A stretch of DNA of 64,000 nt from Cellulomonas fimi ATCC 484. Its GTDB lineage: Bacteria; Actinomycetota; Actinomycetes; Actinomycetales; Cellulomonadaceae. The notes beneath the pieces are model-generated. The model was not told the DNA's origin, did not search any database, and saw only the letters and a list, made by a program, of their open reading frames with translations. The DNA is taken from the NCBI RefSeq assembly GCF_000212695.1, contig NC_015514.1, forward strand, positions 744,001 through 808,000, read 5' to 3'. Of the stretch, positions 1-64,000 are shown piece after piece. The number at the start of each line of letters is the position of its first letter. Positions within the stretch are counted from its first letter, which is position 1. A program made the position numbers and the translations under genes.

Positions 1-1
1 C

Positions 2-1201
2 GCCGCGGTCGGCGAGCTCGTGCGCGTGGGCGACGACGTGCTGGCCGAGGTCGTCGCGACCGCCGGCGCCACCGCGCGCTGCATGCCGCTCGGTCCGACG
101 TCCGGCCTGCGCGCCGGGATGCCCGCGCGGCCGCTGCGCGAGCCGCTGCGCGTGCCCGTCGGACCCGGCCTGCTCGGTCGGGTCCTCGACGGGCTGGGCC
201 GGCCCATCGACGGCAAGGGCCCGCTGCGCGCCCGTGCGTGGGTCCCGCTCGACTCGCGTGCACCCCACCCGCTCGAGCGGGCGCGCGTCGACGAGCCGCT
301 CGACCTGGGCGTCCGCGTCCTCGACACGCTCGTCACGGTCGGCCGAGGCCAGCGGCTCGGGCTGTTCGCCGGGTCCGGCGTCGGCAAGTCGAGCCTGCTG
401 TCGATGGTCGCGCGCGGCACCGACGCGGAGGTGTCGGTCATCGCGCTCGTCGGTGAGCGCGGGCGCGAGGTCCGCGAGTTCCTCGAGGACGACCTGGGGC
501 CCGAGGGGCTCGCGCGCAGCGTCGTCGTCATCGCCACGTCCGACGAGCCGCCGCTCGTGCGCCTGCGGTCCGCGTTCCTCGCGACCCGGATCGCGGAGGC
601 GCTGCGCGATGAGGGCCGGCACGCGGTCCTCATGATGGACTCGCTCACCCGCGTCGCCATGGCGCAGCGCGAGATCGGCCTGTCCGTCGGCGAGCCGCCC
701 GCGACCCGCGGGTACCCGCCCTCGACGTTCGCGCTGCTCGCGCAGCTGCTCGAGCGGGCCGGGACGGGCGCGACCGGGTCGGTGACCGGCCTGTACACCG
801 TCCTCGTCGACGGCGACGACCACAACGAGCCGATCGCGGACGCCGCCCGGTCGATCCTCGACGGGCACGTCGTCCTCGACCGCCGGCTCGCGGTCGCCGG
901 TCACTTCCCGAGCGTCGACGCGCTGGGCTCGATCAGCCGCGTCGCATCCCGCGTGACGACCCCCGAGCAGCGCGACGCCGCCCGCCGGCTGCGCGCCGTC
1001 ATGGCCGCGCGCCGGCAGGCGCAGGACCTGCTCGACGTCGGCGCGTACGTCGCGGGCTCGAACCCGCTCGTCGACGCCGCCGTCACGCACGGGCGCGCGA
1101 TCGACGCGTTCCTGCGGCAGGACATCGAGGACGTCGTGCCGTCCGCGCAGGCGTGGGCGCACCTCGCCGCGCTCGTCCAGACCTTGGGGGAGGTGCCGTG
1201 A
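2..1201 (+). CDS. fliI: Flagellar export ATPase FliI (5' end cut by window)
   Basis: ATPase of the flagellar type III export apparatus; it sits at the cytoplasmic gate and energises substrate delivery. The frame is open from base 2 with no start in view, so roughly the first 40 residues are missing; 399 residues are visible against about 440 in the family. Walker A (AGSGVGKSS) lies near visible residue 125 and a Walker B-like segment (VLMMDSLTR) near 212. The motif VGEPPATRGYPPS is typical of FliI/F1-beta-like export ATPases. Its TGA overlaps the GTG of fliJ. It heads the visible part of a six-gene hook/export operon. Confidence 0.95.
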   Translation, partial: AAVGELVRVGDDVLAEVVATAGATARCMPLGPTSGLRAGMPARPLREPLRVPVGPGLLGRVLDGLGRPIDGKGPLRARAWVPLDSRAPHPLERARVDEPLDLGVRVLDTLVTVGRGQRLGLFAGSGVGKSSLLSMVARGTDAEVSVIALVGERGREVREFLEDDLGPEGLARSVVVIATSDEPPLVRLRSAFLATRIAEALRDEGRHAVLMMDSLTRVAMAQREIGLSVGEPPATRGYPPSTFALLAQLLERAGTGATGSVTGLYTVLVDGDDHNEPIADAARSILDGHVVLDRRLAVAGHFPSVDALGSISRVASRVTTPEQRDAARRLRAVMAARRQAQDLLDVGAYVAGSNPLVDAAVTHGRAIDAFLRQDIEDVVPSAQAWAHLAALVQTLGEVP

Positions 1202-1623
1202 CCCGACAGTTCCCGCTCGCCGGGCTGCTGCGCGTGCGCGCGCTCGCCGAGGAGCGCGCCGCGGGCGAGCTCGCCGCCGCGCGCCGCGCCGAGCGGGCCG
1301 CCGCCGAGCGCGCCCGCGAGACGAGGGAGCGCCTGGCGGGCGCGTCGATGCCCGACGTCGCCGACGACCTCGCGTTCCGCGCCTCCGTCGCGAGCCGCGC
1401 GACGCTCGCCGCGCTGCTGCACGAGCACGACGCCGACGTGCAGGTCGCGCAGTCCCGTACCGAGGACCGCACCGGCGCGTGGACCGCGGCCCGCCGCGAG
1501 GCGCGTGCCGTCGAGCGGCTCGAGGAGCGGCACGACGCGACCGTCCGGGCCGAGGAGCTGCACGCCGAGCAGGTCGTGCTCGACGAGGTCGGCGGCCGCC
1601 GCGCCGCGCGGGAGGACGCATGA
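1198..1623 (+). CDS. fliJ: FliJ-like flagellar export chaperone
   Basis: Probable FliJ, the small coiled-coil stalk protein that binds FliI and escorts export substrates. The 141-residue product is almost entirely charged Ala/Arg/Glu-rich helix, as expected for an antiparallel coiled coil. GTG at 1198 overlaps the fliI stop and follows a purine-rich ribosome site (GGGGGAGG, 1186-1193). FliJ proteins diverge strongly, so the name rests on coiled-coil composition, size and position directly after fliI. The product begins VTRQFPLAGLLRVR; the short hydrophobic N terminus followed by charged heptads fits the family. Confidence 0.8.
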   Translation: MTRQFPLAGLLRVRALAEERAAGELAAARRAERAAAERARETRERLAGASMPDVADDLAFRASVASRATLAALLHEHDADVQVAQSRTEDRTGAWTAARREARAVERLEERHDATVRAEELHAEQVVLDEVGGRRAAREDA

Positions 1624-2360
1624 GCCTCGACGGGATCGCCTCCGTGCAGGCGCGCATGGCCGAGCTGCGTTCTCTCGTCGTGCCTGCCCCCGTGGCCTCG
1701 CCGTCGTCCGCCTCGACCGCGGCCGTCGCCGGGGACGCCGTGACCGGGACGACCGGCGCGGCCGACGACTTCACGACGCTGCTCGCGTCGCTCAGCGGGA
1801 CGTCCGGCGCCACCGCGACCACGGCCGGCGGGGGAGCGACCGCGCAGTCGTTCGTCGCCGCGGCCCAGAAGTACGTCGGCGTCCCGTACGTGTGGGGCGG
1901 GGAGTCGCTCGACGAGGGCGGGCTCGACTGCTCGGGTCTGGTGCTGCGCGCGCTCGCCGACGTGGGCGTCACCGACGTCCCGCGCGTCGCGCGCGACCAG
2001 CAGCGCATGGGCGAGCCCGTCGCGTCGCTCGCGCAGGCGCTGCCCGGCGACCTCGTCGTGTTCGGCGGCGGCAACCACATCGGCATCTACCTGGGGGAGG
2101 GGAAGATGGTCGACGCGCCGAAGCCCGGTGCGCACGTCGTCGTCCGGGACGTGTACACGACGCCCACCGCGATCCGTCGGATCCTGCCGCAGCAGTCCGA
2201 GGTCACGGCCGCCGCAGGGTCCGCGACCGGGACGTCGCCGGCGGGTGCGACCGCCACGGCGGCGAGCCAGCGCGTGGCGCTCGAGCTGCTGACCTCGCTC
2301 TCGGGCGGCGCCGCCTCGTCGTCCTCGCTCGCCGTGCCGGCGCTGGGGGTGGCCTCGTGA
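1620..2360 (+). CDS. NlpC/P60 peptidoglycan endopeptidase in the flagellar operon
   Basis: Predicted cysteine peptidase that cuts stem peptides of peptidoglycan, probably to let the rod or hook pass through the wall. ATG at 1620 overlaps the fliJ stop. Residues 1-75 are low-complexity Ala/Ser/Thr; the NlpC/P60 fold starts near residue 76. The catalytic Cys is C104 in LDCSG and the His is H153 in GNHIGIYLG; a later His in GAHVV may complete the site. No clear signal peptide is visible, so export may use the flagellar route (inference). It occupies the place where other bacteria encode the FlgJ muramidase or a similar wall hydrolase. Confidence 0.85.
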   Translation: MSLDGIASVQARMAELRSLVVPAPVASPSSASTAAVAGDAVTGTTGAADDFTTLLASLSGTSGATATTAGGGATAQSFVAAAQKYVGVPYVWGGESLDEGGLDCSGLVLRALADVGVTDVPRVARDQQRMGEPVASLAQALPGDLVVFGGGNHIGIYLGEGKMVDAPKPGAHVVVRDVYTTPTAIRRILPQQSEVTAAAGSATGTSPAGATATAASQRVALELLTSLSGGAASSSSLAVPALGVAS

Positions 2361-3787
2361 GCGCGACCCTCATCCCGCCGGCCGTGCCCGCCGCGTCGAC
2401 GACGCGCGCGCCGCGCCCGGCGGGCGGCACCCCGGCTGCGGGGGACGCGTTCGCGCGCACCTTCGACGCCGTCGCCGCCGCGCAGCCCGGCGGGGACCGC
2501 CCGACCACCGGTGCGGACCGCGCGCCGGGCGACGCCCGGTCGGCCGACCGGGACGCCCGCCCGACGGACCGCGCCGACGGTGCCGACCGCGCCCACCGTG
2601 CCGACCGCACGGCCACGACCGAGCGGCCCGGGGGAGCTGCGGACCGTCCCGCGGACGACACCACGGGGGCCGCCTCGGCCGCGTCGGGCGACCCTGCCAC
2701 CGACCCGTCCGGCACCGACGCGACCGCGTCGGGTGCGGGGTCTGCGGGCGCGGGCGCTCCGGCCGACGCGACCGCCGCCACCGCCCCGGCGGTCGTCCTC
2801 GTCCCGACCGCCGCCGTGCTCGCGGCGGCCGCGGGGACGGTCACCACGACCACCGGTGCGCCGGGAGACACCCTCCCGACCGCCGCTCCGGTGCCCGCCG
2901 CGTCCGCCGTGGGTGCGGCCGCCGTCGTGGACCCCGCCGCTGCCCCGGTCTCGACGACCGTGGCGAGCACCACCGCCGCCGCGCTGCCGACCGATGCGGC
3001 GTCGACCGCACCGGCCACCGGGCCGCTCACCGACGCCGCGGTGACCGGCGCGGCCACCACGACCACGGCCGCGGCTGCGTCGACGACGGCCACGACCCCT
3101 GGGACGAGCGCCCCCGCGACGGGTGCGCCGGCCGCCACGACGAGCGGCACCACGACGACGACCGCCGTGCCGGGGAACGCGGTCACGGCCACGGCGTCGG
3201 GTGACGCCGGACCGTCGGCGCCCGCACCCGCGGACCCGGCGGCCCCCGCGGCCGGACCGTCGACGCCCGCCCCGTCCGGGACGTCGCCGCTCCCGGCCGT
3301 GCCGGTCCCGTCCGCGACCACCACGACCGCCGCCGCGCCGACGACCCCGTCGGCCCCCGTACCCGCGGCCACCCCGGCACCGTTCGCGGAGCAGCTCGGT
3401 GCGCGGCTCACGGCGCTCGGCGGCCTGGCGCACGGGCGGCACGTCCTCACGGTCCCCGTCGACCCCGAGAACCTCGGGCCCGTCCGGGTCGTCGCGCACA
3501 TCGGCCCGGAGTCGGTGCGCGTCGAGCTCGTCGGCGGGACGGAGGCGTCCCGGGAGGCGCTGCGCGGGTCGCTCGCCGACCTGCGCCGCGACCTGAGCCG
3601 CGACCTCGGGGGACTCGACGTGCAGGTCGGCGTCGGTGGCGACGGGCCGTCCCGCGACCCGCGCGACGCCGAGCGCACCCCGGCGTCGCCGTTCGCCCCC
3701 TCGCGCACGTCCGGCGTCGACGCGGCCCCGGCCGCACCGGCCACCGGCCCGGCGCGCACGAGCCAGGGCCTGGAGGTCGACCTGTGA
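2357..3787 (+). CDS. fliK: Flagellar hook-length control protein FliK
   Basis: FliK is a secreted ruler that measures the hook and then binds FlhB to switch export specificity. The 476-residue product starts at GTG 2357, overlapping the previous stop (GTGA). Residues 1 to about 335 are low complexity: a DR-repeat stretch followed by a very long Ala/Thr/Pro region, as expected for an extended ruler. The conserved C-terminal hook domain lies near residues 340-430 and contains LTVPVDPENLGPVRV, the hallmark of Flg_hook (PF02120). Disordered length varies between species, so identity rests on the C-terminal domain and operon position between fliJ and flgD. Confidence 0.88.
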   Translation: MSATLIPPAVPAASTTRAPRPAGGTPAAGDAFARTFDAVAAAQPGGDRPTTGADRAPGDARSADRDARPTDRADGADRAHRADRTATTERPGGAADRPADDTTGAASAASGDPATDPSGTDATASGAGSAGAGAPADATAATAPAVVLVPTAAVLAAAAGTVTTTTGAPGDTLPTAAPVPAASAVGAAAVVDPAAAPVSTTVASTTAAALPTDAASTAPATGPLTDAAVTGAATTTTAAAASTTATTPGTSAPATGAPAATTSGTTTTTAVPGNAVTATASGDAGPSAPAPADPAAPAAGPSTPAPSGTSPLPAVPVPSATTTTAAAPTTPSAPVPAATPAPFAEQLGARLTALGGLAHGRHVLTVPVDPENLGPVRVVAHIGPESVRVELVGGTEASREALRGSLADLRRDLSRDLGGLDVQVGVGGDGPSRDPRDAERTPASPFAPSRTSGVDAAPAAPATGPARTSQGLEVDL

Positions 3788-3860
3788 CCGCCCGTCCCGC
3801 CGCAGACCGCGTCGCCGCCCCCGGGCGCCGGCACCCGCACCCGCTCCCGCAGGAGGCAGC

Positions 3861-4316
3861 ATGAGCATCGACGTCTCGTTCCTCGGCGCGACCAGCCGCA
3901 CGACCGACGCCTCCGGCACGAAGGTCCCCACCAAGGAGCTCGACAAGCAGGCGTTCCTCGACCTGCTCGTCGCCCAGCTGCGCAACCAGGACCCGTCGGC
4001 CCCGATGGACTCCTCGCAGCTCATGACCCAGACGACGCAGCTGTCCACGATGGAGTCGCTCGTCGCCCTGGCCGACACGCAGCGGGAGTCGTTCGCGCTC
4101 CAGATGCGCATGGCCGCCGCCCAGCTCGTCGGGCAGCAGGTCACCTGGACCGACGCCGCCGGCGCGACCCAGAAGGGCGTCGTGACGGCGGTGTCCTACG
4201 CGGGCTCGGTGCCCACCGTGAAGATCGGTGACACGGACGTCACCCTCGACGCGGTCTCCTCCGTCACCTCCGCCGGGACCGCCGGCACGACCACCGCCAC
4301 CGGCGCCAGCGCCTGA
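3861..4316 (+). CDS. flgD: Flagellar hook assembly (cap) protein FlgD
   Basis: FlgD forms the cap that guides polymerisation of hook subunits. ATG at 3861 follows a strong AGGAGG (3851-3856). The 151-residue product has the conserved FlgD N-terminal core: KELDKQAFLDLLVAQL followed by RNQDP and the Gln/Thr-rich LMTQTTQLSTMESL. It is short for FlgD (commonly about 220 residues or more): the C terminus keeps only a single small beta-rich segment around residues 95-140, so the usual tandem FlgD Ig/Tudor-like region is reduced. It lies between fliK and flgE, matching the hook-assembly order. Confidence 0.95.
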   Translation: MSIDVSFLGATSRTTDASGTKVPTKELDKQAFLDLLVAQLRNQDPSAPMDSSQLMTQTTQLSTMESLVALADTQRESFALQMRMAAAQLVGQQVTWTDAAGATQKGVVTAVSYAGSVPTVKIGDTDVTLDAVSSVTSAGTAGTTTATGASA

Positions 4317-4346
4317 CCGCGCAGCACTGACCGAAGGGAATCCCTC

Positions 4347-5525
4347 ATGCTCCGCTCGCTCTTCTCCGGCATCAGCGGTCTGCGCAGCCACCAGACCATG
4401 CTCGACGTCACGGGCAACAACATCGCCAACGTCAACACGACGGGCTTCAAGTCGTCGCAGACGCAGTTCCAGGACACGCTCAGCCAGATGCTGCAGAACG
4501 GCGGCGGCGCGCAGGACGGCGTCGGTGGCACCAACCCGGCGCAGGTCGGCCTGGGCGTGCGCGTCGCGGGCATCACGACGAACTTCACGCAGGGCGCGTC
4601 GCAGATGACGGGCCGCAGCACCGACATGATGATCCAGGGCGACGGCTTCTTCGTGGTCCGCAAGGGTGCCGAGTCGTACTACACGCGCGCCGGGTCGTTC
4701 GACTTCGACTCGACCGGCCAGATGGTGCTGCCGGGCGAGGGTGCGCTCGTGCAGGGCTGGGCCGCGGTGAACGGCGTCGTCGACACCAACGGCCCGCTGA
4801 GCGACCTGCGCGTCCCGGCCGGCACGCTCATGCCGGCCGTCGCGACGTCGACCGCGTCCTACGAGGGCAACCTCGACGCGGCGGCCGCGAACGGCACGAT
4901 CCTCAACCGCACGATCGACGTCTACGACGCGACGGGCAACGTGCGCGAGCTGCAGCTCACGTTCACGAAGGCCGCGGCGGGCTGGTCGGTCGCCGCCACG
5001 GACGGCACCGCGACGGTCGTCGCCGCGCCCATGACGTTCGCTGCCGACGGCTCGCTCACCACGCCGACGACCCTCACGGTCGGTGGTGTGGCGGTCGACA
5101 TCTCCGACCTCACGGGCTTCGCGGGCATCGACTCGGTGAAGGCGCGCACGCAGAACGGCCAGGCGGCGGGCACGCTCCAGTCGTTCGCCCTCGGCGCCGA
5201 CGGCACGATCACGGGCGCGTTCAGCAACGGCCTCAAGCAGACCATCGGCCGCCTCGCGATCGGCTCGTTCACCAACCCGTCGGGCCTGGAGAAGGCGGGC
5301 GGCTCGCTGTTCCGCACGTCCGTGAACTCGGGGGACCCGCAGGTCGGCCCCGCGGGCACGGGCGGCCGCGGCACGCTCGCGGGCGGTGCGCTGGAGATGT
5401 CGAACGTCGACCTGTCGAGCGAGTTCACCAGCCTGATCATCGCCCAGCGCGGATTCCAGGCGAACAGCCGCGTCATCACGACGTCCGACGAGGTCCTCCA
5501 GGAGCTGGTGAACCTCAAGCGCTGA
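4347..5525 (+). CDS. flgE: Flagellar hook protein FlgE
   Basis: Structural subunit of the hook, the universal joint between rod and filament. ATG at 4347 follows GAAGGGA (4333-4339). The 392-residue product has the N-terminal rod/hook motif (MLRSLFSGISGLRSHQ, then DVTGNNIANVNTTGFKSS) and the matching C-terminal helix (SLIIAQRGFQANSRVI, then TSDEVLQELVNLKR); the variable D1/D2 region lies between. Length is normal for FlgE. It is the last gene of the operon, and a perfect 16-bp hairpin follows 28 bases after the stop. Confidence 0.97.
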   Translation: MLRSLFSGISGLRSHQTMLDVTGNNIANVNTTGFKSSQTQFQDTLSQMLQNGGGAQDGVGGTNPAQVGLGVRVAGITTNFTQGASQMTGRSTDMMIQGDGFFVVRKGAESYYTRAGSFDFDSTGQMVLPGEGALVQGWAAVNGVVDTNGPLSDLRVPAGTLMPAVATSTASYEGNLDAAAANGTILNRTIDVYDATGNVRELQLTFTKAAAGWSVAATDGTATVVAAPMTFAADGSLTTPTTLTVGGVAVDISDLTGFAGIDSVKARTQNGQAAGTLQSFALGADGTITGAFSNGLKQTIGRLAIGSFTNPSGLEKAGGSLFRTSVNSGDPQVGPAGTGGRGTLAGGALEMSNVDLSSEFTSLIIAQRGFQANSRVITTSDEVLQELVNLKR

Positions 5526-5552
5526 CCCGCGCCGCCCCCCGGCGACGTGACG

Positions 5553-5588
5553 GAGAGGGACCCGGTGCGCGTGCACCGGGTCCCTCTC
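5553..5588. terminator. Strong hairpin terminator between flgE and the convergent gene
   Basis: Perfect 16-bp inverted repeat, GAGAGGGACCCGGTGC paired with GCACCGGGTCCCTCTC around a four-base loop GCGT. It lies 28 bases after the flgE stop and 40 bases from the stop of the minus-strand gene at 5628, so it can end transcripts from both sides. There is no long T run, which is usual for high-GC actinobacteria. Confidence 0.88.
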
Positions 5589-5627
5589 GTCTGCGCCGGC
5601 AGCGGCTGCCCTGTCCGCGCGAGCGGG

Positions 5628-6797
5628 TCAGCCGAGCAGGGCGACCACGCGCGGGTCGTCGAGCGCGACCGGCTGGACCGTCTGCGCGAGCGCGAGGGCG
5701 TCGTCCAGGGTCGGTGCACCCATGAGCAGGTAGGTGCGCGTGCCGTCGGACCAGCGCAGAGCGGAGCCGCCCTCGTGCCCGGAGCTCCACACCGCCACGC
5801 GGCCGTCGAGGGTCGTGACCTGCCGCCCGGGGATCGCCCAGGACAGCGCGGACTCGACGGGCTCGGCCGCACCGACCTCGACGTGCAGCGACATCACGCC
5901 CGCGGGCACGCCGTCGTCGTACCCGTCGCCGTCCGCGTCGACGGGCTCCGCATCCCCGTACCCGAGGTCCCATGCGATGACCCGGCTCGGGCCGGGCGCG
6001 GGCGCCGCCTGGTCGGCCACCCGCTGCATCCCCGGTGCCGTCGCGTCGGGCGCGACGGTCGTGCCCGACAGCGGCACGGTGTCGAGCCAGGCGGTGAGCG
6101 CGGGCACGTCGAGGCCGTTCGCGACGACGAACCAGCGGGTCCCGTCGGGCTCGACCCAGGTCACGAAGTGGTGCCCGGCGTCGGGCGACAACGTGCGGCC
6201 GGACTGCCCGCGGACGGTGAGGTCGTCGGGGGCCTGCAGGCCGGGCCACGGGTCGGCGACGTCGGGGTACAGCGAGATCCCGCCTGAGCCGTCGGGGGCG
6301 TAGAACACGGCGGCCGGCACGGCCTGCCCGCACGGGAAGTCGGACACCTCGATGCCGAGCCGCACCGGCTCGACGTCGCGCAGCGTGCGCGCCGCCGCGT
6401 CGAGGCCGGGGGTGTCGAGCAGCTCCCGCGCGGGCTGCTGGTAGCCGCCGCCGCCCCGCAGGACGTCGGTGAGGCACCGGGCGTCGCCGGCCGCCGCGGC
6501 GGGCAGCGGGAACATGCCGGACATCGCGCCGGCGGGCGGGGCGGTGTCGGTGCCGCGGTCCGTCAGGGCAGGGCCGACGACCACGGCGACGCCGGTCAGC
6601 ACGACGGCCGCCGCGCCGACGAGCACCACGCGCCCGGCCCGTCGGGTGCGGCCGGGCCGGACGGCGCCGCCGAGCGGCAGGTCCGCGTGCCCGTCGGCGG
6701 CCCACCTGCCGACGAGCTCGTGGGCGGCGGCGAGACCGTCCGGGTCGACGGGCGCGGCGGGGGCGAGCGATCGGACGCGGTCGAGGATGTCGGTCAC
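5628..6797 (-). CDS. Single-pass membrane protein paired with an ECF sigma factor (putative anti-sigma partner)
   Basis: The 389-residue product starts at GTG 6797, overlapping the stop of the sigma-factor gene by four bases (GTGA), so the two are co-translated. About 50 cytoplasmic residues come first, then one membrane helix near residues 55-75 (VVLVGAAAVVLTGVAVVVG), then a large extracytoplasmic region with two Cys and many aromatic residues. No HxxxCxxC zinc anti-sigma motif is visible in the N-terminal segment. Role as anti-sigma or sensor is inferred from gene pairing and topology; the extracellular domain was not recognised. Confidence 0.7.
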   Translation of the reverse strand: MTDILDRVRSLAPAAPVDPDGLAAAHELVGRWAADGHADLPLGGAVRPGRTRRAGRVVLVGAAAVVLTGVAVVVGPALTDRGTDTAPPAGAMSGMFPLPAAAAGDARCLTDVLRGGGGYQQPARELLDTPGLDAAARTLRDVEPVRLGIEVSDFPCGQAVPAAVFYAPDGSGGISLYPDVADPWPGLQAPDDLTVRGQSGRTLSPDAGHHFVTWVEPDGTRWFVVANGLDVPALTAWLDTVPLSGTTVAPDATAPGMQRVADQAAPAPGPSRVIAWDLGYGDAEPVDADGDGYDDGVPAGVMSLHVEVGAAEPVESALSWAIPGRQVTTLDGRVAVWSSGHEGGSALRWSDGTRTYLLMGAPTLDDALALAQTVQPVALDDPRVVALLG

Positions 6798-7333
6798 GGG
6801 GTGCTCCCGGGGACGAGGCGCAGGGCGGTGGTGTCGGGGGTGCCGTCCGCGGCCCGGGTGAGCCGCCGGCGGGCGCGGGACAGGCGCATCTTGAACGCGG
6901 CGGGGGAGCAGCCGAGCACCTCGGCGGCCTGGGCTGCGGTCAGCCCGTCCCACGCGACGAGCAGGACTGCCTCCCGGTCGGACGTGCTCAGGTCGGCCAG
7001 GGCGCGCAGCAGCGCCTGCCGCTCGGCGACCGCGGCGGCGGGGTCGTCGGGCGGTGGTGGTGCGAGAGCCGCGAGCACCCCGTGGAGCTGGCGCGCGCGG
7101 TAGGCGGAGCGGCGGTGGTTGCGCAGCGTGTTGCGGGCGACGACGAGGAGCCACGGCAGGGCGTCGCCGGGCACGTCGGCGAGCCGGCGCCACGCGACGA
7201 GGAACGTCTCGGCGACGACCTCCTGCGCGGTGTCGCGGTCGACGTGCCGCAGGGTCCACGCCTGCACGCGCGGCGCGTGCTGCTCCCACAGGGCGGCGAA
7301 CCGCTGCGCGTCGGTCGGGGGTGAGGTGCTCAC
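6794..7333 (-). CDS. ECF-type RNA polymerase sigma factor
   Basis: Sigma-70 family factor of the extracytoplasmic function group, 179 residues. Region 2 is seen as DTAQEVVAETFLVAWRRL followed by the LPWLLVVARNTLRNHRRS segment that contacts the -10 element. Region 4 is the helix-turn-helix near residues 120-165 (LSTSDREAVLLVAWDGL, then AAQAAEVLGCSPAAFKMR). GTG 7333 is chosen because it precedes all of region 2 and gives a normal length; no clear ribosome site is visible. The downstream overlapping gene encodes a membrane protein likely to control its activity. It interrupts the two flagellar blocks, but no link to motility is visible. Confidence 0.92.
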   Translation of the reverse strand: MSTSPPTDAQRFAALWEQHAPRVQAWTLRHVDRDTAQEVVAETFLVAWRRLADVPGDALPWLLVVARNTLRNHRRSAYRARQLHGVLAALAPPPPDDPAAAVAERQALLRALADLSTSDREAVLLVAWDGLTAAQAAEVLGCSPAAFKMRLSRARRRLTRAADGTPDTTALRLVPGSTP

Positions 7334-7458
7334 ACCGGGGAAGTGTCCGGCACGGGCCAGGGGTAACAGGCACCGGTCGCGGCGTGGAAGGTCTGTCGCG
7401 GAGGGGGCGACCGACCTGCCACGCCGCGGGCCTCTCGGCCCGACCGGCCCGCGGGCCG

Positions 7459-8610
7459 CTACAGGAGTGAGCGGTACAGGGCCTCGATGTCGGCGACGGA
7501 CGCCTCGCGGGGGTTGCCGCCCGCGCACACGTCCTCGAACGCGGCCTTGGCGAGCGCGGCGACGTCCGACTCCGTGGCGCCGACCTCCGACAGCCGGGTC
7601 GGGTTGCCGAGGTCGCGCGTGAGGGCGGCGACGGCCTCGACGGCGGCGGACCGGGCCTCCTCGAGCGGCAGCGTGTGCGCGTCCTCGACGCCGAACGCGG
7701 CGGCGACGTCGCGGTACTTCTCCCCGGTCGCGGGGGCGTTGAACGCCATGACGGGCGCGAGCAGGATGCCGTTGGCGACGCCGTGCGGTGCCGAGTAGAA
7801 CGCACCGAGCGGGTGCGCCATGGCGTGCACGAGGCCGAGCCCGACGTTGGAGTAGCCCATGCCCGCGACGTACTGCCCGAGGGCCATGCGCTCGGCGGCG
7901 GCGGCGTCCCCGTCGGCCGCGGCCTGCAGCGACCCGGCGATGACCTGGATCGCCTTGAGGTGGAACAGGTCGGACAGCTCCCAGGCGCCCTTCGTCACGT
8001 ACCCCTCGATGGCGTGCGTGAGGGCGTCCAGTCCCGTGGCGACCTTGAGGGCGCGCGGGGCGGTGGACATCATCTGCGGGTCGACGACGGCGAGGACGGG
8101 GATGTCGTGCGGGTCGACGCACACGAACTTGCGCTGCCGCTCGACGTCGGTGATGACGTAGTTGATGGTCGTCTCGGACGCGGTGCCCGCGGTCGTGGGG
8201 ACGGCGACGATCGGCACCGACGGGTTGCGGGTGGGGGCGACGCCCTCGAGCGAGCGCACGTCGGAGAACTCGGGGTTGGCGGTGATGATGCCGATCGCCT
8301 TGCAGGTGTCCTGCGGCGAGCCGCCGCCGATCGCGACGAGCACGTCCGCGCCGGACGCGGCGAAGGCGGCGACGCCGGCCTGGACGTCCTCGATGGGCGG
8401 GTTGGGCCGCACGTCGTCGTAGACGTCGTACGGGAGGCCCGCCGCGTCGAGCAGGGCCGTCACGCGCCCCGCGACGCCGCTCTCGACGAGCGCCCGGTCG
8501 GTGACGACGAACGCCTTGGTGACGCCGCGGCGGGCGAGCTCGTCGGGGATCACCTCGATCGCTCCTGCGCCGAAGTAGGCCGTCTGGTTCCAGATCATCC
8601 GCTGCGCCAC
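7459..8610 (-). CDS. fucO: Lactaldehyde reductase / 1,2-propanediol oxidoreductase (iron-dependent alcohol dehydrogenase)
   Basis: Group III iron-containing alcohol dehydrogenase that reduces L-lactaldehyde to 1,2-propanediol with NADH at the end of fucose or rhamnose breakdown. The 383-residue length equals FucO of E. coli. Nucleotide-binding GGGSPQD and the VPTTAGTASETT segment are present, as are the metal ligands in DALTHAIEG and HAMAHPLGAFYSAPHG (one Asp and three His). GTG 8610 follows AAAGGAG in the reverse strand. It stands alone with a LacI-type operator-like site just upstream, suggesting sugar-responsive control. No fucose or rhamnose genes are adjacent, so the physiological substrate is inferred. 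Confidence 0.92.
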   Translation of the reverse strand: MAQRMIWNQTAYFGAGAIEVIPDELARRGVTKAFVVTDRALVESGVAGRVTALLDAAGLPYDVYDDVRPNPPIEDVQAGVAAFAASGADVLVAIGGGSPQDTCKAIGIITANPEFSDVRSLEGVAPTRNPSVPIVAVPTTAGTASETTINYVITDVERQRKFVCVDPHDIPVLAVVDPQMMSTAPRALKVATGLDALTHAIEGYVTKGAWELSDLFHLKAIQVIAGSLQAAADGDAAAAERMALGQYVAGMGYSNVGLGLVHAMAHPLGAFYSAPHGVANGILLAPVMAFNAPATGEKYRDVAAAFGVEDAHTLPLEEARSAAVEAVAALTRDLGNPTRLSEVGATESDVAALAKAAFEDVCAGGNPREASVADIEALYRSLL

Positions 8611-8629
8611 GATGCACCGCTCCTTTGCG

Positions 8630-8641
8630 TGAAACGTTCCA
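8630..8641. promoter_or_regulatory. LacI/GalR-type operator-like palindrome before fucO
   Basis: TGAAACGTTCCA is a 12-base near-palindrome with a central CG; only one base pair is mismatched. LacI-family regulators typically bind such CG-centred sites. It lies 20-31 bases upstream of the fucO start, just before the ribosome site, where bound repressor would block transcription. It is a single short match, so moderate confidence only. Confidence 0.45.
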
Positions 8642-8755
8642 ACCATTCCACGCCACCCGGGCGTCCCACGGGCGGGATCAAGGTCCCGACAGGCCTGCGA
8701 CCTGCGGCGACACGCCGCGCTGTGACACGAGTGCGCGGCTCGTCGGCCGGAAACC

Positions 8756-8783
8756 CTCATACGGTGCGGCGGTCCGCCGATCG
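8756..8783 (+). promoter_or_regulatory. FliA/WhiG-type promoter of the flbD-motA-motB-fliL operon
   Basis: CTCA (8756-8759), a 16-base spacer, then GCCGATCG (8776-8783). The -10 part matches the flagellar sigma consensus GCCGATAA; CTCA replaces the enterobacterial TAAA, as reported for some actinobacterial flagellar sigma factors. The same bipartite signal with the same spacer occurs before fliM, cheA and the chemoreceptor gene. The flbD start is about 80 bases downstream. Confidence 0.8.
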
Positions 8784-8862
8784 GAGGAGCACCAGGGTCC
8801 ACGGACGGACCCGGGCGGCGGACAGCCGCTGCAGGACCAGGTGACCAGGGACGGGTATCGCC

Positions 8863-9171
8863 GTGATCGTCGTGACGCGCCTCAACGGAGGACAGATCGG
8901 GGTGAACCCCGACCTGATCCAACGCATCGACTCAGCACCGGACACGATCCTCACGCTCATCGACGGGACGAAGTACATCGTCACCGAGTCGCTCGCGGAG
9001 GTCATCGAGCTCGTCAACGAGCACCGCGCGACCATCCTCGCCCGCGCCCGTGAGATCCAGGCCGAGCACCACCCGCACATCGGCCTCGTGCCGGACCTCG
9101 GCGACGAGGACGACGACCCCGCGCAGCCCTCCATCGCCCCGGCGGTGCCCCTGCGCCCCAGGAGCGTGTGA
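8863..9171 (+). CDS. flbD: FlbD family flagellar protein
   Basis: Small flagellar protein of the FlbD family (PF06289), found beside motA/motB in many Gram-positive bacteria; its biochemical role is not established. This is not the Caulobacter NtrC-type FlbD. The start VIVVTRLNGGQIGVNPDLIQ and the following TILTLIDGTKYIV match the conserved core. The product is 102 residues, longer than the usual 60-75, because of an acidic, proline-rich tail after about residue 65. GTG 8863 is chosen to align with the family N terminus; no good ribosome site precedes it. Its stop overlaps motA, consistent with co-translation. Confidence 0.85.
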   Translation: MIVVTRLNGGQIGVNPDLIQRIDSAPDTILTLIDGTKYIVTESLAEVIELVNEHRATILARAREIQAEHHPHIGLVPDLGDEDDDPAQPSIAPAVPLRPRSV

Positions 9172-9956
9172 TGGATCCCGCGGGCGTCATCGGGCTCGTC
9201 GTCGCCCTCGTGGCGATCTTCGGCGCCATGATCCTCGAGGGCGCGCAGCCCATGTCGATCATGCTGCCGGCGCCCCTGCTGCTCGTCTGGGTGGGCACCC
9301 TCGGCGTCGGGCTCGCGGGCCACACGCTGCGCGACGCCAAGGAGTCGTTCGCCGCCGTGCCGCGCGCACTGCGCAGCGGCATCCCCGACCCGACGCAGAC
9401 CGTCGACACGCTCGTGAGCCTCGCCGACCGCGCCCGCCGCGAGGGCCTGCTCGCGCTCGAGGACGCCGCCCGCAGCATCGACGACCAGTTCCTGCGCGCG
9501 GGCCTGCAGGCCGCGATCGACGGCACCGACCCGGACGACCTGCGCACGATCCTCGAGGACCGCATCGCGACCAAGCGGGCGCGCGAGCGGGCGCACGCCA
9601 AGTACTTCCAGGACATGGGCGGCTACGCGCCGACCATCGGCATCATCGGCACGGTCATCTCGCTCGTGCACGTGCTGGAGAACCTGTCCGACCCCGCGTC
9701 GCTCGGCCACTCCATCGCCGCGGCGTTCGTCGCGACCCTCTGGGGCATCCTGTCCGCGAACGTCGTCTGGCTGCCGCTCGGCACCCGCATCAAGCGCATC
9801 TCCGACCTCGAGTGCACGCAGATGGAGATGACGCTCGAAGGGCTGCTCGCGGTGCAGGCGGGCGCGAACCCGCGGCTCGTCGGCGAGCGCCTGCGCAGCC
9901 TGCTGCCCGACGACGCCGACTCCGGCAAGGGCAAGTCCAAGAAGGCGGCGGCGTGA
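9171..9956 (+). CDS. motA: Flagellar motor stator protein MotA
   Basis: Membrane subunit of the proton-driven stator that turns the rotor. ATG 9171 (alternative GTG 9168) shares a base with the flbD stop and follows AGGAG at 9160-9164. The 261-residue product has two N-terminal hydrophobic helices, a long cytoplasmic loop rich in Arg and Glu (the FliG-contact region, near residues 65-150), then two more helices including YAPTIGIIGTVISLVHVLENL, the MotA signature. GTG of motB overlaps its stop, so the two stator subunits are coupled. Confidence 0.96.
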   Translation: MDPAGVIGLVVALVAIFGAMILEGAQPMSIMLPAPLLLVWVGTLGVGLAGHTLRDAKESFAAVPRALRSGIPDPTQTVDTLVSLADRARREGLLALEDAARSIDDQFLRAGLQAAIDGTDPDDLRTILEDRIATKRARERAHAKYFQDMGGYAPTIGIIGTVISLVHVLENLSDPASLGHSIAAAFVATLWGILSANVVWLPLGTRIKRISDLECTQMEMTLEGLLAVQAGANPRLVGERLRSLLPDDADSGKGKSKKAAA

Positions 9957-10858
9957 GCAGCCACGGCGGGCGGCGGCGCAGCCGCGGCGGCCACGAGGAG
10001 GAGCACGTCAACCACGAGCGCTGGCTCGTGAGCTACTCCGACATGATCACCGTCCTGATGGCGCTCTTCATCGTGCTGTTCGCGATCAGCCAGGTGGACC
10101 AGGAGAAGTACATCGCGCTGCGCGACTCCCTCGCGGCCGGCTTCATGGACACCACGACGTCCCCCTCGGTGCTCGACGGCACCGACGGCACGCTCGACGG
10201 CAAGAGCACCCAGAGCGAGAACACGCCCGCGGACGGCACGGCCGGCATGGTGAGCGCCGACGACGGGCTCGGCCAGCAGGCCGCCGTCCCGCCCGTGCCC
10301 GCGACCCCGACGACCGACGCGTCCGTCGACCCCGCGACCCTCGCCGCCGCGCAGGCCGAGGCCGCGCACCTCACCGAGCTGCGCGACCGCATCGCGCAGG
10401 CGCTCGCCGCGAACGGCCTCGACCAGGCCGTGCGGATGCGGATCGACGAGCGTGGGCTCGTGCTCGGCCTCGTCGCCGACGACGTGTTCTTCGCGCCCGC
10501 GCGCGCCGAGCTCACCGACACCGCGCGCCGCGTCCTCGACGTCGCGTCGCCGCTCATCGTCGGCATCGGCGAGAACGTGTCCGTCGAGGGCCACGCCAAC
10601 GTCATCCCCGTCTCCGGGCGCTACCCGACCAACTGGGAGCTGTCCGCGGACCGGGCCACGCAGGTGCTGCGGCACCTCGTCGAGGTCGACGGCATGCCCG
10701 GCCCGCGGATCATGGCCGTCGGCTTCGGCGACACCCGCCCGCTCGTCGCGGGCGACAGCCCGGAGGCGCTCGCGGCCAACCGCCGCGTCGACCTCGTCAT
10801 CCTCAGCGCCGCACCCGAGCAGGTGCGGGCGCTGCTCCCGTCGCTCACCGGAGGCTGA
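9953..10858 (+). CDS. motB: Flagellar motor stator protein MotB
   Basis: Second stator subunit; it conducts protons with MotA and anchors to peptidoglycan. The 301-residue product has a basic N terminus, one membrane helix (near residues 25-50) with the proton-carrying Asp at D30 in SYSDMITVLMALF, a variable Thr/Pro-rich plug/linker region, and a C-terminal OmpA-like peptidoglycan-binding domain (VSVEGHANVIPV, then NWELSADRATQVLRHL and ANRRVDLVIL). GTG 9953 overlaps the motA stop. The conserved Asp and the absence of a PomB-like pattern point to proton coupling (inference). Confidence 0.96.
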   Translation: MSSHGGRRRSRGGHEEEHVNHERWLVSYSDMITVLMALFIVLFAISQVDQEKYIALRDSLAAGFMDTTTSPSVLDGTDGTLDGKSTQSENTPADGTAGMVSADDGLGQQAAVPPVPATPTTDASVDPATLAAAQAEAAHLTELRDRIAQALAANGLDQAVRMRIDERGLVLGLVADDVFFAPARAELTDTARRVLDVASPLIVGIGENVSVEGHANVIPVSGRYPTNWELSADRATQVLRHLVEVDGMPGPRIMAVGFGDTRPLVAGDSPEALAANRRVDLVILSAAPEQVRALLPSLTGG

Positions 10859-10859
10859 C

Positions 10860-11372
10860 ATGCCCATCGAGCAGAGGGTCATCTCGGGCCCCAAGATCGG
10901 CGCGAAGATCGGCGGCGGCTCGTCCGCGGCGCCCACGCCGCCGCCCGCCGAGGAGAAGAAGAAGCGCGGCCTGTCCAAGAAGCTGCTGATCGTCGTCGTC
11001 GCGGTGGTCGTGCTGCTCGGGGCTGCCGCAGCTGCGTACTTCCTGGTGTTCGCGAAGGGCGGCGCCGAGCCGGTCGAGCCGCCGCCCGAGCCGGGCGAGG
11101 TCGTCACCGTCGACCCCATCTCGCTCAACCTGGCCGACGGCCACTACCTGCGGCTCGGCCTCGCGCTGCAGGTCACCGCCGACGCGCACGAGTCGCCCGA
11201 CCCGTCCAAGGCGCTCGACGCGGCCATCGCCCTGTTCTCCGGCCGGAGCATCGCCGAGGTGTCCGACCCGGCGGTCCGCGAGCAGCTCACGAGCGAGCTG
11301 GCGCACCACCTCGAGGAGCTGTACGAGGGCGAGGTGATGGACGTCTACCTGACGAACTACGTCACGCAGTAG
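10860..11372 (+). CDS. fliL: Flagellar basal body-associated protein FliL
   Basis: FliL forms a ring around MotB and supports stator function. ATG 10860 lies one base after the motB stop. The 170-residue product has a basic cytoplasmic segment (EEKKKRGLSKK), one membrane helix near residues 41-63, and an extracytoplasmic domain with VVTVDPISLNLADGHYLRLGLALQV, split here into VTVDPISLNLADG and HYLRLGLALQ, typical of FliL. It ends the flbD-motAB unit; fliM downstream has its own promoter. Confidence 0.92.
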   Translation: MPIEQRVISGPKIGAKIGGGSSAAPTPPPAEEKKKRGLSKKLLIVVVAVVVLLGAAAAAYFLVFAKGGAEPVEPPPEPGEVVTVDPISLNLADGHYLRLGLALQVTADAHESPDPSKALDAAIALFSGRSIAEVSDPAVREQLTSELAHHLEELYEGEVMDVYLTNYVTQ

Positions 11373-11472
11373 GCCGGCCGCAGCCGGCGACCCAGGGCAC
11401 CACGGAGGGTGCCCGCACCGCCCCGCAGTGCCGTCGCAGGACGCGACGGCGGGGATGAAGTCAGGGGTTTCG

Positions 11473-11500
11473 CTCACGACCCCTGCGCGCCCGCCGATAG
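11473..11500 (+). promoter_or_regulatory. FliA/WhiG-type promoter of the fliM export operon
   Basis: CTCA (11473-11476), 16-base spacer, GCCGATAG (11493-11500), the best -10 match of the set to GCCGATAA. Transcription should begin near 11506-11509, almost on the GTG at 11509, so the fliM mRNA may be nearly leaderless. A short inverted repeat, CAGGGGT and ACCCCTG, overlaps the -35 region (11462-11485). Confidence 0.8.
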
Positions 11501-11508
11501 GGGTGGTC

Positions 11509-12438
11509 GTGACACCCACCGCGCCGCAGCCCGTCCGCCGGCTGCGCACCGCCGAGCCGGAGCCGTACGACTTCCGCCGGCCGCTCACCCTCGCGCGCGA
11601 GCACTCCCGCCACCTCGAGATGGCCTTCCAGCGTGTCGCCCGGCAGTTCGCGACGCAGCTCACCGCTCGCCTGCGCGTCGTCAGCCAGGTCACCTTCGAG
11701 GACCTCGAGCTGCGCACCTACGACGAGTACACCGGCGGCCTGCCCACGCCCACCGCGATGGTGATGTGCGCGATGGAGCCGAGCCGCCAGACCGCGGTCC
11801 TGCAGATCCCCGTCGGCGCGACCCTCGTGTGGATCGACTACCTCTTCGGCGGCGACGGCCGCGGCGACGAGCGGGAGGGCCGCGAGCTCACCGACCTGGA
11901 GTGGACGCTCGTGCGTGACCTGCTCCAGCACGCGATCGGCGACCTCGAGTACTCCTTCGCGGGCGTCACGCCCATGAGCGCGACCGTGCGGTCCGTGCAG
12001 TACAACCCGCAGTTCGCGCAGGTCGTCGCCGCGCAGGAGACCGTGCTCGTCGCGGTGTTCCTGCTCCGCGTCGGCGAGCGCGAGGACCGCATGACGTTCA
12101 TGCTGCCGTCCGACCTGCTGCTCGGTGCGCTGCGCTCGTCCGAGGGCGCCGACGCCCGCTCCGAGGAGGAGCGGCAGGTGGCCCGGATCGCGCACGCCGA
12201 GCTCGAGCGCGCCGTGCAGGACGTGCCCGTGCACGTCGCCGTGCAGTTCCGGCCCGTGACCGTGCACCCGCGCGACGTCGTCAACCTCACGGTCGGCGAC
12301 GTCCTCCCGCTGTCCCACCCGTCGAGCGAGCCGCTGGACGTGGTCGTCGACGGCATCGTGCTCGCCCGTGCCGCCGCCGGCAGCCACGGGTCCCGACTGG
12401 CCTGCCAGGTCGTCACCGTCGAGGAGAACCCCGCATGA
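11509..12438 (+). CDS. fliM: Flagellar motor switch protein FliM
   Basis: C-ring protein that changes rotation direction when phospho-CheY binds. Start GTG 11509 is preferred because the FliA-type promoter ends at 11500; upstream in-frame starts (11428, 11455, 11503) would precede or abut the likely transcription start. The 309-residue product has the FliM core from EPYDFRRPLTLAREHSRHLE onward, the GGDG turn near residue 122, and a C-terminal SpoA domain (ISL-type VGDVLPL segment). The canonical N-terminal LSQxEIDALL CheY-binding motif is absent from every possible start. ATG of fliN overlaps its stop. Confidence 0.93.
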   Translation: MTPTAPQPVRRLRTAEPEPYDFRRPLTLAREHSRHLEMAFQRVARQFATQLTARLRVVSQVTFEDLELRTYDEYTGGLPTPTAMVMCAMEPSRQTAVLQIPVGATLVWIDYLFGGDGRGDEREGRELTDLEWTLVRDLLQHAIGDLEYSFAGVTPMSATVRSVQYNPQFAQVVAAQETVLVAVFLLRVGEREDRMTFMLPSDLLLGALRSSEGADARSEEERQVARIAHAELERAVQDVPVHVAVQFRPVTVHPRDVVNLTVGDVLPLSHPSSEPLDVVVDGIVLARAAAGSHGSRLACQVVTVEENPA

Positions 12439-13151
12439 CCCAGACCCCGGCCACCGGCGCGCCCGTCGCGCAGGCCGCCGCCGACGCCGCGGCCGCCCTC
12501 GTGCCCTCGGCCCTGCCGCTCGCCGCGGTCGCCGCGTCGCACCGTGACGTGCCCGCGGGTGCGACCGCGCTCGTCGCGTCCTTCGTCGGCTCGCCCAGCG
12601 CGGAGCTCGTGCTCGTCGCGGGTGCGGCCGTGACCGACGCCGTCGCGGCGTCCGCGGTGCCGCTCGACCTCGCCGACGCGCTGCGTCCCGCCCTGGAGGC
12701 CGCGGCCCGCACGCTCGGGGCCGGCGTCCTGGAGACGGTCCGCGCCGAGGCGGTCGCCGAGGTGCTGGCGGACGACGTCGACGTGCTCGCGCTGCGGGCC
12801 GACGGCGCGGAGGAGCCCGCCGCGTGGTTCGCGCTGCGGCTGCGCAGCCCCAAGGTCGCGACCCCGACCACGTCGCAGGTCCCGACGCCGCGCGCGAACC
12901 TGCGGATGCTCTACGACGTCGAGATGACGCTCACCGCGGAGATCGGCCGCACGCGGCTGCCGGTGCGGCAGGTCCTCGACCTCGCCCCCGGTGCGGTGCT
13001 CGAGCTCGACCGCACCGCCGGCAGCCCCGCCGACGTGCTCGTCAACGGCCGGCTCGTCGCGCGCGGCGAGGTCGTCGTCGTCGACGAGGTGTACGGCATC
13101 CGCGTCACGGAGATCGTGGCCGGCAACGACGCGGGCGGCTCGGTCGGCTGA
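12435..13151 (+). CDS. fliN: Flagellar motor switch protein FliN/FliY-like
   Basis: C-ring base protein. The 238-residue product has a long Ala-rich N-terminal region (residues 1 to about 145) followed by a C-terminal SpoA domain: MLYDVEMTLTAEIGRTRLPV, then LDLAPGAVLELDR, AGSPADVLVNGRLVARGEVVVVDE split by short loops, and FGIR-like YGIRVTEI. Plain FliN proteins are about 80-140 residues; the extra N-terminal region recalls the two-part FliY of Firmicutes, though no clear CheC ExxN motif is seen. ATG 12435 overlaps the fliM stop. Confidence 0.9.
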   Translation: MTQTPATGAPVAQAAADAAAALVPSALPLAAVAASHRDVPAGATALVASFVGSPSAELVLVAGAAVTDAVAASAVPLDLADALRPALEAAARTLGAGVLETVRAEAVAEVLADDVDVLALRADGAEEPAAWFALRLRSPKVATPTTSQVPTPRANLRMLYDVEMTLTAEIGRTRLPVRQVLDLAPGAVLELDRTAGSPADVLVNGRLVARGEVVVVDEVYGIRVTEIVAGNDAGGSVG

Positions 13152-13642
13152 TGGACTCCGTCATGCTGCTCCTGCGCGTCGTGCTCTCGCTCGCGTGCGT
13201 CGTCGGCCTCGTGTGGTGGGTCGGACGCCGCTGGGGCGCGGGTCGCGCGGCGGGCGGCGGACGGTCCCGCGAGCCGCAGCTGCAGGTCGTCGGGCGCCAG
13301 TCCGTCGGCAGGCACGCCGGGGTCGCGGTCGTGGCCGTCGGGTCGCGCCGCCTCCTGGTCGGCTACGGCGAGCAGCAGGTCACGTTCCTCACCGAGCTGG
13401 CGCCCGTCGTGGAGGTGCAGCAGCCCGCGCCGGCGGCCCCGGCCAAGCCCGCGCCCGTCGTGCGTCCCGTGGTCGAGACGCCTCGACCGCGCCCTGCGGC
13501 CGACGACGCCGGCGCGCTGCCGGTGCAGACCCTGCCCCCGCTGGGTGCCGTCAAGCACGGACCCCTGCACGGCTCGGTGCTCGACCCGGGCACGTGGAAG
13601 CAGGCGGTCCGCTCGCTGCAGGACCGCACGGTCCGGCGATGA
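13151..13642 (+). CDS. fliO: Flagellar biosynthesis protein FliO
   Basis: Small membrane chaperone that helps assemble the FliP core of the export gate. ATG 13151 shares its A with the fliN stop. The 163-residue product has one N-terminal membrane helix (LLLRVVLSLACVVGLVWWVG), a basic stretch, the FliO-type beta segment with LQVVGRQSVGRHAGVAVVAVG and the LLVGYGEQQVTFL motif, then a Pro/Ala-rich tail. Motif segments here overlap the family pattern, and the position between fliN and fliP supports the call. Confidence 0.87.
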   Translation: MDSVMLLLRVVLSLACVVGLVWWVGRRWGAGRAAGGGRSREPQLQVVGRQSVGRHAGVAVVAVGSRRLLVGYGEQQVTFLTELAPVVEVQQPAPAAPAKPAPVVRPVVETPRPRPAADDAGALPVQTLPPLGAVKHGPLHGSVLDPGTWKQAVRSLQDRTVRR

Positions 13643-14361
13643 TCCACGCCCCGACCCCGCCGACGGCGCCGCTCGCCCCGGCCCTCGGCGACACCGTCAC
13701 GGTCGCCGTCAACGGCGTCAACGGCACGCCGAGCAGCTCGATCGTCGTGCTCCTCGCGATCACGCTGCTGTCCGTCGCACCCGCGCTCATCCTGATGACG
13801 ACGAGCTTCACGAAGATCTTCGTCGTCCTGTCGTTCACCCGGAACGCGCTCGGCCTGCAGGGCGTGCCGCCCAACCAGGTGCTCGCGGGCCTCGCGCTGT
13901 TCCTCAGCCTGTTCGTCATGGCCCCGGTCGTCAGCGACATCAACAGCGTCGGCGTGCAGCCCTACCTCGACGGCTCCCTGACGTTCTCGCAGGCCGTCGA
14001 CGTGGGCTCAGGCCCGCTGCGCGAGTTCATGCTCGGTCAGACGCGCGAGCAGGACCTGGCGCTGCTGACCCGCGCCGCCGACCAGGAGAACCCGGCGTCC
14101 CCCGAGGACGTGCCGTTCGCGACGCTCGTGCCCGCGTTCCTGCTGTCCGAGCTGCGGTCCGCGTTCATCATGGGCTTCGTCATCTTCGTGCCGTTCCTCG
14201 TCATCGACCTCGTCGTCTCGGCGTCCCTGATGTCGATGGGCATGATGATGCTGCCGCCGGTGATGATCTCCCTGCCGTTCAAGATCCTGCTGTTCGTCCT
14301 CGTCGACGGCTGGGGGCTCGTCGTCACGTCGCTCGTCGGCTCCTACACGGGCAGCGGGTAG
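13639..14361 (+). CDS. fliP: Flagellar export gate protein FliP
   Basis: Core channel subunit of the flagellar type III export gate. ATG 13639 overlaps the fliO stop (ATGA). The 240-residue product carries the conserved LTLLSVAP-like, MTTSFTKIFVVLSFTRNALG and VPPNQVLAGLALFLSLFVM segments, and the C-terminal AFIMGFVIFVPFLVIDLVV and SMGMMMLPPVMISLPFKILLF helices, all hallmarks of FliP. Four membrane helices are expected. It is followed five bases later by fliQ. Confidence 0.97.
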   Translation: MIHAPTPPTAPLAPALGDTVTVAVNGVNGTPSSSIVVLLAITLLSVAPALILMTTSFTKIFVVLSFTRNALGLQGVPPNQVLAGLALFLSLFVMAPVVSDINSVGVQPYLDGSLTFSQAVDVGSGPLREFMLGQTREQDLALLTRAADQENPASPEDVPFATLVPAFLLSELRSAFIMGFVIFVPFLVIDLVVSASLMSMGMMMLPPVMISLPFKILLFVLVDGWGLVVTSLVGSYTGSG

Positions 14362-14366
14362 CGGCC

Positions 14367-14639
14367 GTGGACACGACCGCCGTCCTCGACGTGGGCGTCG
14401 ACGCCCTGATCCTCGCCGCGAAGCTCTCCGCGCCCGTGCTGGTCACGGCTCTCGTCGTCGGCTTCGTCGTCTCCCTGCTGCAGTCCGTCACGCAGATCCA
14501 GGAGGTCACGCTCAGCTTCGTGCCGAAGGCCGTCGCCGCGGCCGTGGCGCTCGTCGTGTGCGGGCACTGGATGATCTCCGAGCTCGTGACGTTCACGCAC
14601 GAGCTGTTCGAGCGCATCCCGACCCTCGTCGGGGGCTGA
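14367..14639 (+). CDS. fliQ: Flagellar export gate protein FliQ
   Basis: Small export-gate subunit that packs around FliP. GTG 14367 gives 90 residues, the normal family length. Two membrane hairpin helices are visible (APVLVTALVVGFVVSLLQ and AVAAAVALVVCGHWMIS) around the conserved TQIQEVTLSFVPK loop, the FliQ signature. It starts five bases after fliP and stops five bases before fliR. Confidence 0.96.
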   Translation: MDTTAVLDVGVDALILAAKLSAPVLVTALVVGFVVSLLQSVTQIQEVTLSFVPKAVAAAVALVVCGHWMISELVTFTHELFERIPTLVGG

Positions 14640-14644
14640 GGCGC

Positions 14645-15412
14645 GTGGACCCGATCAGCATCACGCTGCCCGTGCAGGCCGTCGAGACGACGATGCTCGC
14701 GAGCGTCCGCATGGCCGCGTTCCTCGTGATCGCGCCGCCGTTCTCGCAGCGCGCCGTCCCGCCGTTCGTCAAGGTCGCGCTCGCGCTCGGCCTCGCGCTC
14801 GCGGTCGCGCCCCGGCTCGAGCCCGTGCCGTCCGACACGACGCCCGCGTTCGTCGGCGCGCTCGTCGCGCAGGCGGTCATCGGCGCGGGGCTCGGGTTCC
14901 TCGTCTCGCTCGTGTTCTCCGCGGTGCAGTCCGCGGGCTCGCTCATCGACCTGTTCGGCGGCTTCCAGCTCGCGACGGCCTACGACCCGCTGAGCCAGAC
15001 GAGCGGCGCGCAGTTCGGGCGGCTCTACCAGATGACGGCGCTCGTGCTCCTGTTCGCCTCCGACGCGTACCAGGTCGTCGTCGCCGGGCTCGTGCGGACG
15101 TTCGACGCGCTCCCGCTCGGCGCGCTGCTCGACCCCGCCGCGCTCGCCTCGACCCTCACCGAGGGCCTCACGCAGATGTTCCTCGCGGCGCTGCAGATCG
15201 CCGGTCCGCTGCTGGTCGTGCTGTTCCTCGCCGACGTCGGCCTGGGTCTGCTGACCCGCGTCTCGCCCGCGCTCAACGCGTTCGCGATGGGCTTCCCGCT
15301 GAAGATCCTGCTCACGCTCTCGTTCGGCTCGCTCGCCTTCCTCGCGTTGCCGGGCGTCGTCGAGTCCCTCGCCGGGCGCTCGGTGCGGGAGATGCTCGGG
15401 GTGCTCCCGTGA
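14645..15412 (+). CDS. fliR: Flagellar export gate protein FliR
   Basis: Export-gate subunit completing the FliP5-FliQ4-FliR1 channel. The 255-residue product from GTG 14645 has six or so hydrophobic helices; APPFSQRAVPPFVKVALALGLA and the AYDPLSQTSG segment are typical of FliR, as is ALNAFAMGFPLKILLTL near the C terminus (each quoted in short parts). Its TGA (15410-15412) overlaps a GTG at 15409 that opens the first of three tandem mini-ORFs leading to flhB. Confidence 0.95.
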   Translation: MDPISITLPVQAVETTMLASVRMAAFLVIAPPFSQRAVPPFVKVALALGLALAVAPRLEPVPSDTTPAFVGALVAQAVIGAGLGFLVSLVFSAVQSAGSLIDLFGGFQLATAYDPLSQTSGAQFGRLYQMTALVLLFASDAYQVVVAGLVRTFDALPLGALLDPAALASTLTEGLTQMFLAALQIAGPLLVVLFLADVGLGLLTRVSPALNAFAMGFPLKILLTLSFGSLAFLALPGVVESLAGRSVREMLGVLP

Positions 15413-15567
15413 GCGCGCCGGAGGGCGCGCGCGCCCGGATGTTCGCGAGCAGGAGGGCACAGTGAGCGCGCCGGAGGGCGCACGCGCCCGGAGGCTCGCG
15501 AGCAGGAGGGCACAGTGAGCGCGCCGGAGGGCGCGCGCGCCCGGAGGTTCGCGAGCAGGAGGGCACA
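15409..15567 (+). repeat. Three tandem 53-bp repeats between fliR and flhB
   Basis: Three head-to-tail copies begin at 15409, 15462 and 15515, period exactly 53 bases, differing by a few substitutions. A fourth copy's first bases form the flhB start at 15568. Each unit opens GTGAGCGCGCCGGAG, contains a GC palindrome (GGGCGCGCGCGCCC in copies 1 and 3, one base changed in copy 2) and ends with the ribosome site AGGAGGG a few bases before the next GTG. The unit therefore carries a start codon at one end and a ribosome site at the other. Confidence 0.95.
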
Positions 15568-15571
15568 GTGA
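15409..15571 (+). other. Chain of three overlapping 18-codon mini-ORFs (15409-15465, 15462-15518, 15515-15571)
   Basis: Because the repeat period is one base short of 18 codons, each copy encodes an 18-residue peptide whose TGA overlaps the GTG of the next copy. The peptides are VSAPEGARARMFASRRAQ, VSAPEGARARRLASRRAQ and VSAPEGARARRFASRRAQ. The chain begins inside the fliR stop codon and ends on the flhB start, so ribosomes could pass from fliR to flhB by repeated stop/restart. Whether the peptides matter or only the coupling does is unknown. Confidence 0.5.
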
Positions 15572-16770
15572 GCGAAGGAGGAGACCGCACCGAGAAGGCC
15601 ACGCCTCAGCGGATGCGTGAGATCCGCCGCAAGGGCGGGCTCGGCCGGTCGCAGGACCTGTCCGCGTGGGTGGGCCTCGGCGCAGCCGCGGCGGTGCTGC
15701 CGCTCGTCGTCGACCGCGCGCGGGCGGCCGCGCTCGACCAGATGGCGGCGTTCCGCGACGTCGCCGCCGACCCCGACGGCACGGACGTCGTGCAGGTGCT
15801 GGGCGACGGCCTCGGGACGATCCTCACGACGCTGCTGCCGCTGTTCGCGGTCGGGGTGGTCGCGGCGGTCGCGGTGAGCGCCGCGCAGGGTGGCGTGCAC
15901 CTGCACCGCCTGCGGCTGCACGCCGACCACCTCAAGCCCAAGGGTGTCGCGAGCCGGCTCGTCGGCGGGCAGGCGTGGTGGCAGGGCATCAAGACGCTGC
16001 TCAAGACCGCGGCCGTCGCGCTCGTGCTGCTCGCCGCGGTGCAGGCCATCGCGCCCGCGCTGCTCGCGTCCGGCCGGCTGCCGCTGTCGCACCTCATCGG
16101 CATCGCCACCGACGGCACGGCGACCCTGCTGCGCACCGGCATCGCCGCGGGCGTGCTGCTCGCGGTCGCCGACGTCGTGGTCGTGTGGCGGCGCAACCGC
16201 AAGCAGACCCGCATGACGCTCCGCGAGGTCAAGGAGGAGCACAAGCGGACCGAGGGGGACCCGATGCTCAAGGGCGCGATCCGCTCCAAGCAGCTCGCGA
16301 TGAGCCGCAACCGCATGATGGCCGAGGTCGCGAACGCGGACGTCGTGCTCGTCAACCCGACGCACGTGGCCGTCGCGCTGCGCTACGAGCCGGGTACGGG
16401 CGCGCCGCGCGTCGTCGCCAAGGGCGCGGGCGCGGTCGCGGCCAAGATCCGCAGCGCCGCGTCCGACGCGCGCGTCCCCATGGTCGAGGACGTGCCCCTG
16501 GCCCGCGCGCTGCACGCCGCGTGCGAGCTCGGCCAGGAGATCCCCGCGCACCTGTTCACGGCCGTCGCGCGCGTCCTCGCGTTCGTCATGGCGCTGCGCC
16601 GCCGCGGCGCCGCGTCCGGCCAGCACCGCGTCCCCGGCGGCTCGACCCTGCCGCCCGACGACACCACCGACCACCGCGCGACGGCACGGGCCGCCGTGCG
16701 CGACGCCGCACGTGCCGGCCGCCGCCCCGCCGCCGCCGAGCCCCGCACCGCTCAGGAGACCTCCCGATGA
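15568..16770 (+). CDS. flhB: Flagellar export switch protein FlhB
   Basis: Membrane protein of the export gate whose self-cleavage switches substrate class from hook to filament. GTG 15568 follows AGGAGGG. The 400-residue product begins with the FlhB signature DRTEKATPQRMREIRRKGG, has four membrane helices, and the cytoplasmic autocleavage motif NPTH at residues 263-266. The C-terminal tail after about residue 350 is extended, basic and low complexity. Its stop overlaps the flhA ATG. Its translation is linked to fliR by the tandem mini-ORFs upstream. Confidence 0.97.
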   Translation: MSEGGDRTEKATPQRMREIRRKGGLGRSQDLSAWVGLGAAAAVLPLVVDRARAAALDQMAAFRDVAADPDGTDVVQVLGDGLGTILTTLLPLFAVGVVAAVAVSAAQGGVHLHRLRLHADHLKPKGVASRLVGGQAWWQGIKTLLKTAAVALVLLAAVQAIAPALLASGRLPLSHLIGIATDGTATLLRTGIAAGVLLAVADVVVVWRRNRKQTRMTLREVKEEHKRTEGDPMLKGAIRSKQLAMSRNRMMAEVANADVVLVNPTHVAVALRYEPGTGAPRVVAKGAGAVAAKIRSAASDARVPMVEDVPLARALHAACELGQEIPAHLFTAVARVLAFVMALRRRGAASGQHRVPGGSTLPPDDTTDHRATARAAVRDAARAGRRPAAAEPRTAQETSR

Positions 16771-18824
16771 AGTCCCGGTCCATCGCACCCATGGCGGTCC
16801 CCGCCGGCGTCGTCGGCATCGTGCTGCTGCTCGTCGTGCCGCTGCCCGCGGCGCTGCTCGACGTGCTCATCGCCGTCAACATCACGGCGTCGCTCGTGAT
16901 CCTGCTGACGTCGATGTACGTCAAGCGGCCGCTCGACTTCTCCGTCTTCCCGTCGCTGATCCTCGTGTTCACGCTGTTCCGGCTGGGCCTCAACGTGGCC
17001 TCGACCCGGCTCGTGCTGCGCGACGGCTACGCGGGGCAGGTCATCGAGGCGTTCGGGCACTTCGTCATCGGCGGCTCGCTCGTCATCGGCCTCGTGATCT
17101 TCCTGATCCTCGTGGTCATCCAGTTCGCGGTCATCACCAACGGTGCGGGCCGCGTCGCGGAGGTCGGGGCGCGGTTCACGCTCGACGCGATGCCCGGCAA
17201 GCAGATGGCGATCGACGCCGACCTCAACTCGGGCCTCATCGACGAGGACGAGGCGCGCCGCCGTCGCGCCGACGTGGCCGCGGAGGCCGACTTCTACGGC
17301 GCGATGGACGGTGGCTCGAAGTTCGTCAAGGGCGACGCGATCGCGGGCATCATCATCACGGTCATCAACCTCGTCGGCGGCTTCGTCATCGGCATGGTGC
17401 AGATGGGCATGTCGGCGGGCGAGTCGCTCCAGCGGTTCAGCCTGCTGACGATCGGCGACGGCCTCGTCACGCAGATCCCCGCGCTGCTGCTCTCGGTGTC
17501 CACCGGCATCGTCGTCACGCGCGCCACGGCCGAGGGCGACATGGGGACCGCGGCCGCGAAGCAGCTCGGCCAGTCCCGCACCGCGCTGCTCATCTCCGGC
17601 GGCGCCGCCGTCGCCCTCGCGCTGCTGCCCGGGATGCCGAAGCTGCCGTTCCTGCTGGTCGGCGCGACGCTCATCCTCGTCGCGCAGCGCGTCAAGGCCC
17701 GCGAGCAGCGCGAGGCCGACGCGGCGGCGGCCACCCCGGCGGCGGCCGCGGTCGCGGCGCCGTCGGACACCCCCGAGCAGCTCATCGAGCAGATGCGCGT
17801 CCACACGCTCGAGATCCTGCTCGCGCCCGACCTGGTCGACCTCGTGGGCACGGGCCCGGACCAGGACCTGCTGGCGCGCGTGCGCGGGCTGCGCCGCAAG
17901 ACGGCCATGGAGCTCGGCATCGTCGTGCCGCCGGTCCGCACACGCGACTCCGTCGACCTGCCCCGCGCGACCTACGTCGTGAAGATCGCCGGCGTCGAGG
18001 TCGGCCGCGGCGAGGCGCCCGCGGGGTACATGCTCGCGCTCGGCGACGACCTGTCCGCGCTGCCCGGCACCACGGTGCACGAGCCGGTGTTCGGCCTGCC
18101 CGGCAAGTGGGTGCCGTCCGAGCTGCGGCACGCCGCGGAGATGTCCGGCGCGACGGTCGTCGACCGCGTGTCCGTGCTCATCACGCACCTCGGCGCGCTC
18201 ATCACGCAGAACGCCGCGCGCCTCCTGGGCCGCGAGGACGTGCGGGTGCTCACCGAGTCCGTGAAGAAGGTCAACCCGTCCGTCGTCGAGGAGCTCGTGC
18301 CGTCGCTGCTCAGCCTCGGCGAGGTGCAGCGCGTCCTGCAGGGTCTGCTCACCGAGGAGGTCCCGATCCGCGACCTGGGCCGCATCTACGAGGCGCTCGC
18401 GCTGCGCGCCAAGCTCTCGACCGACCCCGAGGGGCTCGTCGAGGCGGCGCGCGGCGCGCTGGGTCCCGCGCTCGCCGCGCCCTACGTCCAGGACGGTGTG
18501 CTGCGCGTCCTGACGCTCGACCCGGCTCTCGAGCAGACGCTCGTCGAGTCCCTGCGGCCAGGCGACGGCGGCACGCAGCTGCTCGTCGACCCGACGCGTG
18601 TCGAGGCCGTGCTGCACCAGCTGCGCGCCGCGGTCGCCGACGCGGAGGGTGACGGCCGGACCGTCGTGCTCGTGTGCGCGCCGGTCGTGCGGCCCGCGCT
18701 GCGCCGGCTCGTCGCGCTCGGCCTGCCGCGCCTGCCCGTGCTGTCCTACGCCGAGGTGACCGGCGGCGGCCTGACCGTCGAGACCGTGGGGGTGGTGCGC
18801 GGTGACCACGCGATTGCTGCTTGA
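16767..18824 (+). CDS. flhA: Flagellar export gate protein FlhA
   Basis: Large export-gate protein that docks chaperone-substrate complexes on a cytoplasmic nonameric ring. ATG 16767 overlaps the flhB stop. The 685-residue product has about eight N-terminal membrane helices; the FHIPEP-family core is visible as FSVFPSLILVFTLFRLGLN, RVAEVGARFTLDAMPGKQMA and IDADLNSGLIDEDEARRRR (quoted in parts). The C-terminal cytoplasmic domain starts near residue 330. Length is normal. The next gene begins 23 bases before this one ends. Confidence 0.97.
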   Translation: MKSRSIAPMAVPAGVVGIVLLLVVPLPAALLDVLIAVNITASLVILLTSMYVKRPLDFSVFPSLILVFTLFRLGLNVASTRLVLRDGYAGQVIEAFGHFVIGGSLVIGLVIFLILVVIQFAVITNGAGRVAEVGARFTLDAMPGKQMAIDADLNSGLIDEDEARRRRADVAAEADFYGAMDGGSKFVKGDAIAGIIITVINLVGGFVIGMVQMGMSAGESLQRFSLLTIGDGLVTQIPALLLSVSTGIVVTRATAEGDMGTAAAKQLGQSRTALLISGGAAVALALLPGMPKLPFLLVGATLILVAQRVKAREQREADAAAATPAAAAVAAPSDTPEQLIEQMRVHTLEILLAPDLVDLVGTGPDQDLLARVRGLRRKTAMELGIVVPPVRTRDSVDLPRATYVVKIAGVEVGRGEAPAGYMLALGDDLSALPGTTVHEPVFGLPGKWVPSELRHAAEMSGATVVDRVSVLITHLGALITQNAARLLGREDVRVLTESVKKVNPSVVEELVPSLLSLGEVQRVLQGLLTEEVPIRDLGRIYEALALRAKLSTDPEGLVEAARGALGPALAAPYVQDGVLRVLTLDPALEQTLVESLRPGDGGTQLLVDPTRVEAVLHQLRAAVADAEGDGRTVVLVCAPVVRPALRRLVALGLPRLPVLSYAEVTGGGLTVETVGVVRGDHAIAA

Positions 18825-20073
18825 GGGGACCGACCTCGCGGAGCTCATGGCGCACGTGCGCGCCGAGCTCGGCCCGCAGGCCCGGGTCGTCCGCGCGGAG
18901 CGCGTCCGGACGGGCGGCATCGGGGGGTTCTTCGCGCGTGAGCGGTACGAGGTGACGGTCGACGTGCCGCCGCCGCCCGTGGCGCGCCCGGCCGCGCTGC
19001 GCGCGGTGCCCGCGGGCGGCCTGCCCGCGCTGCTCGCCGCGGCCGACGAGGCGGACCAGGTCGGCGGCGCGGGAGGCTCGGACGGCCCGGGCACCGACGC
19101 CGCCGACGACGGGCCGACGTTCGAGCACGTCCTGGAGCAGGTCCGCGCGGTGACCGCCGACCCGCTGCCCGACCCGGGCCTGGCAGCCCCGCCGCCGGCC
19201 CGCGCGCTGCAGGCCGTGGTCCCGCGTCCCGCGGCGGCCGAGCCGCCGTCCGCGTTCGTGCCCCCGGTGCTGCCCGAGCCGCGCGAGCCGGCCGACGGGT
19301 TCGTCCCGGCGACCCCGCCCACCGCGCCGGTCACCGCGCCGGTCACCGCGCCGGTCACCTCCCCGGCCGCGGACCCGCTGCCCGCCGCGCCGCCGACCCA
19401 GGGCGGGACGGACGACGCCGACGACGACCTGCGCACCGCGCTCGCGGACATCGGCGTCCCGGCCACCCTCCTGGTGGGCGACCGCCTGACCCTGTCCGGC
19501 GTGCTCGACGCCGTCCCCGCCGCGCCCCCGCTGCCGCGCAGCGCGGGCTCGGTGCTCGTCGTGCTCGGCACCGAGGACGACGCCGACGCCGCCGCGGGCC
19601 TGCTGGCCGAGCGCCTCCGCCTCCCCGCGGAGGCGGTCCGGCTCGCGGGGACCCTGCCGGGCCGTGGTCGCGGCCGCGGCCGGACTCCGGGCCGGATGGG
19701 CTCGCCCGAGCAGGTCGCGTCGTGGCGTGCAGGCGCACCCGCCGCCGAGCACCCGTGGGTCGTGGCCCTCACCGTGGGCGCGGACCCCGAGGACCGGGCC
19801 GCCGCCCGCGACCTGCTCGCCGCGTGCGACGCCGACCAGGTGTGGGCGGTGCTCGACGCGCGCACCCGCACGGCCGACGCGCGGCGCTGGCTGCGGTCGG
19901 TCGCGCCACGTGTCGACGCGGTCGCGATGCGCGGGCTGCTCGACACCGCCGAGCCCGGCGCGGCGCTCGCGCTGGGCATCCCCGTCGCGTGGATCGACGG
20001 CGTGCCCGCGACCCCGGTCGCGTGGGCGGCGGCGCTGAGCCAGGCGCTGGGGGACCGCGCGCGCTGGGACTGA
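18802..20073 (+). CDS. FlhF-like flagellar protein lacking a P-loop
   Basis: The 423-residue product starts at GTG 18802 inside the end of flhA. The first 50 residues (LAELMAHVRAELGPQARVV, then GGIGGFFARERYEVTVDV) match the N-terminal domain of FlhF, the SRP-type GTPase that sets flagellum position and number. A Pro/Ala-rich linker follows, with a short VTAP repeat near residue 173. Residues about 210-423 look like a GTPase fold, but where FlhF has GPTGVGKTTT this protein has GTEDDADAAAG, so nucleotide binding by the usual P-loop is not possible. Function as a pseudo-GTPase or scaffold is inferred from position and N-terminal similarity. Confidence 0.65.
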   Translation: MTTRLLLEGTDLAELMAHVRAELGPQARVVRAERVRTGGIGGFFARERYEVTVDVPPPPVARPAALRAVPAGGLPALLAAADEADQVGGAGGSDGPGTDAADDGPTFEHVLEQVRAVTADPLPDPGLAAPPPARALQAVVPRPAAAEPPSAFVPPVLPEPREPADGFVPATPPTAPVTAPVTAPVTSPAADPLPAAPPTQGGTDDADDDLRTALADIGVPATLLVGDRLTLSGVLDAVPAAPPLPRSAGSVLVVLGTEDDADAAAGLLAERLRLPAEAVRLAGTLPGRGRGRGRTPGRMGSPEQVASWRAGAPAAEHPWVVALTVGADPEDRAAARDLLAACDADQVWAVLDARTRTADARRWLRSVAPRVDAVAMRGLLDTAEPGAALALGIPVAWIDGVPATPVAWAAALSQALGDRARWD

Positions 20074-20139
20074 CACGCGCCCGTCCCGCGCCGCCGGTCC
20101 TCCGCTCCGCGGGCAGACGGTTCAGCCTGTCGTGGATTC

Positions 20140-20163
20140 AGGATCCTCTGTACTGTTCGCGGG
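20140..20163 (+). promoter_or_regulatory. Leaderless-type promoter and possible operator of the ArsR gene
   Basis: TACTGT (20151-20156) lies seven bases before the GTG at 20164, the geometry of actinobacterial leaderless transcripts. Directly upstream is the perfect 8-base palindrome AGGATCCT (20140-20147), placed where an ArsR-family repressor could cover the promoter. The palindrome is short, so the operator role is tentative. Confidence 0.55.
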
Positions 20164-20496
20164 GTGGAGACCGTCACCCTCACGCACGCGGCCGCGCTCG
20201 CCCGGCTCGGGCACGCCCTGTCCGACCAGACCCGCGCGCGGGTCCTGCTGGCGCTCCGCGAGGCACCGGCCTACCCGTCCGACCTGGCCGACGCCCTCGG
20301 CGTCTCGCGGCAGGTCATGTCCAACCAGCTCGCGTGCCTGCGCGGGTGCGGGCTCGTCGAGTCGGTGCCCGACGGCCGGCGCACGTGGTACCGGCTCGCC
20401 GACCCCCACCTGGCCCCCGCCCTGGACGACCTGCTCCAGCTGCTGCTCGTCGTCGACCCGACGTGCTGCGGCCCGGCCTGCACCTGCACCCGATGA
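20164..20496 (+). CDS. ArsR/SmtB-family metal-responsive repressor
   Basis: Winged-helix repressor of 110 residues from GTG 20164. The DNA-binding helices are seen as AYPSDLADALGVSRQVMSNQLACLRGCGLVE followed by the wing DGRRTWYRLAD (first part spans about residues 38-68). Cys residues sit in the recognition region (LACLRGCG) and in a C-terminal tail DPTCCGPACTC. This Cys distribution recalls soft-metal sensors such as CmtR, but the exact ligands are inferred. Its stop overlaps the start of a cation transporter gene, which it probably represses until the metal binds. Confidence 0.88.
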   Translation: METVTLTHAAALARLGHALSDQTRARVLLALREAPAYPSDLADALGVSRQVMSNQLACLRGCGLVESVPDGRRTWYRLADPHLAPALDDLLQLLLVVDPTCCGPACTCTR

Positions 20497-21191
20497 CCGC
20501 GCCCGCGCCGCGTCCCGCGCCCACCGCCGCGCGGCGCAGGGTCCTCGAGCGGCGGGTCCGCTGGGTCGTCGCGGCGACGATCACCTACAACGTGGTCGAG
20601 GCCGCCGTGGCGCTGGCCGCCGGGACGGTCGCGTCGTCGACCGCGCTCGTGGCGTTCGGCCTGGACTCGGTCGTCGAGGTCCTGTCCGCCGCCGCCGTCG
20701 CGTGGCAGTTCGCCGCCCCCGACCCCGAGACGCGCGAACGCGTCGCGCTGCGGGCGATCGCGCTCTCTTTCGGCGCGCTCGCGGTGTTCGTCACGGTCGA
20801 GGCGGTGCGGTCGCTGCTCGGCGGGCACGACGCCGACCGCTCGACCGTCGGGATCGTGCTCGCCGCCGTGTCGCTCGCCGTCATGCCCGCGCTGTCCTGG
20901 TTCGAGCGTCGCACGGGCCGCGAGCTCGGCTCGGCCACCGCGGTCGCCGACTCGAAGCAGACCCTGCTGTGCTCCTTCCTCTCCGCCGTGCTCCTGCTGG
21001 GGCTGGTCCTCGACGCCGCGCTCGGCTGGTGGTGGGCGGATCCGGTCGCCGCCCTCGCCATCGCCGGCTTCGCCGCTCGCGAAGGACTCGAGGCGTGGCG
21101 CGGCGACGCGTGCGCCCCCGGAGCCGCGCTCACCGGCGTGCCGACCCCCGACCGGAGCTGCTGCCCGGATCCCGACGCGGGCGCACGCTGA
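20493..21191 (+). CDS. Short CDF-type cation efflux transporter
   Basis: Membrane protein of 232 residues, starting at ATG 20493 inside the ArsR stop. Six hydrophobic helices resemble cation diffusion facilitators; charged residues in helix 2 (FGLDSVVEVLSA) and helix 5 (VADSKQTLLCSFLS) are in metal-site positions. It lacks the usual C-terminal cytoplasmic domain and ends in a Cys-rich tail (DACAPGA and SCCPDPD). Coupling to the Cys-rich ArsR gene suggests export of a soft or divalent metal, with the ion unidentified. The family call is good; substrate is inference. Confidence 0.82.
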   Translation: MTAPAPRPAPTAARRRVLERRVRWVVAATITYNVVEAAVALAAGTVASSTALVAFGLDSVVEVLSAAAVAWQFAAPDPETRERVALRAIALSFGALAVFVTVEAVRSLLGGHDADRSTVGIVLAAVSLAVMPALSWFERRTGRELGSATAVADSKQTLLCSFLSAVLLLGLVLDAALGWWWADPVAALAIAGFAAREGLEAWRGDACAPGAALTGVPTPDRSCCPDPDAGAR

Positions 21192-21240
21192 GCCGTGCGC
21201 CGGGTGCGGATCGCGCTGCGGATCGCCGCCCGGCCCGGGC

Positions 21241-21315
21241 TAGGGTCGCCAGGTGCCCCGACCAACCGACCCGCCGCGCCCGGGCGCGGCCGACCGTCCC
21301 GGACCGACGCCGTGA
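21241..21315 (+). other. Leaderless promoter and 20-codon leader ORF coupled to the MFS gene
   Basis: TAGGGT (21241-21246) is followed after six bases by GTG 21253, which opens a 20-residue, proline-rich ORF (VPRPTDPPRPGAADRPGPTP). Its TGA at 21313-21315 overlaps the GTG at 21312 that starts the transporter, which has no ribosome site of its own. This arrangement fits a leaderless leader peptide that brings ribosomes to the transporter start. The peptide could be chance, so confidence is moderate. Confidence 0.45.
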
Positions 21316-22754
21316 CCGGACCGGCGTCGGTCGACGCGCTGTGGCGGGAGCGGCGGACGACCACCGCTGCGCTCGTGACGCTCGTCGTCCTCGTCGCGTT
21401 CGAGTCCTTCGCCGTCGCCACCGTCATGCCGCGCGTCGCCGACGTGCTCGACGGCCACGCGCTGTACGCGTTCGCGTTCGCCGGACCGCTCGCCACGGGT
21501 GTCGTCGGGATGGTCGTCGCCGGGTCGTGGTCCGACCGCGGCGGCCCGTTCCGGCCGTTCCTCGCGGGCGCGCTGCTGTTCGTCGCCGGCCTCGTCGTCG
21601 CGGGCCTCGCGACCACGATGCCCGTGCTCGTCGCGGGCCGGCTCGCGCAAGGGCTCGGTGGCGGCGCCGTCAACGTCACCCTGCTCGTCACGCTGGCGCG
21701 CGCGTACCCGCCGGTGCTGCACCCGCGCGCGTTCGCCTGGTTCTCCGCGGCGTGGGTGCTGCCGTCGCTCGTGGGCCCCGCGGTCGCGGGGATCGTCGCC
21801 GAGGCCGCCGGGTGGCGGTGGGTGTTCCTGGCCGTCGCCGTCCTCGTCGTCCCGACGAGCCTGCCGCTGCTGCGCACGCTGCGTCCCCTCGGGCCCCCCG
21901 AGACCGGCTCCGACGTCACGGCCGCGCAGGCCCGCGTGCGCGTGCTTCTCGCGGTGCTCGTCGCGGCCGCGGTCCTCGCGCTCAACCTCGCCGTCGAGCT
22001 GCCGCCGCCGGCCGCCGCGACGCTCGCCGCCGTCGCGGGCACAGGGGCGCTCGTCGCCGTCCGTCCGCTGCTGCCGCCGGGGTCGCTGCGGGCACGGCCC
22101 GGCCTGCCGAGCGTGCTGACGACCCGGCTGCTCGTGTCCGGCGCCTTCTTCGGCGCGCAGGCGTACGTGCCGTACCTGCTCGCGACGCGCGACGGCTGGG
22201 GCCCGACCGCGAGCGGGCTCGCGCTCACGACCGCGGCCCTCGCGTGGTCCGCCATGTCGGCCGTGCAGGGCCGCCTCGGCCAGCGGCTCATGAGCCGCGA
22301 CGCCGTCCGCGTCGGCACCGCCCTCGTCGTCGCCGCGACCGTCGGTGCGTGGGCCACCGCCGCCGCCGACCTGCACCCCGCGGTGCTCGTCACCACCTGG
22401 ACGCTCGCGGGCGCCGGCATGGGTCTCGCGTCCTCCCGGCTGAACGTGCTGCTGCTCGGCTACTCGCCGCCCGGGACGCAGGGCAGGAACAGCTCGGCGC
22501 TGTCCATCGGCGACTCCGTCGGCGCCGCGCTCGCGCTCGCGGTCAGTGGCGTGCTGTTCGCCCTCGTCGCGGCCGGCGCCGCACCTGACGGCGCTGCTGC
22601 CGTGGCGGACGCGCAGGGCGGCTTCGTCGTGGCGTTCGCGCTGACCGTCGTGCTCGCGGCGGCCGCGGCGCTCGTCGCGCCCCGCGTCGGCGTGCCGCCG
22701 ACGGAGGCGACCCCCGCGGTGCGCGGCCCCGCCGCGGCCGACACCTCGTCGTGA
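21312..22754 (+). CDS. MFS drug/metabolite efflux transporter
   Basis: Integral membrane transporter of the major facilitator superfamily, 480 residues from GTG 21312. The start follows a putative leader ORF and a -10 element; an upstream in-frame GTG at 21195 would lie before the likely transcription start. About 14 hydrophobic helices are visible, with motif A-like GSWSDRGGPFRPF after helix 2 and helix 5 motif C-like WVLPSLVGPAVAGIV. This layout resembles the DHA2/EmrB-type exporters. Substrate cannot be read from sequence. It converges with the CtaG-like gene 10 bases downstream. Confidence 0.85.
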   Translation: MTGPASVDALWRERRTTTAALVTLVVLVAFESFAVATVMPRVADVLDGHALYAFAFAGPLATGVVGMVVAGSWSDRGGPFRPFLAGALLFVAGLVVAGLATTMPVLVAGRLAQGLGGGAVNVTLLVTLARAYPPVLHPRAFAWFSAAWVLPSLVGPAVAGIVAEAAGWRWVFLAVAVLVVPTSLPLLRTLRPLGPPETGSDVTAAQARVRVLLAVLVAAAVLALNLAVELPPPAAATLAAVAGTGALVAVRPLLPPGSLRARPGLPSVLTTRLLVSGAFFGAQAYVPYLLATRDGWGPTASGLALTTAALAWSAMSAVQGRLGQRLMSRDAVRVGTALVVAATVGAWATAAADLHPAVLVTTWTLAGAGMGLASSRLNVLLLGYSPPGTQGRNSSALSIGDSVGAALALAVSGVLFALVAAGAAPDGAAAVADAQGGFVVAFALTVVLAAAAALVAPRVGVPPTEATPAVRGPAAADTSS

Positions 22755-22764
22755 CGGCGCCCGC

Positions 22765-23646
22765 TCACCGCCCGGGGACGGGCAGGACCGTGCCGGCCCC
22801 GCCGCGCGACCGTTCCGGCGTTCCCCTCGTTGCCCGCGTTCCCGGCGACGGGCCGCGCCGTGGGCGCGTGCGGCGGTACCACCCGGCCAGCACCGCGACC
22901 GCGAGCAGGACCTCGACGACGTCGCCGCCCGTGTACATCCACCGCGCCGCGACCTCGCGCTCGGCGACCGAGCCGCTCCCGCCCGGGGGCAGCGCGGCGG
23001 CGTGCACGTAGAGCAGCTTTGCGAGCACCGCGTGCGCAGCAGCCGCGAGGACCAGGACAGTGAGCCTCGTCCGCAGTCCGGGGCGGAGCGGGGACGGGTC
23101 CGGTCCGGCGACCGACCACGTGAAGAGCGTGCCCGCGACGAGCAGGTGGACCCCGACGGCCGCGTGCACCGCGGGGCTGCGCAGCGTCGCGGCGTACAGC
23201 GGCGTCAGGTAGAGCACGTACAGCCCCCCGACGCTGAGGACCGCACCCGCGACGGGGTGCGCGAGCGGGCGCACTGCCGGGTTGCGCAGGGCGGCGGCCC
23301 AGCGGCGGGCACGCGCCGGACGGACGGACGCGAGGGCGAGGGCCACGGGCGCGCCGAGCACGAGCGCGAGGGGTGCCAGCATCCCCAGCACCAGGTGCTG
23401 TGCCATGTGGCCCCGCGGGTCGTGCGCCAGGGAGACGGCGGGAGGCGCGACCGTCGCCGCGACGAGCACCGTCCCCGTGACCCACGCGGCCACGCGCAGC
23501 CCGCTCCACGGTCGCCGGCCCGGCCGTGCGCGGCGCGCGACGGCCGTCAGGTACGCGCCGACGCCCACCGCCGCGACGAGGACCGCCGGCAGCCACCCGA
23601 CCAGGTCACCGCCCGGCCCGTGCGCGTGGGCTCCGAGGAGCAGCAC
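22765..23646 (-). CDS. CtaG-like (caa3-type) cytochrome c oxidase assembly membrane protein
   Basis: Membrane protein of about 293 residues from GTG 23646, of the CtaG_caa3 family (PF09678), implicated in cytochrome oxidase maturation. Seven or so hydrophobic helices are present; conserved HDPRGHMAQHLVLGMLAPLALVLG (split: HDPRGHMAQHLVLG, then MLAPLALVLG) and ARWMYTGGDVVEVLLA segments carry the family His residues. A CTG overlapping the upstream gene's stop could be an earlier start, since AGGAG lies ten bases before it; GTG was preferred. It pairs with a DUF2243 gene, an association often seen in actinobacteria. Confidence 0.8.
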   Translation of the reverse strand: MLLLGAHAHGPGGDLVGWLPAVLVAAVGVGAYLTAVARRARPGRRPWSGLRVAAWVTGTVLVAATVAPPAVSLAHDPRGHMAQHLVLGMLAPLALVLGAPVALALASVRPARARRWAAALRNPAVRPLAHPVAGAVLSVGGLYVLYLTPLYAATLRSPAVHAAVGVHLLVAGTLFTWSVAGPDPSPLRPGLRTRLTVLVLAAAAHAVLAKLLYVHAAALPPGGSGSVAEREVAARWMYTGGDVVEVLLAVAVLAGWYRRTRPRRGPSPGTRATRGTPERSRGGAGTVLPVPGR

Positions 23647-23651
23647 GGCGC

Positions 23652-24173
23652 TCAGCCCGCCCCGGCTCCTGCACCGGGCGGCTCCGGGACGCCCGCGCGA
23701 CCGGTCCGGCCGGGCCGGTCGACGAGCGCCAGCACCGCGCCCGCTGCGAGCAGGGCGAGGGCGCCCGCGTTCCAGGCCACGTCGTAGGGGAGCAGGTCGA
23801 CGTCGTACCGGACCTGGTGGAGGCGCAGCACCTTGTGGTTGACGACGCCGTCGAACAGCTGGAACGCTCCGGCGCCGAGCAGGGCGCCGGACCACGCCGC
23901 CCGCCGGGCGAGGGTCCGCCGCCGGTGCTGGTCCGCGAGCAGGAAGGCACCCACGACGAGCGCGACGAGCTCGGCCGCGTGCAGCAGGCCGTCGGACAGC
24001 AGCCCCAGCTGCGGCGTGCCCCGGTCGTAGAAGTGGTGCCAGCCGAGGAGCTGGTGGAAGACGATCTCGTCGACCGCGGCCATGAGACCGGCGCCGACCA
24101 GGAGCGCGGACAGCCGCGACCTGCGGCGGTCCGGCCGCCGCCGGCCGTCGGTCCCGACCACGCCCCCCGTCAT
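23652..24173 (-). CDS. DUF2243 family membrane protein
   Basis: Four-helix membrane protein of 173 residues from ATG 24173. The conserved segments FHQLLGWHHFYDRG, LLSDGLLHAAELVALV and FQLFDGVVNHKVLRLHQVR are typical of DUF2243. The repeated His residues suggest a metal or haem contact, but the biochemical role is unknown. GATCCT lies six bases before the ATG, a variant of the leaderless promoter pattern. It is co-directional with, and six bases from, the CtaG-like gene, suggesting a shared respiratory role (inference). Confidence 0.8.
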   Translation of the reverse strand: MTGGVVGTDGRRRPDRRRSRLSALLVGAGLMAAVDEIVFHQLLGWHHFYDRGTPQLGLLSDGLLHAAELVALVVGAFLLADQHRRRTLARRAAWSGALLGAGAFQLFDGVVNHKVLRLHQVRYDVDLLPYDVAWNAGALALLAAGAVLALVDRPGRTGRAGVPEPPGAGAGAG

Positions 24174-24240
24174 CGGCCCAGGATCACCCGGCCCGCGGGC
24201 GGGCGCGCGCCGGGTGCGTGCGTGCCCCGGGGATGCGACG

Positions 24241-24276
24241 GCTGCGCCCCCGCCCCACGAGGGACGGGGGCGCAGC
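24241..24276 (-). terminator. Hairpin terminator after the GH94 gene
   Basis: Perfect 12-bp inverted repeat, GCTGCGCCCCCG paired with CGGGGGCGCAGC, around a 12-base loop that can pair three more bases. It starts ten bases beyond the stop of the GH94 phosphorylase and separates it from the DUF2243 gene. Confidence 0.8.
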
Positions 24277-24285
24277 CGGGAGGTG

Positions 24286-27200
24286 TCAGCGGGCCGGGAC
24301 CTCCACGTCGATCCGGACCACGTCACCGGTACGCCGGAACACCTGCTCGCTCACGGCCGCGTCGAGCACGCCGTCGGCACCCTCGACCTGCGACCCGTCG
24401 GCGAGGTGCGCCACGACCCGCACGGCCGACCCGCGCCGGTAGACCACGGGCACCTGGCAGAACGTGAACGCGAGCTGCCCGGCATCCAGCGGGAGCGACT
24501 GCTCGGCCTGCGCCACGTCGCGGTAGGTGAACGTCGCCGGCGCGGTGGTCCACTCCTCCTGGCGCAGCAGCACGGGGCGCACGAGCACGCGCCCGTCCTC
24601 GACCCGCAGGCCGAGCTCGCCGAGGCGGGTGAGGACCTCCTCCTTGACCTGCCCGGTCATGCCGGGCTGGCGCGCGCCGCGGCCCGCGGGCGTGTGGGAG
24701 TACGGGTCGACCGGGAAGGCGCCGTACACCTCGGGGGTCTTGCAGTAGCCCAGGCCGAGGCGCACGTCCTCGTAGGCGTCCGCGAGGCCCTGCACGACGG
24801 CGGGGTCCGCACCCTCGACGACGGCCCGCTCGTGGTTCTCCTGCACCGCGAGCAGCAGCTTGGAGACCATGTGCCAGTAGATGCTGCCGAGGCCCTCGTA
24901 CGCGAAGAACGACCCGGACCGGCCGGTGAACTCGGCGTGCCGGAACACCTGCTCGAACACGTCGAGCACGCCCTGGCGGCCGGCGGCCAGGTCGTCCGCC
25001 GAGAGCCCGGGCACGCGGCCCGGCAGCGCGTCGAGCGCCGCTTCCACGTCGCGCGCGTTGTGCAGCCCGGGGGCGAACCGGTGCTCGCCGCGCACGTCGC
25101 GCAGCACGAGCGAGGTGTCGCCCGCCGCGACGAGCGCCTCGACCAGCGGGGCCGTCGCGACCTGCTCGGCGGTGATGCGGTTGCGCTGCAGGAACGTCGG
25201 CAGCTCGCGGTCCGGGTAGAGCTGGTAGGAGTGCTGGTCCTCGCGGTACAGCGCGCTGCGGCGCAGCGCCTGGACGAGGTCGAGCGCCTCCCCGGGCGTG
25301 AGCACGCCGGACGACAGCACCGCGACCTGGCCCTCGAGCATCTCCTGCAGGCGGCCGATGCGGGCGCGGCCGTCGCGCAGGTCGAGCAGGTTGTACGCGT
25401 GGAACAGCCCGTCGGGGCGGCGGTTGGCGTGCAGGGCCGCGTCGACGTAGCGCTGCGCGAGGTCGAGGAACCCCTGCACGTCGGCCAGGGCGACCGTGGT
25501 GCGCGCGCCGCCGAAGCCCGCGTACACGCGGGTCCGGTACGCGGTGCCCGCGGCGCCGAGCGCGTCCATGACGGCCCGGCGGGAGGTGTCGTCGAAGCCG
25601 TCCTCGACGCGTGCGGCGTGCGCGCGCAGCGCCTCGTGCACGTCGGCCAGCAGGTCGGCCAGCTCGGCGGTCACCGTGAGGTCGTCGGCGAGCAGCTCAC
25701 GGGCGAGCGCCAGGCCGCGGCGCAGGTAGGCGAGCGTGACGACGGACAGGCCCTTGCCGACGAGCGCGTTGTTGGCGTCGTTCCACTCGGGGCGCTGGGT
25801 GTTCATCCAGATGCCGCCGTCGGGCACGATGTTGACCGTCTTCGCGAGCAGCAGCAGGAGCAGCTTCTCGCCGAGGGACACGCGCACGAGGTCCCCGTCG
25901 GCGCCGTGCACGAGCCGCCCGTCGGCGCCCTCCGTCTCGACGCGGCGCAGCACGCGCTCCTCGGCGTCGGTGTCGAACGCGATCGTGTCGATCGGCTCCA
26001 CGAGCGTCTGCTCGTAGGACGCGATCCGGTACGGCACGTCGGCGTGCGTGAACAGCGGCCGGTCGACGAGCGCGTCGAGCCGGCCCGGGTGGAAGCGGCG
26101 CGACGCCTCGAGCAGCTTGACCAGGTAGATGATCTGGTGGTCGCTCCAGTAGCCGATGTTCGCCCACGGGTTGCTGGGCTCGGGGACCTCCCAGTCGATG
26201 CCGGACCGCGAGATCCGGTACGGGTTGTAGCCGTCGGCGGTCGTCGCGTCGAGGAACACCGCGACCATCGACTCGACGTACTCCGGGAACGACCAGGCCA
26301 GCGCCTCCCAGTTCTGGAAGATGTCGCGCCAGTTGCCCTGGAAGTCGACGCGCGTGCGGCCCTGGGCGTCCGTGAGGGCGATCTTGAACTTGTTCCACGG
26401 GCGGCTCGGGTCGCCGTGCCGGCGGCTGAACGTGAGCGGCAGGTACTCGCGCACGAGGCGCAGCAGGTCCGGGTCGCCCGTCGCGTCCGCGCGCTCGACG
26501 AGCGCGTCGAGGAGGTCGGTCGCGGGCAGCGCCGCGAGCCAGTCCGCCTGCCGGGCGGCGGTGCGCGGGCTGCGCTGGGCGACGAACGCGCGCAGGTCGT
26601 CGGTGTGCACGGTGTAGCCGTCGACGAGGACGCCGCCGCGCATGACGTTGAACAGCACGTTCGCCCGGTGGTGGGCGGCCGCGAGCTCGTCGCCCGTGAG
26701 CTGGGCCGCGTCGGCGGTGCCGACGAGCCGGTCGAGCTCGGTGCGCGTCGTCTCGACGTCCGCGGCGAGCGCGGCGGCGGCCGCGGTGCGGTCGGCGAGC
26801 TCGGTCTGCAGGCGCACGACGTCCGCGGCGCTCTGGTCGACGTCGGCGACGACGCTCCAGCGCCGCACCTCGCCCGGCGCGAGCGTGACGCGGGTGCGCA
26901 CGAGGTAGGCGCCCTTCTCGCCGCGCACCTCGTCCTCGGGCGTGATCGGGCGGCCCGCGGCGAACGCGCCGACCTGCCGCGCGGACAGCAGGTGCTCGAC
27001 GTCGTCGAGCCCGACCTGCCAGGCCACGGTCGCGGCGAGCGACTCGCTCGGGTCCGACTTGTCGGTCAGCGTCGAGTTCAGGTAGACGAGCCCGAGGCCC
27101 GTGGCGGCGTCGACCTCGGCGCGCTTGTACGCGTCGAGGAGCCGGCTGAACTCCGACTGCGTCTGCACGGTGACGCCCGGGGGCAGCAGGTCGACGAACC

Positions 27201-27741
27201 CGTCGAGCACGTCGGCGTCGACGGCGCGGTCGGTCGCGGACGCGAGCTCGACCTCGCGGACGATGCCGTAGCGGGCGGACGTCCGCCACGTCACCCGGAT
27301 GCGCAGGCCGACGTCGGGACGGGTCTCCTCGAAGACGAGGGTCGTGCCGAGGTGGTCCTTGTAGAGGTGGCGCTCGACGTCGGGGTCGCCGGGCCGCCGG
27401 TCGGCGAACGGCTGCCAGAACCGGACCCCGTCGGGCGTGCCGACGCGCAGCAGCGTGAGGCCGCCCGTGCGGCCCGCACCCGCGGACACCTTGTCGTCGG
27501 TCGCGTACGGGAACAGCGCGCGGTCGGCCTCCTCGCGGCCCGCGGTCACGCCGCCCGTGCTCGAGATGAACAGCCACAGGTCGCTCGCGCCCACGAGCGT
27601 CATGAAGAACGGCGGCATCTCGTCGTACGACGCGATGCGGTAGAACCGCCGACCGTCGAGGTCGACGAGCCCGCTGGTCAGGGGCGACGACGTGCCGTCG
27701 GGCTCGTCCGTCCGTGCGGGCGTGAGGGTCTGCGACGCCAT
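24286..27741 (-). CDS. GH94 glycoside phosphorylase (large form)
   Basis: Inverting phosphorylase that splits a beta-glucoside or beta-glucan with phosphate to give alpha-glucose 1-phosphate. ATG 27741 follows GAAGGA. The 1151-residue product has an N-terminal beta-sandwich with sugar-binding segments (RFYRIASYDEMPPFFMTL), a helical linker, and an (alpha/alpha)6 barrel. The general acid is D655 in RPEWNDANNALVG. Cellobiose phosphorylases have about 820 residues; this length and the EWNDANNALVGKG variant are closer to 1,2-beta-oligoglucan phosphorylases (about 1090). No signal peptide, so it acts inside the cell on imported sugars. Two palindromes upstream suggest sugar-dependent control. Exact substrate is unproven. 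Confidence 0.88.
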   Translation of the reverse strand: MASQTLTPARTDEPDGTSSPLTSGLVDLDGRRFYRIASYDEMPPFFMTLVGASDLWLFISSTGGVTAGREEADRALFPYATDDKVSAGAGRTGGLTLLRVGTPDGVRFWQPFADRRPGDPDVERHLYKDHLGTTLVFEETRPDVGLRIRVTWRTSARYGIVREVELASATDRAVDADVLDGFVDLLPPGVTVQTQSEFSRLLDAYKRAEVDAATGLGLVYLNSTLTDKSDPSESLAATVAWQVGLDDVEHLLSARQVGAFAAGRPITPEDEVRGEKGAYLVRTRVTLAPGEVRRWSVVADVDQSAADVVRLQTELADRTAAAAALAADVETTRTELDRLVGTADAAQLTGDELAAAHHRANVLFNVMRGGVLVDGYTVHTDDLRAFVAQRSPRTAARQADWLAALPATDLLDALVERADATGDPDLLRLVREYLPLTFSRRHGDPSRPWNKFKIALTDAQGRTRVDFQGNWRDIFQNWEALAWSFPEYVESMVAVFLDATTADGYNPYRISRSGIDWEVPEPSNPWANIGYWSDHQIIYLVKLLEASRRFHPGRLDALVDRPLFTHADVPYRIASYEQTLVEPIDTIAFDTDAEERVLRRVETEGADGRLVHGADGDLVRVSLGEKLLLLLLAKTVNIVPDGGIWMNTQRPEWNDANNALVGKGLSVVTLAYLRRGLALARELLADDLTVTAELADLLADVHEALRAHAARVEDGFDDTSRRAVMDALGAAGTAYRTRVYAGFGGARTTVALADVQGFLDLAQRYVDAALHANRRPDGLFHAYNLLDLRDGRARIGRLQEMLEGQVAVLSSGVLTPGEALDLVQALRRSALYREDQHSYQLYPDRELPTFLQRNRITAEQVATAPLVEALVAAGDTSLVLRDVRGEHRFAPGLHNARDVEAALDALPGRVPGLSADDLAAGRQGVLDVFEQVFRHAEFTGRSGSFFAYEGLGSIYWHMVSKLLLAVQENHERAVVEGADPAVVQGLADAYEDVRLGLGYCKTPEVYGAFPVDPYSHTPAGRGARQPGMTGQVKEEVLTRLGELGLRVEDGRVLVRPVLLRQEEWTTAPATFTYRDVAQAEQSLPLDAGQLAFTFCQVPVVYRRGSAVRVVAHLADGSQVEGADGVLDAAVSEQVFRRTGDVVRIDVEVPAR

Positions 27742-27810
27742 TGCCGTGTCCTTCGTGTCGTGTGTCGTGGCGCGTGCGCCGGTCCCGCGACCGGCCGGCC
27801 GGGGAGGCCG

Positions 27811-27824
27811 TGGATGCGCTCCCA
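27811..27824. promoter_or_regulatory. CebR/CelR-like operator upstream of the GH94 gene
   Basis: TGGATGCGCTCCCA matches 12 of 14 bases of TGGGAGCGCTCCCA, the operator of the cellobiose-responsive LacI-family repressors CebR/CelR of actinobacteria. The right half is perfect; two changes lie in the left half. It is 70-83 bases upstream of the GH94 start, a suitable position for control by cello- or related gluco-oligosaccharides. Confidence 0.6.
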
Positions 27825-27826
27825 TA

Positions 27827-27844
27827 CGGTGACACGTGTCACCG
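27827..27844. promoter_or_regulatory. Perfect 18-bp palindrome in the GH94/PLDc_N intergenic region
   Basis: CGGTGACACGTGTCACCG reads the same on both strands and has a central CG. It lies three bases from the CebR-like site, between the divergent GH94 gene and the gene at 27959. It is a likely binding site for a dimeric regulator, of unknown identity. Confidence 0.6.
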
Positions 27845-27958
27845 ACGAAAGCAACGTCCGGGCGGAGGAGACGGCGGCCGAACCCCCACGGAGCGCCGCA
27901 CGGCTCCGCTAGCCTGCGAGCGCCGCGGCGCGGGACCGCAGGCGCCGAGGGGGATTCC

Positions 27959-28414
27959 GTGCTGCGCTACCTGCCGATCGTCGTCGAGGTCGGGCTCCTC
28001 GTGTACTGCCTCATCGACTGCATCCAGGCCGACGAGGGTCGCGTGCGCAACCTGCCCAAGGTCGGCTGGATCGTGCTCGTCGTGCTGCTGCCCATCGCCG
28101 GAGGTGTCGCGTGGCTCGTCGCCGGGCGCCCGCGCGACGTGCCCCGCCGGGACGTGCCGTGGCCGTCGACACGGACCGCCGGGTTCCCGGAGTACGAGCG
28201 TCCGCGCCGCACGGCACCCGACGACGACCCCGAGTTCCTCGACCGGCTGCGCCGCGACCGCGAGTCCGACGCGACGCACGAACGCATGCTGCGCGACTGG
28301 GAGGCCCAGCTGCGCGACCGCGAGCGACGCCTCGGTGGTCCCGAGGGGGAGCGCGGTCCCGAGCGCCGTGGAGAGCCCGGCGGTGCACCGGGACGGGAGT
28401 CGCCGAAGGCGTGA
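27959..28414 (+). CDS. PLDc_N-domain membrane protein
   Basis: Small membrane protein of 151 residues. GTG 27959 follows GAGGGGGA. Two N-terminal hydrophobic helices (LPIVVEVGLLVYCLIDCIQA and VGWIVLVVLLPIAGGVAWLV) with the linking RNLPKVGW motif are typical of the PLDc_N domain (PF13396), found alone in many actinobacterial proteins. The rest is a charged Arg/Asp/Glu tail, partly coiled. A TAGCCT at 27910-27915 may be its -10 element. Function unknown; it is not a phospholipase by itself because no HKD motif is present. Confidence 0.8.
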   Translation: MLRYLPIVVEVGLLVYCLIDCIQADEGRVRNLPKVGWIVLVVLLPIAGGVAWLVAGRPRDVPRRDVPWPSTRTAGFPEYERPRRTAPDDDPEFLDRLRRDRESDATHERMLRDWEAQLRDRERRLGGPEGERGPERRGEPGGAPGRESPKA

Positions 28415-28453
28415 CGCGACCCGTGCCGCTCGGGCCGCACGGCGCACGGACGG

Positions 28454-28459
28454 TAGGGT
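28454..28459 (+). promoter_or_regulatory. Leaderless-type -10 element of csrA
   Basis: TAGGGT followed by exactly seven bases and the csrA ATG at 28467. This spacing places the transcription start on the ATG, so no ribosome site is expected, and none is seen. Confidence 0.6.
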
Positions 28460-28466
28460 CGGCCGC

Positions 28467-28781
28467 ATGCTCGTGCTCAGCAGACGCGTCGGTGAGCGGC
28501 TCGTCATCGGTGACGACATCGTCGTCACGGTGATCGAGGTCCGCAGCGACGGCGTCCGTCTGGGCATCGACGCCCCGCGGGACGTCCGGGTGCACCGCGC
28601 CGAGGTCCTCGACGCGCTGACCGCGGCGAACGCCGACGCCGCCTCCGCCGACGACAGCACCGCCGCCGCGCTGCGGCGGCTCGTCCCGCCGGGCACCCCG
28701 TCCGCGACACCCCCCGCGGCTCCCGCACCCGGCGCGGCCGGTGCCCCCGACTCCTCAGCAGAGGCCCCCTCCGGCCGATGA
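28467..28781 (+). CDS. csrA: Carbon storage regulator CsrA
   Basis: RNA-binding dimer that represses translation, in Gram-positive bacteria classically that of flagellin with FliW as antagonist. The first 55 residues, MLVLSRRVGERLVIGDDIVV, then VIEVRSDGVRLGIDAPRDV and VHRAEVLDAL, match CsrA well, including the conserved RLGIDAP strand. The product is 104 residues because of a Pro/Ala/Ser-rich tail after about residue 65; CsrA proteins are usually 60-75. It directly precedes cheA, and its stop codon falls inside the cheA promoter. Neither fliW nor flagellin is in the window. Confidence 0.92.
   Translation: MLVLSRRVGERLVIGDDIVVTVIEVRSDGVRLGIDAPRDVRVHRAEVLDALTAANADAASADDSTAAALRRLVPPGTPSATPPAAPAPGAAGAPDSSAEAPSGR
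28754..28781 (+). promoter_or_regulatory. FliA/WhiG-type promoter of the cheA operon, inside the end of csrA
   Basis: CTCA (28754-28757), 16-base spacer, GCCGATGA (28774-28781). The last three bases of the -10 element are the csrA stop codon TGA. cheA starts at 28829, after a GGGGAGG ribosome site. Confidence 0.78.
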
Positions 28782-28828
28782 GGTGAGCGCCGGGCCGGCG
28801 CCGTTCGCCCCCCGGTGGGGAGGCGAAC

Positions 28829-31258
28829 GTGGAGGACATCGACGAGATCGTCCGCGAGTTCCTGGTCGAGAGTCACGAGAACCTCGACCAGCTGGACCGC
28901 GACCTCGTGGCGCTCGAGAGCAGCCCCGGGGACCGGGCACTGCTGAGCAGCGTCTTCCGGACGATCCACACGATCAAGGGCACGAGCGGCTTCCTCGCGT
29001 TCGGCCGGCTCGAGCGGGTCACGCACGCGGGGGAGAACCTGCTCGTCGAGCTGCGCGACGGGCGCCGCCAGATGGACCAGGCGACGACCGACGTGCTGCT
29101 GCGGACCGTCGACACCGTCCGGCTGCTGCTCGACGCGATCGAGCGCACGGGCGGCGAGGGCGACGTGGACGTCGACACGGTCGTGACCGCGATCGTGGCC
29201 GTGCAGGAGGGCCGCGCCGACGCTCCCGCCACGGCCGCCGCGCCGGCCCCGACCGCCGAGGCGGCACCCGCAGAGGCGGCACCCGCCGAGGCTGCGCCGG
29301 CCGCAACCGCCGAGGCTGCACGGACCGCACCCGTCGTCGAGCACGCCGAGCACGCCGAGCCGCGCGTGGCCCAGGTGCCGCATCCCCGCGAGGCCCCGGT
29401 CGCCGAGGCCGCGCTCGTGCACTCCGCCGCCCACGCGCCCGCCGCGGGCGCCGCCCCCGGTGCGGCCGACGCCGCGATCGAGGCCGCGGCCGTCCAGGCG
29501 CTCGCCGCCGCGTCGCTGGCCGACCTCGGCGCCGGTCCCGCGTACCAGCCGACCATGGCCCCGCCGGCGGCCCCGCTCGAGGAGGTCGCGGCACTGCGCG
29601 GCGCCGCCGAGTCGTCGGTCCGCATCGACGTCGACCTGCTCGACCGCCTCATGCGCCAGGTCGGCGAGCTCGTGCTGTTCCGCAACCGGCTCAGCCGGCT
29701 CGCGTCGGAGGCGCAGGACGTCGACCTCACGCGGTCCGCGCAGCAGCTCAACCTCATCGCCTCCGAGCTGCAGGACGGCGTCATGCGCACGCGCATGCAG
29801 CCGATCGAGCACGTCTGGTCGAAGATGCCGCGCGTCGTGCGCGACCTCGCCGCGGTGTGCGGGCGCGAGGTGCGCCTCGAGCTCGTCGGCGGCGACACCG
29901 AGCTCGACCGCAGCCTGCTCGAGGCGGTCAAGGACCCGCTGACGCACCTCGTCCGCAACGCGGTCGACCACGGCATCGAGCCGCCGGCCGAGCGCGTCGC
30001 GGCGGGCAAGCCCGCGCAGGGCGTGCTGGAGCTGCGCGCGTACCACGCGGGCGGCCAGGTCGTCGTCGAGGTGCGGGACGACGGCCGGGGCATCGACCCG
30101 GAGAAGGTCGCGGCGTCCGCGGTCCGCAAGGGCCTGCGCACGCCCGAGCAGGTCGCGTCGCTCGGTCAGGCGGAGATGCTCGGCCTGCTGTTCCTGCCCG
30201 GCTTCTCGACGGCCGCCGAGGTCACGAACGTGTCGGGCCGCGGCGTCGGCATGGACGTCGTGCGGACCCGGATCGAGGCCGTCGGCGGCACCGTCGACGT
30301 CGAGTCGACCGTGGGCGTCGGGACGTCGTGGCGGCTGCGGATCCCGCTGACGCTCGCGATCATGCCGTCGCTGTCCGTCGAGTGCGACGGCGACGTGTAC
30401 GCCGTGCCGCAGGTGCACGTGCTGGAGCTCGTGGCGCTGGACGAGCGCGCGGAGCAGTCGGTCGAGCACGTGCACGACGCGCCCGTCTACCGGCTGCGCG
30501 GCGAGCTGCTGCCGCTGGTGCCGCTGCGCCACGTCCTCGCGCTGACCGACGAGACCGGGTCCCGCCCGGGCGTCATCGTGGTCGTGCAGGCCGACGACCA
30601 CCGGTTCGGGCTGCTCGTCGACCGGGTCCTGGCGACCGAGGAGATCGTCGTCACCCCGCTCGCGGCACAGCTCAAGTCCGTCGGCACGTACTCGGGCACC
30701 ACGGTGCTCGGCGACGGCCGGGTCGCGCTCATCCTCGACGTCCAGGCGATCGCCCGGCGCGCGATGCTCCGCGAGACCGAGCACGCGAGCGTCGGCGGCA
30801 CGAGCCGGTCCGCGGCGGAGGAGGCCGCGCAGACCGCGCAGCTGCTCGTCGCCCGCATCGGCGAGGGCCGGCTGGTCGGGATGCCGCTGGCCGGCGTGGC
30901 CCGCCTCGAGCACGTGCGCGCCGCCGACGTCGAGACGGTCGGGGGACGCGAGGTCGTGCAGTACCGCGGGTCGATCCTGCCGCTCGCACGCGTCGACGGC
31001 CTCGTCGGGGCGCGCCGCGACGACCGCGAGGAGCTGCTGCTCGTGGTGTACGAGCGCGGGGCCCGCAGCGCGGCGCTCGTCGTCGAGGAGATCGTCGACA
31101 TCATCGAGGACCACGCCGAGCACTCCGACATCGACGCCCCCGGCCTGGTCGGCTCGACCATCGTGCACGGGCGCGTCACCGAGCTGCTCGACATCCGGGC
31201 CGCGCTGCTCGCGGCCGACCACGAGTTCGAGGACGACCCGCTGGAGGGTGCCGCGTGA
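28829..31258 (+). CDS. cheA: Chemotaxis histidine kinase CheA
   Basis: Central kinase of chemotaxis: receptors control its autophosphorylation and it passes phosphate to CheY and CheB. GTG 28829 follows GGGGAGG. The 809-residue product has an HPt domain with phospho-acceptor H47 (RTIHTIKGTSGFL), an Ala/Glu/Pro-rich linker (about 120-265) in place of a clear CheY-docking P2 domain, a dimerisation region (VRIDVDLLDRLMRQVGELV), the ATPase with N box (HLVRNAVDHGIEPP) and G boxes (VRDDGRGIDP, NVSGRGVGMDVV), then two successive CheW-like domains (about 510-640 and 665-800). Its stop overlaps cheW. Confidence 0.96.
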   Translation: MEDIDEIVREFLVESHENLDQLDRDLVALESSPGDRALLSSVFRTIHTIKGTSGFLAFGRLERVTHAGENLLVELRDGRRQMDQATTDVLLRTVDTVRLLLDAIERTGGEGDVDVDTVVTAIVAVQEGRADAPATAAAPAPTAEAAPAEAAPAEAAPAATAEAARTAPVVEHAEHAEPRVAQVPHPREAPVAEAALVHSAAHAPAAGAAPGAADAAIEAAAVQALAAASLADLGAGPAYQPTMAPPAAPLEEVAALRGAAESSVRIDVDLLDRLMRQVGELVLFRNRLSRLASEAQDVDLTRSAQQLNLIASELQDGVMRTRMQPIEHVWSKMPRVVRDLAAVCGREVRLELVGGDTELDRSLLEAVKDPLTHLVRNAVDHGIEPPAERVAAGKPAQGVLELRAYHAGGQVVVEVRDDGRGIDPEKVAASAVRKGLRTPEQVASLGQAEMLGLLFLPGFSTAAEVTNVSGRGVGMDVVRTRIEAVGGTVDVESTVGVGTSWRLRIPLTLAIMPSLSVECDGDVYAVPQVHVLELVALDERAEQSVEHVHDAPVYRLRGELLPLVPLRHVLALTDETGSRPGVIVVVQADDHRFGLLVDRVLATEEIVVTPLAAQLKSVGTYSGTTVLGDGRVALILDVQAIARRAMLRETEHASVGGTSRSAAEEAAQTAQLLVARIGEGRLVGMPLAGVARLEHVRAADVETVGGREVVQYRGSILPLARVDGLVGARRDDREELLLVVYERGARSAALVVEEIVDIIEDHAEHSDIDAPGLVGSTIVHGRVTELLDIRAALLAADHEFEDDPLEGAA

Positions 31259-31671
31259 GCCGCTACGTCACGTTCACGATCGCCGACGGCCTGTACGGCG
31301 TCGACGTGCTGCGCGTCCAGGAGGCGCTGCGGGCGCACGCCCGCACCCGCGTCCCGCTCGCGCCTCCCGGGATCGCCGGGCTCGTCAACCTGCGCGGCCA
31401 GGTCGTCCTCACGGTCGACCTGCGCCCGCGGCTCGGGCTTCCGCCGCTCGGTGCCGACGCCGAGCCGATGATGGTCGTCGTCCAGGTCGACGGGGAGCCC
31501 GTCAGCCTGCTCGTCGACGAGATCGGTGACGTGCTCGACGTCCCGGCCGACCAGGTCGGCGCGCCGCCCGAGACGCTGGACGCCGAGCTGCGCCCGCTGA
31601 TCCGGTCGGCGTGCACGCTCGACGAGCGCCTGCTCCTGGTGCTCGACGTCGACGAGGCCGCCGCCGCCTGA
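31255..31671 (+). CDS. cheW: Chemotaxis coupling protein CheW
   Basis: Adaptor that links chemoreceptors to CheA. GTG 31255 overlaps the cheA stop. The 138-residue product is one CheW domain: [20 protein letters not shown], then [20 protein letters not shown] (the conserved NLRG strand) and [18 protein letters not shown]. Length is normal. It is followed by a 109-base gap with the FliA-type promoter of the receptor gene. Confidence 0.96.
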
Positions 31672-31713
31672 CCGCGCGACCGGCCGCCGCCCGGGTGACG
31701 TGCCTGGTGAGGC

Positions 31714-31741
31714 CTCACGGCGCCACCGGTGCGACCGATCG
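31714..31741 (+). promoter_or_regulatory. FliA/WhiG-type promoter of the chemoreceptor operon
   Basis: CTCA (31714-31717), 16-base spacer, ACCGATCG (31734-31741); one base differs from GCCGAT. The CTCA overlaps the palindrome GAGGCCTC. The receptor gene begins 40 bases downstream behind an AAGGAG ribosome site. Confidence 0.7.
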
Positions 31742-31780
31742 GAGAGACGACGGCGACGAAGCCCCCACAAGGAGCACGTG

Positions 31781-33400
31781 ATGACCAAGAACTCCCGTGA
31801 CGGTGCCCCGCACCGTCGCAAGAGCCTGAACGACCTCGGCATCCAGACCAAGATGCTCCTGCTGCTCGGCCTGGTGGCCGTCGTGGCGCTGGGGTCGGGC
31901 GCGTACGCGTTCACCGCGCTGCAGCGCGCCGCGCAGGACGTGGGGGAGATCGACGTCATCGCGACCGAGGTCGCGGACCTCGCCGGCGCGGTCGACGAGG
32001 GCCAGCACACGTCGCGCCTGGTCGTCGCGCAGATCGCGGCGGTGCAGAACCCGGTGGTGCGCCGCTCGTGGGTCGAGCTGCAGCGCCGCAACGACCTCGA
32101 GACGGCGGACGCGATGACCGCGTTCGGCGAGTCGCCCGTCGGCCGCAGCCTCGAGACGTGGCCGACGTTCGTCGAGAAGTACGGGATGTGGGTCGAGGTG
32201 CGTGACGAGTCGGTGGTGCCGGCGGCGCTGTCCGACGGCGACGCGTACTCCTCGGCGCTCGAGTCGATCGGCCAGCCCGCGATCGACGAGTTCGACCGTG
32301 CGTTCCGGGACGTCGAGGCGGAGATGGCGGCGCAGGTGCAGAGCACGGCGGACGCCGCGCAGGCCCGCGTCGACCGGGCCGGACTGATCCTCGGGGTCTC
32401 CCTGCTGGTCGGCCTCGCGGTGTCGCTGTTCCTCGGGGTGAAGGTCGCCGCCGGGATCCGCAAGAGCGTGTGGGACGTGTGCCGGGCGCTCAACGGCATG
32501 GCCGTCGGCGACTTCACGCGCACCGTGCCCGGCACGTCCCGCGACGAGATGGGCCAGATGCGTGACGCGCTCGCCAAGGCGCAGCGCGGCGTGCGGTCCA
32601 CGCTCGAGGAGGTCCAGAAGACCGCCGACGAGGTGGCCGCGGCCGCCGAGCAGCTGTCCGCGTCGTCCAGCCAGGTCGCCGCGGGATCCGACGAGACGAG
32701 CGCGCAGGCCGGCGTCGTCGCGGCGGCCGCCGAGCAGGTGTCCCGCAACGTGCAGGCCGTCGCCGCCGGTGCGGAGCAGATGGGCGCGTCGATCCGGGAG
32801 ATCGCGCAGAACGCGACCGAGGCGACGAAGGTCGCGCAGGCCGCGACCGGCGCCGCCGCGACCGCCAACGACTCGGTGTCCCGGCTCGGCTCGTCGAGCC
32901 AGGAGATCGGCAAGGTCGTCAAGCTGATCACGTCGATCGCGGAGCAGACGAACCTGCTCGCCCTGAACGCGACGATCGAGGCGGCCCGTGCGGGTGAGGC
33001 GGGCAAGGGGTTCGCGGTCGTGGCGGGTGAGGTCAAGGAGCTGGCGTCGGAGACGGCGCGCGCGACGGAGGACATCGCGCGTCGGGTCGAGGCGATCCAG
33101 GCCGACACGACCGGGGCGGTGGCCGCGATCGGGGAGATCGGCACGATCATCGCGTCGATCAACGACTACCAGCTGACCATCGCGTCGGCCGTCGAGGAGC
33201 AGACCGCGACGACCAACGAGATGTCCCGTGGGGTCGTCGAGGCCGCCACAGGTTCCGGCGAGATCGCCGCGAACATCACGGGCGTGGCCACCTCGGCCGC
33301 GTCGAGCTCGCAAGTCCTCGCGCAGATGGGCGGCTCGGTCACCGAGCTGGCCCGGATGTCCGCGGACCTGCGTGAGCGGGTGTCCGCGTTCACCTTCTGA
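31781..33400 (+). CDS. mcp: Methyl-accepting chemotaxis protein
   Basis: Membrane chemoreceptor of 539 residues. ATG 31781 follows AAGGAG. Topology: basic N terminus, helix 1 near residues 23-45, a four-helix-bundle-like extracellular sensor of about 150 residues, helix 2 near 203-225, a HAMP domain ([19 protein letters not shown]), then the long signalling coiled coil with the CheA/CheW contact hairpin ([20 protein letters not shown], then [17 protein letters not shown]). Glu/Gln pairs in flanking helices are candidate methylation sites for the nearby CheR/CheB. The ligand is unknown; the next gene encodes a sugar-binding-like protein that may present one. Confidence 0.96.
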
Positions 33401-33455
33401 CGAAGGTGCACACCCCCCGGGTCACGGACGGCCCGGCGGTACGAAGGAGACAGGG

Positions 33456-33875
33456 ATGTCGCGACGCAAGGCATGGGCCGCGTCGGTGATGGCGCTCGCG
33501 GTGGCAGCCGCGTTCGCCCACCAGACGGGCGGCGGGGAGCTGGACGGCGACACCCTCGCGCGCTGGCAGTCGACCCGGCTGGTCGGGGTCGCGCTGCCCG
33601 CGGTGGGCTGGCAGGAGGAGGGGGACGTCATCGTGCACCGGCTTGCACAGCTCGGGTACGGCGTGCGCGTGCACTACGCGGCCGACGCCCCCACGCAGGT
33701 CACGCAGGTACGTGCGCTGCTCGACGGTGGCGCGCACGCGCTCGTCGCCGTGCCGGTCGACTCGGGCTCGCTCGACGACGTGCTCGCGCAGGCCCGCACG
33801 CAGGGCGTCGTCGTCGTCCCCTACGACGACGAGGTCGCCCACGACGTGCAGCTCGCGCTCGGGGGCGCCGCGTGA
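33456..33875 (+). CDS. Exported half of a sugar-type periplasmic-binding protein
   Basis: The 139-residue product from ATG 33456 (ribosome site AAGGAG) has a signal peptide (RRKAWAASVMALAVAAAFA, likely cut near residue 22) without a lipobox Cys. The mature part resembles only lobe I of xylose/ribose-type binding proteins: LVGVALPAV, then YAADAPTQVTQVRALLDGG, HALVAVPVDSGSLDDVL and GVVVVPYDDEV. Full-length relatives continue for about 180 more residues with lobe II; here the frame ends where lobe I ends. It lies between a chemoreceptor and cheB, with a four-base overlap to cheB, so it is maintained in the operon. A role as ligand-presenting partner of the receptor is inferred. Confidence 0.7.
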   Translation: MSRRKAWAASVMALAVAAAFAHQTGGGELDGDTLARWQSTRLVGVALPAVGWQEEGDVIVHRLAQLGYGVRVHYAADAPTQVTQVRALLDGGAHALVAVPVDSGSLDDVLAQARTQGVVVVPYDDEVAHDVQLALGGAA

Positions 33876-35020
33876 GCCGCGTCCGGGTGCTCGTCGTCGA
33901 CGACTCGGTCGTGGTGCGGCGCATCGTCAGCGACGTCCTCGCCGCCGACCCGCGCATCGAGGTCGTCGGCGTCGCCGCCAACGGCCGGCTCGCGCAGGCG
34001 AAGGTCGAGCAGCTCCAGCCCGACCTGGTGACGATGGACGTCGAGATGCCGGAGATGGACGGCATCGAGGCGGTCGCCGCGCTGCGTGCCGCCGGGCACC
34101 GCATGCCCGTCGTCATGTTCTCCACGCTCACCGAGCGGGGCGCGATCGCGACGCTCGACGCGCTCGCCGCGGGCGCCACGGACTACGTGACCAAGCCGCA
34201 CGGCACCGGCTCGGTCGCCGAGGCCCTGGCGCGCGTGGCCCGCGAGCTGGTGCCGAAGATCATCGCGCTCGTCCCGCGCGACGCCGAACCCGTCGCGCCC
34301 ACGGGCCGCCCGCTGCCGCGGCTCGCCGCGCCGCGCGCCGCCACGGGCGCCCCGGCGACCGCCGCACCGGCCCGGCGCCCGCTGCGCGAGCCCGCACCGC
34401 ACCCGGTGCAGCTCGTCGTCGTCGGGTCGTCGACCGGCGGGCCCGAGGCCCTGTCCCGGCTGCTGCGCGGGTTCACCACGCCGCCGCGGGTGCCGGTCCT
34501 CGTCGTGCAGCACATGCCGCCCGTGTTCACGCGCCAGCTCGCCGCGCGCCTCGACCGGCTCGGCCCGACGACCGTCGTCGAGGCCGCGCACGACGAGCCG
34601 CTGCGCCCCGGGCATGTGTACATCGCCCCCGGCGACCGGCACCTCGTCGTCGACACCCGCACCGGCATGCTGCGCACCGCGCTGACGGACGCGCCGCCGA
34701 TCAACTTCTGCCGCCCCGCGGTCGACGTGCTGTTCCGCTCCGCCGTCAAGGCCGTGCGCGGCGAGATCCTCGCCGTCGTCCTCACCGGCATGGGCGCGGA
34801 CGGGCGCGACGGGTGCGCCGACGTCGTCGAGGCCGGCGGCACCGTCCTCGTCCAGGACCGCGCGACGAGCGTCGTGTGGGGGATGCCGGGCGCCGTCGCC
34901 GCGGCCGGGCTGGCCCACCGGGTCCTGCCCATCGACGACGTCGCGGGGGCCGTGCAGGACGTCCTGTCGGCCCGCGGCACCGACCACCGATCACCCGACC
35001 CGAGCGGAGCACCGCGATGA
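33872..35020 (+). CDS. cheB: Chemotaxis protein-glutamate methylesterase CheB
   Basis: Removes methyl groups from chemoreceptors and deamidates Gln sites, giving adaptation. GTG 33872 overlaps the previous stop. The 382-residue product has a receiver domain with D10/D11 and phospho-acceptor D56 (LVTMDVEMPEMDG), a Pro/Ala linker, then the esterase domain with the catalytic Ser in VVGSSTGGPEAL, His in VQHMPPVFT and Asp in LTGMGADGRDG. Length is normal. Its stop overlaps cheR. Confidence 0.97.
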   Translation: MSRVRVLVVDDSVVVRRIVSDVLAADPRIEVVGVAANGRLAQAKVEQLQPDLVTMDVEMPEMDGIEAVAALRAAGHRMPVVMFSTLTERGAIATLDALAAGATDYVTKPHGTGSVAEALARVARELVPKIIALVPRDAEPVAPTGRPLPRLAAPRAATGAPATAAPARRPLREPAPHPVQLVVVGSSTGGPEALSRLLRGFTTPPRVPVLVVQHMPPVFTRQLAARLDRLGPTTVVEAAHDEPLRPGHVYIAPGDRHLVVDTRTGMLRTALTDAPPINFCRPAVDVLFRSAVKAVRGEILAVVLTGMGADGRDGCADVVEAGGTVLVQDRATSVVWGMPGAVAAAGLAHRVLPIDDVAGAVQDVLSARGTDHRSPDPSGAPR

Positions 35021-36096
35021 GCCTCGCCTCCGACGTCTTCCAGTACGTCGCCGACCTCGTCCAGCGCCGTGCGGGCATCCAGCTCGACAGCGGCAAGGAG
35101 TACCTCGTCGAGTCGCGCCTGCTGCCGCTCGCGCAGGCCGCGGGGCACGCACGCGTCGACGCCTACGTGCGGCAGGTGCGCACGAGCGCGCGGGCCGCGG
35201 ACGAGCAGGCCGTCGTCGAGGCGCTGACCACGAACGAGACGTCCTTCTTCCGGGACGGCTCGCCGTTCCAGGCGCTGACCGAGGAGATCCTGCCCGGCCT
35301 GCGCCGCCCCGACGGCTCGCTGCCGCGGCTGCGCATCTGGTCCGCCGCCTGCTCGACGGGGCAGGAGCCGTACTCGATCGCGATGACCCTCGCGGACGCG
35401 CTCGGCCCCGAGACGGCCGTCGAGATCGTCGCGACCGACATCAACCAGACGGTGCTCGACCGCGCGGCCACGGGCACGTACTCGCGGCTCGAGACGAACC
35501 GCGGGCTGCCGTCGCCGATGCTCGTGCGGCACTTCGAGGCCGACGGCATGGGGTGGCGCGTCAAGGAGCCGCTGCGCCGGCAGGTGACGTTCCACCGGCA
35601 CAACCTGCTCGACGCCCCGCCGTTCGTCGGCGGCTTCGACGTCGTGTTCCTGCGCAACGTGCTCATCTACTTCGACCTGCCGGTCAAGCAGGCCGTGCTC
35701 GACCGCGTCCTGGCGGCCATGCGCCCCGGCGGCTACCTCGTGCTGGGCGCCGCCGAGACGACCATCGGCCTCGACGACTCGTGGGAGCGGATCCCCGTGG
35801 GCCGCGGCGCGGTGTACCGGGCGGGGTCCCCGGGGACGGCGGGCGCGCCCGCCGTCCGCCCGTTCCTCGCCGCCCCGCGCACGCTCACGCCCGCCGCCGG
35901 GTCGATCGGGACGCTGCCCCGCCCGGCGAGCCCGCCGTCCGTCCCGGTGCGCGCGGTGCCCGCGCCGGCCGCCCCGCCCGCGGCCACGGTCCGCCCGGTC
36001 GCCCCACCCACCGTCCCCCCGGGCGCCGCACCCCGCGGCGTCCTGCCGACCACCCGCACGCCCGTGCCCGCACCCGTCCGAGGAGAGAGCCGATGA
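35017..36096 (+). CDS. cheR: Chemotaxis protein methyltransferase CheR
   Basis: S-adenosylmethionine-dependent methylation of receptor Glu residues. ATG 35017 overlaps the cheB stop. The 359-residue product has the helical N-terminal domain with TTNETSFFRDGSPFQAL, the SAM-binding IWSAACSTGQEPYSIAM and the later FDVVFLRNVLIYFDLP motif. After about residue 265 there is a low-complexity Pro/Ala/Val tail of some 90 residues not found in typical CheR (about 275 residues). Its stop overlaps the following cheY. Confidence 0.96.
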   Translation: MSLASDVFQYVADLVQRRAGIQLDSGKEYLVESRLLPLAQAAGHARVDAYVRQVRTSARAADEQAVVEALTTNETSFFRDGSPFQALTEEILPGLRRPDGSLPRLRIWSAACSTGQEPYSIAMTLADALGPETAVEIVATDINQTVLDRAATGTYSRLETNRGLPSPMLVRHFEADGMGWRVKEPLRRQVTFHRHNLLDAPPFVGGFDVVFLRNVLIYFDLPVKQAVLDRVLAAMRPGGYLVLGAAETTIGLDDSWERIPVGRGAVYRAGSPGTAGAPAVRPFLAAPRTLTPAAGSIGTLPRPASPPSVPVRAVPAPAAPPAATVRPVAPPTVPPGAAPRGVLPTTRTPVPAPVRGESR

Positions 36097-36476
36097 GAGC
36101 ACTCGTGGTCGACGACTCGCGGACGATGCGCCGCATCGTCTCGAACGTCCTGGAGGGTCTCGGCTTCGAGACCACCCACGCCGAGCACGGGCAGCAGGCC
36201 CTCGACGTGCTCGCGCAGGACGGCGCCGTGGACCTCGTGACCGTCGACTGGAACATGCCGGTCATGGACGGTCTCGAGCTCGTCACGCACGTCCGCAAGA
36301 ACCGCGACTGGCGGTCCGTCACGCTGATGATGGTCACCACCGAGGCGGAGCAGTCCCAGATCGTGCGCGCGCTCGCGGCGGGCGCCCACGAGTACCTCAT
36401 CAAGCCGTTCACCGCCGAGGAGATCCGGGCCAAGCTCGACCTCCTGGGCCTCGTCCCCGTGGAGGAACCCGCATGA
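36093..36476 (+). CDS. cheY: Chemotaxis response regulator CheY (first copy)
   Basis: Single-domain receiver of 127 residues, phosphorylated by CheA. Acidic pocket D7/D8, phospho-acceptor D52 (TVDWNMPVMDG), switch Thr in MMVTTEA and Lys in YLIKPF are all present. ATG 36093 overlaps the cheR stop. The DWNMP signature is common in actual CheY proteins. It is followed by a cheX phosphatase gene in a four-base overlap, suggesting fast signal removal. Confidence 0.94.
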   Translation: MRALVVDDSRTMRRIVSNVLEGLGFETTHAEHGQQALDVLAQDGAVDLVTVDWNMPVMDGLELVTHVRKNRDWRSVTLMMVTTEAEQSQIVRALAAGAHEYLIKPFTAEEIRAKLDLLGLVPVEEPA

Positions 36477-36934
36477 GCACCGACGTCGCCACCGACCAGG
36501 TCCTGCTCATCGCCCGCGACGTGTTCTCGTCGATGATCGACGGGGAGGAGGGCCACCTGAACGCGTGGGACGGCCCGACGCCCGAGGTCGAGGACGCCGT
36601 GCACGCGTGGGTCGACATGTTCGGCGAGATCAGCGGCCGCGCCGTGCTGACGACGGCGACCCCGACCGCGCACGACCTGGCCCGTGCGCTGCTCGGCCTG
36701 CCCGCCGACGAGGAGGTCTCGCACGACGACCTGGTCGACGCGTTCGGCGAGCTCGCGAACGTCGTGGGCGGGAACATCAAGGCCCTCATGCCGGACGCCG
36801 CGAAGCTGGGCCTGCCGACGGTCGCGGCCACCGTGCCCGTGCTCGACGGCGCGCTGCGCGTCCAGGAGCTGGCACTGTCGTGGCGCGGCCGGCCCATCGT
36901 CGTCGAGCTCTGGGTCCTGCTGGGGGCCGCATGA
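36473..36934 (+). CDS. cheX: CheX-like CheY phosphatase
   Basis: Member of the CheC/CheX/FliY phosphatase family, which dephosphorylates CheY. The 153-residue product from ATG 36473 carries the catalytic ExxN pair as E93 and N96 (FGELANVVGGNIKAL), inside one long helix, as in CheX. The single motif and length fit CheX rather than two-motif CheC. It overlaps cheY upstream and a 30-codon ORF downstream. Confidence 0.85.
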   Translation: MSTDVATDQVLLIARDVFSSMIDGEEGHLNAWDGPTPEVEDAVHAWVDMFGEISGRAVLTTATPTAHDLARALLGLPADEEVSHDDLVDAFGELANVVGGNIKALMPDAAKLGLPTVAATVPVLDGALRVQELALSWRGRPIVVELWVLLGAA

Positions 36935-37023
36935 CGAGCACCCTCGCGCCCCACGTCCCCTGCACCGCCGTCACGTCCGGACCCACCGGCGGGCGTGGCA
37001 CCGAAGGAAGGAACCGTTCATGA
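36931..37023 (+). CDS. 30-codon bridging ORF between cheX and the second cheY
   Basis: ATG 36931 overlaps the cheX stop (ATGA), and its own TGA (37021-37023) overlaps the ATG of the next cheY (37020), again as ATGA. The 30-residue product (MTSTLAPHVP... to GTEGRNRS) has no recognisable domain. A GAAGGAAGG ribosome site for cheY lies inside its last codons. It may serve only to carry ribosomes across the gap. No codon-use test was possible. Confidence 0.35.
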   Translation: MTSTLAPHVPCTAVTSGPTGGRGTEGRNRS

Positions 37024-37382
37024 TCCGCGTCCTCGTCGTCGACGACAGCCGCGTCATGCGGCAGATCGTCATCCGCACGCTCCGTCAGGCCGGCTACGAC
37101 TGGGACGTCCGCGAGGCGTCGGACGGGGCGGAGGCCCTGGAGGCGGTCCGCGCGGACGAGCCCGACGTCGTCCTGTCGGACTGGAACATGCCCAACATGT
37201 CGGGCATCGAGCTGCTCGAGGCCCTGCGCGCCTCGGGTTTCGAGACGCCGTTCGGCTTCGTGACCTCGGAGGGCTCGCCCGAGATGCGGGCCACGGCCGA
37301 GGCGGCCGGCGCGCTGTTCCTCATCGCGAAGCCGTTCACCGCGGACGCGTTCCGCGAGGTCATCGAGCCGGTGCTGGCATGA
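37020..37382 (+). CDS. cheY: Chemotaxis response regulator CheY (second copy)
   Basis: A 120-residue receiver domain with D8/D9, phospho-acceptor D54 (LSDWNMPNMSG), Thr/Ser in FVTSEG and Lys in LIAKPF. ATG 37020 follows GAAGGAAGG. It is clearly distinct from the first copy (for example PNMSG versus PVMDG). Either copy could be the switch-binding one; the other may be a phosphate sink. It overlaps the following CheC/CheX-like gene. Confidence 0.93.
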   Translation: MIRVLVVDDSRVMRQIVIRTLRQAGYDWDVREASDGAEALEAVRADEPDVVLSDWNMPNMSGIELLEALRASGFETPFGFVTSEGSPEMRATAEAAGALFLIAKPFTADAFREVIEPVLA

Positions 37383-37867
37383 GCGCGCAGACGCCGCTCG
37401 CGGACGCGGTCGAGGTCCGCAGCCTGCTGGAGAGCCTCGTCGGGCGCGACGTCGAGGTGCTCACGGGGGCGTCCGCGCAGGACCCCGCGAAGGGCGACGG
37501 GTGCCTCGTGGGCATGTACGTCGACGACATCGGCGCGGTCGCCGCGCTCGTGCTGCTCGACGTGCCGCTCGCCGCGTACCTGGGTGGTGCGCTCGGCCTG
37601 GTGCCCGTGCGGATGGCGCAGCAGGCCGTCGACCACGGCGGCCTGCCGGACGGCCTGCTCGAGAACGCGAGCGAGGTGCTCAACGTCATGGGCTCGCTGT
37701 TCAACGCCGAGGGCGCGCCGCACGTGCGGCTCGAGACGGTGTTCGAGCCGGGCCACCCCGTCCCGGCGGACGTCGCGCGGCACGCGCAGGCGTTCGGGCG
37801 CCGGTGCGACCTCGACGTCGACGTGGCGGGCTACGGCAGGGGCGGGTTCTCGCTGGTCGTGGTCTGA
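37379..37867 (+). CDS. Second CheC/CheX-family phosphatase-like protein
   Basis: The 162-residue product from ATG 37379 (overlapping the cheY stop) has a helix with LLENASEVLNVMGSLFN, in which E99 and N102 form the ExxN signature of CheC/CheX/FliY phosphatases. Flanking beta segments (VGMYVDDIGAVAALVLLDV and GGFSLVVV) fit the family fold. It differs strongly from the CheX upstream, so the operon has two cheY-phosphatase pairs. Its last 37 bases overlap a convergent DUF2530 gene. Confidence 0.75.
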   Translation: MSAQTPLADAVEVRSLLESLVGRDVEVLTGASAQDPAKGDGCLVGMYVDDIGAVAALVLLDVPLAAYLGGALGLVPVRMAQQAVDHGGLPDGLLENASEVLNVMGSLFNAEGAPHVRLETVFEPGHPVPADVARHAQAFGRRCDLDVDVAGYGRGGFSLVVV

Positions 37868-38109
37868 GCGGGGGGCGTCGTCGGGTGCAGCCGCGCCCAG
37901 ACGACGCCGCCCAGACCGATGACGACGCCGGCCGCGCACACGACGGCCGGCGTCCACCCGGTCGCGCCCAGGGCAGCCAGCACGCCGGTCACGAGGAGCG
38001 CCACGAACCACGTCGCCGTGCCCACGAGCAGCACGGGACCGAGGTCGACGTGCACCGGGGCGGGCGGGGTGCGCTCGGGGCGCAGCAGCTTCTCGACGAG
38101 CGACGGCAC
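37831..38109 (-). CDS. DUF2530 family membrane protein
   Basis: Small two-helix membrane protein of 92 residues from GTG 38109. The helices LLVGTATWFVALLVTGVLAAL and WTPAVVCAAGVVIGLGGVVW, with the conserved TGW turn between, match DUF2530 (PF10745), common in actinobacteria and of unknown function. TAGGCT lies seven bases upstream of the start. The 3' end overlaps the convergent chemotaxis gene by 37 bases. Confidence 0.75.
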   Translation of the reverse strand: MPSLVEKLLRPERTPPAPVHVDLGPVLLVGTATWFVALLVTGVLAALGATGWTPAVVCAAGVVIGLGGVVWARLHPTTPPAQTTTSENPPLP

Positions 38110-38116
38110 GACGCCG

Positions 38117-38122
38117 AGCCTA
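38117..38122 (-). promoter_or_regulatory. Leaderless-type -10 element of the DUF2530 gene
   Basis: On the minus strand TAGGCT is followed by seven bases and the GTG at 38109. It overlaps the stop codon of the phosphatase gene upstream, so the DUF2530 gene can be transcribed on its own. Confidence 0.5.
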
Positions 38123-38737
38123 CGGCCGGCGCACCGCGCCGACGACCACCTCGACGGCCTGCTCCATCTGCGCGAACACGCGCGCGTACAGTGCGTCGCT
38201 GCCGCCGATGGGGTCGGTCACGTCGTCGTCCTGCGGGGTCGCGGCGACCTGGCCGCGCTGCGCGGCCGCGAGGGGCAGCAGGGCGCGCAGCCGCTCGGCG
38301 GGGCGCGGTCCGGCCGCCGCGAGCTGTGCGGGGTCGACGAGGGGGGCGAGCCGGGCGAGCTCGCGCAGCGTGAACGTGCGGCGCACGGCCGCGGGGACCA
38401 GCTCGACGACCGCGGAGCGGTGCGCGCGCGTGAGGGCGATCACGAGGTCCGCCTCGCGGACCACGGACTCCTGGAGCTGGCGGGCCGCGAACGCGTCGGC
38501 GGCCACGCCCCGGCCGGCGACCAGAACGGCCATCTGCGGGCTGATCGGCGCACCGACGACCGCGCGCGTGCCGGCCGACCCGACCTCGACGCCGCCCGGT
38601 CCGGGCGGGCCGCCCCGGAAGCCGCCCGCGAGCCCGGCCGCGAGGAGCCGCTCGACCGCGGGGGAGCGGCAGATGTTGCCGGTGCACACCGTGAGCACGC
38701 GGAACGGGGCGCCGGGCAGGCCGGGGGAGACGGTCAC
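38120..38737 (-). CDS. Low-molecular-weight protein-tyrosine phosphatase
   Basis: Phosphatase of the arsenate reductase-like LMW-PTP fold, 205 residues from GTG 38737. The P-loop CTGNICRS gives nucleophile C18 and R24. The C-terminal general-acid region reads DVTDPIGGSDALY, the conserved DP motif. Such enzymes counteract bacterial tyrosine kinases of the Wzc type, and one is encoded 6 kb away; a functional link is inference. Length is slightly above the usual 150-190 because of an insert rich in Gly/Pro. Downstream gene is DUF2530. Confidence 0.9.
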   Translation of the reverse strand: MTVSPGLPGAPFRVLTVCTGNICRSPAVERLLAAGLAGGFRGGPPGPGGVEVGSAGTRAVVGAPISPQMAVLVAGRGVAADAFAARQLQESVVREADLVIALTRAHRSAVVELVPAAVRRTFTLRELARLAPLVDPAQLAAAGPRPAERLRALLPLAAAQRGQVAATPQDDDVTDPIGGSDALYARVFAQMEQAVEVVVGAVRRP

Positions 38738-38850
38738 CGTCCCATGATGCCGGGCGGCCGCGGACGGTCCGCGCAGGGCCACCCGGACGGCCGCGTGTGA
38801 CGATCATGTTGCGGAGTGAGGGAACCGGCCGCGGTTCCCGGTCGTTCTCC

Positions 38851-38856
38851 TACGAT
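38851..38856 (+). promoter_or_regulatory. Leaderless-type -10 element of the permease gene
   Basis: TACGAT, six bases, then ATG 38863. No ribosome site is seen before the start, as expected for a leaderless transcript. Confidence 0.6.
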
Positions 38857-38862
38857 GCGCGC

Positions 38863-40362
38863 ATGGCTTCCCCCAGCGCCCCCGTCGCGCAGGACGAGCG
38901 TCCCGCGCCACCCCGCAACGCGATCGACCGCTACTTCAAGATCTCCGAGCGCGGCTCGACCATCGGCACGGAGGTCCGCGGCGGCCTCGTGACCTTCTTC
39001 ACGATGAGCTACATCATCGTCCTCAACCCGCTCATCATCGGCACCGTCCAGTCGGACGGCGGCAACGGTGCGTTCCTGGGCGGCGGCGACGCCCCGAACC
39101 TCGCCGCGGTCGCCGCGACCACCGCGCTCGTCGCGGGCGTCATGTCGATCCTCATGGGCGCGGTCGCGAACTTCCCGCTCGCGCTCGCGGCCGGTCTCGG
39201 CCTCAACGCCGTCGTCACGTACTCGATCGCGTTCCTGCCCGGCATGACGTGGCCGGACGCGATGGGCATCGTCGTGCTCGAGGGCCTCATCATCCTCGTG
39301 CTGGTCCTCACCGGGTTCCGCGAGGCCGTGTTCAAGGCCGTCCCGCTGGAGCTCAAGACCGCGATCAGCGTCGGCATCGGCCTGTTCATCGCCTTCATCG
39401 GCCTCGTCGACTCCGGCTTCGTGCGCATCCCGTCGAGCCTGGCGACGCCTGTCGAGCTCGGCATCGCCGGGTCGCTCGGCTCGTGGCCGCTGCTCGTGTT
39501 CGTCGTGGGCCTGCTCACGGCCGTGATCCTCATGGTCCGCAAGGTCAAGGGCGCGATCCTCATCGCGATCGCGGTCGCGACGGTCCTGTCGATCGTGCTC
39601 GAGTACTTCCTCAAGATCGGCGGCTCGACGCCCGACGCGCCCAACCCGGAGGCGTGGAAGCTCAACGTCCCGAAGATCCCGGAGCAGGTCGTCGCGACCC
39701 CCGACTTCTCGCTCCTCGGCCAGTTCTCGCTGTTCGGCTCGGTCGAGAGGATCGGCGTCGTCGCGGTCGTCCTGCTCGTCTTCTCGCTGCTGCTCGCGGA
39801 CTTCTTCGACACGATGGGCACGATGGTCGCGATCGGCGGTGAGGCGGAGCTGCTCGACAAGGAGGGCAACCCGCCCCGCACCAAGCAGATCCTCATCGTC
39901 GACTCGCTCGCCGCGGCGGCGGGTGGTGCGGGCTCGGTCTCCTCGAACACGTCCTACATCGAGTCGGCCGCCGGTGTCGGCGACGGCGCCCGGACGGGCC
40001 TGGCCGCGATCACCACGGGTGTCGCGTTCCTGCTCGCGACGTTCCTCGCGCCGCTGGTCGACGTCATCCCGTTCGAGGCCGCGACGCCGGCCCTCGTGGT
40101 CGTCGGCTTCCTCATGGTCATGCAGGTGACGGGCATCGACTGGAAGAACTGGGAGGTCGCGATCCCGGCGTTCCTCACGATCGTCCTCATGCCGTTCGCC
40201 TACTCGATCACCGTCGGCATGGGCGCGGGCGTCATCTCGTTCGTCGTCATCAAGCTCGCGCTCGGGAAGGCGAAGCAGGTGCACCCGCTCATGTGGGGCG
40301 CCGCGGTGCTGTTCGTCCTGTACTTCCTGCTCGGGCCGATCAAGACCGCCCTGGGCATCTGA
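38863..40362 (+). CDS. NCS2/AzgA-type purine (adenine/guanine/hypoxanthine) permease
   Basis: Proton-coupled nucleobase transporter of the NCS2 AzgA/PbuG group, 499 residues with about 12-14 hydrophobic helices. Signature segments are FFTMSYIIVLNPLIIG, ANFPLALAAGLGLNAVVTYS, LLADFFDTMGTMVAIGG and the [20 protein letters not shown] loop. These features separate it from uracil permeases (UraA). Exact base preference cannot be read. It ends four bases from the convergent vanZ-like gene, with no terminator between. Confidence 0.92.
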   Translation: MASPSAPVAQDERPAPPRNAIDRYFKISERGSTIGTEVRGGLVTFFTMSYIIVLNPLIIGTVQSDGGNGAFLGGGDAPNLAAVAATTALVAGVMSILMGAVANFPLALAAGLGLNAVVTYSIAFLPGMTWPDAMGIVVLEGLIILVLVLTGFREAVFKAVPLELKTAISVGIGLFIAFIGLVDSGFVRIPSSLATPVELGIAGSLGSWPLLVFVVGLLTAVILMVRKVKGAILIAIAVATVLSIVLEYFLKIGGSTPDAPNPEAWKLNVPKIPEQVVATPDFSLLGQFSLFGSVERIGVVAVVLLVFSLLLADFFDTMGTMVAIGGEAELLDKEGNPPRTKQILIVDSLAAAAGGAGSVSSNTSYIESAAGVGDGARTGLAAITTGVAFLLATFLAPLVDVIPFEAATPALVVVGFLMVMQVTGIDWKNWEVAIPAFLTIVLMPFAYSITVGMGAGVISFVVIKLALGKAKQVHPLMWGAAVLFVLYFLLGPIKTALGI

Positions 40363-40366
40363 CGCT

Positions 40367-40819
40367 TCAGGCGCCCACGCGGGCCGGGGTCTCCGTCGGG
40401 AGGTCCCGGCCCGCTCGTCTGCGTGCGAGCGCGAGCGCGCCGACGCCCAGCGCGGTGCCGACGGTGTTCATGGCGACGTCCTGCACGGTCGGCACGCGTG
40501 TCGGGAGGAACGCGAGCTGCGCGACCTCGATGGCTGTCGACGTGAGCGCACCCAGCGCGACGGTGAGCCACGGCCGGCGCAGCAGCAGTGCGACGAGGAG
40601 CCCGAACGGCACGAACATCACGACGTTCGCGACCGCCTCCACGCCCGCGTAGGTGACGGCGACGCCTCGTCCCTGCAGCCACGCGAGCACCGTCCTGACC
40701 ACGCCGAACGCCTCGTCGGGCGCCGGCTCGGGCCACAGCGTGACGCGCACGACGCACGCGAGGTAGACGGCGAGGGCGACGAGGAGCGCGCGGCGTGGGG
40801 CGTGGAGCAGGCGGTGCAC
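40367..40819 (-). CDS. VanZ family membrane protein
   Basis: Membrane protein of 150 residues from GTG 40819, with four hydrophobic helices. The conserved NVVMFVPFGLLVALLL and STAIEVAQLAFLPTRVPTVQDV, then NTVGTALG segments are diagnostic of VanZ-like proteins (PF04892), which affect teicoplanin sensitivity in some bacteria but are mostly uncharacterised. A longer start at 40849 is possible, but TACGGT lies six bases before 40819. Confidence 0.88.
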   Translation of the reverse strand: MHRLLHAPRRALLVALAVYLACVVRVTLWPEPAPDEAFGVVRTVLAWLQGRGVAVTYAGVEAVANVVMFVPFGLLVALLLRRPWLTVALGALTSTAIEVAQLAFLPTRVPTVQDVAMNTVGTALGVGALALARRRAGRDLPTETPARVGA

Positions 40820-40825
40820 CCGGTC

Positions 40826-40831
40826 ACCGTA
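40826..40831 (-). promoter_or_regulatory. Leaderless-type -10 element of the vanZ-like gene
   Basis: On the minus strand TACGGT, six bases, GTG 40819. It decides the start codon in favour of 40819 over the upstream GTG 40849. Confidence 0.55.
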
Positions 40832-40880
40832 GCCGTCACGGAGAGTCACGCTCCCACTTTCCGGATGCCTCGGGCAGTTG

Positions 40881-40886
40881 TACGTT
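40881..40886 (+). promoter_or_regulatory. -10 element of the first LSSTG surface protein gene
   Basis: TACGTT, 17 bases after TTTCCG (40858-40863), and 55 bases before the ATG. The GGATG (40863-40867) and CGTT (40883-40886) are also spaced like an ECF-type promoter (GGAA-N15/17-CGTT), so the sigma factor involved is unsure. Confidence 0.4.
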
Positions 40887-40941
40887 CGACGAGGCGCGTG
40901 CTCGCGCCACCGGCCCATGGGGGAAGCCGAGGGGGAAAAAC

Positions 40942-41469
40942 ATGAACGTTCGACGCCATCTCGCCGCCGCGCTCGTCGCAGGCGGTCTGCTCCTGTCCGC
41001 AGGGAGCGCGGCCACCGCAGCGGTCACCGACGACGGCTACCGGGCGCCGAGCGTGGTCGCCACGGTGTCCGACCCGACACCGGCGCCCGGCCAGCCGTTC
41101 ACCGTGACGATCCAGTACCGGCCGTCGACGGCGGTCTCGCTCACGGTGACGTCGTCGCCCGCGTCCATCCCGGACAGCGCGATCACGATCGCGGGCACCC
41201 GGTCGCTGACCAGGACGACCGACGCGTCCGGGGCGGTGTCCTTCACCGTCACGCTCGCCCAGGAAGGCACGTACACGCTCACCGCGCGCGACGCCGCGAC
41301 GGGTGCCGTGATCGCGACCGAGGTGCTCGCGGTGACCACGACCGGCACGGGCGGCACGCTGAGCTCGACCGGCGCCGACGCGCTCCCGTACGTCGTCGGT
41401 GCCGGCGCTCTGCTCGTCGTGGGCGTCGGGGCGCTGCTGCTCGCGCGCCGGCGCAGCGCCGCCCTCTGA
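40942..41469 (+). CDS. Secreted LSSTG-type cell-wall-anchored protein (paralog 1)
   Basis: The 175-residue product from ATG 40942 (GAGGGGG ribosome site) has a signal peptide (NVRRHLAAALVAGGLLLSAG, cleavage near residue 27), one Ig-like beta domain (VVATVSDPTPAPGQPFTVTI, then DSAITIAGTRSLTRTTDASG and FTVTLAQEGTYTL), and a C-terminal sorting signal: LSSTG at 140-144, a hydrophobic helix and RRR. The motif is LPXTG with Ser at position 2. It closely resembles the protein at 43614 and flanks a DUF4012 gene. Likely sortase-linked surface protein; sortase is not in the window. Confidence 0.82.
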   Translation: MNVRRHLAAALVAGGLLLSAGSAATAAVTDDGYRAPSVVATVSDPTPAPGQPFTVTIQYRPSTAVSLTVTSSPASIPDSAITIAGTRSLTRTTDASGAVSFTVTLAQEGTYTLTARDAATGAVIATEVLAVTTTGTGGTLSSTGADALPYVVGAGALLVVGVGALLLARRRSAAL

Positions 41470-41489
41470 GCGGCGCCCACGTGCGCCGA

Positions 41490-41530
41490 CCGACGGCGCG
41501 GCCGGGGGACGACCCGGGCCGCGCCGTCGG
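41490..41530 (+). terminator. Hairpin terminator after the first LSSTG gene
   Basis: Perfect 14-bp inverted repeat, CCGACGGCGCGGCC with GGCCGCGCCGTCGG, around a 13-base loop that can add GGG/CCC pairs. It starts 21 bases after the stop at 41469. Confidence 0.8.
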
Positions 41531-41638
41531 CGTGCCGGGGCCCGCTCAGGGGCCGTGGTTACCATCGAGCCGCGTCGCGCGGCGGCGTGCCGGACGTCGC
41601 ACGCCCGACGCCCGACCCACCCGAGCGGGAGGCCCTGC

Positions 41639-43501
41639 GTGACACACCCGGACTGGGGCGACGCCTGGTCCGCGCAGAGCGTCCCGGAGCAGCCCGCCGC
41701 CCCCGAGCCGCGTTGGCGTCGCGCGGTGCCCGCCCGGGTGCGCCGGGGACGCCGCCGGACCCGGGTCCTGCTCGGTGCCGGTGCCCTCGTCGCGGTGGTG
41801 CTCGCCGCGGCCGGGTGGCTCGCTCTCGACGCGATCGCGGCGCGCGACGCGCTGCTGTCCGCCCGCGCGGAGGTCGTGCGCCTGCAGGAGCAGGCGGCTG
41901 CGGGCGACGTCGAGGGTGCGCGGGCGACTGTGACGCGACTGCAGGACGACGCCGCGACGGCGCGCGAGCGGACCCGGGGACCGGTGTGGGCGGTCGCCGC
42001 CGTGGTGCCGTGGGTCGGCGCGCAGACCGAGGCCGTGCAGGTCGTCGCCGACGTCGTCGACAACCTCGCGCAGCACGGGCTGCCGCCGCTCGTCGACGCC
42101 GTGTCGCTCGTCGACCCGGCCGGCCTCGCGCCCGTCGACGGGCGCGTCGACCTCGCGCCGCTCGCCGCGGCCGCCCCGCAGATCGTCGGGGCCGACACCG
42201 CCGTGCAGGCCGCCGTCGCGCAGCTCGACGGCGTGGACACCTCCCGGCTCGTCGGCCAGGTGGCCGAGCCTGTGCAGGAGCTGCGCGGTCAGGTGGCCGA
42301 CGTCGCCGCCACCACGTCGACCGCGGCCCGGGCCGCCGCCCTGCTGCCGCCGATGCTCGGCGCGGACGGCCCGCGGACCTACCTCGTCCTCGTCCAGAAC
42401 AACGCCGAGCCGCGCGCGACGGGCGGCATCCCCGGCTCGGTCCTGCTGCTGAGCGTCGACGACGGGCGCGTCGAGGTCGTCGACCAGCGCCGCGGCGGCG
42501 AGCTCGCCGGACTCGCCGAACCCGCGCTGCCGCTCACCGAGACGGAGACCGCGCTGTTCGGAACCCTGCTCGGCACCGACATGCGCGACGTGACCTTCAC
42601 GCCCGACTTCCCGCGGACCGGGGAGCTCGCGCGCGCGATCTGGCAGCAGGAGGTCGGCGGCGAGGTCGACGGCGTGCTGTCGGTCGACCCGGGGGCGCTC
42701 GCCCTCGTGCTCGGTGCCACCGGGCCGGTCACGCTCGCGGACGGCAGCACGCTGTCCCGGGAGAACGCCGTCGCCGAGCTGCTCAACGGCGTGTACCTCC
42801 GGCTGGAGGACCCGGCCGAGCAGGACGCGTTCTTCGCGTCGACGGCCGCGACCGTGTTCGGTGCCGTCGCGGGCGGGCAGGGTGACGCGGCCGGCGTCGT
42901 CGACGCCCTCGCGCAGGCCGCCCGCGAGGGGCGCCTGCTCGTGTGGTCGGCGCACGCCGAGGAGCAGGAGCTGCTCGCCCCGACCGTGCTCGGCGGGGCG
43001 CTGCGCGGGCGCGCCGGGGACGACTCGGCCGTCGTCGGCGTGTACCTCAACGACGGCACCCAGGCGAAGATGGGCTACTACCTCGACCTCCAGGTGACGG
43101 GCGAGGCGACGTCCTGCCGCCCCGACGGCTCGCAGCTCGTCGACGTGACCGTGAGCCTCACGTCCACGGCGCCCGCCGACGCGGCCGAGCTGCCCGAGTA
43201 CGTCGTCGGACCGGACCGGGTCGTGCCGCCGGGAGAGGTCCGGACCAATGTGCTCGTCTATGCACCCGCCGGCGGCCGCCTCGAGTCCGTGCGGGTGAAT
43301 TCCGGGGACCAGGGGGTGCTGGCCCAGGTGCACGACGACCTGGGCGTCGCGGCGCGGACATTCACTCTCGCACCCGGACAAAACGCGACGATGGACCTGG
43401 AGATCCTGACCGGAAAGTCCTCGCAAGGAAATCTGGTCATTCGTTCAACTCCTCTTGCGGGCGGTTCCGGGCCCTGGAGCATCCCTTCCAGCTGCCCGTG
43501 A
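41639..43501 (+). CDS. DUF4012 family membrane-anchored protein (copy 1)
   Basis: The 620-residue product from GTG 41639 (ribosome site GGGAGG) has a basic N terminus, one membrane helix near residues 44-65 and a large extracellular region. The DUF4012 core (PF13196) begins near residue 235: LLPPMLGADGPRTYLVLVQN, then NAEPRATGGIPGSVLLL, DVTFTPDFPRTGELARAIWQ and GVLSVDPGALALVLGATGPV. The N-terminal part is helical. Function of the family is unknown; it often lies near surface-polysaccharide or wall genes. A second copy lies at 59770. Followed after 112 bases by an LSSTG surface protein gene. Confidence 0.85.
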   Translation: MTHPDWGDAWSAQSVPEQPAAPEPRWRRAVPARVRRGRRRTRVLLGAGALVAVVLAAAGWLALDAIAARDALLSARAEVVRLQEQAAAGDVEGARATVTRLQDDAATARERTRGPVWAVAAVVPWVGAQTEAVQVVADVVDNLAQHGLPPLVDAVSLVDPAGLAPVDGRVDLAPLAAAAPQIVGADTAVQAAVAQLDGVDTSRLVGQVAEPVQELRGQVADVAATTSTAARAAALLPPMLGADGPRTYLVLVQNNAEPRATGGIPGSVLLLSVDDGRVEVVDQRRGGELAGLAEPALPLTETETALFGTLLGTDMRDVTFTPDFPRTGELARAIWQQEVGGEVDGVLSVDPGALALVLGATGPVTLADGSTLSRENAVAELLNGVYLRLEDPAEQDAFFASTAATVFGAVAGGQGDAAGVVDALAQAAREGRLLVWSAHAEEQELLAPTVLGGALRGRAGDDSAVVGVYLNDGTQAKMGYYLDLQVTGEATSCRPDGSQLVDVTVSLTSTAPADAAELPEYVVGPDRVVPPGEVRTNVLVYAPAGGRLESVRVNSGDQGVLAQVHDDLGVAARTFTLAPGQNATMDLEILTGKSSQGNLVIRSTPLAGGSGPWSIPSSCP

Positions 43502-43560
43502 AAATCGGTACCGTGACCGCGACCGCTCCTCGTGAGCGGTTGCCCGTGGGGGGAATGTCC

Positions 43561-43590
43561 GGAAAGACGCACCCGCACGAACGTCCGGAA
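43561..43590 (+). promoter_or_regulatory. Candidate ECF-type promoter and GTCCGGAA direct repeats
   Basis: GGAAA (43561-43565), 16 bases, CGTC (43582-43585) has the spacing of an ECF-type promoter, 29 bases before the ATG at 43614. The sequence GTCCGGAA occurs twice, at 43557-43564 and 43583-43590. It is a weak, pattern-only call. Confidence 0.3.
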
Positions 43591-43613
43591 TTCCAACGTG
43601 GGGGAGCACCACC

Positions 43614-44132
43614 ATGAAGACCCGTCGCGCCATCGTGACTGCGGCCGCAGTCGCCGGCCTCGTCCTCGCACCGACCGCTGCCTTCGGCTACGGCGCCGAC
43701 GACTACAGCAACGACGGCACGGTGTCCGACACGACGCCCGCCGTCGGCCAGGCGTTCACGGTCACGGTGAAGGGCCCTGCGAACACACCCGTGACCCTCA
43801 CGGTCACGTCGAACCCGGCCTCGCTGCCCGACTCCACGATCACGATCGCCGGCACCCGGTCGCTCACCAAGACGACCGACGCTGCGGGCGACGCCGTCTT
43901 CACCGTGACGCTGGCGCAGTCCGGCACGTTCACGCTCGTCGTCACGGACGGCGCCTCCGGCGCGGTGCTGTCGACCCAGGCCGTGACGGTGGCCGGTGCC
44001 GCCGCCCCCGCCGCGCTCAGCTCGACCGGCTCGAACGCCCTGCCGATCGCCGCGGGTGCGGGCGCGCTGCTCGCCGTCGGCGCCGGTGCGGTCGTCATCG
44101 CCCGCCGCCGCGCGCAGGCCGTGCGCGTCTGA
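43614..44132 (+). CDS. Secreted LSSTG-type cell-wall-anchored protein (paralog 2)
   Basis: The 172-residue product from ATG 43614 (GGGGGAG ribosome site) has a signal peptide (KTRRAIVTAAAVAGLVLAPT, cleavage near residue 25), one Ig-like beta domain and a sorting signal: LSSTG at 135-139, a hydrophobic stretch and RRR. The domain shares TITIAGTRSLTKTTDAAG and VTLAQSGTFTL with the protein at 40942, so the two are recent-looking paralogs either side of a DUF4012 gene. Probably displayed on the wall by a sortase. A strong hairpin follows. Confidence 0.82.
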   Translation: MKTRRAIVTAAAVAGLVLAPTAAFGYGADDYSNDGTVSDTTPAVGQAFTVTVKGPANTPVTLTVTSNPASLPDSTITIAGTRSLTKTTDAAGDAVFTVTLAQSGTFTLVVTDGASGAVLSTQAVTVAGAAAPAALSSTGSNALPIAAGAGALLAVGAGAVVIARRRAQAVRV

Positions 44133-44148
44133 CGCGCCCCGCACCGAC

Positions 44149-44184
44149 GAAGGGCCCCACCGGATCGCTCCGGTGGGGCCCTTC
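44149..44184. terminator. Strong bidirectional hairpin terminator
   Basis: Perfect 16-bp inverted repeat, GAAGGGCCCCACCGGA with TCCGGTGGGGCCCTTC, loop TCGC. It lies between the convergent LSSTG gene (stop 44132) and the Wzc-like gene (stop at 44217) and can serve both. Confidence 0.9.
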
Positions 44185-44216
44185 TCGTCGTCCGCCCCGC
44201 TGCGCGGGGAGCCTGC

Positions 44217-45782
44217 CTAGGCCGAGGGGCCGCCGCGCTGGTGCTGCGGGCCGGGCTGCAGCCCGCGTGCGCGGGCCTCGCTGAGCGCGTCGCCCGGCCA
44301 GATCGAGCCCGTCGTCGTCGGCACCGGGACCGCACCCGTCGGGGTGCCGTTGACGGGGGCGGTCGGGGCCGTCGGGGCCGTGCGCGAGCGCCGCCGGCGA
44401 CCGCCCGCGCGACCCTTCGCCCCGTCCACCGCGGGCGTCGGCGAGTAGTCGTAGTACGTGTACTGGTCGCCCGCCTTGCGGTGCTGGCGGTTCAGCACGA
44501 TCCCGAGCACGCGCGCGCCGACCGTCTCCAGCGAGCTCATCGACTCCGTGAGCTGGTTGCGGTGCAGCTTGTCCGACCCCGCGACCACGAGCGCGCCGCC
44601 CGTGAGCCTCGCGAGGATCGCCGCGTCCGTCACCGGCAGCAGCGGCGCCGTGTCGAGGAGCACCACCTCGTACCGCGACGTCAGTGTCTCGAGGAGCTGT
44701 GCCATCGCCTGCGACCCGAGCAGCTCGCTCGGGTTCGGCGGGATCTGGCCCGCGGGCAGCACGTGCAGGTTGCCGTTGCCCCAGGGCTGCACGACGTCCG
44801 CGACGTCCGCCCGCCCGATGAGCACCGTCGTCAGGCCCACCGAGCCCTCGATGCCCATGTACCTCGCGACCGCCGGGCGCCGCAGGTCCGCGTCCACGAG
44901 CACGACGCGCGTGCCCGCGTCCGCGAGCGTGATCGCCACGTTGATCGACGTCGTCGACTTGCCCTCACCGGGCACCGACGAGGTGACCACGATCGAGCGC
45001 GGCCGGTCCGCGACGTCGAGGAACTGCAGGTTCGTGCGCACGCGCCGGAACGCCTCCGCGCGGTGGCTGTGCGGGCTCGTCTGCACGATGAGCGGATGCT
45101 TCGGGGCGTCCTCGTCGAACGGGATCGTGCCGATCACGGAGGTGTCCGTGACCCGCGCGACGTCGTCCTCCGTGCGCACGCGCGTGTCGAGCACCTCGCG
45201 CAGCACCGCGATGCCCACGCCCAGCGCCAGGCCGACCAGCAGCCCCAGCGCCACGTTGAGCTTGAGGTTGGGCGACGAGGGCGACGTCGGCGCCGCCGCC
45301 TCCCGCACGACCGACACCTTCACCGCCGAGGCGCCGCCGCCCGCCGGGGTCTCCAGCTCGGCGATGACGTCCTTGAACTCCGCGGCGATCGCGTCGGCCA
45401 TCGCCGCGGCGACCGCCGGGTTCTCGTGCGAGACGGTCACGTTGATGAGCGACGTGTTGAGCGGGGAGTCCGCCCGCACCTGGCCCGCGAGCTGCTCGAC
45501 GCGCGCGTCGATGCCCATCTCGTCGATCACCGGACCCAGCACGCTCGGGCTGTTCACGAGCTGCGCGTACGACGTGACCTGCTGACGCGTGAAGTTCGCG
45601 CCCTGCAGCAGGTCGGACGTCGACGCCCCGCCCTGCACCGACACGTAGAGCTGCGTCGTCGCCTGGTACATCGGCGTCGTCGCGAGCGACGCCGCCACGG
45701 CCCCCAGCGTCGCCAGGGCCGTGATCGCGACGATCGACACCCACCGCTTGCGCAGGACGCGCAGATAGTCCTGAAGCTCCAC
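44217..45782 (-). CDS. Polysaccharide co-polymerase / tyrosine kinase (Wzc/CpsD-like)
   Basis: Controls chain length and export of exopolysaccharide. GTG 45782 follows GAGGGG. The 521-residue product fuses a Wzz-type domain, with membrane helices near residues 15-35 and 185-205, to a BY-kinase. Walker A is VPGEGKSTT with K275, Walker A' is VVLVDADLRRP, Walker B is VVLLDTAPLL. A Tyr cluster (YTYYDY) near residue 450 is the likely autophosphorylation site. The C-terminal tail after it is low complexity. It is divergent from the priming transferase gene across a 268-base promoter region. Confidence 0.93.
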   Translation of the reverse strand: MELQDYLRVLRKRWVSIVAITALATLGAVAASLATTPMYQATTQLYVSVQGGASTSDLLQGANFTRQQVTSYAQLVNSPSVLGPVIDEMGIDARVEQLAGQVRADSPLNTSLINVTVSHENPAVAAAMADAIAAEFKDVIAELETPAGGGASAVKVSVVREAAAPTSPSSPNLKLNVALGLLVGLALGVGIAVLREVLDTRVRTEDDVARVTDTSVIGTIPFDEDAPKHPLIVQTSPHSHRAEAFRRVRTNLQFLDVADRPRSIVVTSSVPGEGKSTTSINVAITLADAGTRVVLVDADLRRPAVARYMGIEGSVGLTTVLIGRADVADVVQPWGNGNLHVLPAGQIPPNPSELLGSQAMAQLLETLTSRYEVVLLDTAPLLPVTDAAILARLTGGALVVAGSDKLHRNQLTESMSSLETVGARVLGIVLNRQHRKAGDQYTYYDYSPTPAVDGAKGRAGGRRRRSRTAPTAPTAPVNGTPTGAVPVPTTTGSIWPGDALSEARARGLQPGPQHQRGGPSA

Positions 45783-45822
45783 GAATTGCCCCTCGGTCCG
45801 GCCGCAGGCCCCTCCCGGCGGC

Positions 45823-45940
45823 GCGCAATTGTCTCACGGCACCACATTCCTGCCCCGCCGGCAGGTCGGCACGCTGACACCGTGCCCGGCCCCTTCCACG
45901 TCCGCCGCGCGGGACCGGCGGCGGCGCGACACAATTGCGC
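45823..45940. promoter_or_regulatory. Divergent exopolysaccharide promoter region with paired inverted CAATTG boxes
   Basis: GCGCAATTGTCTC (45823-45835) and GACACAATTGCGC (45928-45940) are inverted copies with one mismatch in 13, separated by 92 bases and each centred on CAATTG, an AT-rich island in GC-rich DNA. They lie between the Wzc-like gene (start 45782) and the transferase gene (46051). They may be two binding sites for one regulator. Confidence 0.5.
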
Positions 45941-46005
45941 CGCCGTGGCCTGCGCCGTCGTATCTCACGAGCGCTTCGCCCGGAATGTGAATCCGTCGCC
46001 GTGGG

Positions 46006-46011
46006 TAGCAT
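46006..46011 (+). promoter_or_regulatory. Candidate -10 element of the exopolysaccharide operon
   Basis: TAGCAT lies 40 bases before the GTG at 46051, which follows the ribosome site GGGGGA (46041-46046). No convincing -35 hexamer was identified. Confidence 0.4.
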
Positions 46012-46050
46012 GGCGCCGTTCGTGGTGTCCACCGTCGACTGGGGGAATCG

Positions 46051-47550
46051 GTGGTCGAGATGCGCGCCGTCCCGTCGTCGGGACCGACGCCCGGCCCGGC
46101 CGTGCCCGCCGGCGAGCGCACCGCCGCCGACACCGCGCCCTGGTGGCCCTGGTACGTCGCGCGGCTCACCATCACCGACGCCTTCTGCATCATCGTCGCC
46201 GTGGGCGTCGCCTACGTCGTCCGCTTCGACGTCCCCACCCTCGTCTCCGGCGAGTACTCCCCGTCCTACCTCGCCGTCTCCGCCGTGCTGGCGACCGCCT
46301 GGCTCGCCGCGCTCGCGATCGTGCGCTCCCGCGACCGCCGCATCATCGGCACCGGCCCCGTCGAGTACGCACGCGTCTTCGGCGCGACGTGGCGCCTGTT
46401 CGCGGTCGTCGCGATCGTCGCCTACCTCCTGAAGATGGACATCGGCCGCGGGTACCTGGCCGTCGCCGCACCGCTCGGTCTTCTCCTCATCCTCGTCAGC
46501 CGGTACGCCTGGCGTCTGTGGCTCCACCGCCGTCGTGACGCGGGCCGCATGCAGTCCGGCATCCTCGTCATCGGCCACCGCGAGAAGGCCGCCCGCCTCA
46601 TCCAGGACCTGCACCGTAACCCCCGTGCCGGCTACGCCGTCGTCGGCGTGTGCGTGCCGTCGGGGGAGATCTCGACGGGGGAGACGGTCGCGGGCGTCCC
46701 GGTGCTCGGCTCGTTCGCCGATGCGGCGCGTGTCGCCGTCGCGACCCGCGCCTCCGCCGTCGCCGTCTCCGGATCGGACAGCATCACCTCGGACGCCGTC
46801 CGGCAGCTCGGATGGGACCTGGAGGGGTCCCACGTCGACCTCGCGCTCACGCTCTCGCTCGTCGACGTCGCCGGCCCGCGGGTGACGATGCAGCCGGTGT
46901 CCGGCCTGCCGTTGATGTACGTCGACGAGCCCCGGTTCACCGGTGCGAAGTACGCCGCCAAGACCGTCTTCGACTGGGTGGGCGCGACCGCTGCCGTCGT
47001 GGTCCTCTCACCGCTGCTCGCGCTCGTCGCCGTGGCCGTCGCCTGCACGAGCCGCGGCCCCGTCCTGTACACGCAGGAGCGCATCGGACGGGACGGGCGC
47101 CGGTTCCGGATGTACAAGTTCCGCTCCATGGTCGCCGACGCCCACGACCGTCTCGCGGAGGTGCTCGCCGCCGAAGGCGTCACCGAGATCGGACTCTTCT
47201 ACAAGCCGAAGCAGGACCCGCGCGTCACCCGGGTCGGCCGCTTCCTGCGGCGCTTCTCGCTCGACGAGCTCCCGCAGCTCTTCAACGTCCTGCGCGGCGA
47301 GATGAGCCTCGTCGGCCCCCGGCCGCAGATCGCCGAGGAGGTCGCGCACTACGACAGGACGGCGCACCGACGACTTCTGGTGAAGCCTGGTCTCACCGGT
47401 CTGTGGCAGGTCTCCGGACGCTCCGACCTCAGCCCGGAGGCCGGTGTCCGCATGGACGTGTCGTACGTCGAGAACTGGACGCTGTTCACGGACCTCCTCA
47501 TCCTCGTGCGGACGGCCAAGGTCGTCCTTATGCGGAGCGGTGCGTACTAG
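46051..47550 (+). CDS. Polyprenyl-phosphate sugar-1-phosphate transferase (WbaP/WcaJ-like priming enzyme)
   Basis: Starts exopolysaccharide repeat synthesis by moving a sugar 1-phosphate onto undecaprenyl phosphate. The 499-residue product has four N-terminal membrane helices, a CoA-binding-like middle domain ([20 protein letters not shown]), a fifth helix near residue 310 and the conserved catalytic domain: [20 protein letters not shown], then [25 protein letters not shown] and [20 protein letters not shown] 46051 is near a strong ribosome site; ATG 46060 is an alternative. First sugar is unknown. Confidence 0.94.
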
Positions 47551-47617
47551 GCATGCCGACCCGACCGGGCGGGCTGCGCGCCCCCGCGCCCTGCGACGAC
47601 ACAGAGCTGAGGACGGC

Positions 47618-48808
47618 TTGAGAACCATCGCCTTCTACCTTCCCCAGTTCCACCCGATCCCGGAGAACGACCAGTGGTGGGGTGAGGGCTTCACCGAGTG
47701 GACCAACGTCCGACGAGCTCGCCCCCAGTTCGACGGGCACGACCAGCCTCGCGAGCCGGGCGAGCTCGGGCACTACTCGCTCACCGATCACGACGTGCTG
47801 CGACGTCAGAGCGACCTGGCGCGCGCCCACGGGGTCGACGCCTTCTGCCTGTACTTCTACTGGTTCGACGGCCGGCGCCTCCTGGAGCGTCCGGTCGAGG
47901 CGTGGCGCTCGGACCCCGAGCTGCTGCCGTACTGCTTGTCCTGGGCGAACGAGTCATGGACGCGGCGCTGGGACGGCAAGTCCCGCGACGTCCTGATGCC
48001 GCAGAGCTACCAGGCCGGCTTCGAGGAGAGACTCTTCGCCGACCTGCTCCCGCATCTCCGCGCCCCGCACTATCTCCGGCAGCACGGAGCTCCCGTGCTC
48101 GTCGTGCACCGGGCCGACCAGCTGCCTGACCCCCTCGGCACCACGAGCCTGCTCCGGCGCTTGGCCGAGGATGCCGGCGTCGGCGGGTTGCACCTCGTCG
48201 CAGCCGAGACCAAGCCCGGGCTGGATCCGCGTCCGATGGGCTTCGACGCGGTCGTCGAGTTCCCGCCGGTCGGCAGCAACACCATCCGGAACGTGCACAC
48301 GGCCGCGCTGGACGGCGTCGCTCGCGACTTCCGTGGTCGCCTGATGTCGTACGAGAAGCTGGCCCGGACATTCGCGACCCGGTCCGGCGCCCCGTTCGTG
48401 AGATACCGCGGTGTGACGCCCGGGTGGGACAACACGCCCCGGCGGCAGGAGCGCGCGACGATCTACGTCGGTTCGACTCCCGAGCTCTTCGGCGCGTGGG
48501 CTTCGCGCGCGCGGAAGGCGGAGGAGGCGCAACGGGGCCGCGACGGCTTGCTCTTCGTGAACGCGTGGAACGAGTGGGCCGAAGGGGCGTACCTGGAGCC
48601 CGACACGCGGCGCGGGCTCGCGTACCTCGAGGCGATGACCGCGGGGTCGTCCGTCCCGTCCTCCGCGAGGTCCCGCTCCGCGTCGGGACGGCGCACGTGG
48701 ACGCGCCCGCAGCTGTACAGCGTCATGCTCGCGGCACTCGGGTCCGCGCTGAAGTCGGCGAGATCGGTCGTGCGCCACGTCGAGCGGCTGCGCCGGGGCT
48801 CGGCGTGA
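47618..48808 (+). CDS. WbsX-like glycan-acting protein
   Basis: The 396-residue product belongs to the WbsX family (PF14307), found in O-antigen and exopolysaccharide clusters, with an alpha-mannosidase/GH99-like barrel. The N terminus (TIAFYLPQFHPIPENDQWWG, then GFTEWTNVRRA) is highly characteristic; the C-terminal FVNAWNEWAEGAYLEPD is the second hallmark. TTG 47618 is chosen since it gives this N terminus and follows GAGGA. Whether it cuts or builds glycosidic bonds is unsettled. Its stop overlaps the next gene. Confidence 0.88.
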   Translation: MRTIAFYLPQFHPIPENDQWWGEGFTEWTNVRRARPQFDGHDQPREPGELGHYSLTDHDVLRRQSDLARAHGVDAFCLYFYWFDGRRLLERPVEAWRSDPELLPYCLSWANESWTRRWDGKSRDVLMPQSYQAGFEERLFADLLPHLRAPHYLRQHGAPVLVVHRADQLPDPLGTTSLLRRLAEDAGVGGLHLVAAETKPGLDPRPMGFDAVVEFPPVGSNTIRNVHTAALDGVARDFRGRLMSYEKLARTFATRSGAPFVRYRGVTPGWDNTPRRQERATIYVGSTPELFGAWASRARKAEEAQRGRDGLLFVNAWNEWAEGAYLEPDTRRGLAYLEAMTAGSSVPSSARSRSASGRRTWTRPQLYSVMLAALGSALKSARSVVRHVERLRRGSA

Positions 48809-50145
48809 CGGCGGTCCGTGGCGCCCGCGCCACGGTCGGGGCCCCGTCCTCCCGGCCCGAGCGCAGCCCGGCCGTCGGCAGTCTCTATCGCGCCGTGCGC
48901 AGCCCCTATGCCGCGTTCTGCCTCTGGGTGGTCCTCGGCGCCGCCCTCCTCCAGCTCAGGTGGTCGACGCTCTTCGTGAGTCCGAGGCCGGAGTTCTGGC
49001 TGCTGCTCGTCTTCGCGCTCGTCGTCTTCGTCACGCTCGCGCTGGCCTCCCGCTGGATGCCCCCGACCTCCGACCGCGAACGGGTCAGGATCGCCAACGT
49101 CGCCGGGATCACGGTGTACTTCGTGGCGGCGTACGCGGCGAGCGGCGGCATCCCGCTCGTGCTGATCCTCCGAGGAGCGCCCTACGACATCTACAGCTTC
49201 GGCCTGCCCGGGCTTCATGTCGCCGCTCTGTCGTTCACCGGCTACTACGGGGTGCGGCTCTTCCGCGCACTCATGCTGGAACGGACGATCGGTCACCTCG
49301 GGATGTTCGGCTGGGTCACTGCGCTGCTGCTCTCCATGGCAAGCCGGAGCGCCGTGTCGTTCCTGGCCTTCTCCTGTCTGATCGTCTTCGTGCGGGCCCG
49401 CAGGATGCGCTTCTCCGGCCTCGTCGTGGCAGCTGGCGCGGTCGGCGTGTTCCTGCTCGCGTTCGGGCAGTTCGGCAACGCCCGCCTGAGCTTCCAGGTC
49501 GAGCAGGCGACCGGCCAGCAGGGGTCGTCGAGCGCGATCGTGAACTACGCGCGCGCCAGCTCCGAGTTCGCAGGCACCGGTGTCCCGACGGTGTGGCTGT
49601 GGCCGTACCTCTACCTCGCCTCGCCCTTGGCGAACCTCAACGCGGCGTTCGAGTACGCCGACGGCGGCGTGTGCGGTCAGGAGTGTGATCTCGCAGGTCT
49701 CGTCTTCTACGAGCTGGTGCCCGACACCGTGGGAGTCCCGGTCGCACAGGCGCTCGACGTCGACGCCTTCGACAAGAACGCCTTCCTCGTCTCTCCGCAG
49801 CTGACGGCGTCGACGACGTTCGGGTCGGCGGTCGGCACGGCGGGGCTCGTCGGTGCGGTGGCGGTCCTGGCCGTCCTCGTCCTGGTGGGCGTCGGCGTGA
49901 CGCGGGCGGTCCGTGGCAGCCCGTTGCAGGAAGAGGCCATGGCGATCCTTGCGACGCTGTACTTCTTCTCGTTCTTCAGCAACATGCTCGTCTACACCGC
50001 GTTCAGTGCCCAGCTCATCTGGGTGACGATCGCGGCGGCCCGTTCGCGGCGCGCGCGCGACGCGCGTGCCCGGGCCGCCGCGCGCGCGGAGCGGCTCGAA
50101 GCCGTCACGACCTCGGGCCCTCGCGAGGGTTCTCCCGTCCGATGA
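48805..50145 (+). CDS. Wzy-like polysaccharide polymerase (multi-pass membrane protein)
   Basis: The 446-residue product from GTG 48805 has about ten hydrophobic helices with a large extracytoplasmic loop near residues 230-330 (including NYARASSEFAGTGVPTVWLW). This topology, its place between a WbsX-like gene and the flippase gene, and the lack of any other polymerase candidate support Wzy. Sequence similarity among Wzy proteins is low, so this is inference from topology and context. Both ends overlap neighbours by four bases. Confidence 0.7.
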   Translation: MTAVRGARATVGAPSSRPERSPAVGSLYRAVRSPYAAFCLWVVLGAALLQLRWSTLFVSPRPEFWLLLVFALVVFVTLALASRWMPPTSDRERVRIANVAGITVYFVAAYAASGGIPLVLILRGAPYDIYSFGLPGLHVAALSFTGYYGVRLFRALMLERTIGHLGMFGWVTALLLSMASRSAVSFLAFSCLIVFVRARRMRFSGLVVAAGAVGVFLLAFGQFGNARLSFQVEQATGQQGSSSAIVNYARASSEFAGTGVPTVWLWPYLYLASPLANLNAAFEYADGGVCGQECDLAGLVFYELVPDTVGVPVAQALDVDAFDKNAFLVSPQLTASTTFGSAVGTAGLVGAVAVLAVLVLVGVGVTRAVRGSPLQEEAMAILATLYFFSFFSNMLVYTAFSAQLIWVTIAAARSRRARDARARAAARAERLEAVTTSGPREGSPVR

Positions 50146-51443
50146 CACGGAAGACGAGCGAGATCCACCGCTCGCTCGCGACCTCGGTCGCGGGCGGCCT
50201 GCTCCCGGCCGTGCTGGGCGCGACGGGCACGGTCGTCGTCGCAACGGCCGTGCCGGCGGCGAGTGCGGCGCAGCTGTTGCTCGCGTGGACGGTCGTCGGC
50301 TACCTCGCACTCACGGACTTCGGCCTGACGAGGACGGCGTCCCGACTCGTGTCGGGCGGGGCCTCTCCCGGGTTCGTCGTCGGACAGCTCTGGCGGATCT
50401 CCGTTCCGCTCGGCGGCATCCTGGCCCTCGTCACGCTCGGGCTCGTCCAGGCGGTGCGGCGAGGACTGGACGGCCCACCGCCGCCCGAGCTCGTCGCGCT
50501 GTGTCTCGTGCCGATCGCCGCATCGATCCAGTTCCCGCTGATCGGCACGCTCGAGGCGCAAGGGCGATTCCTCTCGATCGCCGTCCAGCGCACCGCGAAC
50601 GCCATGTTCACCTACCTGCTGCCCGCGTTGGCTTTCAGCGTCACGGAGGACGGTCTGGCACTCGCCGTCACCTCCATCGTCGGCTACCGCTTCGTGTCCG
50701 CCGCGTTCCTCTTCCGGGCGACCCGCGTCGGGGGGGCCGTCGGCGCGGGGCTGCGCGCCCGCGGCGACGCCACGGACGGGGTGCGTTCGCTCGCCACCTG
50801 GCTGGGCGTCTCGAGCGTCGTCGGCCCCGCACTGCTCTACGCCGACAGGCTCTTCCTCGCCGCTCTCTCCCCACCGGTGGAGCTGTGGGTCTACTACGTC
50901 GCGATCTCCGAGCTCATGATGAAGACGTACGTGCTGCCGTCGGCCGTGCTGTCGGTGCTCTTCCCGCGCTTCGTCGCGGACGCCGCGTCGCACTCAGGCA
51001 GGCTGGGTCGTCTCCTCGGTGGGCGGTTCGCCCTCGCGTCGCTCGTGGCGGCGGGCTCGGGGTTCGCTCTCGCCTACGCCGTGGCTCAGGCGGGCGTCCT
51101 CGCGTTCTTCGAACCGTTGGGCAGCACGACCCTCACGACGTCGCTCGTCGCAGCAGTCGCGGTGTCGTCGACGGTGCTCAACTGGTCGAGCCAGGTGTTC
51201 ATCGCCTACCTGCAGTCCCGTGACGCGCACCGCGCCGTCTCGCTCGTGCAGCTCGCTCTTGCCGTGCCGTACCTTCTTGCGCTCGTCGCGTGCGTCGCCG
51301 GGTCGTCCGTCCTCGGCGTCTCCGTCACCTGGGGCGCCCGCATCGCGGCGGTCTGGATCGCGCTGTGGTGGCTGGTGCGGGTGGCTCGCCGACGGGAACC
51401 GGTCGCTCCGGGTGTGGTCGGCGCCGCGGAGGAGACGACGTGA
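50142..51443 (+). CDS. Wzx-like polysaccharide flippase
   Basis: Moves lipid-linked repeat units across the membrane. The 433-residue product has 12-14 hydrophobic helices and the general layout of the MVF/polysaccharide-exporter fold; LTDFGLTRTASRLVSGG resembles the conserved DxGlxxxxxr segment after helix 2. ATG 50142 overlaps the polymerase stop. The lack of soluble domains and the operon context support the call; substrate is unknown. Confidence 0.82.
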   Translation: MTRKTSEIHRSLATSVAGGLLPAVLGATGTVVVATAVPAASAAQLLLAWTVVGYLALTDFGLTRTASRLVSGGASPGFVVGQLWRISVPLGGILALVTLGLVQAVRRGLDGPPPPELVALCLVPIAASIQFPLIGTLEAQGRFLSIAVQRTANAMFTYLLPALAFSVTEDGLALAVTSIVGYRFVSAAFLFRATRVGGAVGAGLRARGDATDGVRSLATWLGVSSVVGPALLYADRLFLAALSPPVELWVYYVAISELMMKTYVLPSAVLSVLFPRFVADAASHSGRLGRLLGGRFALASLVAAGSGFALAYAVAQAGVLAFFEPLGSTTLTTSLVAAVAVSSTVLNWSSQVFIAYLQSRDAHRAVSLVQLALAVPYLLALVACVAGSSVLGVSVTWGARIAAVWIALWWLVRVARRREPVAPGVVGAAEETT

Positions 51444-52378
51444 CCGGCTACGTCGTGATGGCCGTCTTCCGGCCGAACCCTGGGCATCTCGCCGAGCAGG
51501 TCATGTCGCTCAGGGCCCAGACGCTCACGGACTGGCGGTGCCTGGTCGGCATCGACGGCGCCGATCCGGACGCGGTGCGAGCGGTGCGGTCGGCCTGCGA
51601 GGGCGACCCACGGTTCACGATCATCGAGCACCAGATCAACGTCGGGCACTACCGGCAGTTCGAGCGACTCCTCGGCGACGTGCCTCGTCGTGCCGAGTGG
51701 GTCGCCCTCTGCGACCAGGACGACGTGTGGTGCGCCGACAAGCTCGAGCGTCTGACCCCGCTGCTCGCCGCCGCCTCGCTGGCGCAGGGCGAGGCGATGG
51801 CCGTCTCGCAGCACGGGTCGCGGCGCTCCTCGCGCCGCACGCACCTCGGTCTGTCCGCACTCCTGACGGACAACCAGGTCACCGGCGGCTTCTCGGTGCT
51901 GTCACCCGACGTCCTGGAGCTGGCGCTGCCGTTCCCTGCTCCCACCGCTGCGGCCTACCACGACCACTGGCTCGGCGTGTGCGCACATGTGCTCCGGGGG
52001 ATCGCGACCTGCCACGCCGTCGTCCAGACCTACCGCCAGCACGACGGCAACGTGATCGGTGAGCCCGTGGCCGGCCGGTTGACGAGCAGGATGCGACGTC
52101 TGGTGGGAGCGACGGGGTCGGTGAAGCCGTCTGCCCTGCTCGACGAGATCCGCAGGGAGAGGTTCGGGTGGCGCGTCCGCGTCGCCCGAACCGTTCTGGC
52201 GCGTTCGGAGCCACGGGACCGGGATCGTGCCGCCCTCGAGGCCTATGCCGGTGGCACGTTGACGTGGCGACTCGTGCGCCTCGTGACAGGGGACGTGCTC
52301 GCGAGGCGTGTGCCGCCGGCCCGCGCCCTCGCGCTGCTCGTGGCCGCGCCGCGTCGGAAGGGGCAAGGGGAGTGGTGA
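51440..52378 (+). CDS. GT2 family glycosyltransferase (first)
   Basis: Cytoplasmic GT-A enzyme of 312 residues from GTG 51440. The N-terminal VMAVFRPNPGHLAEQVMSLRA segment (quoted in part) and the metal/nucleotide-binding ALCDQDDVW motif are typical of rhamnosyl- and related GT2 transferases. The following helix and DNQVTGGFSVLS, then AAYHDHWLGV acceptor region are also present. The C-terminal 90 residues are helical. Donor and linkage unknown. Stop overlaps the second GT2 gene. Confidence 0.88.
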   Translation: MTGYVVMAVFRPNPGHLAEQVMSLRAQTLTDWRCLVGIDGADPDAVRAVRSACEGDPRFTIIEHQINVGHYRQFERLLGDVPRRAEWVALCDQDDVWCADKLERLTPLLAAASLAQGEAMAVSQHGSRRSSRRTHLGLSALLTDNQVTGGFSVLSPDVLELALPFPAPTAAAYHDHWLGVCAHVLRGIATCHAVVQTYRQHDGNVIGEPVAGRLTSRMRRLVGATGSVKPSALLDEIRRERFGWRVRVARTVLARSEPRDRDRAALEAYAGGTLTWRLVRLVTGDVLARRVPPARALALLVAAPRRKGQGEW

Positions 52379-53220
52379 CACACGACTGGACCGCGATCAC
52401 GGTCACGTACAACAGCGCCGGCGCACTCCGTCGGTGCTGGGGCGGGTTCGACGGTTCGTTCCGCTGGGTGGTGGTCGACAACGCATCGACGGACGACTCA
52501 GTGGCGGTCGCGGAGGAGCTCGGCGCGACCGTGTTCCGACAGCCGTCGAACGTGGGCTTCTCGCGGGCCAACAACCGCGCGCTGCGGCAGGTCGAGACGC
52601 AGTTCGTGGCGTTCGTGAACCCCGACGTCACGGTGGCCTCCGGTTCGTTGCACCGCCTGGAGGCGACAGCCTGCGCAGGGGCGGTCGTCGCACCTCAGCT
52701 GACGTTCCCGGACGGCAGCGTGCAGCCGAACGGGCGCGGTCTGCCGTTCGTGGTGGACAAGCTCGCCCACCGCGGCGTGCGGGTGCCCTTCGCGCGCGTC
52801 GCGGAGTACGCGCCGGCGCCGGGCGCCGACCTCCTTCCGGTGGACTGGGTGATGGGGGCGGCGGTAGCCGGCACCACCGCGACCATGCGTCGCCTCGGCG
52901 GCTGGGACGGCCGCTACTTCATCTACTACGAGGACCACGAGCTGGGCCTGCGTGCGTGGTCGCGGGGGGTTCCGGTGCTCGTCGACCCGAACGTCCGCTG
53001 GGTGCACGAGTGGAGCCGCGACACCGCTCGCTGGTCCCCGCTCCACTGGAGGTACGAGATCGGGTCGGCCGCGCGGTTCTTCGCCGCCTACCCGCTGCTC
53101 GTGATGCCGTGGCGAGGGCCGGCGGGGGCGAGGTACGGCTCCCGCACGGCCCACGCACGCCAGGCGTTGCAGGACGTGACCAGCCGGATGGACGCAGCGA
53201 ACGATGGAGGTCCCCGATGA
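52375..53220 (+). CDS. GT2 family glycosyltransferase (second)
   Basis: The 281-residue product from GTG 52375 resembles WcaE/RfbN-like rhamnosyltransferases: ITVTYNSAGALRRC, VVVDNASTDDS, NVGFSRANNRAL and FVNPDV (the DxD equivalent is NPD) are all present, followed by the acceptor-site YFIYYEDHELGLRAW. Such enzymes add one sugar to the repeat unit. Sugar unknown. Both ends overlap neighbouring genes. Confidence 0.9.
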   Translation: MTHDWTAITVTYNSAGALRRCWGGFDGSFRWVVVDNASTDDSVAVAEELGATVFRQPSNVGFSRANNRALRQVETQFVAFVNPDVTVASGSLHRLEATACAGAVVAPQLTFPDGSVQPNGRGLPFVVDKLAHRGVRVPFARVAEYAPAPGADLLPVDWVMGAAVAGTTATMRRLGGWDGRYFIYYEDHELGLRAWSRGVPVLVDPNVRWVHEWSRDTARWSPLHWRYEIGSAARFFAAYPLLVMPWRGPAGARYGSRTAHARQALQDVTSRMDAANDGGPR

Positions 53221-54419
53221 CGCACGTGGCCGTCGTGCATCAGCACACCAACAACTACGGCGACGACGCGGCGGGAGTGGCGCTGGTCGAGGGGCTGCAG
53301 CGCGAGTTGGGTGCCGACACGGTCGATGTCTTCTACATCTGGCACAAGAACGGGCGACGGATCTCGACGGGCGGTGCGGCAGTCAGGCACCACATGCCGC
53401 GCGTGCTCGCGGGGACGAACGACGAGCGGCCGCGTCTGGCGCTCACTGCTCTGCTGTGGCCCCTGTCGCGGCGGGCCGACCGTGGGCTCGCGGAGATGGT
53501 CGATCGATGCCGCGCGGCCGACGCCGTCTTCGTCGCCCCGGCGGGCTCCAACCTCGGTGTGTACAAGGACTGGACCTACCTCCTGACCCTGGTCATCCTC
53601 GTCAGGAGCGGCGTCCGGCTCCGCTTCGTGCAGAACACCGTCGTGTCGAGCGGCTCCGCGGTCTTCGACAGGTTGGCGCTGTACGTCCTGCGGCGGTCCG
53701 AGGTCGCCGTGCGCGAGGCTGCCTCCGCACGCTGGCTCGCCTCGCACCGTGTCGGTGCGTACCTCGGGGTGGACACGGCGCTCCTGCTCGCCGACCCGCC
53801 GGTCGAGTCGTCCCGACCCCGCACCGGCGCGCCGTACATCGCGGTCGTGCCGACACGGCTCGGCACCTGGCATCCGGCGTTTCGTGGCTTCGACGACGGA
53901 CGGTTCCTACGGACCGTCCTGTCACGGGCGGTTGCCGACGTAGCAGCCGCGCGCGGGCTCCAGGTGCGGATCGTCCCGCACCTGACCGGGCCCGAGGCCG
54001 AGCACTCGATCCACGAGCTCCTGCTCGACGAGCTGGCGAGTGCGGGCTGCCCCGCGAGCGTCGTGGAGGTCGGTGAACTCGACGACTACCGGACCGCGCT
54101 CGCGCAGGCCGAGGCCGTCGTCTCCATGCGGTACCACGGGCTGGTCCTGAGCGGCATGGCGGGCGTGCCGTGCGTGTCGCTCTCCTACGAGAACAAGATG
54201 CACGAGGCGGCGACGTACCTCGGCATCGCCGAGCTGGAGCTCGACATGCATGACGTCAGCGAGGAGGCGCTGCGCGCACGGGTGACCGACGCCCTCGACC
54301 GCCGGGCGAGCATCGAGAAGCGACTGGACCTGCGCGTCGCCGAGCTGCGCCAGATCGCCGCCGGCCCTCTCGGCTCGGCCCGCGCCCAGCTCCTTCGGCG
54401 TCGGGACGCCGGAGCCTGA
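53217..54419 (+). CDS. Polysaccharide pyruvyl transferase family protein
   Basis: Probably adds a pyruvate ketal from phosphoenolpyruvate to a sugar of the exopolysaccharide, giving negative charge. The 400-residue product from ATG 53217 has the PS_pyruv_trans (PF04230) pattern: NNYGDDAAGVALVEGLQREL at the N terminus, FVAPAGSNLGVYKD, and VVSMRYHGLVLSGMAGVPC, then LSYENKMHEAA in the C-terminal Rossmann domain. It is the last plus-strand gene of the operon, followed by a convergent acyltransferase. Confidence 0.88.
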   Translation: MTHVAVVHQHTNNYGDDAAGVALVEGLQRELGADTVDVFYIWHKNGRRISTGGAAVRHHMPRVLAGTNDERPRLALTALLWPLSRRADRGLAEMVDRCRAADAVFVAPAGSNLGVYKDWTYLLTLVILVRSGVRLRFVQNTVVSSGSAVFDRLALYVLRRSEVAVREAASARWLASHRVGAYLGVDTALLLADPPVESSRPRTGAPYIAVVPTRLGTWHPAFRGFDDGRFLRTVLSRAVADVAAARGLQVRIVPHLTGPEAEHSIHELLLDELASAGCPASVVEVGELDDYRTALAQAEAVVSMRYHGLVLSGMAGVPCVSLSYENKMHEAATYLGIAELELDMHDVSEEALRARVTDALDRRASIEKRLDLRVAELRQIAAGPLGSARAQLLRRRDAGA

Positions 54420-54435
54420 CCAGGGGCGGGGCTGG

Positions 54436-55569
54436 TCAGCGCACCTGGTCCGGCACAGCGGCGTCCGCCGGCCCCTGGACCGGCTCCCGGTCCTTCGGCG
54501 CGGGACGCGGGCCGCGCAGCGCTCCGCGGCCCGCCCACCGGTACGCCGGACGCTCGATCCATCGGTACGTCATGAGCGACGCCGGGATGACCGCCGCGAA
54601 GGTGAGGGCGACGATGACGACGAAGCCACCCACGCCCCCTGCCGTCTCGTACGCCCGGTCGGTCACCCCGGCCCGATCGAGGAAGCCGAGCACGACGGGA
54701 TGAAGCAGGTACAGGCTGAAGCTCGCCGCTCCGAGCGACCGCGTGGCCCGGTTGACCAGGACGCGGTCGGGGGCCAGGGCGACGCCGACGACGAGGGCGG
54801 CGAGCACGACCGCCCACGTCGATCGCACCAGCGGCGCCGAGTGGGAGCCCAGGGCTACTAGCGCGACGACCGAGACCAGCGACACGGCAACCAGGGCTCG
54901 GCCGACGCGCAAGCGCCGCCTCTCGTCACGTTCGGCGAGCTGGTAGGCGTAGAGCGCGGCGATCCCGGCTGCGAAGAAGCACAGGTAGTTGAGCAGCGAG
55001 AACTGCCCGAACTTCGCTGCGGTACCGGTCGTACCCTCGAAGGCCGCGTGCCAGACGACCTGGACGCCGATCGCTGCTCCGAGGAAGACCGTCGCCCGCC
55101 GGCCGTTCCGGATCGCCAGCGCGAGAAGCGGAACGATCGCGTAGAAGAGCATCTCGACGCCGATCGACCACGAGGCCCAGACGATGCCCTCGACGTCGGA
55201 CGGAACGAGGTTGAACACGAACATGACGGAGGTCAGAAGCTTGCGTGGCTCGACGTCGAACCCGAGCATCACGCAGTAGAAGGCGAGCATCACGTAGAAC
55301 ATCGGCGCGATCCGGAAGAAGCGGCGCCGGTAGAAGTGGCGCGCGCCGGGCCACGTCCGGACGAGCTGGCTGTAGCCGTACCAGATCGCGAACGCCGACA
55401 GCACGTAGAAGAGCGGCACGCCGTAGTCGAACGACCGGACGACGGCCACGACGCCGTCTGCCGGCGCTCGGCCGGGGATCGTCGCGGCGTGGTAGACGAT
55501 GATCGCCGCAGCGGCGAACCATCGAAGCGCCTCTAGGCCGTCGAGCCTGGTTCTCGTCTGCTCTTTCAT
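54436..55569 (-). CDS. Acyltransferase 3 (OafA/YrhL-type) membrane O-acyltransferase
   Basis: Adds acyl (often acetyl) groups to surface glycans. The 377-residue product from ATG 55569 (ribosome site GGGGGAC) has about ten hydrophobic helices. N-terminal DGLEALRWFAAAAIIVYHAA with the catalytic His and RRRFFRIAPMFYVMLAF carrying the conserved RxxR segment are characteristic of acyltransferase 3 (PF01757). Longer upstream starts are ruled out by the family N terminus. It converges with the pyruvyl transferase and probably decorates the same polysaccharide. Confidence 0.92.
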   Translation of the reverse strand: MKEQTRTRLDGLEALRWFAAAAIIVYHAATIPGRAPADGVVAVVRSFDYGVPLFYVLSAFAIWYGYSQLVRTWPGARHFYRRRFFRIAPMFYVMLAFYCVMLGFDVEPRKLLTSVMFVFNLVPSDVEGIVWASWSIGVEMLFYAIVPLLALAIRNGRRATVFLGAAIGVQVVWHAAFEGTTGTAAKFGQFSLLNYLCFFAAGIAALYAYQLAERDERRRLRVGRALVAVSLVSVVALVALGSHSAPLVRSTWAVVLAALVVGVALAPDRVLVNRATRSLGAASFSLYLLHPVVLGFLDRAGVTDRAYETAGGVGGFVVIVALTFAAVIPASLMTYRWIERPAYRWAGRGALRGPRPAPKDREPVQGPADAAVPDQVR

Positions 55570-55886
55570 GTCCCCCCGCTGTCGCGTCGTCGTGGTCGCA
55601 CCACGCGCGGACCGCGTGTCCCTCGTCTCGCGCTCTCGATGTGCCGAGGAGTCGAAGCACCCCGCGTCGACCCCTACGGTGACGCATCGGCACGAGGCCG
55701 TCGCGCGGTGAGCACCGAGAGTCGCGACGTCGATCACGGTGCCTCGGCATCGGCCGCCGGGAGCGCCGTGCGCGTCCGGGCCGGATCACCCGGATTTGTA
55801 CTGATTCCACCCGGTCGGCGGCAGATCTGGCCCGCGCGCGAACGCTACGTTGACCAGACACACCGCTATCTCACAGGGGGACCCCT
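55570..55886. other. Divergent intergenic region before the acyltransferase and ugd genes
   Basis: A 317-base stretch without a convincing gene. It holds TACGTT (55846-55851), a likely -10 element of ugd, and two copies of CACCCGG (55787-55793 and 55808-55814) spaced 21 bases apart, about two helical turns, around an AT-rich segment. Short open frames across it show no family features. Confidence 0.6.
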
Positions 55887-57212
55887 ATGCGCATCTCCGT
55901 CATCGGCTGCGGCTACCTCGGCGCGGTGCACGCCGCGTGCATGGCCAAGCTCGGCCACGAGGTCGTCGGCATCGACGTCGACCCCCGCAAGGTCGCGTCG
56001 CTGGAGGCGGGCGAGGCGCCGTTCTTCGAGCCGGGGCTGCCCGAGCTGCTCGCGGAGACGAAGGCGACGGGGCGGCTGTCGTTCAGCACGGACATGGCGG
56101 ACGCGGCGGGTGCGCAGGTCCACTTCCTCTGTGTGGGCACGCCGCAGGTGCACGGCGAGTTCCGCGCGGACCTGTCGTACGTGGAGTCGGCGTTCGAGGC
56201 GCTCACGCCGTACCTGTCGGGCGGCGACGTGGTGGCGGGCAAGTCGACGGTCCCGGTGGGGACGGCGGAGAACCTGGCGGCGCGGCTCGAGGGCACGGGG
56301 GCGACGCTCGTGTGGAACCCGGAGTTCCTGCGCGAGGGCTTCGCGGTGAAGGACACGCTGCACCCGGACCGCCTGGTGTACGGGCTGCCGACGGACGACG
56401 AGGGCGTGCCGACGGCGGCGGGCGAGGCGGCGAGGGTGCTGCTCGACGAGGTGTACGCGACACCGCTCGCGGACCGCACGCCGCTCGTGGTGACGGACTA
56501 CGCGACGGCGCAGCTGGTCAAGGTCGCGGCGAACTCGTTCCTGGCGACGAAGATCAGCTTCATCAACGCGATGGCGGAGCTGTGCGAGGCGACGGGCGCG
56601 GACGTGACGCGCCTGGCGGACGCGATCGGCTACGACGCGCGCATCGGCCGGCGGTTCCTCAACGCGGGGCTGGGCTTCGGCGGCGGCTGCCTGCCGAAGG
56701 ACATCCGGGCGTTCATGGCGCGCGCGGGCGAGCTGGGCGTGAGCGACGCGCTGACGTTCCTGCGCGAGGTGGACTCGATCAACATGCGTCGCCGGGTGCG
56801 CGTCGTGGACCTGGCGCGCGAGGTGTGCCACGGGTCGATCGTGGGGCGCCGGGTCGCGGTGCTGGGGGCGTCGTTCAAGCCGGACAGCGACGACGTGCGG
56901 GACTCGCCGGCGCTGTCGGTGGCCGCGCAGATGCAGCTCCAGGGTGCGCACGTGACGCTGACGGACCCGCAGGCGATCGGCAACGCGCAGGCGAAGTGGC
57001 CCGACATGAAGTTCGCGGCGACGGCGCTGGAGGCGGCGGTCGACGCGGACGTGGTGCTGCTGGCGACGGAGTGGCAGGAGTACCGCGACCTCGACCCGGA
57101 CGCGCTGGGGGCGGTCGTGGCGCACAAGCGGATCCTCGACGGCCGCAACGTCCTGGACCCGGCGCACTGGCGGGCCGCGGGCTGGACGTACCGGGCGCTG
57201 GGTCGCCCTTGA
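55887..57212 (+). CDS. ugd: UDP-glucose 6-dehydrogenase
   Basis: Oxidises UDP-glucose to UDP-glucuronate with two NAD+, supplying an acidic sugar for exopolysaccharide. ATG 55887 follows CAGGGGGA. The 441-residue product has the N-terminal Rossmann motif VIGCGYLGAVHAACMAKLG, the STVPVGTA loop, the catalytic C268 in GFGGGCLPKDIRAF, and the C-terminal LGASFKPDSDDVRDSP motif of the UDP-binding domain. Length is normal. The next gene starts within its stop codon (TTGA). Confidence 0.96.
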   Translation: MRISVIGCGYLGAVHAACMAKLGHEVVGIDVDPRKVASLEAGEAPFFEPGLPELLAETKATGRLSFSTDMADAAGAQVHFLCVGTPQVHGEFRADLSYVESAFEALTPYLSGGDVVAGKSTVPVGTAENLAARLEGTGATLVWNPEFLREGFAVKDTLHPDRLVYGLPTDDEGVPTAAGEAARVLLDEVYATPLADRTPLVVTDYATAQLVKVAANSFLATKISFINAMAELCEATGADVTRLADAIGYDARIGRRFLNAGLGFGGGCLPKDIRAFMARAGELGVSDALTFLREVDSINMRRRVRVVDLAREVCHGSIVGRRVAVLGASFKPDSDDVRDSPALSVAAQMQLQGAHVTLTDPQAIGNAQAKWPDMKFAATALEAAVDADVVLLATEWQEYRDLDPDALGAVVAHKRILDGRNVLDPAHWRAAGWTYRALGRP

Positions 57213-57811
57213 CGGTCGGGGACGGGCCGGCCCGGCGGCGGACGGCCGTCGTCGGGTGGGTGCTGGTCGCGCTCGGGCTGCTGGGGGCGGTGCTGGCGCT
57301 CGCGGTGGCGCTGGGCTGGGTCGGGGGTGGGTCGTCGGACGGTGCGCCGACGGGCCCCGCCTCGTCGGGTCGGGCGTCGTCGGGCGGGTCGTCGGGCGGG
57401 ACGCCGTCGTCCCCGGACGCGCTCGCGGGCTGGTCGGTGGACGAGGCGCCCGACGCGTACGCGCGCCGGCTGCTCGCGGCGACCAACGAGGCGCGGGCGG
57501 ACGAGGGCGTCGCTGCGCTCGCGTGGTCGGACTGCGCCGCGCAGGTGGCGACGGGTCGCGCGACCGCCCTGGTCGGGGCGGCGGAGCTGGAGCACGCGCC
57601 GCTGGACGACGCGATGGCGACGTGCGACGTGGAGCTCGCGGCGGAGAACCTGAGCCGCGCGGCGGCCGGCCCACGGGACGTCGTCGACGCGTGGCTCGGC
57701 TCGGCCGGGCACCGCGCGAACCTGCTGGACCCGACCCTGATGCAGGTCGGCATCGGCTGCGCGCGGGAGCCGGACGGCGAGCTGACGTGCGCGCAGGTGT
57801 TCCTGGGCTGA
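57209..57811 (+). CDS. Secreted CAP/SCP-domain protein
   Basis: The 200-residue product has a membrane anchor or uncleaved signal (near residues 14-37), a Gly/Ser linker, then a CAP (cysteine-rich secretory/SCP) domain: LLAATNEARADEGVAALAW, ELEHAPLDD, AENLSRA and GHRANLLDPTLMQVGIG. His and Glu of the CAP cavity are visible. Two Cys pairs may form disulfides outside the cell. TTG 57209 overlaps the ugd stop; a GTG near 57257 is an alternative start that would shorten the N terminus before the helix. Role unknown. Confidence 0.8.
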   Translation: MTVGDGPARRRTAVVGWVLVALGLLGAVLALAVALGWVGGGSSDGAPTGPASSGRASSGGSSGGTPSSPDALAGWSVDEAPDAYARRLLAATNEARADEGVAALAWSDCAAQVATGRATALVGAAELEHAPLDDAMATCDVELAAENLSRAAAGPRDVVDAWLGSAGHRANLLDPTLMQVGIGCAREPDGELTCAQVFLG

Positions 57812-57878
57812 GCCACGGGGCTGGGCCGAGCCGCGGGGTGGTGAGCGTCACCCGTCCGGCCGACCCCCCTGAGTGTCG

Positions 57879-57902
57879 TTACGCAAGGTAATGAACTAGA
57901 GT
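57879..57902 (+). promoter_or_regulatory. Leaderless-type promoter and inverted repeat before the MarR gene
   Basis: TAGAGT (57897-57902) is followed by seven bases and ATG 57910. The inverted repeat TTAC-GCAAG-GTAA (57879-57891) sits just upstream of the -10 element, a suitable site for self-repression by MarR. The region is AT-rich relative to the surroundings. Confidence 0.55.
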
Positions 57903-57909
57903 AATCACC

Positions 57910-58332
57910 ATGCCCACCGCCCCCGCTCTCGCCGGAGAGCTCCGCGTCGCGGTCGGGCAGGCGGCCCGCCGCATCCGGGCGGAGCGCGGCGCGCAGGGGC
58001 TGACGGACCCGCAGTTCGTCGTCCTCGCGTGGCTCACCAAGCTCGGGCCCATGACCCCGGGCCAGCTCGCCGAGGCCGAGCGCATCCAGCCGCCGAGCAT
58101 GACCCGCACGGTCAACGGCCTCGTCGAGCTGGGTCTCGTCCAGAAGGACGAGCACCCCACGGACGGCCGCCAGGTCGTCGTCACGCTCACCGACGCCGGC
58201 CGCGCGGAGGTCGTCGAGACCCGCCGCCGCCGCGACGCCTGGCTGACCGAACGCCTCAAGGGCATGACCAAGGAGGAGCGCCAGCTCCTCGCCGACGCCG
58301 CCGAGCTCCTGCGGAGGATCGCCGCTTCATGA
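57910..58332 (+). CDS. MarR family transcriptional regulator
   Basis: Winged-helix dimeric regulator of 140 residues from ATG 57910. The DNA-binding helices are KLGPMTPGQLAEAERIQPPS, then MTRTVNGLVELGLVQKDE, and the wing HPTDGRQVVVTLTDAG with the conserved DxR. Its stop overlaps the following MFS gene, the usual arrangement of a MarR repressor controlling an efflux pump. Confidence 0.93.
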   Translation: MPTAPALAGELRVAVGQAARRIRAERGAQGLTDPQFVVLAWLTKLGPMTPGQLAEAERIQPPSMTRTVNGLVELGLVQKDEHPTDGRQVVVTLTDAGRAEVVETRRRRDAWLTERLKGMTKEERQLLADAAELLRRIAAS

Positions 58333-59666
58333 GTCCCACGTTCTCCTCGCTCCAGTTCCGCAACTACCGGTTGTGGTTCGCGGGGGCGCTGGTGGCGAAC
58401 GTGGGCACCTGGATGCAGCGCGTCGCCCAGGATTGGCTGGTCCTGACCCAGCTCTCCGACGAGTCGGGCGTCGCCGTCGGCATCACGACCGCCCTGCAGT
58501 TCGCCCCCGTGCTGTTCCTGTCCGCCTGGGCAGGGCTGCTCGCCGACCGCGTCGACCGCCGCAAGCTCCTCGTCGCCACCCAGGTGGGGCAGGGCGTGCT
58601 CGCCGCGGGGCTGGGTGCCCTCGTCCTGTCGGGGCACGCGCAGCTGTGGCACGTGTACGTCTTCGCGGGCCTGCTCGGTGCCGTGACCGCGATCGACGGG
58701 CCGGTCCGCCAGACGTTCGTCGCCGAGCTCGTGCCCAGCAGCAAGCTGTCCAACGCCGTCGGCCTCAACAGCGCGTCGTTCAACGCGGCCCGTCTGATCG
58801 GCCCCGGTGTCGCCGGTCTGCTCATCGCGGCGATCGGCACCGGCTGGGTGTTCGTCATCAACGCAGCCACGTTCGCGGCGACCATCCTGTCGCTGACCCG
58901 CATGCGGTCCTCCGAGCTGAACGCCATGCCGACCGCGTCCCGCGCTAAGGGCCAGATCCGCGAGGGCATCCGCTACGTCCGCGGGCGCAGCGACATCCTC
59001 GTCATCATGGTCGTCGTCGGGGTCATCTCGACGTTCGGCCTCAACTTCCAGCTCACGTCCGCGATGATGGCGCGCACCGAGTTCGGCCGGGGCGCGGGGG
59101 AGTACGGCATCCTCGGCTCGGTCCTCGCGATCGGGTCGCTGTCGGGGGCGCTGCTCGCGGCCCGGCGCGAACGTCCGCGGGTGCGGCTCGTCATCGGCGC
59201 CGCGTTCGGCTTCGGGATCTCGACCGGCGTCATGGCCCTCATGCCGACGTACGCGTCGTACGCGGTGTCCGCGATCCCCGTCGGGCTCGCGTCGCTCACG
59301 ATGATGACGGCGGCCAACGCGACGATCCAGCTCAGCACCGACCCGGCCGTCCGCGGCCGCGTCATGGCGCTCTACATGATGGTCTTCCTCGGCGCGACGC
59401 CCGTCGGGTCGCCCGTGGTCGGCTGGATCGGGGAGACGTTCGGGCCGCGCTGGGCCGTCGGCATCGGCTCGATCACCGCGCTGCTCGTGGCGACGGGGGC
59501 GGCCCTGTGGGCGCGCCGCGCGTGGGACGTGCGGGTCCGCTACCACCTGCTCACGAGGCCGCACCTCGAGGTGACCCACCCCGTCGAGGGGGAGCCGACC
59601 CGGCGCGAGCAGACCGCGATGCGCCTCGGCGCGGACGAGGCGGCGCGCGCGCAGGACGCCGCCTGA
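58329..59666 (+). CDS. MFS transporter (EntS/MFS_3-like)
   Basis: The 445-residue product from ATG 58329 has 12 hydrophobic helices. The start FSSLQFRNYRLWFAGALVAN and the VGTWMQRVAQDWLVLTQL segment are typical of the EntS-like MFS_3 group; motif A is LLADRVDRRKLLV. Co-translation with MarR suggests export of a toxic compound or siderophore. Substrate is not evident. Confidence 0.9.
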   Translation: MSPTFSSLQFRNYRLWFAGALVANVGTWMQRVAQDWLVLTQLSDESGVAVGITTALQFAPVLFLSAWAGLLADRVDRRKLLVATQVGQGVLAAGLGALVLSGHAQLWHVYVFAGLLGAVTAIDGPVRQTFVAELVPSSKLSNAVGLNSASFNAARLIGPGVAGLLIAAIGTGWVFVINAATFAATILSLTRMRSSELNAMPTASRAKGQIREGIRYVRGRSDILVIMVVVGVISTFGLNFQLTSAMMARTEFGRGAGEYGILGSVLAIGSLSGALLAARRERPRVRLVIGAAFGFGISTGVMALMPTYASYAVSAIPVGLASLTMMTAANATIQLSTDPAVRGRVMALYMMVFLGATPVGSPVVGWIGETFGPRWAVGIGSITALLVATGAALWARRAWDVRVRYHLLTRPHLEVTHPVEGEPTRREQTAMRLGADEAARAQDAA

Positions 59667-59769
59667 CCGGACGGAGCGGCACCCGCCGGTCACCCGGTCG
59701 CCACGTCGCGCGGGTGAATCGCACCGGCGCCCGTGTCGGGCGGTTCGTCCGGCATGTCACGATCGGGCG

Positions 59770-61587
59770 GTGAGCGCGCAGGTCGGCCAGGGGGCGGTGC
59801 CGCCCGTCGACGCCCCGACGCCGGCCGGCGACCAGCCGGGGCCGCGGCCCCGCCGTCGCGTGCTGCGCCGGGTCCTGCTCGCGCTCCTCGTGGTCGTCGT
59901 CGTGCTGCTCGTCCTCGCGGGCTGGATCGCGGTGCGTGCCACCCAGACGGTGGGGGCGCTCACCGACGCGCGCGACGCCGTCGGCGACGTGCAGGAGGCC
60001 CTCGACGCGGGCGACACCGGCGCGCTGCGCGACGCGCTGCCCCGCATCCAGGACGCCGCCGGCCGGGCGCACGACGCGTCGTCCGACCCGGTCTGGCGCG
60101 CCGCCGAGCACCTGCCCCGGGCCGGCGCGCAGCTCGCGGCCGTCGCGACGGTCTCCGCGGCGCTCGACGACGTGGCGACCGGTGCGCTGCCCGCGACGAC
60201 CGCCGTGACGGACCTGCTCGGCGACGGCGAGGGGCTGCGCGGGCCCGACGGCCGTGTCGACCTCGAGCCGCTCGTGACCGCCGCCCCGGACCTCGTCGCC
60301 GCGTCCGTCGTGGCGCGCCGGGCGGCCTCCGACGTCGCGGGCATCGACACCGACGGGCTCGTGGGCCCGCTCGTCGGGCCGGTCGAGCAGGCGCGCGACG
60401 GTCTCGACGAGGTCGCGTCCGCGCTCGAGACGGGCGCGCAGGTCGCGACGCTCCTGCCCCCGATGCTCGGGTCCGAGGGCCCGCGGACCTACCTGGTCGC
60501 GGCGCTCAACTCGGCGGAGCTGCGCACCGCGGGCGGCATCGTCGGGAGCCTCGCGGTGGTACGGGCCGACGGCGGCGCGCTCTCGCTCGTCGACCAGCGC
60601 AGCACCGACGAGCTGCGCGGCATCCCGGAGCCGGTCCTGCCCCTGACCGCGGAGGAGGTCGCGGTGCACGGCACGGGCCTGGGCCGCTTCGTGCAGAACG
60701 CCGTGATGACGCCGGACTTCCCGCGCTCCGCGGAGCTGCTCGCGGCCCGCTGGCAGGCGGACGTCGGGGGGACGGTCGACGGGGTCGTCGCGACCGACCC
60801 GGTCGCCGTCGCCGCGCTGCTGGAGCAGGTCGGGCCGGTCGACGCCCCGGACGGCACGACGCTCGACGCCGAGACGCTCCTGGCGACGCTGCTGCACGAC
60901 GCGTACCTGCGCTACCCGGACCTGGAGGCGGCGGACCGGTTCTTCGCCGACGTGGCCGCGGCGGTCTTCGGGGCGCTCGCGTCGGGCGACGGCGACGTGC
61001 GGGCCCTCGTCGAGGCCGGTGCGCAGGCGGCCGACGAGGGGCGCGTGCGCGTGTGGTCCGCGCACCCGCAGGAGCAGGAGCGGATCGCGGCGACGACGCT
61101 GGGCGCGGCGTTCCTCTCCGGGCCGTTCGAGGACGCCGCGGGCGTGTTCCTCAACGACGGCACCGCGGGCAAGCTCGACTACTACCTGCGCCCGACGCTG
61201 ACCGTCGAGGAGCTGCGCTGCTCGGGCCCGGACCCGACCGCGACGGTGCGTCTCGACCTCGCGTTCGACCCGCCCGCGGACGTCACGAGCTACCCGCTCA
61301 ACGTCACGGGCACGAGCGGCGCCGTCCCGGTCGGCTCGCTCGCGACGAGCATCGCCCTGTACGGGCCGCAGGGGGCGCCGCCGCAGGGGCTGCGGACCGA
61401 CGCGGGCGTCGTGGGCGGCACGGCCGAGACCGTCGCGGGCCGGCCGGTCACGGTGGTGGGCTCACGGCTGGACCCGGGTGGCCGCGCGACGTACCGGTTC
61501 GAGGTCCCGGTGCGCGACGGGCGCGTCGACGTGTGGACGACCCCCACGCTCACGAGCCCCGGCGCCGTGTCGGCCGCCTGCCCCTGA
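59770..61587 (+). CDS. DUF4012 family membrane-anchored protein (copy 2)
   Basis: The 605-residue product from GTG 59770 has a proline-rich then basic N terminus, one membrane helix near residues 37-58, and an extracellular DUF4012 region. It shares its layout and motifs with the copy at 41639: LLPPMLGSEGPRTYLVAALN, AVMTPDFPRSAELLAARWQ and GVVATDPVAVAALLEQVGPV. CACGAT lies six bases before the GTG, a variant of the leaderless pattern. It is followed by an LSATG surface protein gene, as copy 1 is followed by an LSSTG gene. Confidence 0.85.
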   Translation: MSAQVGQGAVPPVDAPTPAGDQPGPRPRRRVLRRVLLALLVVVVVLLVLAGWIAVRATQTVGALTDARDAVGDVQEALDAGDTGALRDALPRIQDAAGRAHDASSDPVWRAAEHLPRAGAQLAAVATVSAALDDVATGALPATTAVTDLLGDGEGLRGPDGRVDLEPLVTAAPDLVAASVVARRAASDVAGIDTDGLVGPLVGPVEQARDGLDEVASALETGAQVATLLPPMLGSEGPRTYLVAALNSAELRTAGGIVGSLAVVRADGGALSLVDQRSTDELRGIPEPVLPLTAEEVAVHGTGLGRFVQNAVMTPDFPRSAELLAARWQADVGGTVDGVVATDPVAVAALLEQVGPVDAPDGTTLDAETLLATLLHDAYLRYPDLEAADRFFADVAAAVFGALASGDGDVRALVEAGAQAADEGRVRVWSAHPQEQERIAATTLGAAFLSGPFEDAAGVFLNDGTAGKLDYYLRPTLTVEELRCSGPDPTATVRLDLAFDPPADVTSYPLNVTGTSGAVPVGSLATSIALYGPQGAPPQGLRTDAGVVGGTAETVAGRPVTVVGSRLDPGGRATYRFEVPVRDGRVDVWTTPTLTSPGAVSAACP

Positions 61588-61702
61588 GCCGGCCGTCGGG
61601 GTCGTCGACGCCTGAGCGTGACGTCGCCCGCGCGGGTGACCGCCGCCTCGGCGAGCGGGTGATTGTCCGAGATCACCCCATCCGCACGTGTCTATCCAGG
61701 AT

Positions 61703-61737
61703 TGTGACCGTCACACTGATTCCGAATAGTCCGAATC
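61703..61737. promoter_or_regulatory. Two palindromes upstream of the LSATG protein gene
   Basis: TGTGAC-C-GTCACA (61703-61715) is a perfect 6-base inverted repeat around one base. GATTCCGAATAGTCCGAATC (61718-61737) is an imperfect palindrome with 16 of 20 positions symmetric. Both lie within 56 bases of the ATG and are AT-rich, so they are candidate operator sites. Confidence 0.4.
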
Positions 61738-61758
61738 TTCCCGTCGAGGGGACTGGTC

Positions 61759-62478
61759 ATGAGCAAGATCCTCCGAGCGTGCGCCACCGCGCTGCTGGCG
61801 GCCGTCGCCCTGCTGGGGGCGCCTGCCGTGGCCCAGGCGGTCGTCGTCCCGTCTCCCGAGCCCACCGTCACGGCGCCGGACCCGGAGCCGTCCGGCCCCC
61901 AGTACGGCTGCCTCGGTGACACCGACGAGTACGGTGCCCCGCTCCCGTGCGACCTCACCGTCTCGATCCTGACGCCGTTCTGCGACAACGACGTGCCGAA
62001 GCTGCGCTACGCGGTCGACCCGGTCGGCACGCCCAACGACACCGTGACGATCACGTGGGTCAACCCGGGCGGCGCGAGCATCGTGCAGTCCGGCCTCCCG
62101 CTGACCGGCACGGTCCTGTGGCCCGGCGCCGTCGTCGGCCCCGACGGCAAGGGCGCGGACTGGCCCGGCTGGACGCAGCTCGCCGACGGTTCGTGGGTCG
62201 AGGGCGACGAGTTCGACTGGGTGCGCCCGTCCGTGACCGTGAACTTCGCGGTCAACCCCGAGGTGTCGATGGCCGTGGCGTACCCGCCGTCGAGCCCGGT
62301 GTGCGTCACCGACCCTCCCGGTGAGGAGGTCCTGGCGGCGCCCGTCTCGAACCAGGTCCTGTCCGCCACGGGCAGCGAGGTCGGCCCGCTCCTGTGGGCC
62401 GGTGCGGCCCTGCTGGTCGTGGGCGTCGGCACAGTCGCCGCCGTGACCCTGGTGCGCCGCCGGCACGAGGCGGCCTGA
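61759..62478 (+). CDS. Secreted LSATG-type cell-wall-anchored protein
   Basis: The 239-residue product from ATG 61759 (ribosome site GAGGGGA) has a signal peptide (SKILRACATALLAAVALLGA, cleavage near residue 27), a unique extracellular region with three or four Cys that could form disulfides, and a sorting signal: LSATG at 201-205, a hydrophobic helix and RRR. The middle region contains WPGWTQLADGSWVEGDEFDW and was not recognised. It is not similar to the LSSTG pair except in the anchor. Position after a DUF4012 gene repeats the arrangement at 41639-44132. Confidence 0.78.
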   Translation: MSKILRACATALLAAVALLGAPAVAQAVVVPSPEPTVTAPDPEPSGPQYGCLGDTDEYGAPLPCDLTVSILTPFCDNDVPKLRYAVDPVGTPNDTVTITWVNPGGASIVQSGLPLTGTVLWPGAVVGPDGKGADWPGWTQLADGSWVEGDEFDWVRPSVTVNFAVNPEVSMAVAYPPSSPVCVTDPPGEEVLAAPVSNQVLSATGSEVGPLLWAGAALLVVGVGTVAAVTLVRRRHEAA

Positions 62479-62525
62479 CGCGGCACCGGGACCGGTCGGA
62501 GGGGACCGGTCCCGGATGTCACGCA

Positions 62526-62566
62526 CGACGACGCCCGCTCCCGTCCGACGGGAGCGGGCGTCGTCG
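62526..62566. terminator. Very strong hairpin terminator after the LSATG gene
   Basis: An 18-bp perfect stem, CGACGACGCCCGCTCCCG with CGGGAGCGGGCGTCGTCG, around TCCGA, which can close by one more pair. It lies 47 bases after the stop at 62478, before the convergent serC gene. Confidence 0.9.
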
Positions 62567-62574
62567 CGTGCGCG

Positions 62575-64000
<1,426 letters not shown>

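Follow-up and report, generated by a model that had tools for sequence, protein, structure and literature searches.

The flagellar genes fliR and flhB of Cellulomonas fimi ATCC 484 are separated by three copies of a 53-bp unit that is probably a short non-autonomous insertion element of Cellulomonas, occupying RTGA stop/start overlaps of operon genes. Units of this family are dispersed over gene junctions of the genus, begin on the stop codon of an upstream frame, have empty counterparts in related genomes, keep a defined frame geometry toward the downstream gene and are conserved as DNA rather than as peptide. Since the right edge of a unit recreates its left edge, head-to-tail growth to two or three units keeps the arrangement, and such amplification would be the origin of the triple array.

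Three units between fliR and flhB

The stretch of DNA that was analysed (hereafter, the window) comprises 64,000 nucleotides of contig NC_015514.1 (positions 744,001 to 808,000). Within it, the fliR-flhB gap consists of three head-to-tail 53-bp units (15409-15567) with three substitutions among them, one of which is silent. Tandem Repeats Finder reports the array at 15409-15574 (period 53, 3.1 copies, 95% matches), and its score of 311 is the highest of the 36 rows returned for the window. Each unit opens with GTGA, contains a frame of 18 codons and closes with AGGAGGGCACA. The GTGA of the following unit, or of flhB in the case of unit 3, comes next, and AGGAGGG lies at -11 to -5 relative to its GTG. 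The microrepeat GTGAGCG is present at both unit edges. The features of the region are as follows:

14558..15412, forward strand: fliR, as the longest open reading frame (Pfam Bac_export_1, 5e-55)
15409..15461, forward strand: element unit 1, 53 bp (sequence, Tandem Repeats Finder, model search)
15409..15465, forward strand: mini-ORF 1, 18 codons, stop overlapping the unit 2 GTG (frame reading)
15413..15446, forward strand: site of the family consensus hairpin in unit 1, with equal offset in units 2 and 3 (folding, alignment)
15451..15457, forward strand: unit 1 Shine-Dalgarno AGGAGGG (sequence, Shine-Dalgarno energy)
15462..15514, forward strand: element unit 2, 53 bp (sequence, Tandem Repeats Finder, model search)
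15462..15518, forward strand: mini-ORF 2, 18 codons, stop overlapping the unit 3 GTG (frame reading)
15504..15510, forward strand: unit 2 Shine-Dalgarno AGGAGGG (sequence, Shine-Dalgarno energy)
15515..15567, forward strand: element unit 3, 53 bp (sequence, Tandem Repeats Finder, model search)
15515..15571, forward strand: mini-ORF 3, 18 codons, stop overlapping the flhB GTG (frame reading)
15557..15563, forward strand: unit 3 Shine-Dalgarno AGGAGGG, placed for flhB (sequence, Shine-Dalgarno energy)
15568..16770, forward strand: flhB, GTG start overlapping the mini-ORF 3 stop (Pfam Bac_export_2, 3.2e-96)

The real fliR start probably lies downstream of 14558. The gene ends in CCC GTGA, where the stop codon TGA (15410-15412) shares bases with the first GTG (15409), and the TGA of mini-ORF 3 (15569-15571) overlaps the flhB GTG at 15568 in the same way. 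The three mini-ORF peptides are VSAPEGARARMFASRRAQ, VSAPEGARARRLASRRAQ and VSAPEGARARRFASRRAQ, with residues 11 and 12 as the only differences. A preliminary description of this DNA had claimed three 53-bp copies, each with a GTG start and AGGAGGG, GTGA stop/start overlaps at fliR, between the units and at flhB, peptides that differ at two positions, and the FliR and FlhB identities; the sequence together with Tandem Repeats Finder, the coordinates, the translations and Pfam, respectively, bear these points out. No Rfam entry reached its gathering score over 14500-16800.

A dispersed family at Cellulomonas gene junctions

The preliminary description had also proposed that the 53-mer be sought in other genomes, and it is present at other gene junctions in other Cellulomonas genomes. 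When the 159-bp array was compared by blastn with 81 genomes of the genus, matches at E <= 0.001 came from 25 genomes, and nine of these genomes were accepted (E 3e-45 in G001 to 1.5e-5 in G041); 14 of the matched loci were inspected and the rest were covered by a core-pattern scan, most of the unaccepted matches being weak. A covariance model was then used, for which 15 of the 18 units served as the input, so that its search is not independent for those 15; it returned 12 of the 81 genomes at E <= 0.01 before rows were dropped. The dropped rows were G051 and G037 (E 0.006; the G037 frame ending at the match has 35 open codons), an extra G001 match with a start lacking RTGA (E 9e-4), and G036, where the match is degenerate and in frame with transglutaminase. 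A strict pattern independent of the model gave 12 matches in the 81 genomes, compared to one for the reversed control. In total, the family comprises 18 units at 13 sites, representing eight kinds of junction in nine of the 81 Cellulomonas genomes:

fliR/flhB: the window genome (G000), 1 site
argS/lysA, hisB/next gene and FecCD/next gene: G001, 3 sites
hisC/hisB: G023, 1 site
alpha-E/transglutaminase: G006, G040, G060 and G080, 4 sites
FecCD/FecCD: G074 and G080, 2 sites
YbjN/YbjN: G040, 1 site
between two ABC permease genes: G041, 1 site

The FecCD junctions were pooled to give eight kinds. Junction genes were named by Pfam, with argS, lysA and hisC being our reading of Pfam families and sequences, and the gene after hisB in G001 has no Pfam match. 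At all 13 sites, the unit begins on the stop codon that closes a long frame upstream. Units measure 53-56 bp, with one site showing 80-bp spacing, and form arrays of one to three; each carrier genome holds one to three sites. The suggestion that each repeat is a modular cassette therefore stands as far as geometry is concerned, as arrays of one, two and three units are found at different sites. The further idea in the preliminary description, that copy number could tune the dose of FlhB relative to FliR, is speculative, the collections searched comprising one genome per species.

The family appears confined to the genus in the collections searched. Among 221 genomes of the taxonomic family (25 genera), the nine carriers are all Cellulomonas, and most of the named relatives identified through FlhB also belong to this genus. 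An order sample of 396 genomes yielded two genus members and G289 (E 9e-4), which was not counted after inspection. With model R1, a phylum sample of 396 genomes yielded the window genome itself and G709 (E 8e-5), also not counted after inspection, and thus no second convincing carrier. As the number of candidates scored for each genome in these order, family and phylum searches was limited to between 14 and 69, some weak copies may have escaped notice. The window genome contains no further convincing copy: its next match has an E-value of 0.076, and neither this nor the following one is a copy by eye. A plasmid or phage origin was also considered and set aside, as positions 15400-15580 had no match in 72,556 plasmid and 50,697 phage records and the strict core pattern had none in IMG/VR.

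The window genome units are closest to the argS/lysA units of G001 (85-89% identity), and G001 is not among the nearest relatives of the window genome in a transglutaminase tree. On average, units at different loci of the same genome are 83% identical (10 pairs, 8 of which involve arrays), compared to 75% for units differing in both genome and locus (124 pairs), which speaks for the favoured reading; against it, the 83% is barely higher than the 79% for one locus in different genomes (12 pairs).

Junctions that are filled in one genome are empty in others. At fliR/flhB, the unit is absent from all 32 other Cellulomonas genomes read (FlhB is present in 57 genomes of the genus, and the junction was read in 33 of them, including the window genome). 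In 30 of the 32, comprising 25 of 27 resolved genus genomes and five of five more, the two genes overlap directly by 4 nt. A first survey of this junction covered 72 loci which, after setting aside 3 unresolved loci and 16 duplicates, left 53 distinct junctions, 39 of them with the 4-nt overlap; L094 in this survey is a wrong motif match. The four nearest relatives of the window genome (G004, G015, G016 and G002), according to a tree built from one protein, transglutaminase, are all empty at fliR/flhB, making gain of the unit on the window genome's own branch the simplest reading. Flanks of the window genome junction are identical to those of the four empty sites at 66-77 of 102 positions, with one of the four misplaced by a length difference. 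We infer that the element was inserted here, rather than being lost elsewhere.

Closer pairs of filled and empty sites were found at other junctions. At alpha-E/transglutaminase, 75 of 81 genomes gave some match and 66 a strong one; the junction was read in 65 of these 66, of which 45 have a direct overlap and four have the element. G080 holds exactly 53 bp more at this junction than its sister G074 (tree support 98/84), and the flanks agree at 115 of 120 positions (96%). Any position within GGAGGCACTGTGAGC is equivalent for the insert, which means that loss between 15-bp direct repeats is also allowed, and judging from these sequences either gain or precise loss is possible for this pair. At hisC/hisB (hisB coverage, 30 of 81 genomes), G023 holds 54 bp that are absent from G043, with flanks matching at 112 of 120 positions and a placement that is ambiguous over GTGAG. 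The comparison for the hisB/next gene site of G001 is weaker (59-63 of 75).

Reading frames, hairpin and Shine-Dalgarno tail

The relay, in which the mini-ORF ends on the downstream start, is present at 11 of the 13 sites, ten of them with a 4-nt overlap and one with TGATG (G001 FecCD). At the other two sites, both with 54-bp units, the reading frame continues without a stop into the gene that follows: three units at argS/lysA of G001 are in frame into LysA (L033:1501-1700), and the single unit at hisC/hisB of G023 is open into HisB. The third, breaking frame occurs at none of the 13 sites. Changes in length are consistent with this geometry, as the G006 site keeps the relay with a loop 3 bp longer and a total spacing of 80 bp, and two G001 units offset a loop longer by one base with a tail shorter by one base to give 53 bp again. 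The preliminary description held that repeats whose length breaks the GTGA overlap in other strains would count against the relay. Such lengths were found in the form of the 54-bp units of G001 argS/lysA and G023 hisC/hisB; as the frame of these units runs on into the next gene, a possible fusion, and not a broken start, takes the place of the relay.

LysA of G001 may carry an N-terminal 18-residue tandem repeat derived from its in-frame units. The hisC/hisB junction, at which G023 has its insertion, is occupied in G001 by a degenerate element-like spacer of 54 bp in frame with HisB (L057:855-912, also L175). The alpha-E/transglutaminase junction of G036 (L112, L167) contains a degenerate element-like stretch in frame, as if absorbed as the transglutaminase N-terminus.

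Each unit begins with GTGAG, followed by an imperfect hairpin, a CGCGA block and a Shine-Dalgarno tail before the next RTGA, and the core is the best conserved portion. The consensus hairpin has 13 pairs, joining columns 5-19 with 27-41 (alignment A3). Stem covariation amounts to 8 cells changed on both sides, whereas shuffling gave 3.9 (with a value this high in 2 of 500 shuffles), and comes mostly from pair 8/38 (A-U 3, C-G 3, G-C 2), which is not formed in 10 of the 18 units; neither the number of pairs that covary nor the number of pair types stood out from the shuffles (160 and 229 of 500). In single-unit folds, the consensus stem is optimal in four of eight, with two window genome units and two G001 units preferring other hairpins, and z-scores range from -1.9 to +0.2; the whole array folds with a z-score of -4.6 relative to shuffles, as expected of repeats. 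Taken together, the alignments and folds lend modest support to a conserved structure. Terminal inverted repeats were not found in the three units tested (3-4 of 15 end bases match).

At flhB, the Shine-Dalgarno match is -10.8 kcal/mol with the unit end, compared to -6.3 kcal/mol at the native start position, and native flhB starts in 13 relatives average -9.2 kcal/mol. For nine of the 12 other sites, the gene-proximal Shine-Dalgarno was measured and proved stronger by >1 kcal/mol at three, weaker by >1 kcal/mol at three and little changed at three. The weakest tail (-2.8) belongs to G023, whose unit reads on into HisB without any need for a new start.

This anatomy suggests how an insertion could leave an operon intact. 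Following insertion, the upstream gene would still stop on RTGA at the left edge of the element, and the end of the element would offer a Shine-Dalgarno and then a new RTGA, such that the downstream gene keeps a stop/start overlap. A coupled ribosome could restart on the element GTG, read 18 codons, stop at the downstream RTGA and possibly restart there on the downstream gene, aided by the Shine-Dalgarno that the unit brings; between the two overlaps, the conserved hairpin-forming core and the 18-codon frame would serve as the ribosome's path. The mini-ORFs are thus predicted from sequence to be translated, and tolerance of insertion, rather than regulatory benefit, would account for the geometry.

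Origin of the units and comparison with known repeats

The preliminary description spoke of a tandem triplication with copy number open to slippage, and one could suppose a local event only, in which slippage between the GTGAGCG microrepeats duplicated the fliR-flhB spacer and the length of the unit incidentally gave rise to the relay. The microrepeats at both edges and the near identity of the three units agree with this, as does the transglutaminase junction of G068, which has a local 20-bp tandem duplication of like geometry. However, the unit is also found at seven other kinds of junction, and the relatives read have no comparable fliR/flhB spacer to duplicate. The dispersed copies refute local duplication as the origin, making a purely local event very improbable; slippage accounts only for the step from one unit to three, and the triplication alone is local. 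A function for the 18-residue peptide, raised in the preliminary description and taken here as that of a leader or secreted peptide, is extremely doubtful. All 18 units do have an open frame with similar first residues. However, in the six units with longer loops (five from G001 and one from G023) the conserved CGCGA block of the 3' half falls in a different frame from that of the other 12 (block positions for G041 and G023 were corrected by eye), and at two sites the frame continues into LysA or HisB. That six of 18 units read the conserved half in another frame indicates that the nucleic acid is conserved and not the peptide.

Conservation of the core, the covariation at columns 8/38 and the stronger flhB Shine-Dalgarno would fit a fixed regulatory element, either an RNA hairpin with a strong Shine-Dalgarno or a protein-binding site, that is selected at some junctions and spread by recombination. 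We consider this unlikely, as the element is patchy even between sister genomes, its host genes are unrelated (flagella, his, argS/lysA, iron transport), pair 8/38 is missing from more than half of the units with the two other covariation measures at shuffle level, and the Shine-Dalgarno changes in both directions over the nine other sites. Quite improbable, too, is an element of the REP or MITE type that depends on a Y1 transposase (RAYT or IS605-like) or on another transposase for its mobility. The imperfect hairpin after a fixed tetranucleotide, the exact insertion and the short length would agree with such an element, but Y1_Tnp (PF01797) is present in none of the nine carriers and in only one of the 81 genus genomes, leaving mobilisation by Y1/RAYT unsupported; moreover, the three units tested lack terminal inverted repeats, and copy numbers are far below the >100 per genome that PMC2817692 gives for REPs. 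It is possible that a transposase helper is extinct or absent.

The favoured reading, an insertion element sited at stop/start overlaps, closely matches the mode of the mycobacterial MIRUs, to which the units are likened here by description and geometry rather than by MIRU sequence. Supply and others reportedly proposed in 1997 that MIRUs entered DTGA sites by transposition. According to a 2025 review, MIRUs are apparently mobile and insert at start codons, with an internal ORF coupled at -4 nt to the gene (PMC12548453). Other reports describe three 77-bp MIRUs at senX3-regX3 in H37Rv, compared to two of 77 bp and one of 53 bp in CDC1551 (PMC4213456), 41 MIRU locations in M. tuberculosis H37Rv, and a MIRU-VNTR region at rnc-fpg1 that spans 279-358 bp in the tuberculosis complex and 1-54 bp in other mycobacteria (PMC2734929). 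The Cellulomonas element resembles MIRUs in being a short repeat (within 40-100 bp) that lies within operons over several junctions, at some of them in tandem arrays of few units, in having empty orthologous sites in related species and, as geometry only, in its insertion at overlaps with an internal ORF (upstream stop at 13 of 13 sites; 10 of 13 with a 4-nt overlap, one TGATG, two in frame). It differs in belonging to another genus, with all nine carriers among the 221 family genomes being Cellulomonas and none a mycobacterium, in having one to three sites per genome as opposed to 41, and in its conserved hairpin-forming core.

Other repeat families share fewer of these traits. REP/BIME sequences with RAYT are likewise short hairpin repeats between genes, whereas the Cellulomonas element has carriers without a Y1 transposase, few copies and a stop/start overlap as its site. 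The enterobacterial intergenic repeats RU-1 to RU-3 are also small mobile repeats able to contribute reading frames, but they are longer (103-168 bp) and MITE-like, with no tie to stop/start overlaps stated in the accessible part of their description (PMC2759123); the terminal inverted repeats of MITEs were absent from the three units tested here. Among the literature matches listed, in a search with subscription journals mostly outside its scope, we recognised no earlier description of such an element in Cellulomonas or outside mycobacteria.

A broader interpretation, possible but doubtful, is that the Cellulomonas units are a second, independently evolved lineage of overlap-targeting repeats, whose right edge recreates the target and which insert and multiply without breaking the operon; the likeness to MIRUs would in that case be due to convergence, and the relay spacers of unrelated sequence at these same junctions in further Cellulomonas would represent older, decayed or distinct families of this type. 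More generally, the findings suggest that the MIRU mode, with insertion at a stop/start overlap and coupling kept, is not peculiar to mycobacteria. The filled and empty Cellulomonas sites, with exact 53-bp differences and near-identical flanks, would allow direct tests of insertion tolerance, and could also be used to study a ribosome relay over multiple overlaps and the mode of element movement.

The generality of relay spacing was assessed with a simple gene caller on 2.0 Mb of G000, G036, G040 and G001 plus the window (1039 gene pairs, 1021 scored). For RTGA stops with spacers of 8-120 nt, the relay frame outnumbered the third frame by 38:14 (p 0.0012), with 110:81 (p 0.04) for YTGA and 13:14 for TAA/TAG control stops; in this scoring, two-unit arrays (G040, 106 bp) were counted as third frame despite relaying. 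The RTGA excess gave Fisher values of 0.054 relative to YTGA and 0.029 relative to both controls, and with NTGA starts only the counts were 23:6 vs 43:26 (Fisher 0.16). A general preference for relay spacers at RTGA stops is suggestive only, and, as the YTGA control is also skewed, we do not claim a general relay rule. YTGA stops at distances of 8-60 also favour one frame (69:34), possibly as a gene-caller artefact.

Relay spacers unrelated to the element were seen at two of the junctions. The fliR/flhB junction of G066 (L026:1430-1500) has a 56-bp spacer with ATGA at both ends and a single open mini-ORF that links the stop of fliR with the start of flhB, and its core occurs in no other of the 346 loci compared. 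In Puerhibacterium, a 17-bp fliR/flhB spacer relays by sequence reading. Five such spacers lie at the transglutaminase junction, of 35 bp in G038 (L160), 41 bp in G027 (L169), 32 bp in G058 (L172), 20 bp in G068 (L173) and 20 bp in G011 (L214), and two of these five share a tail.
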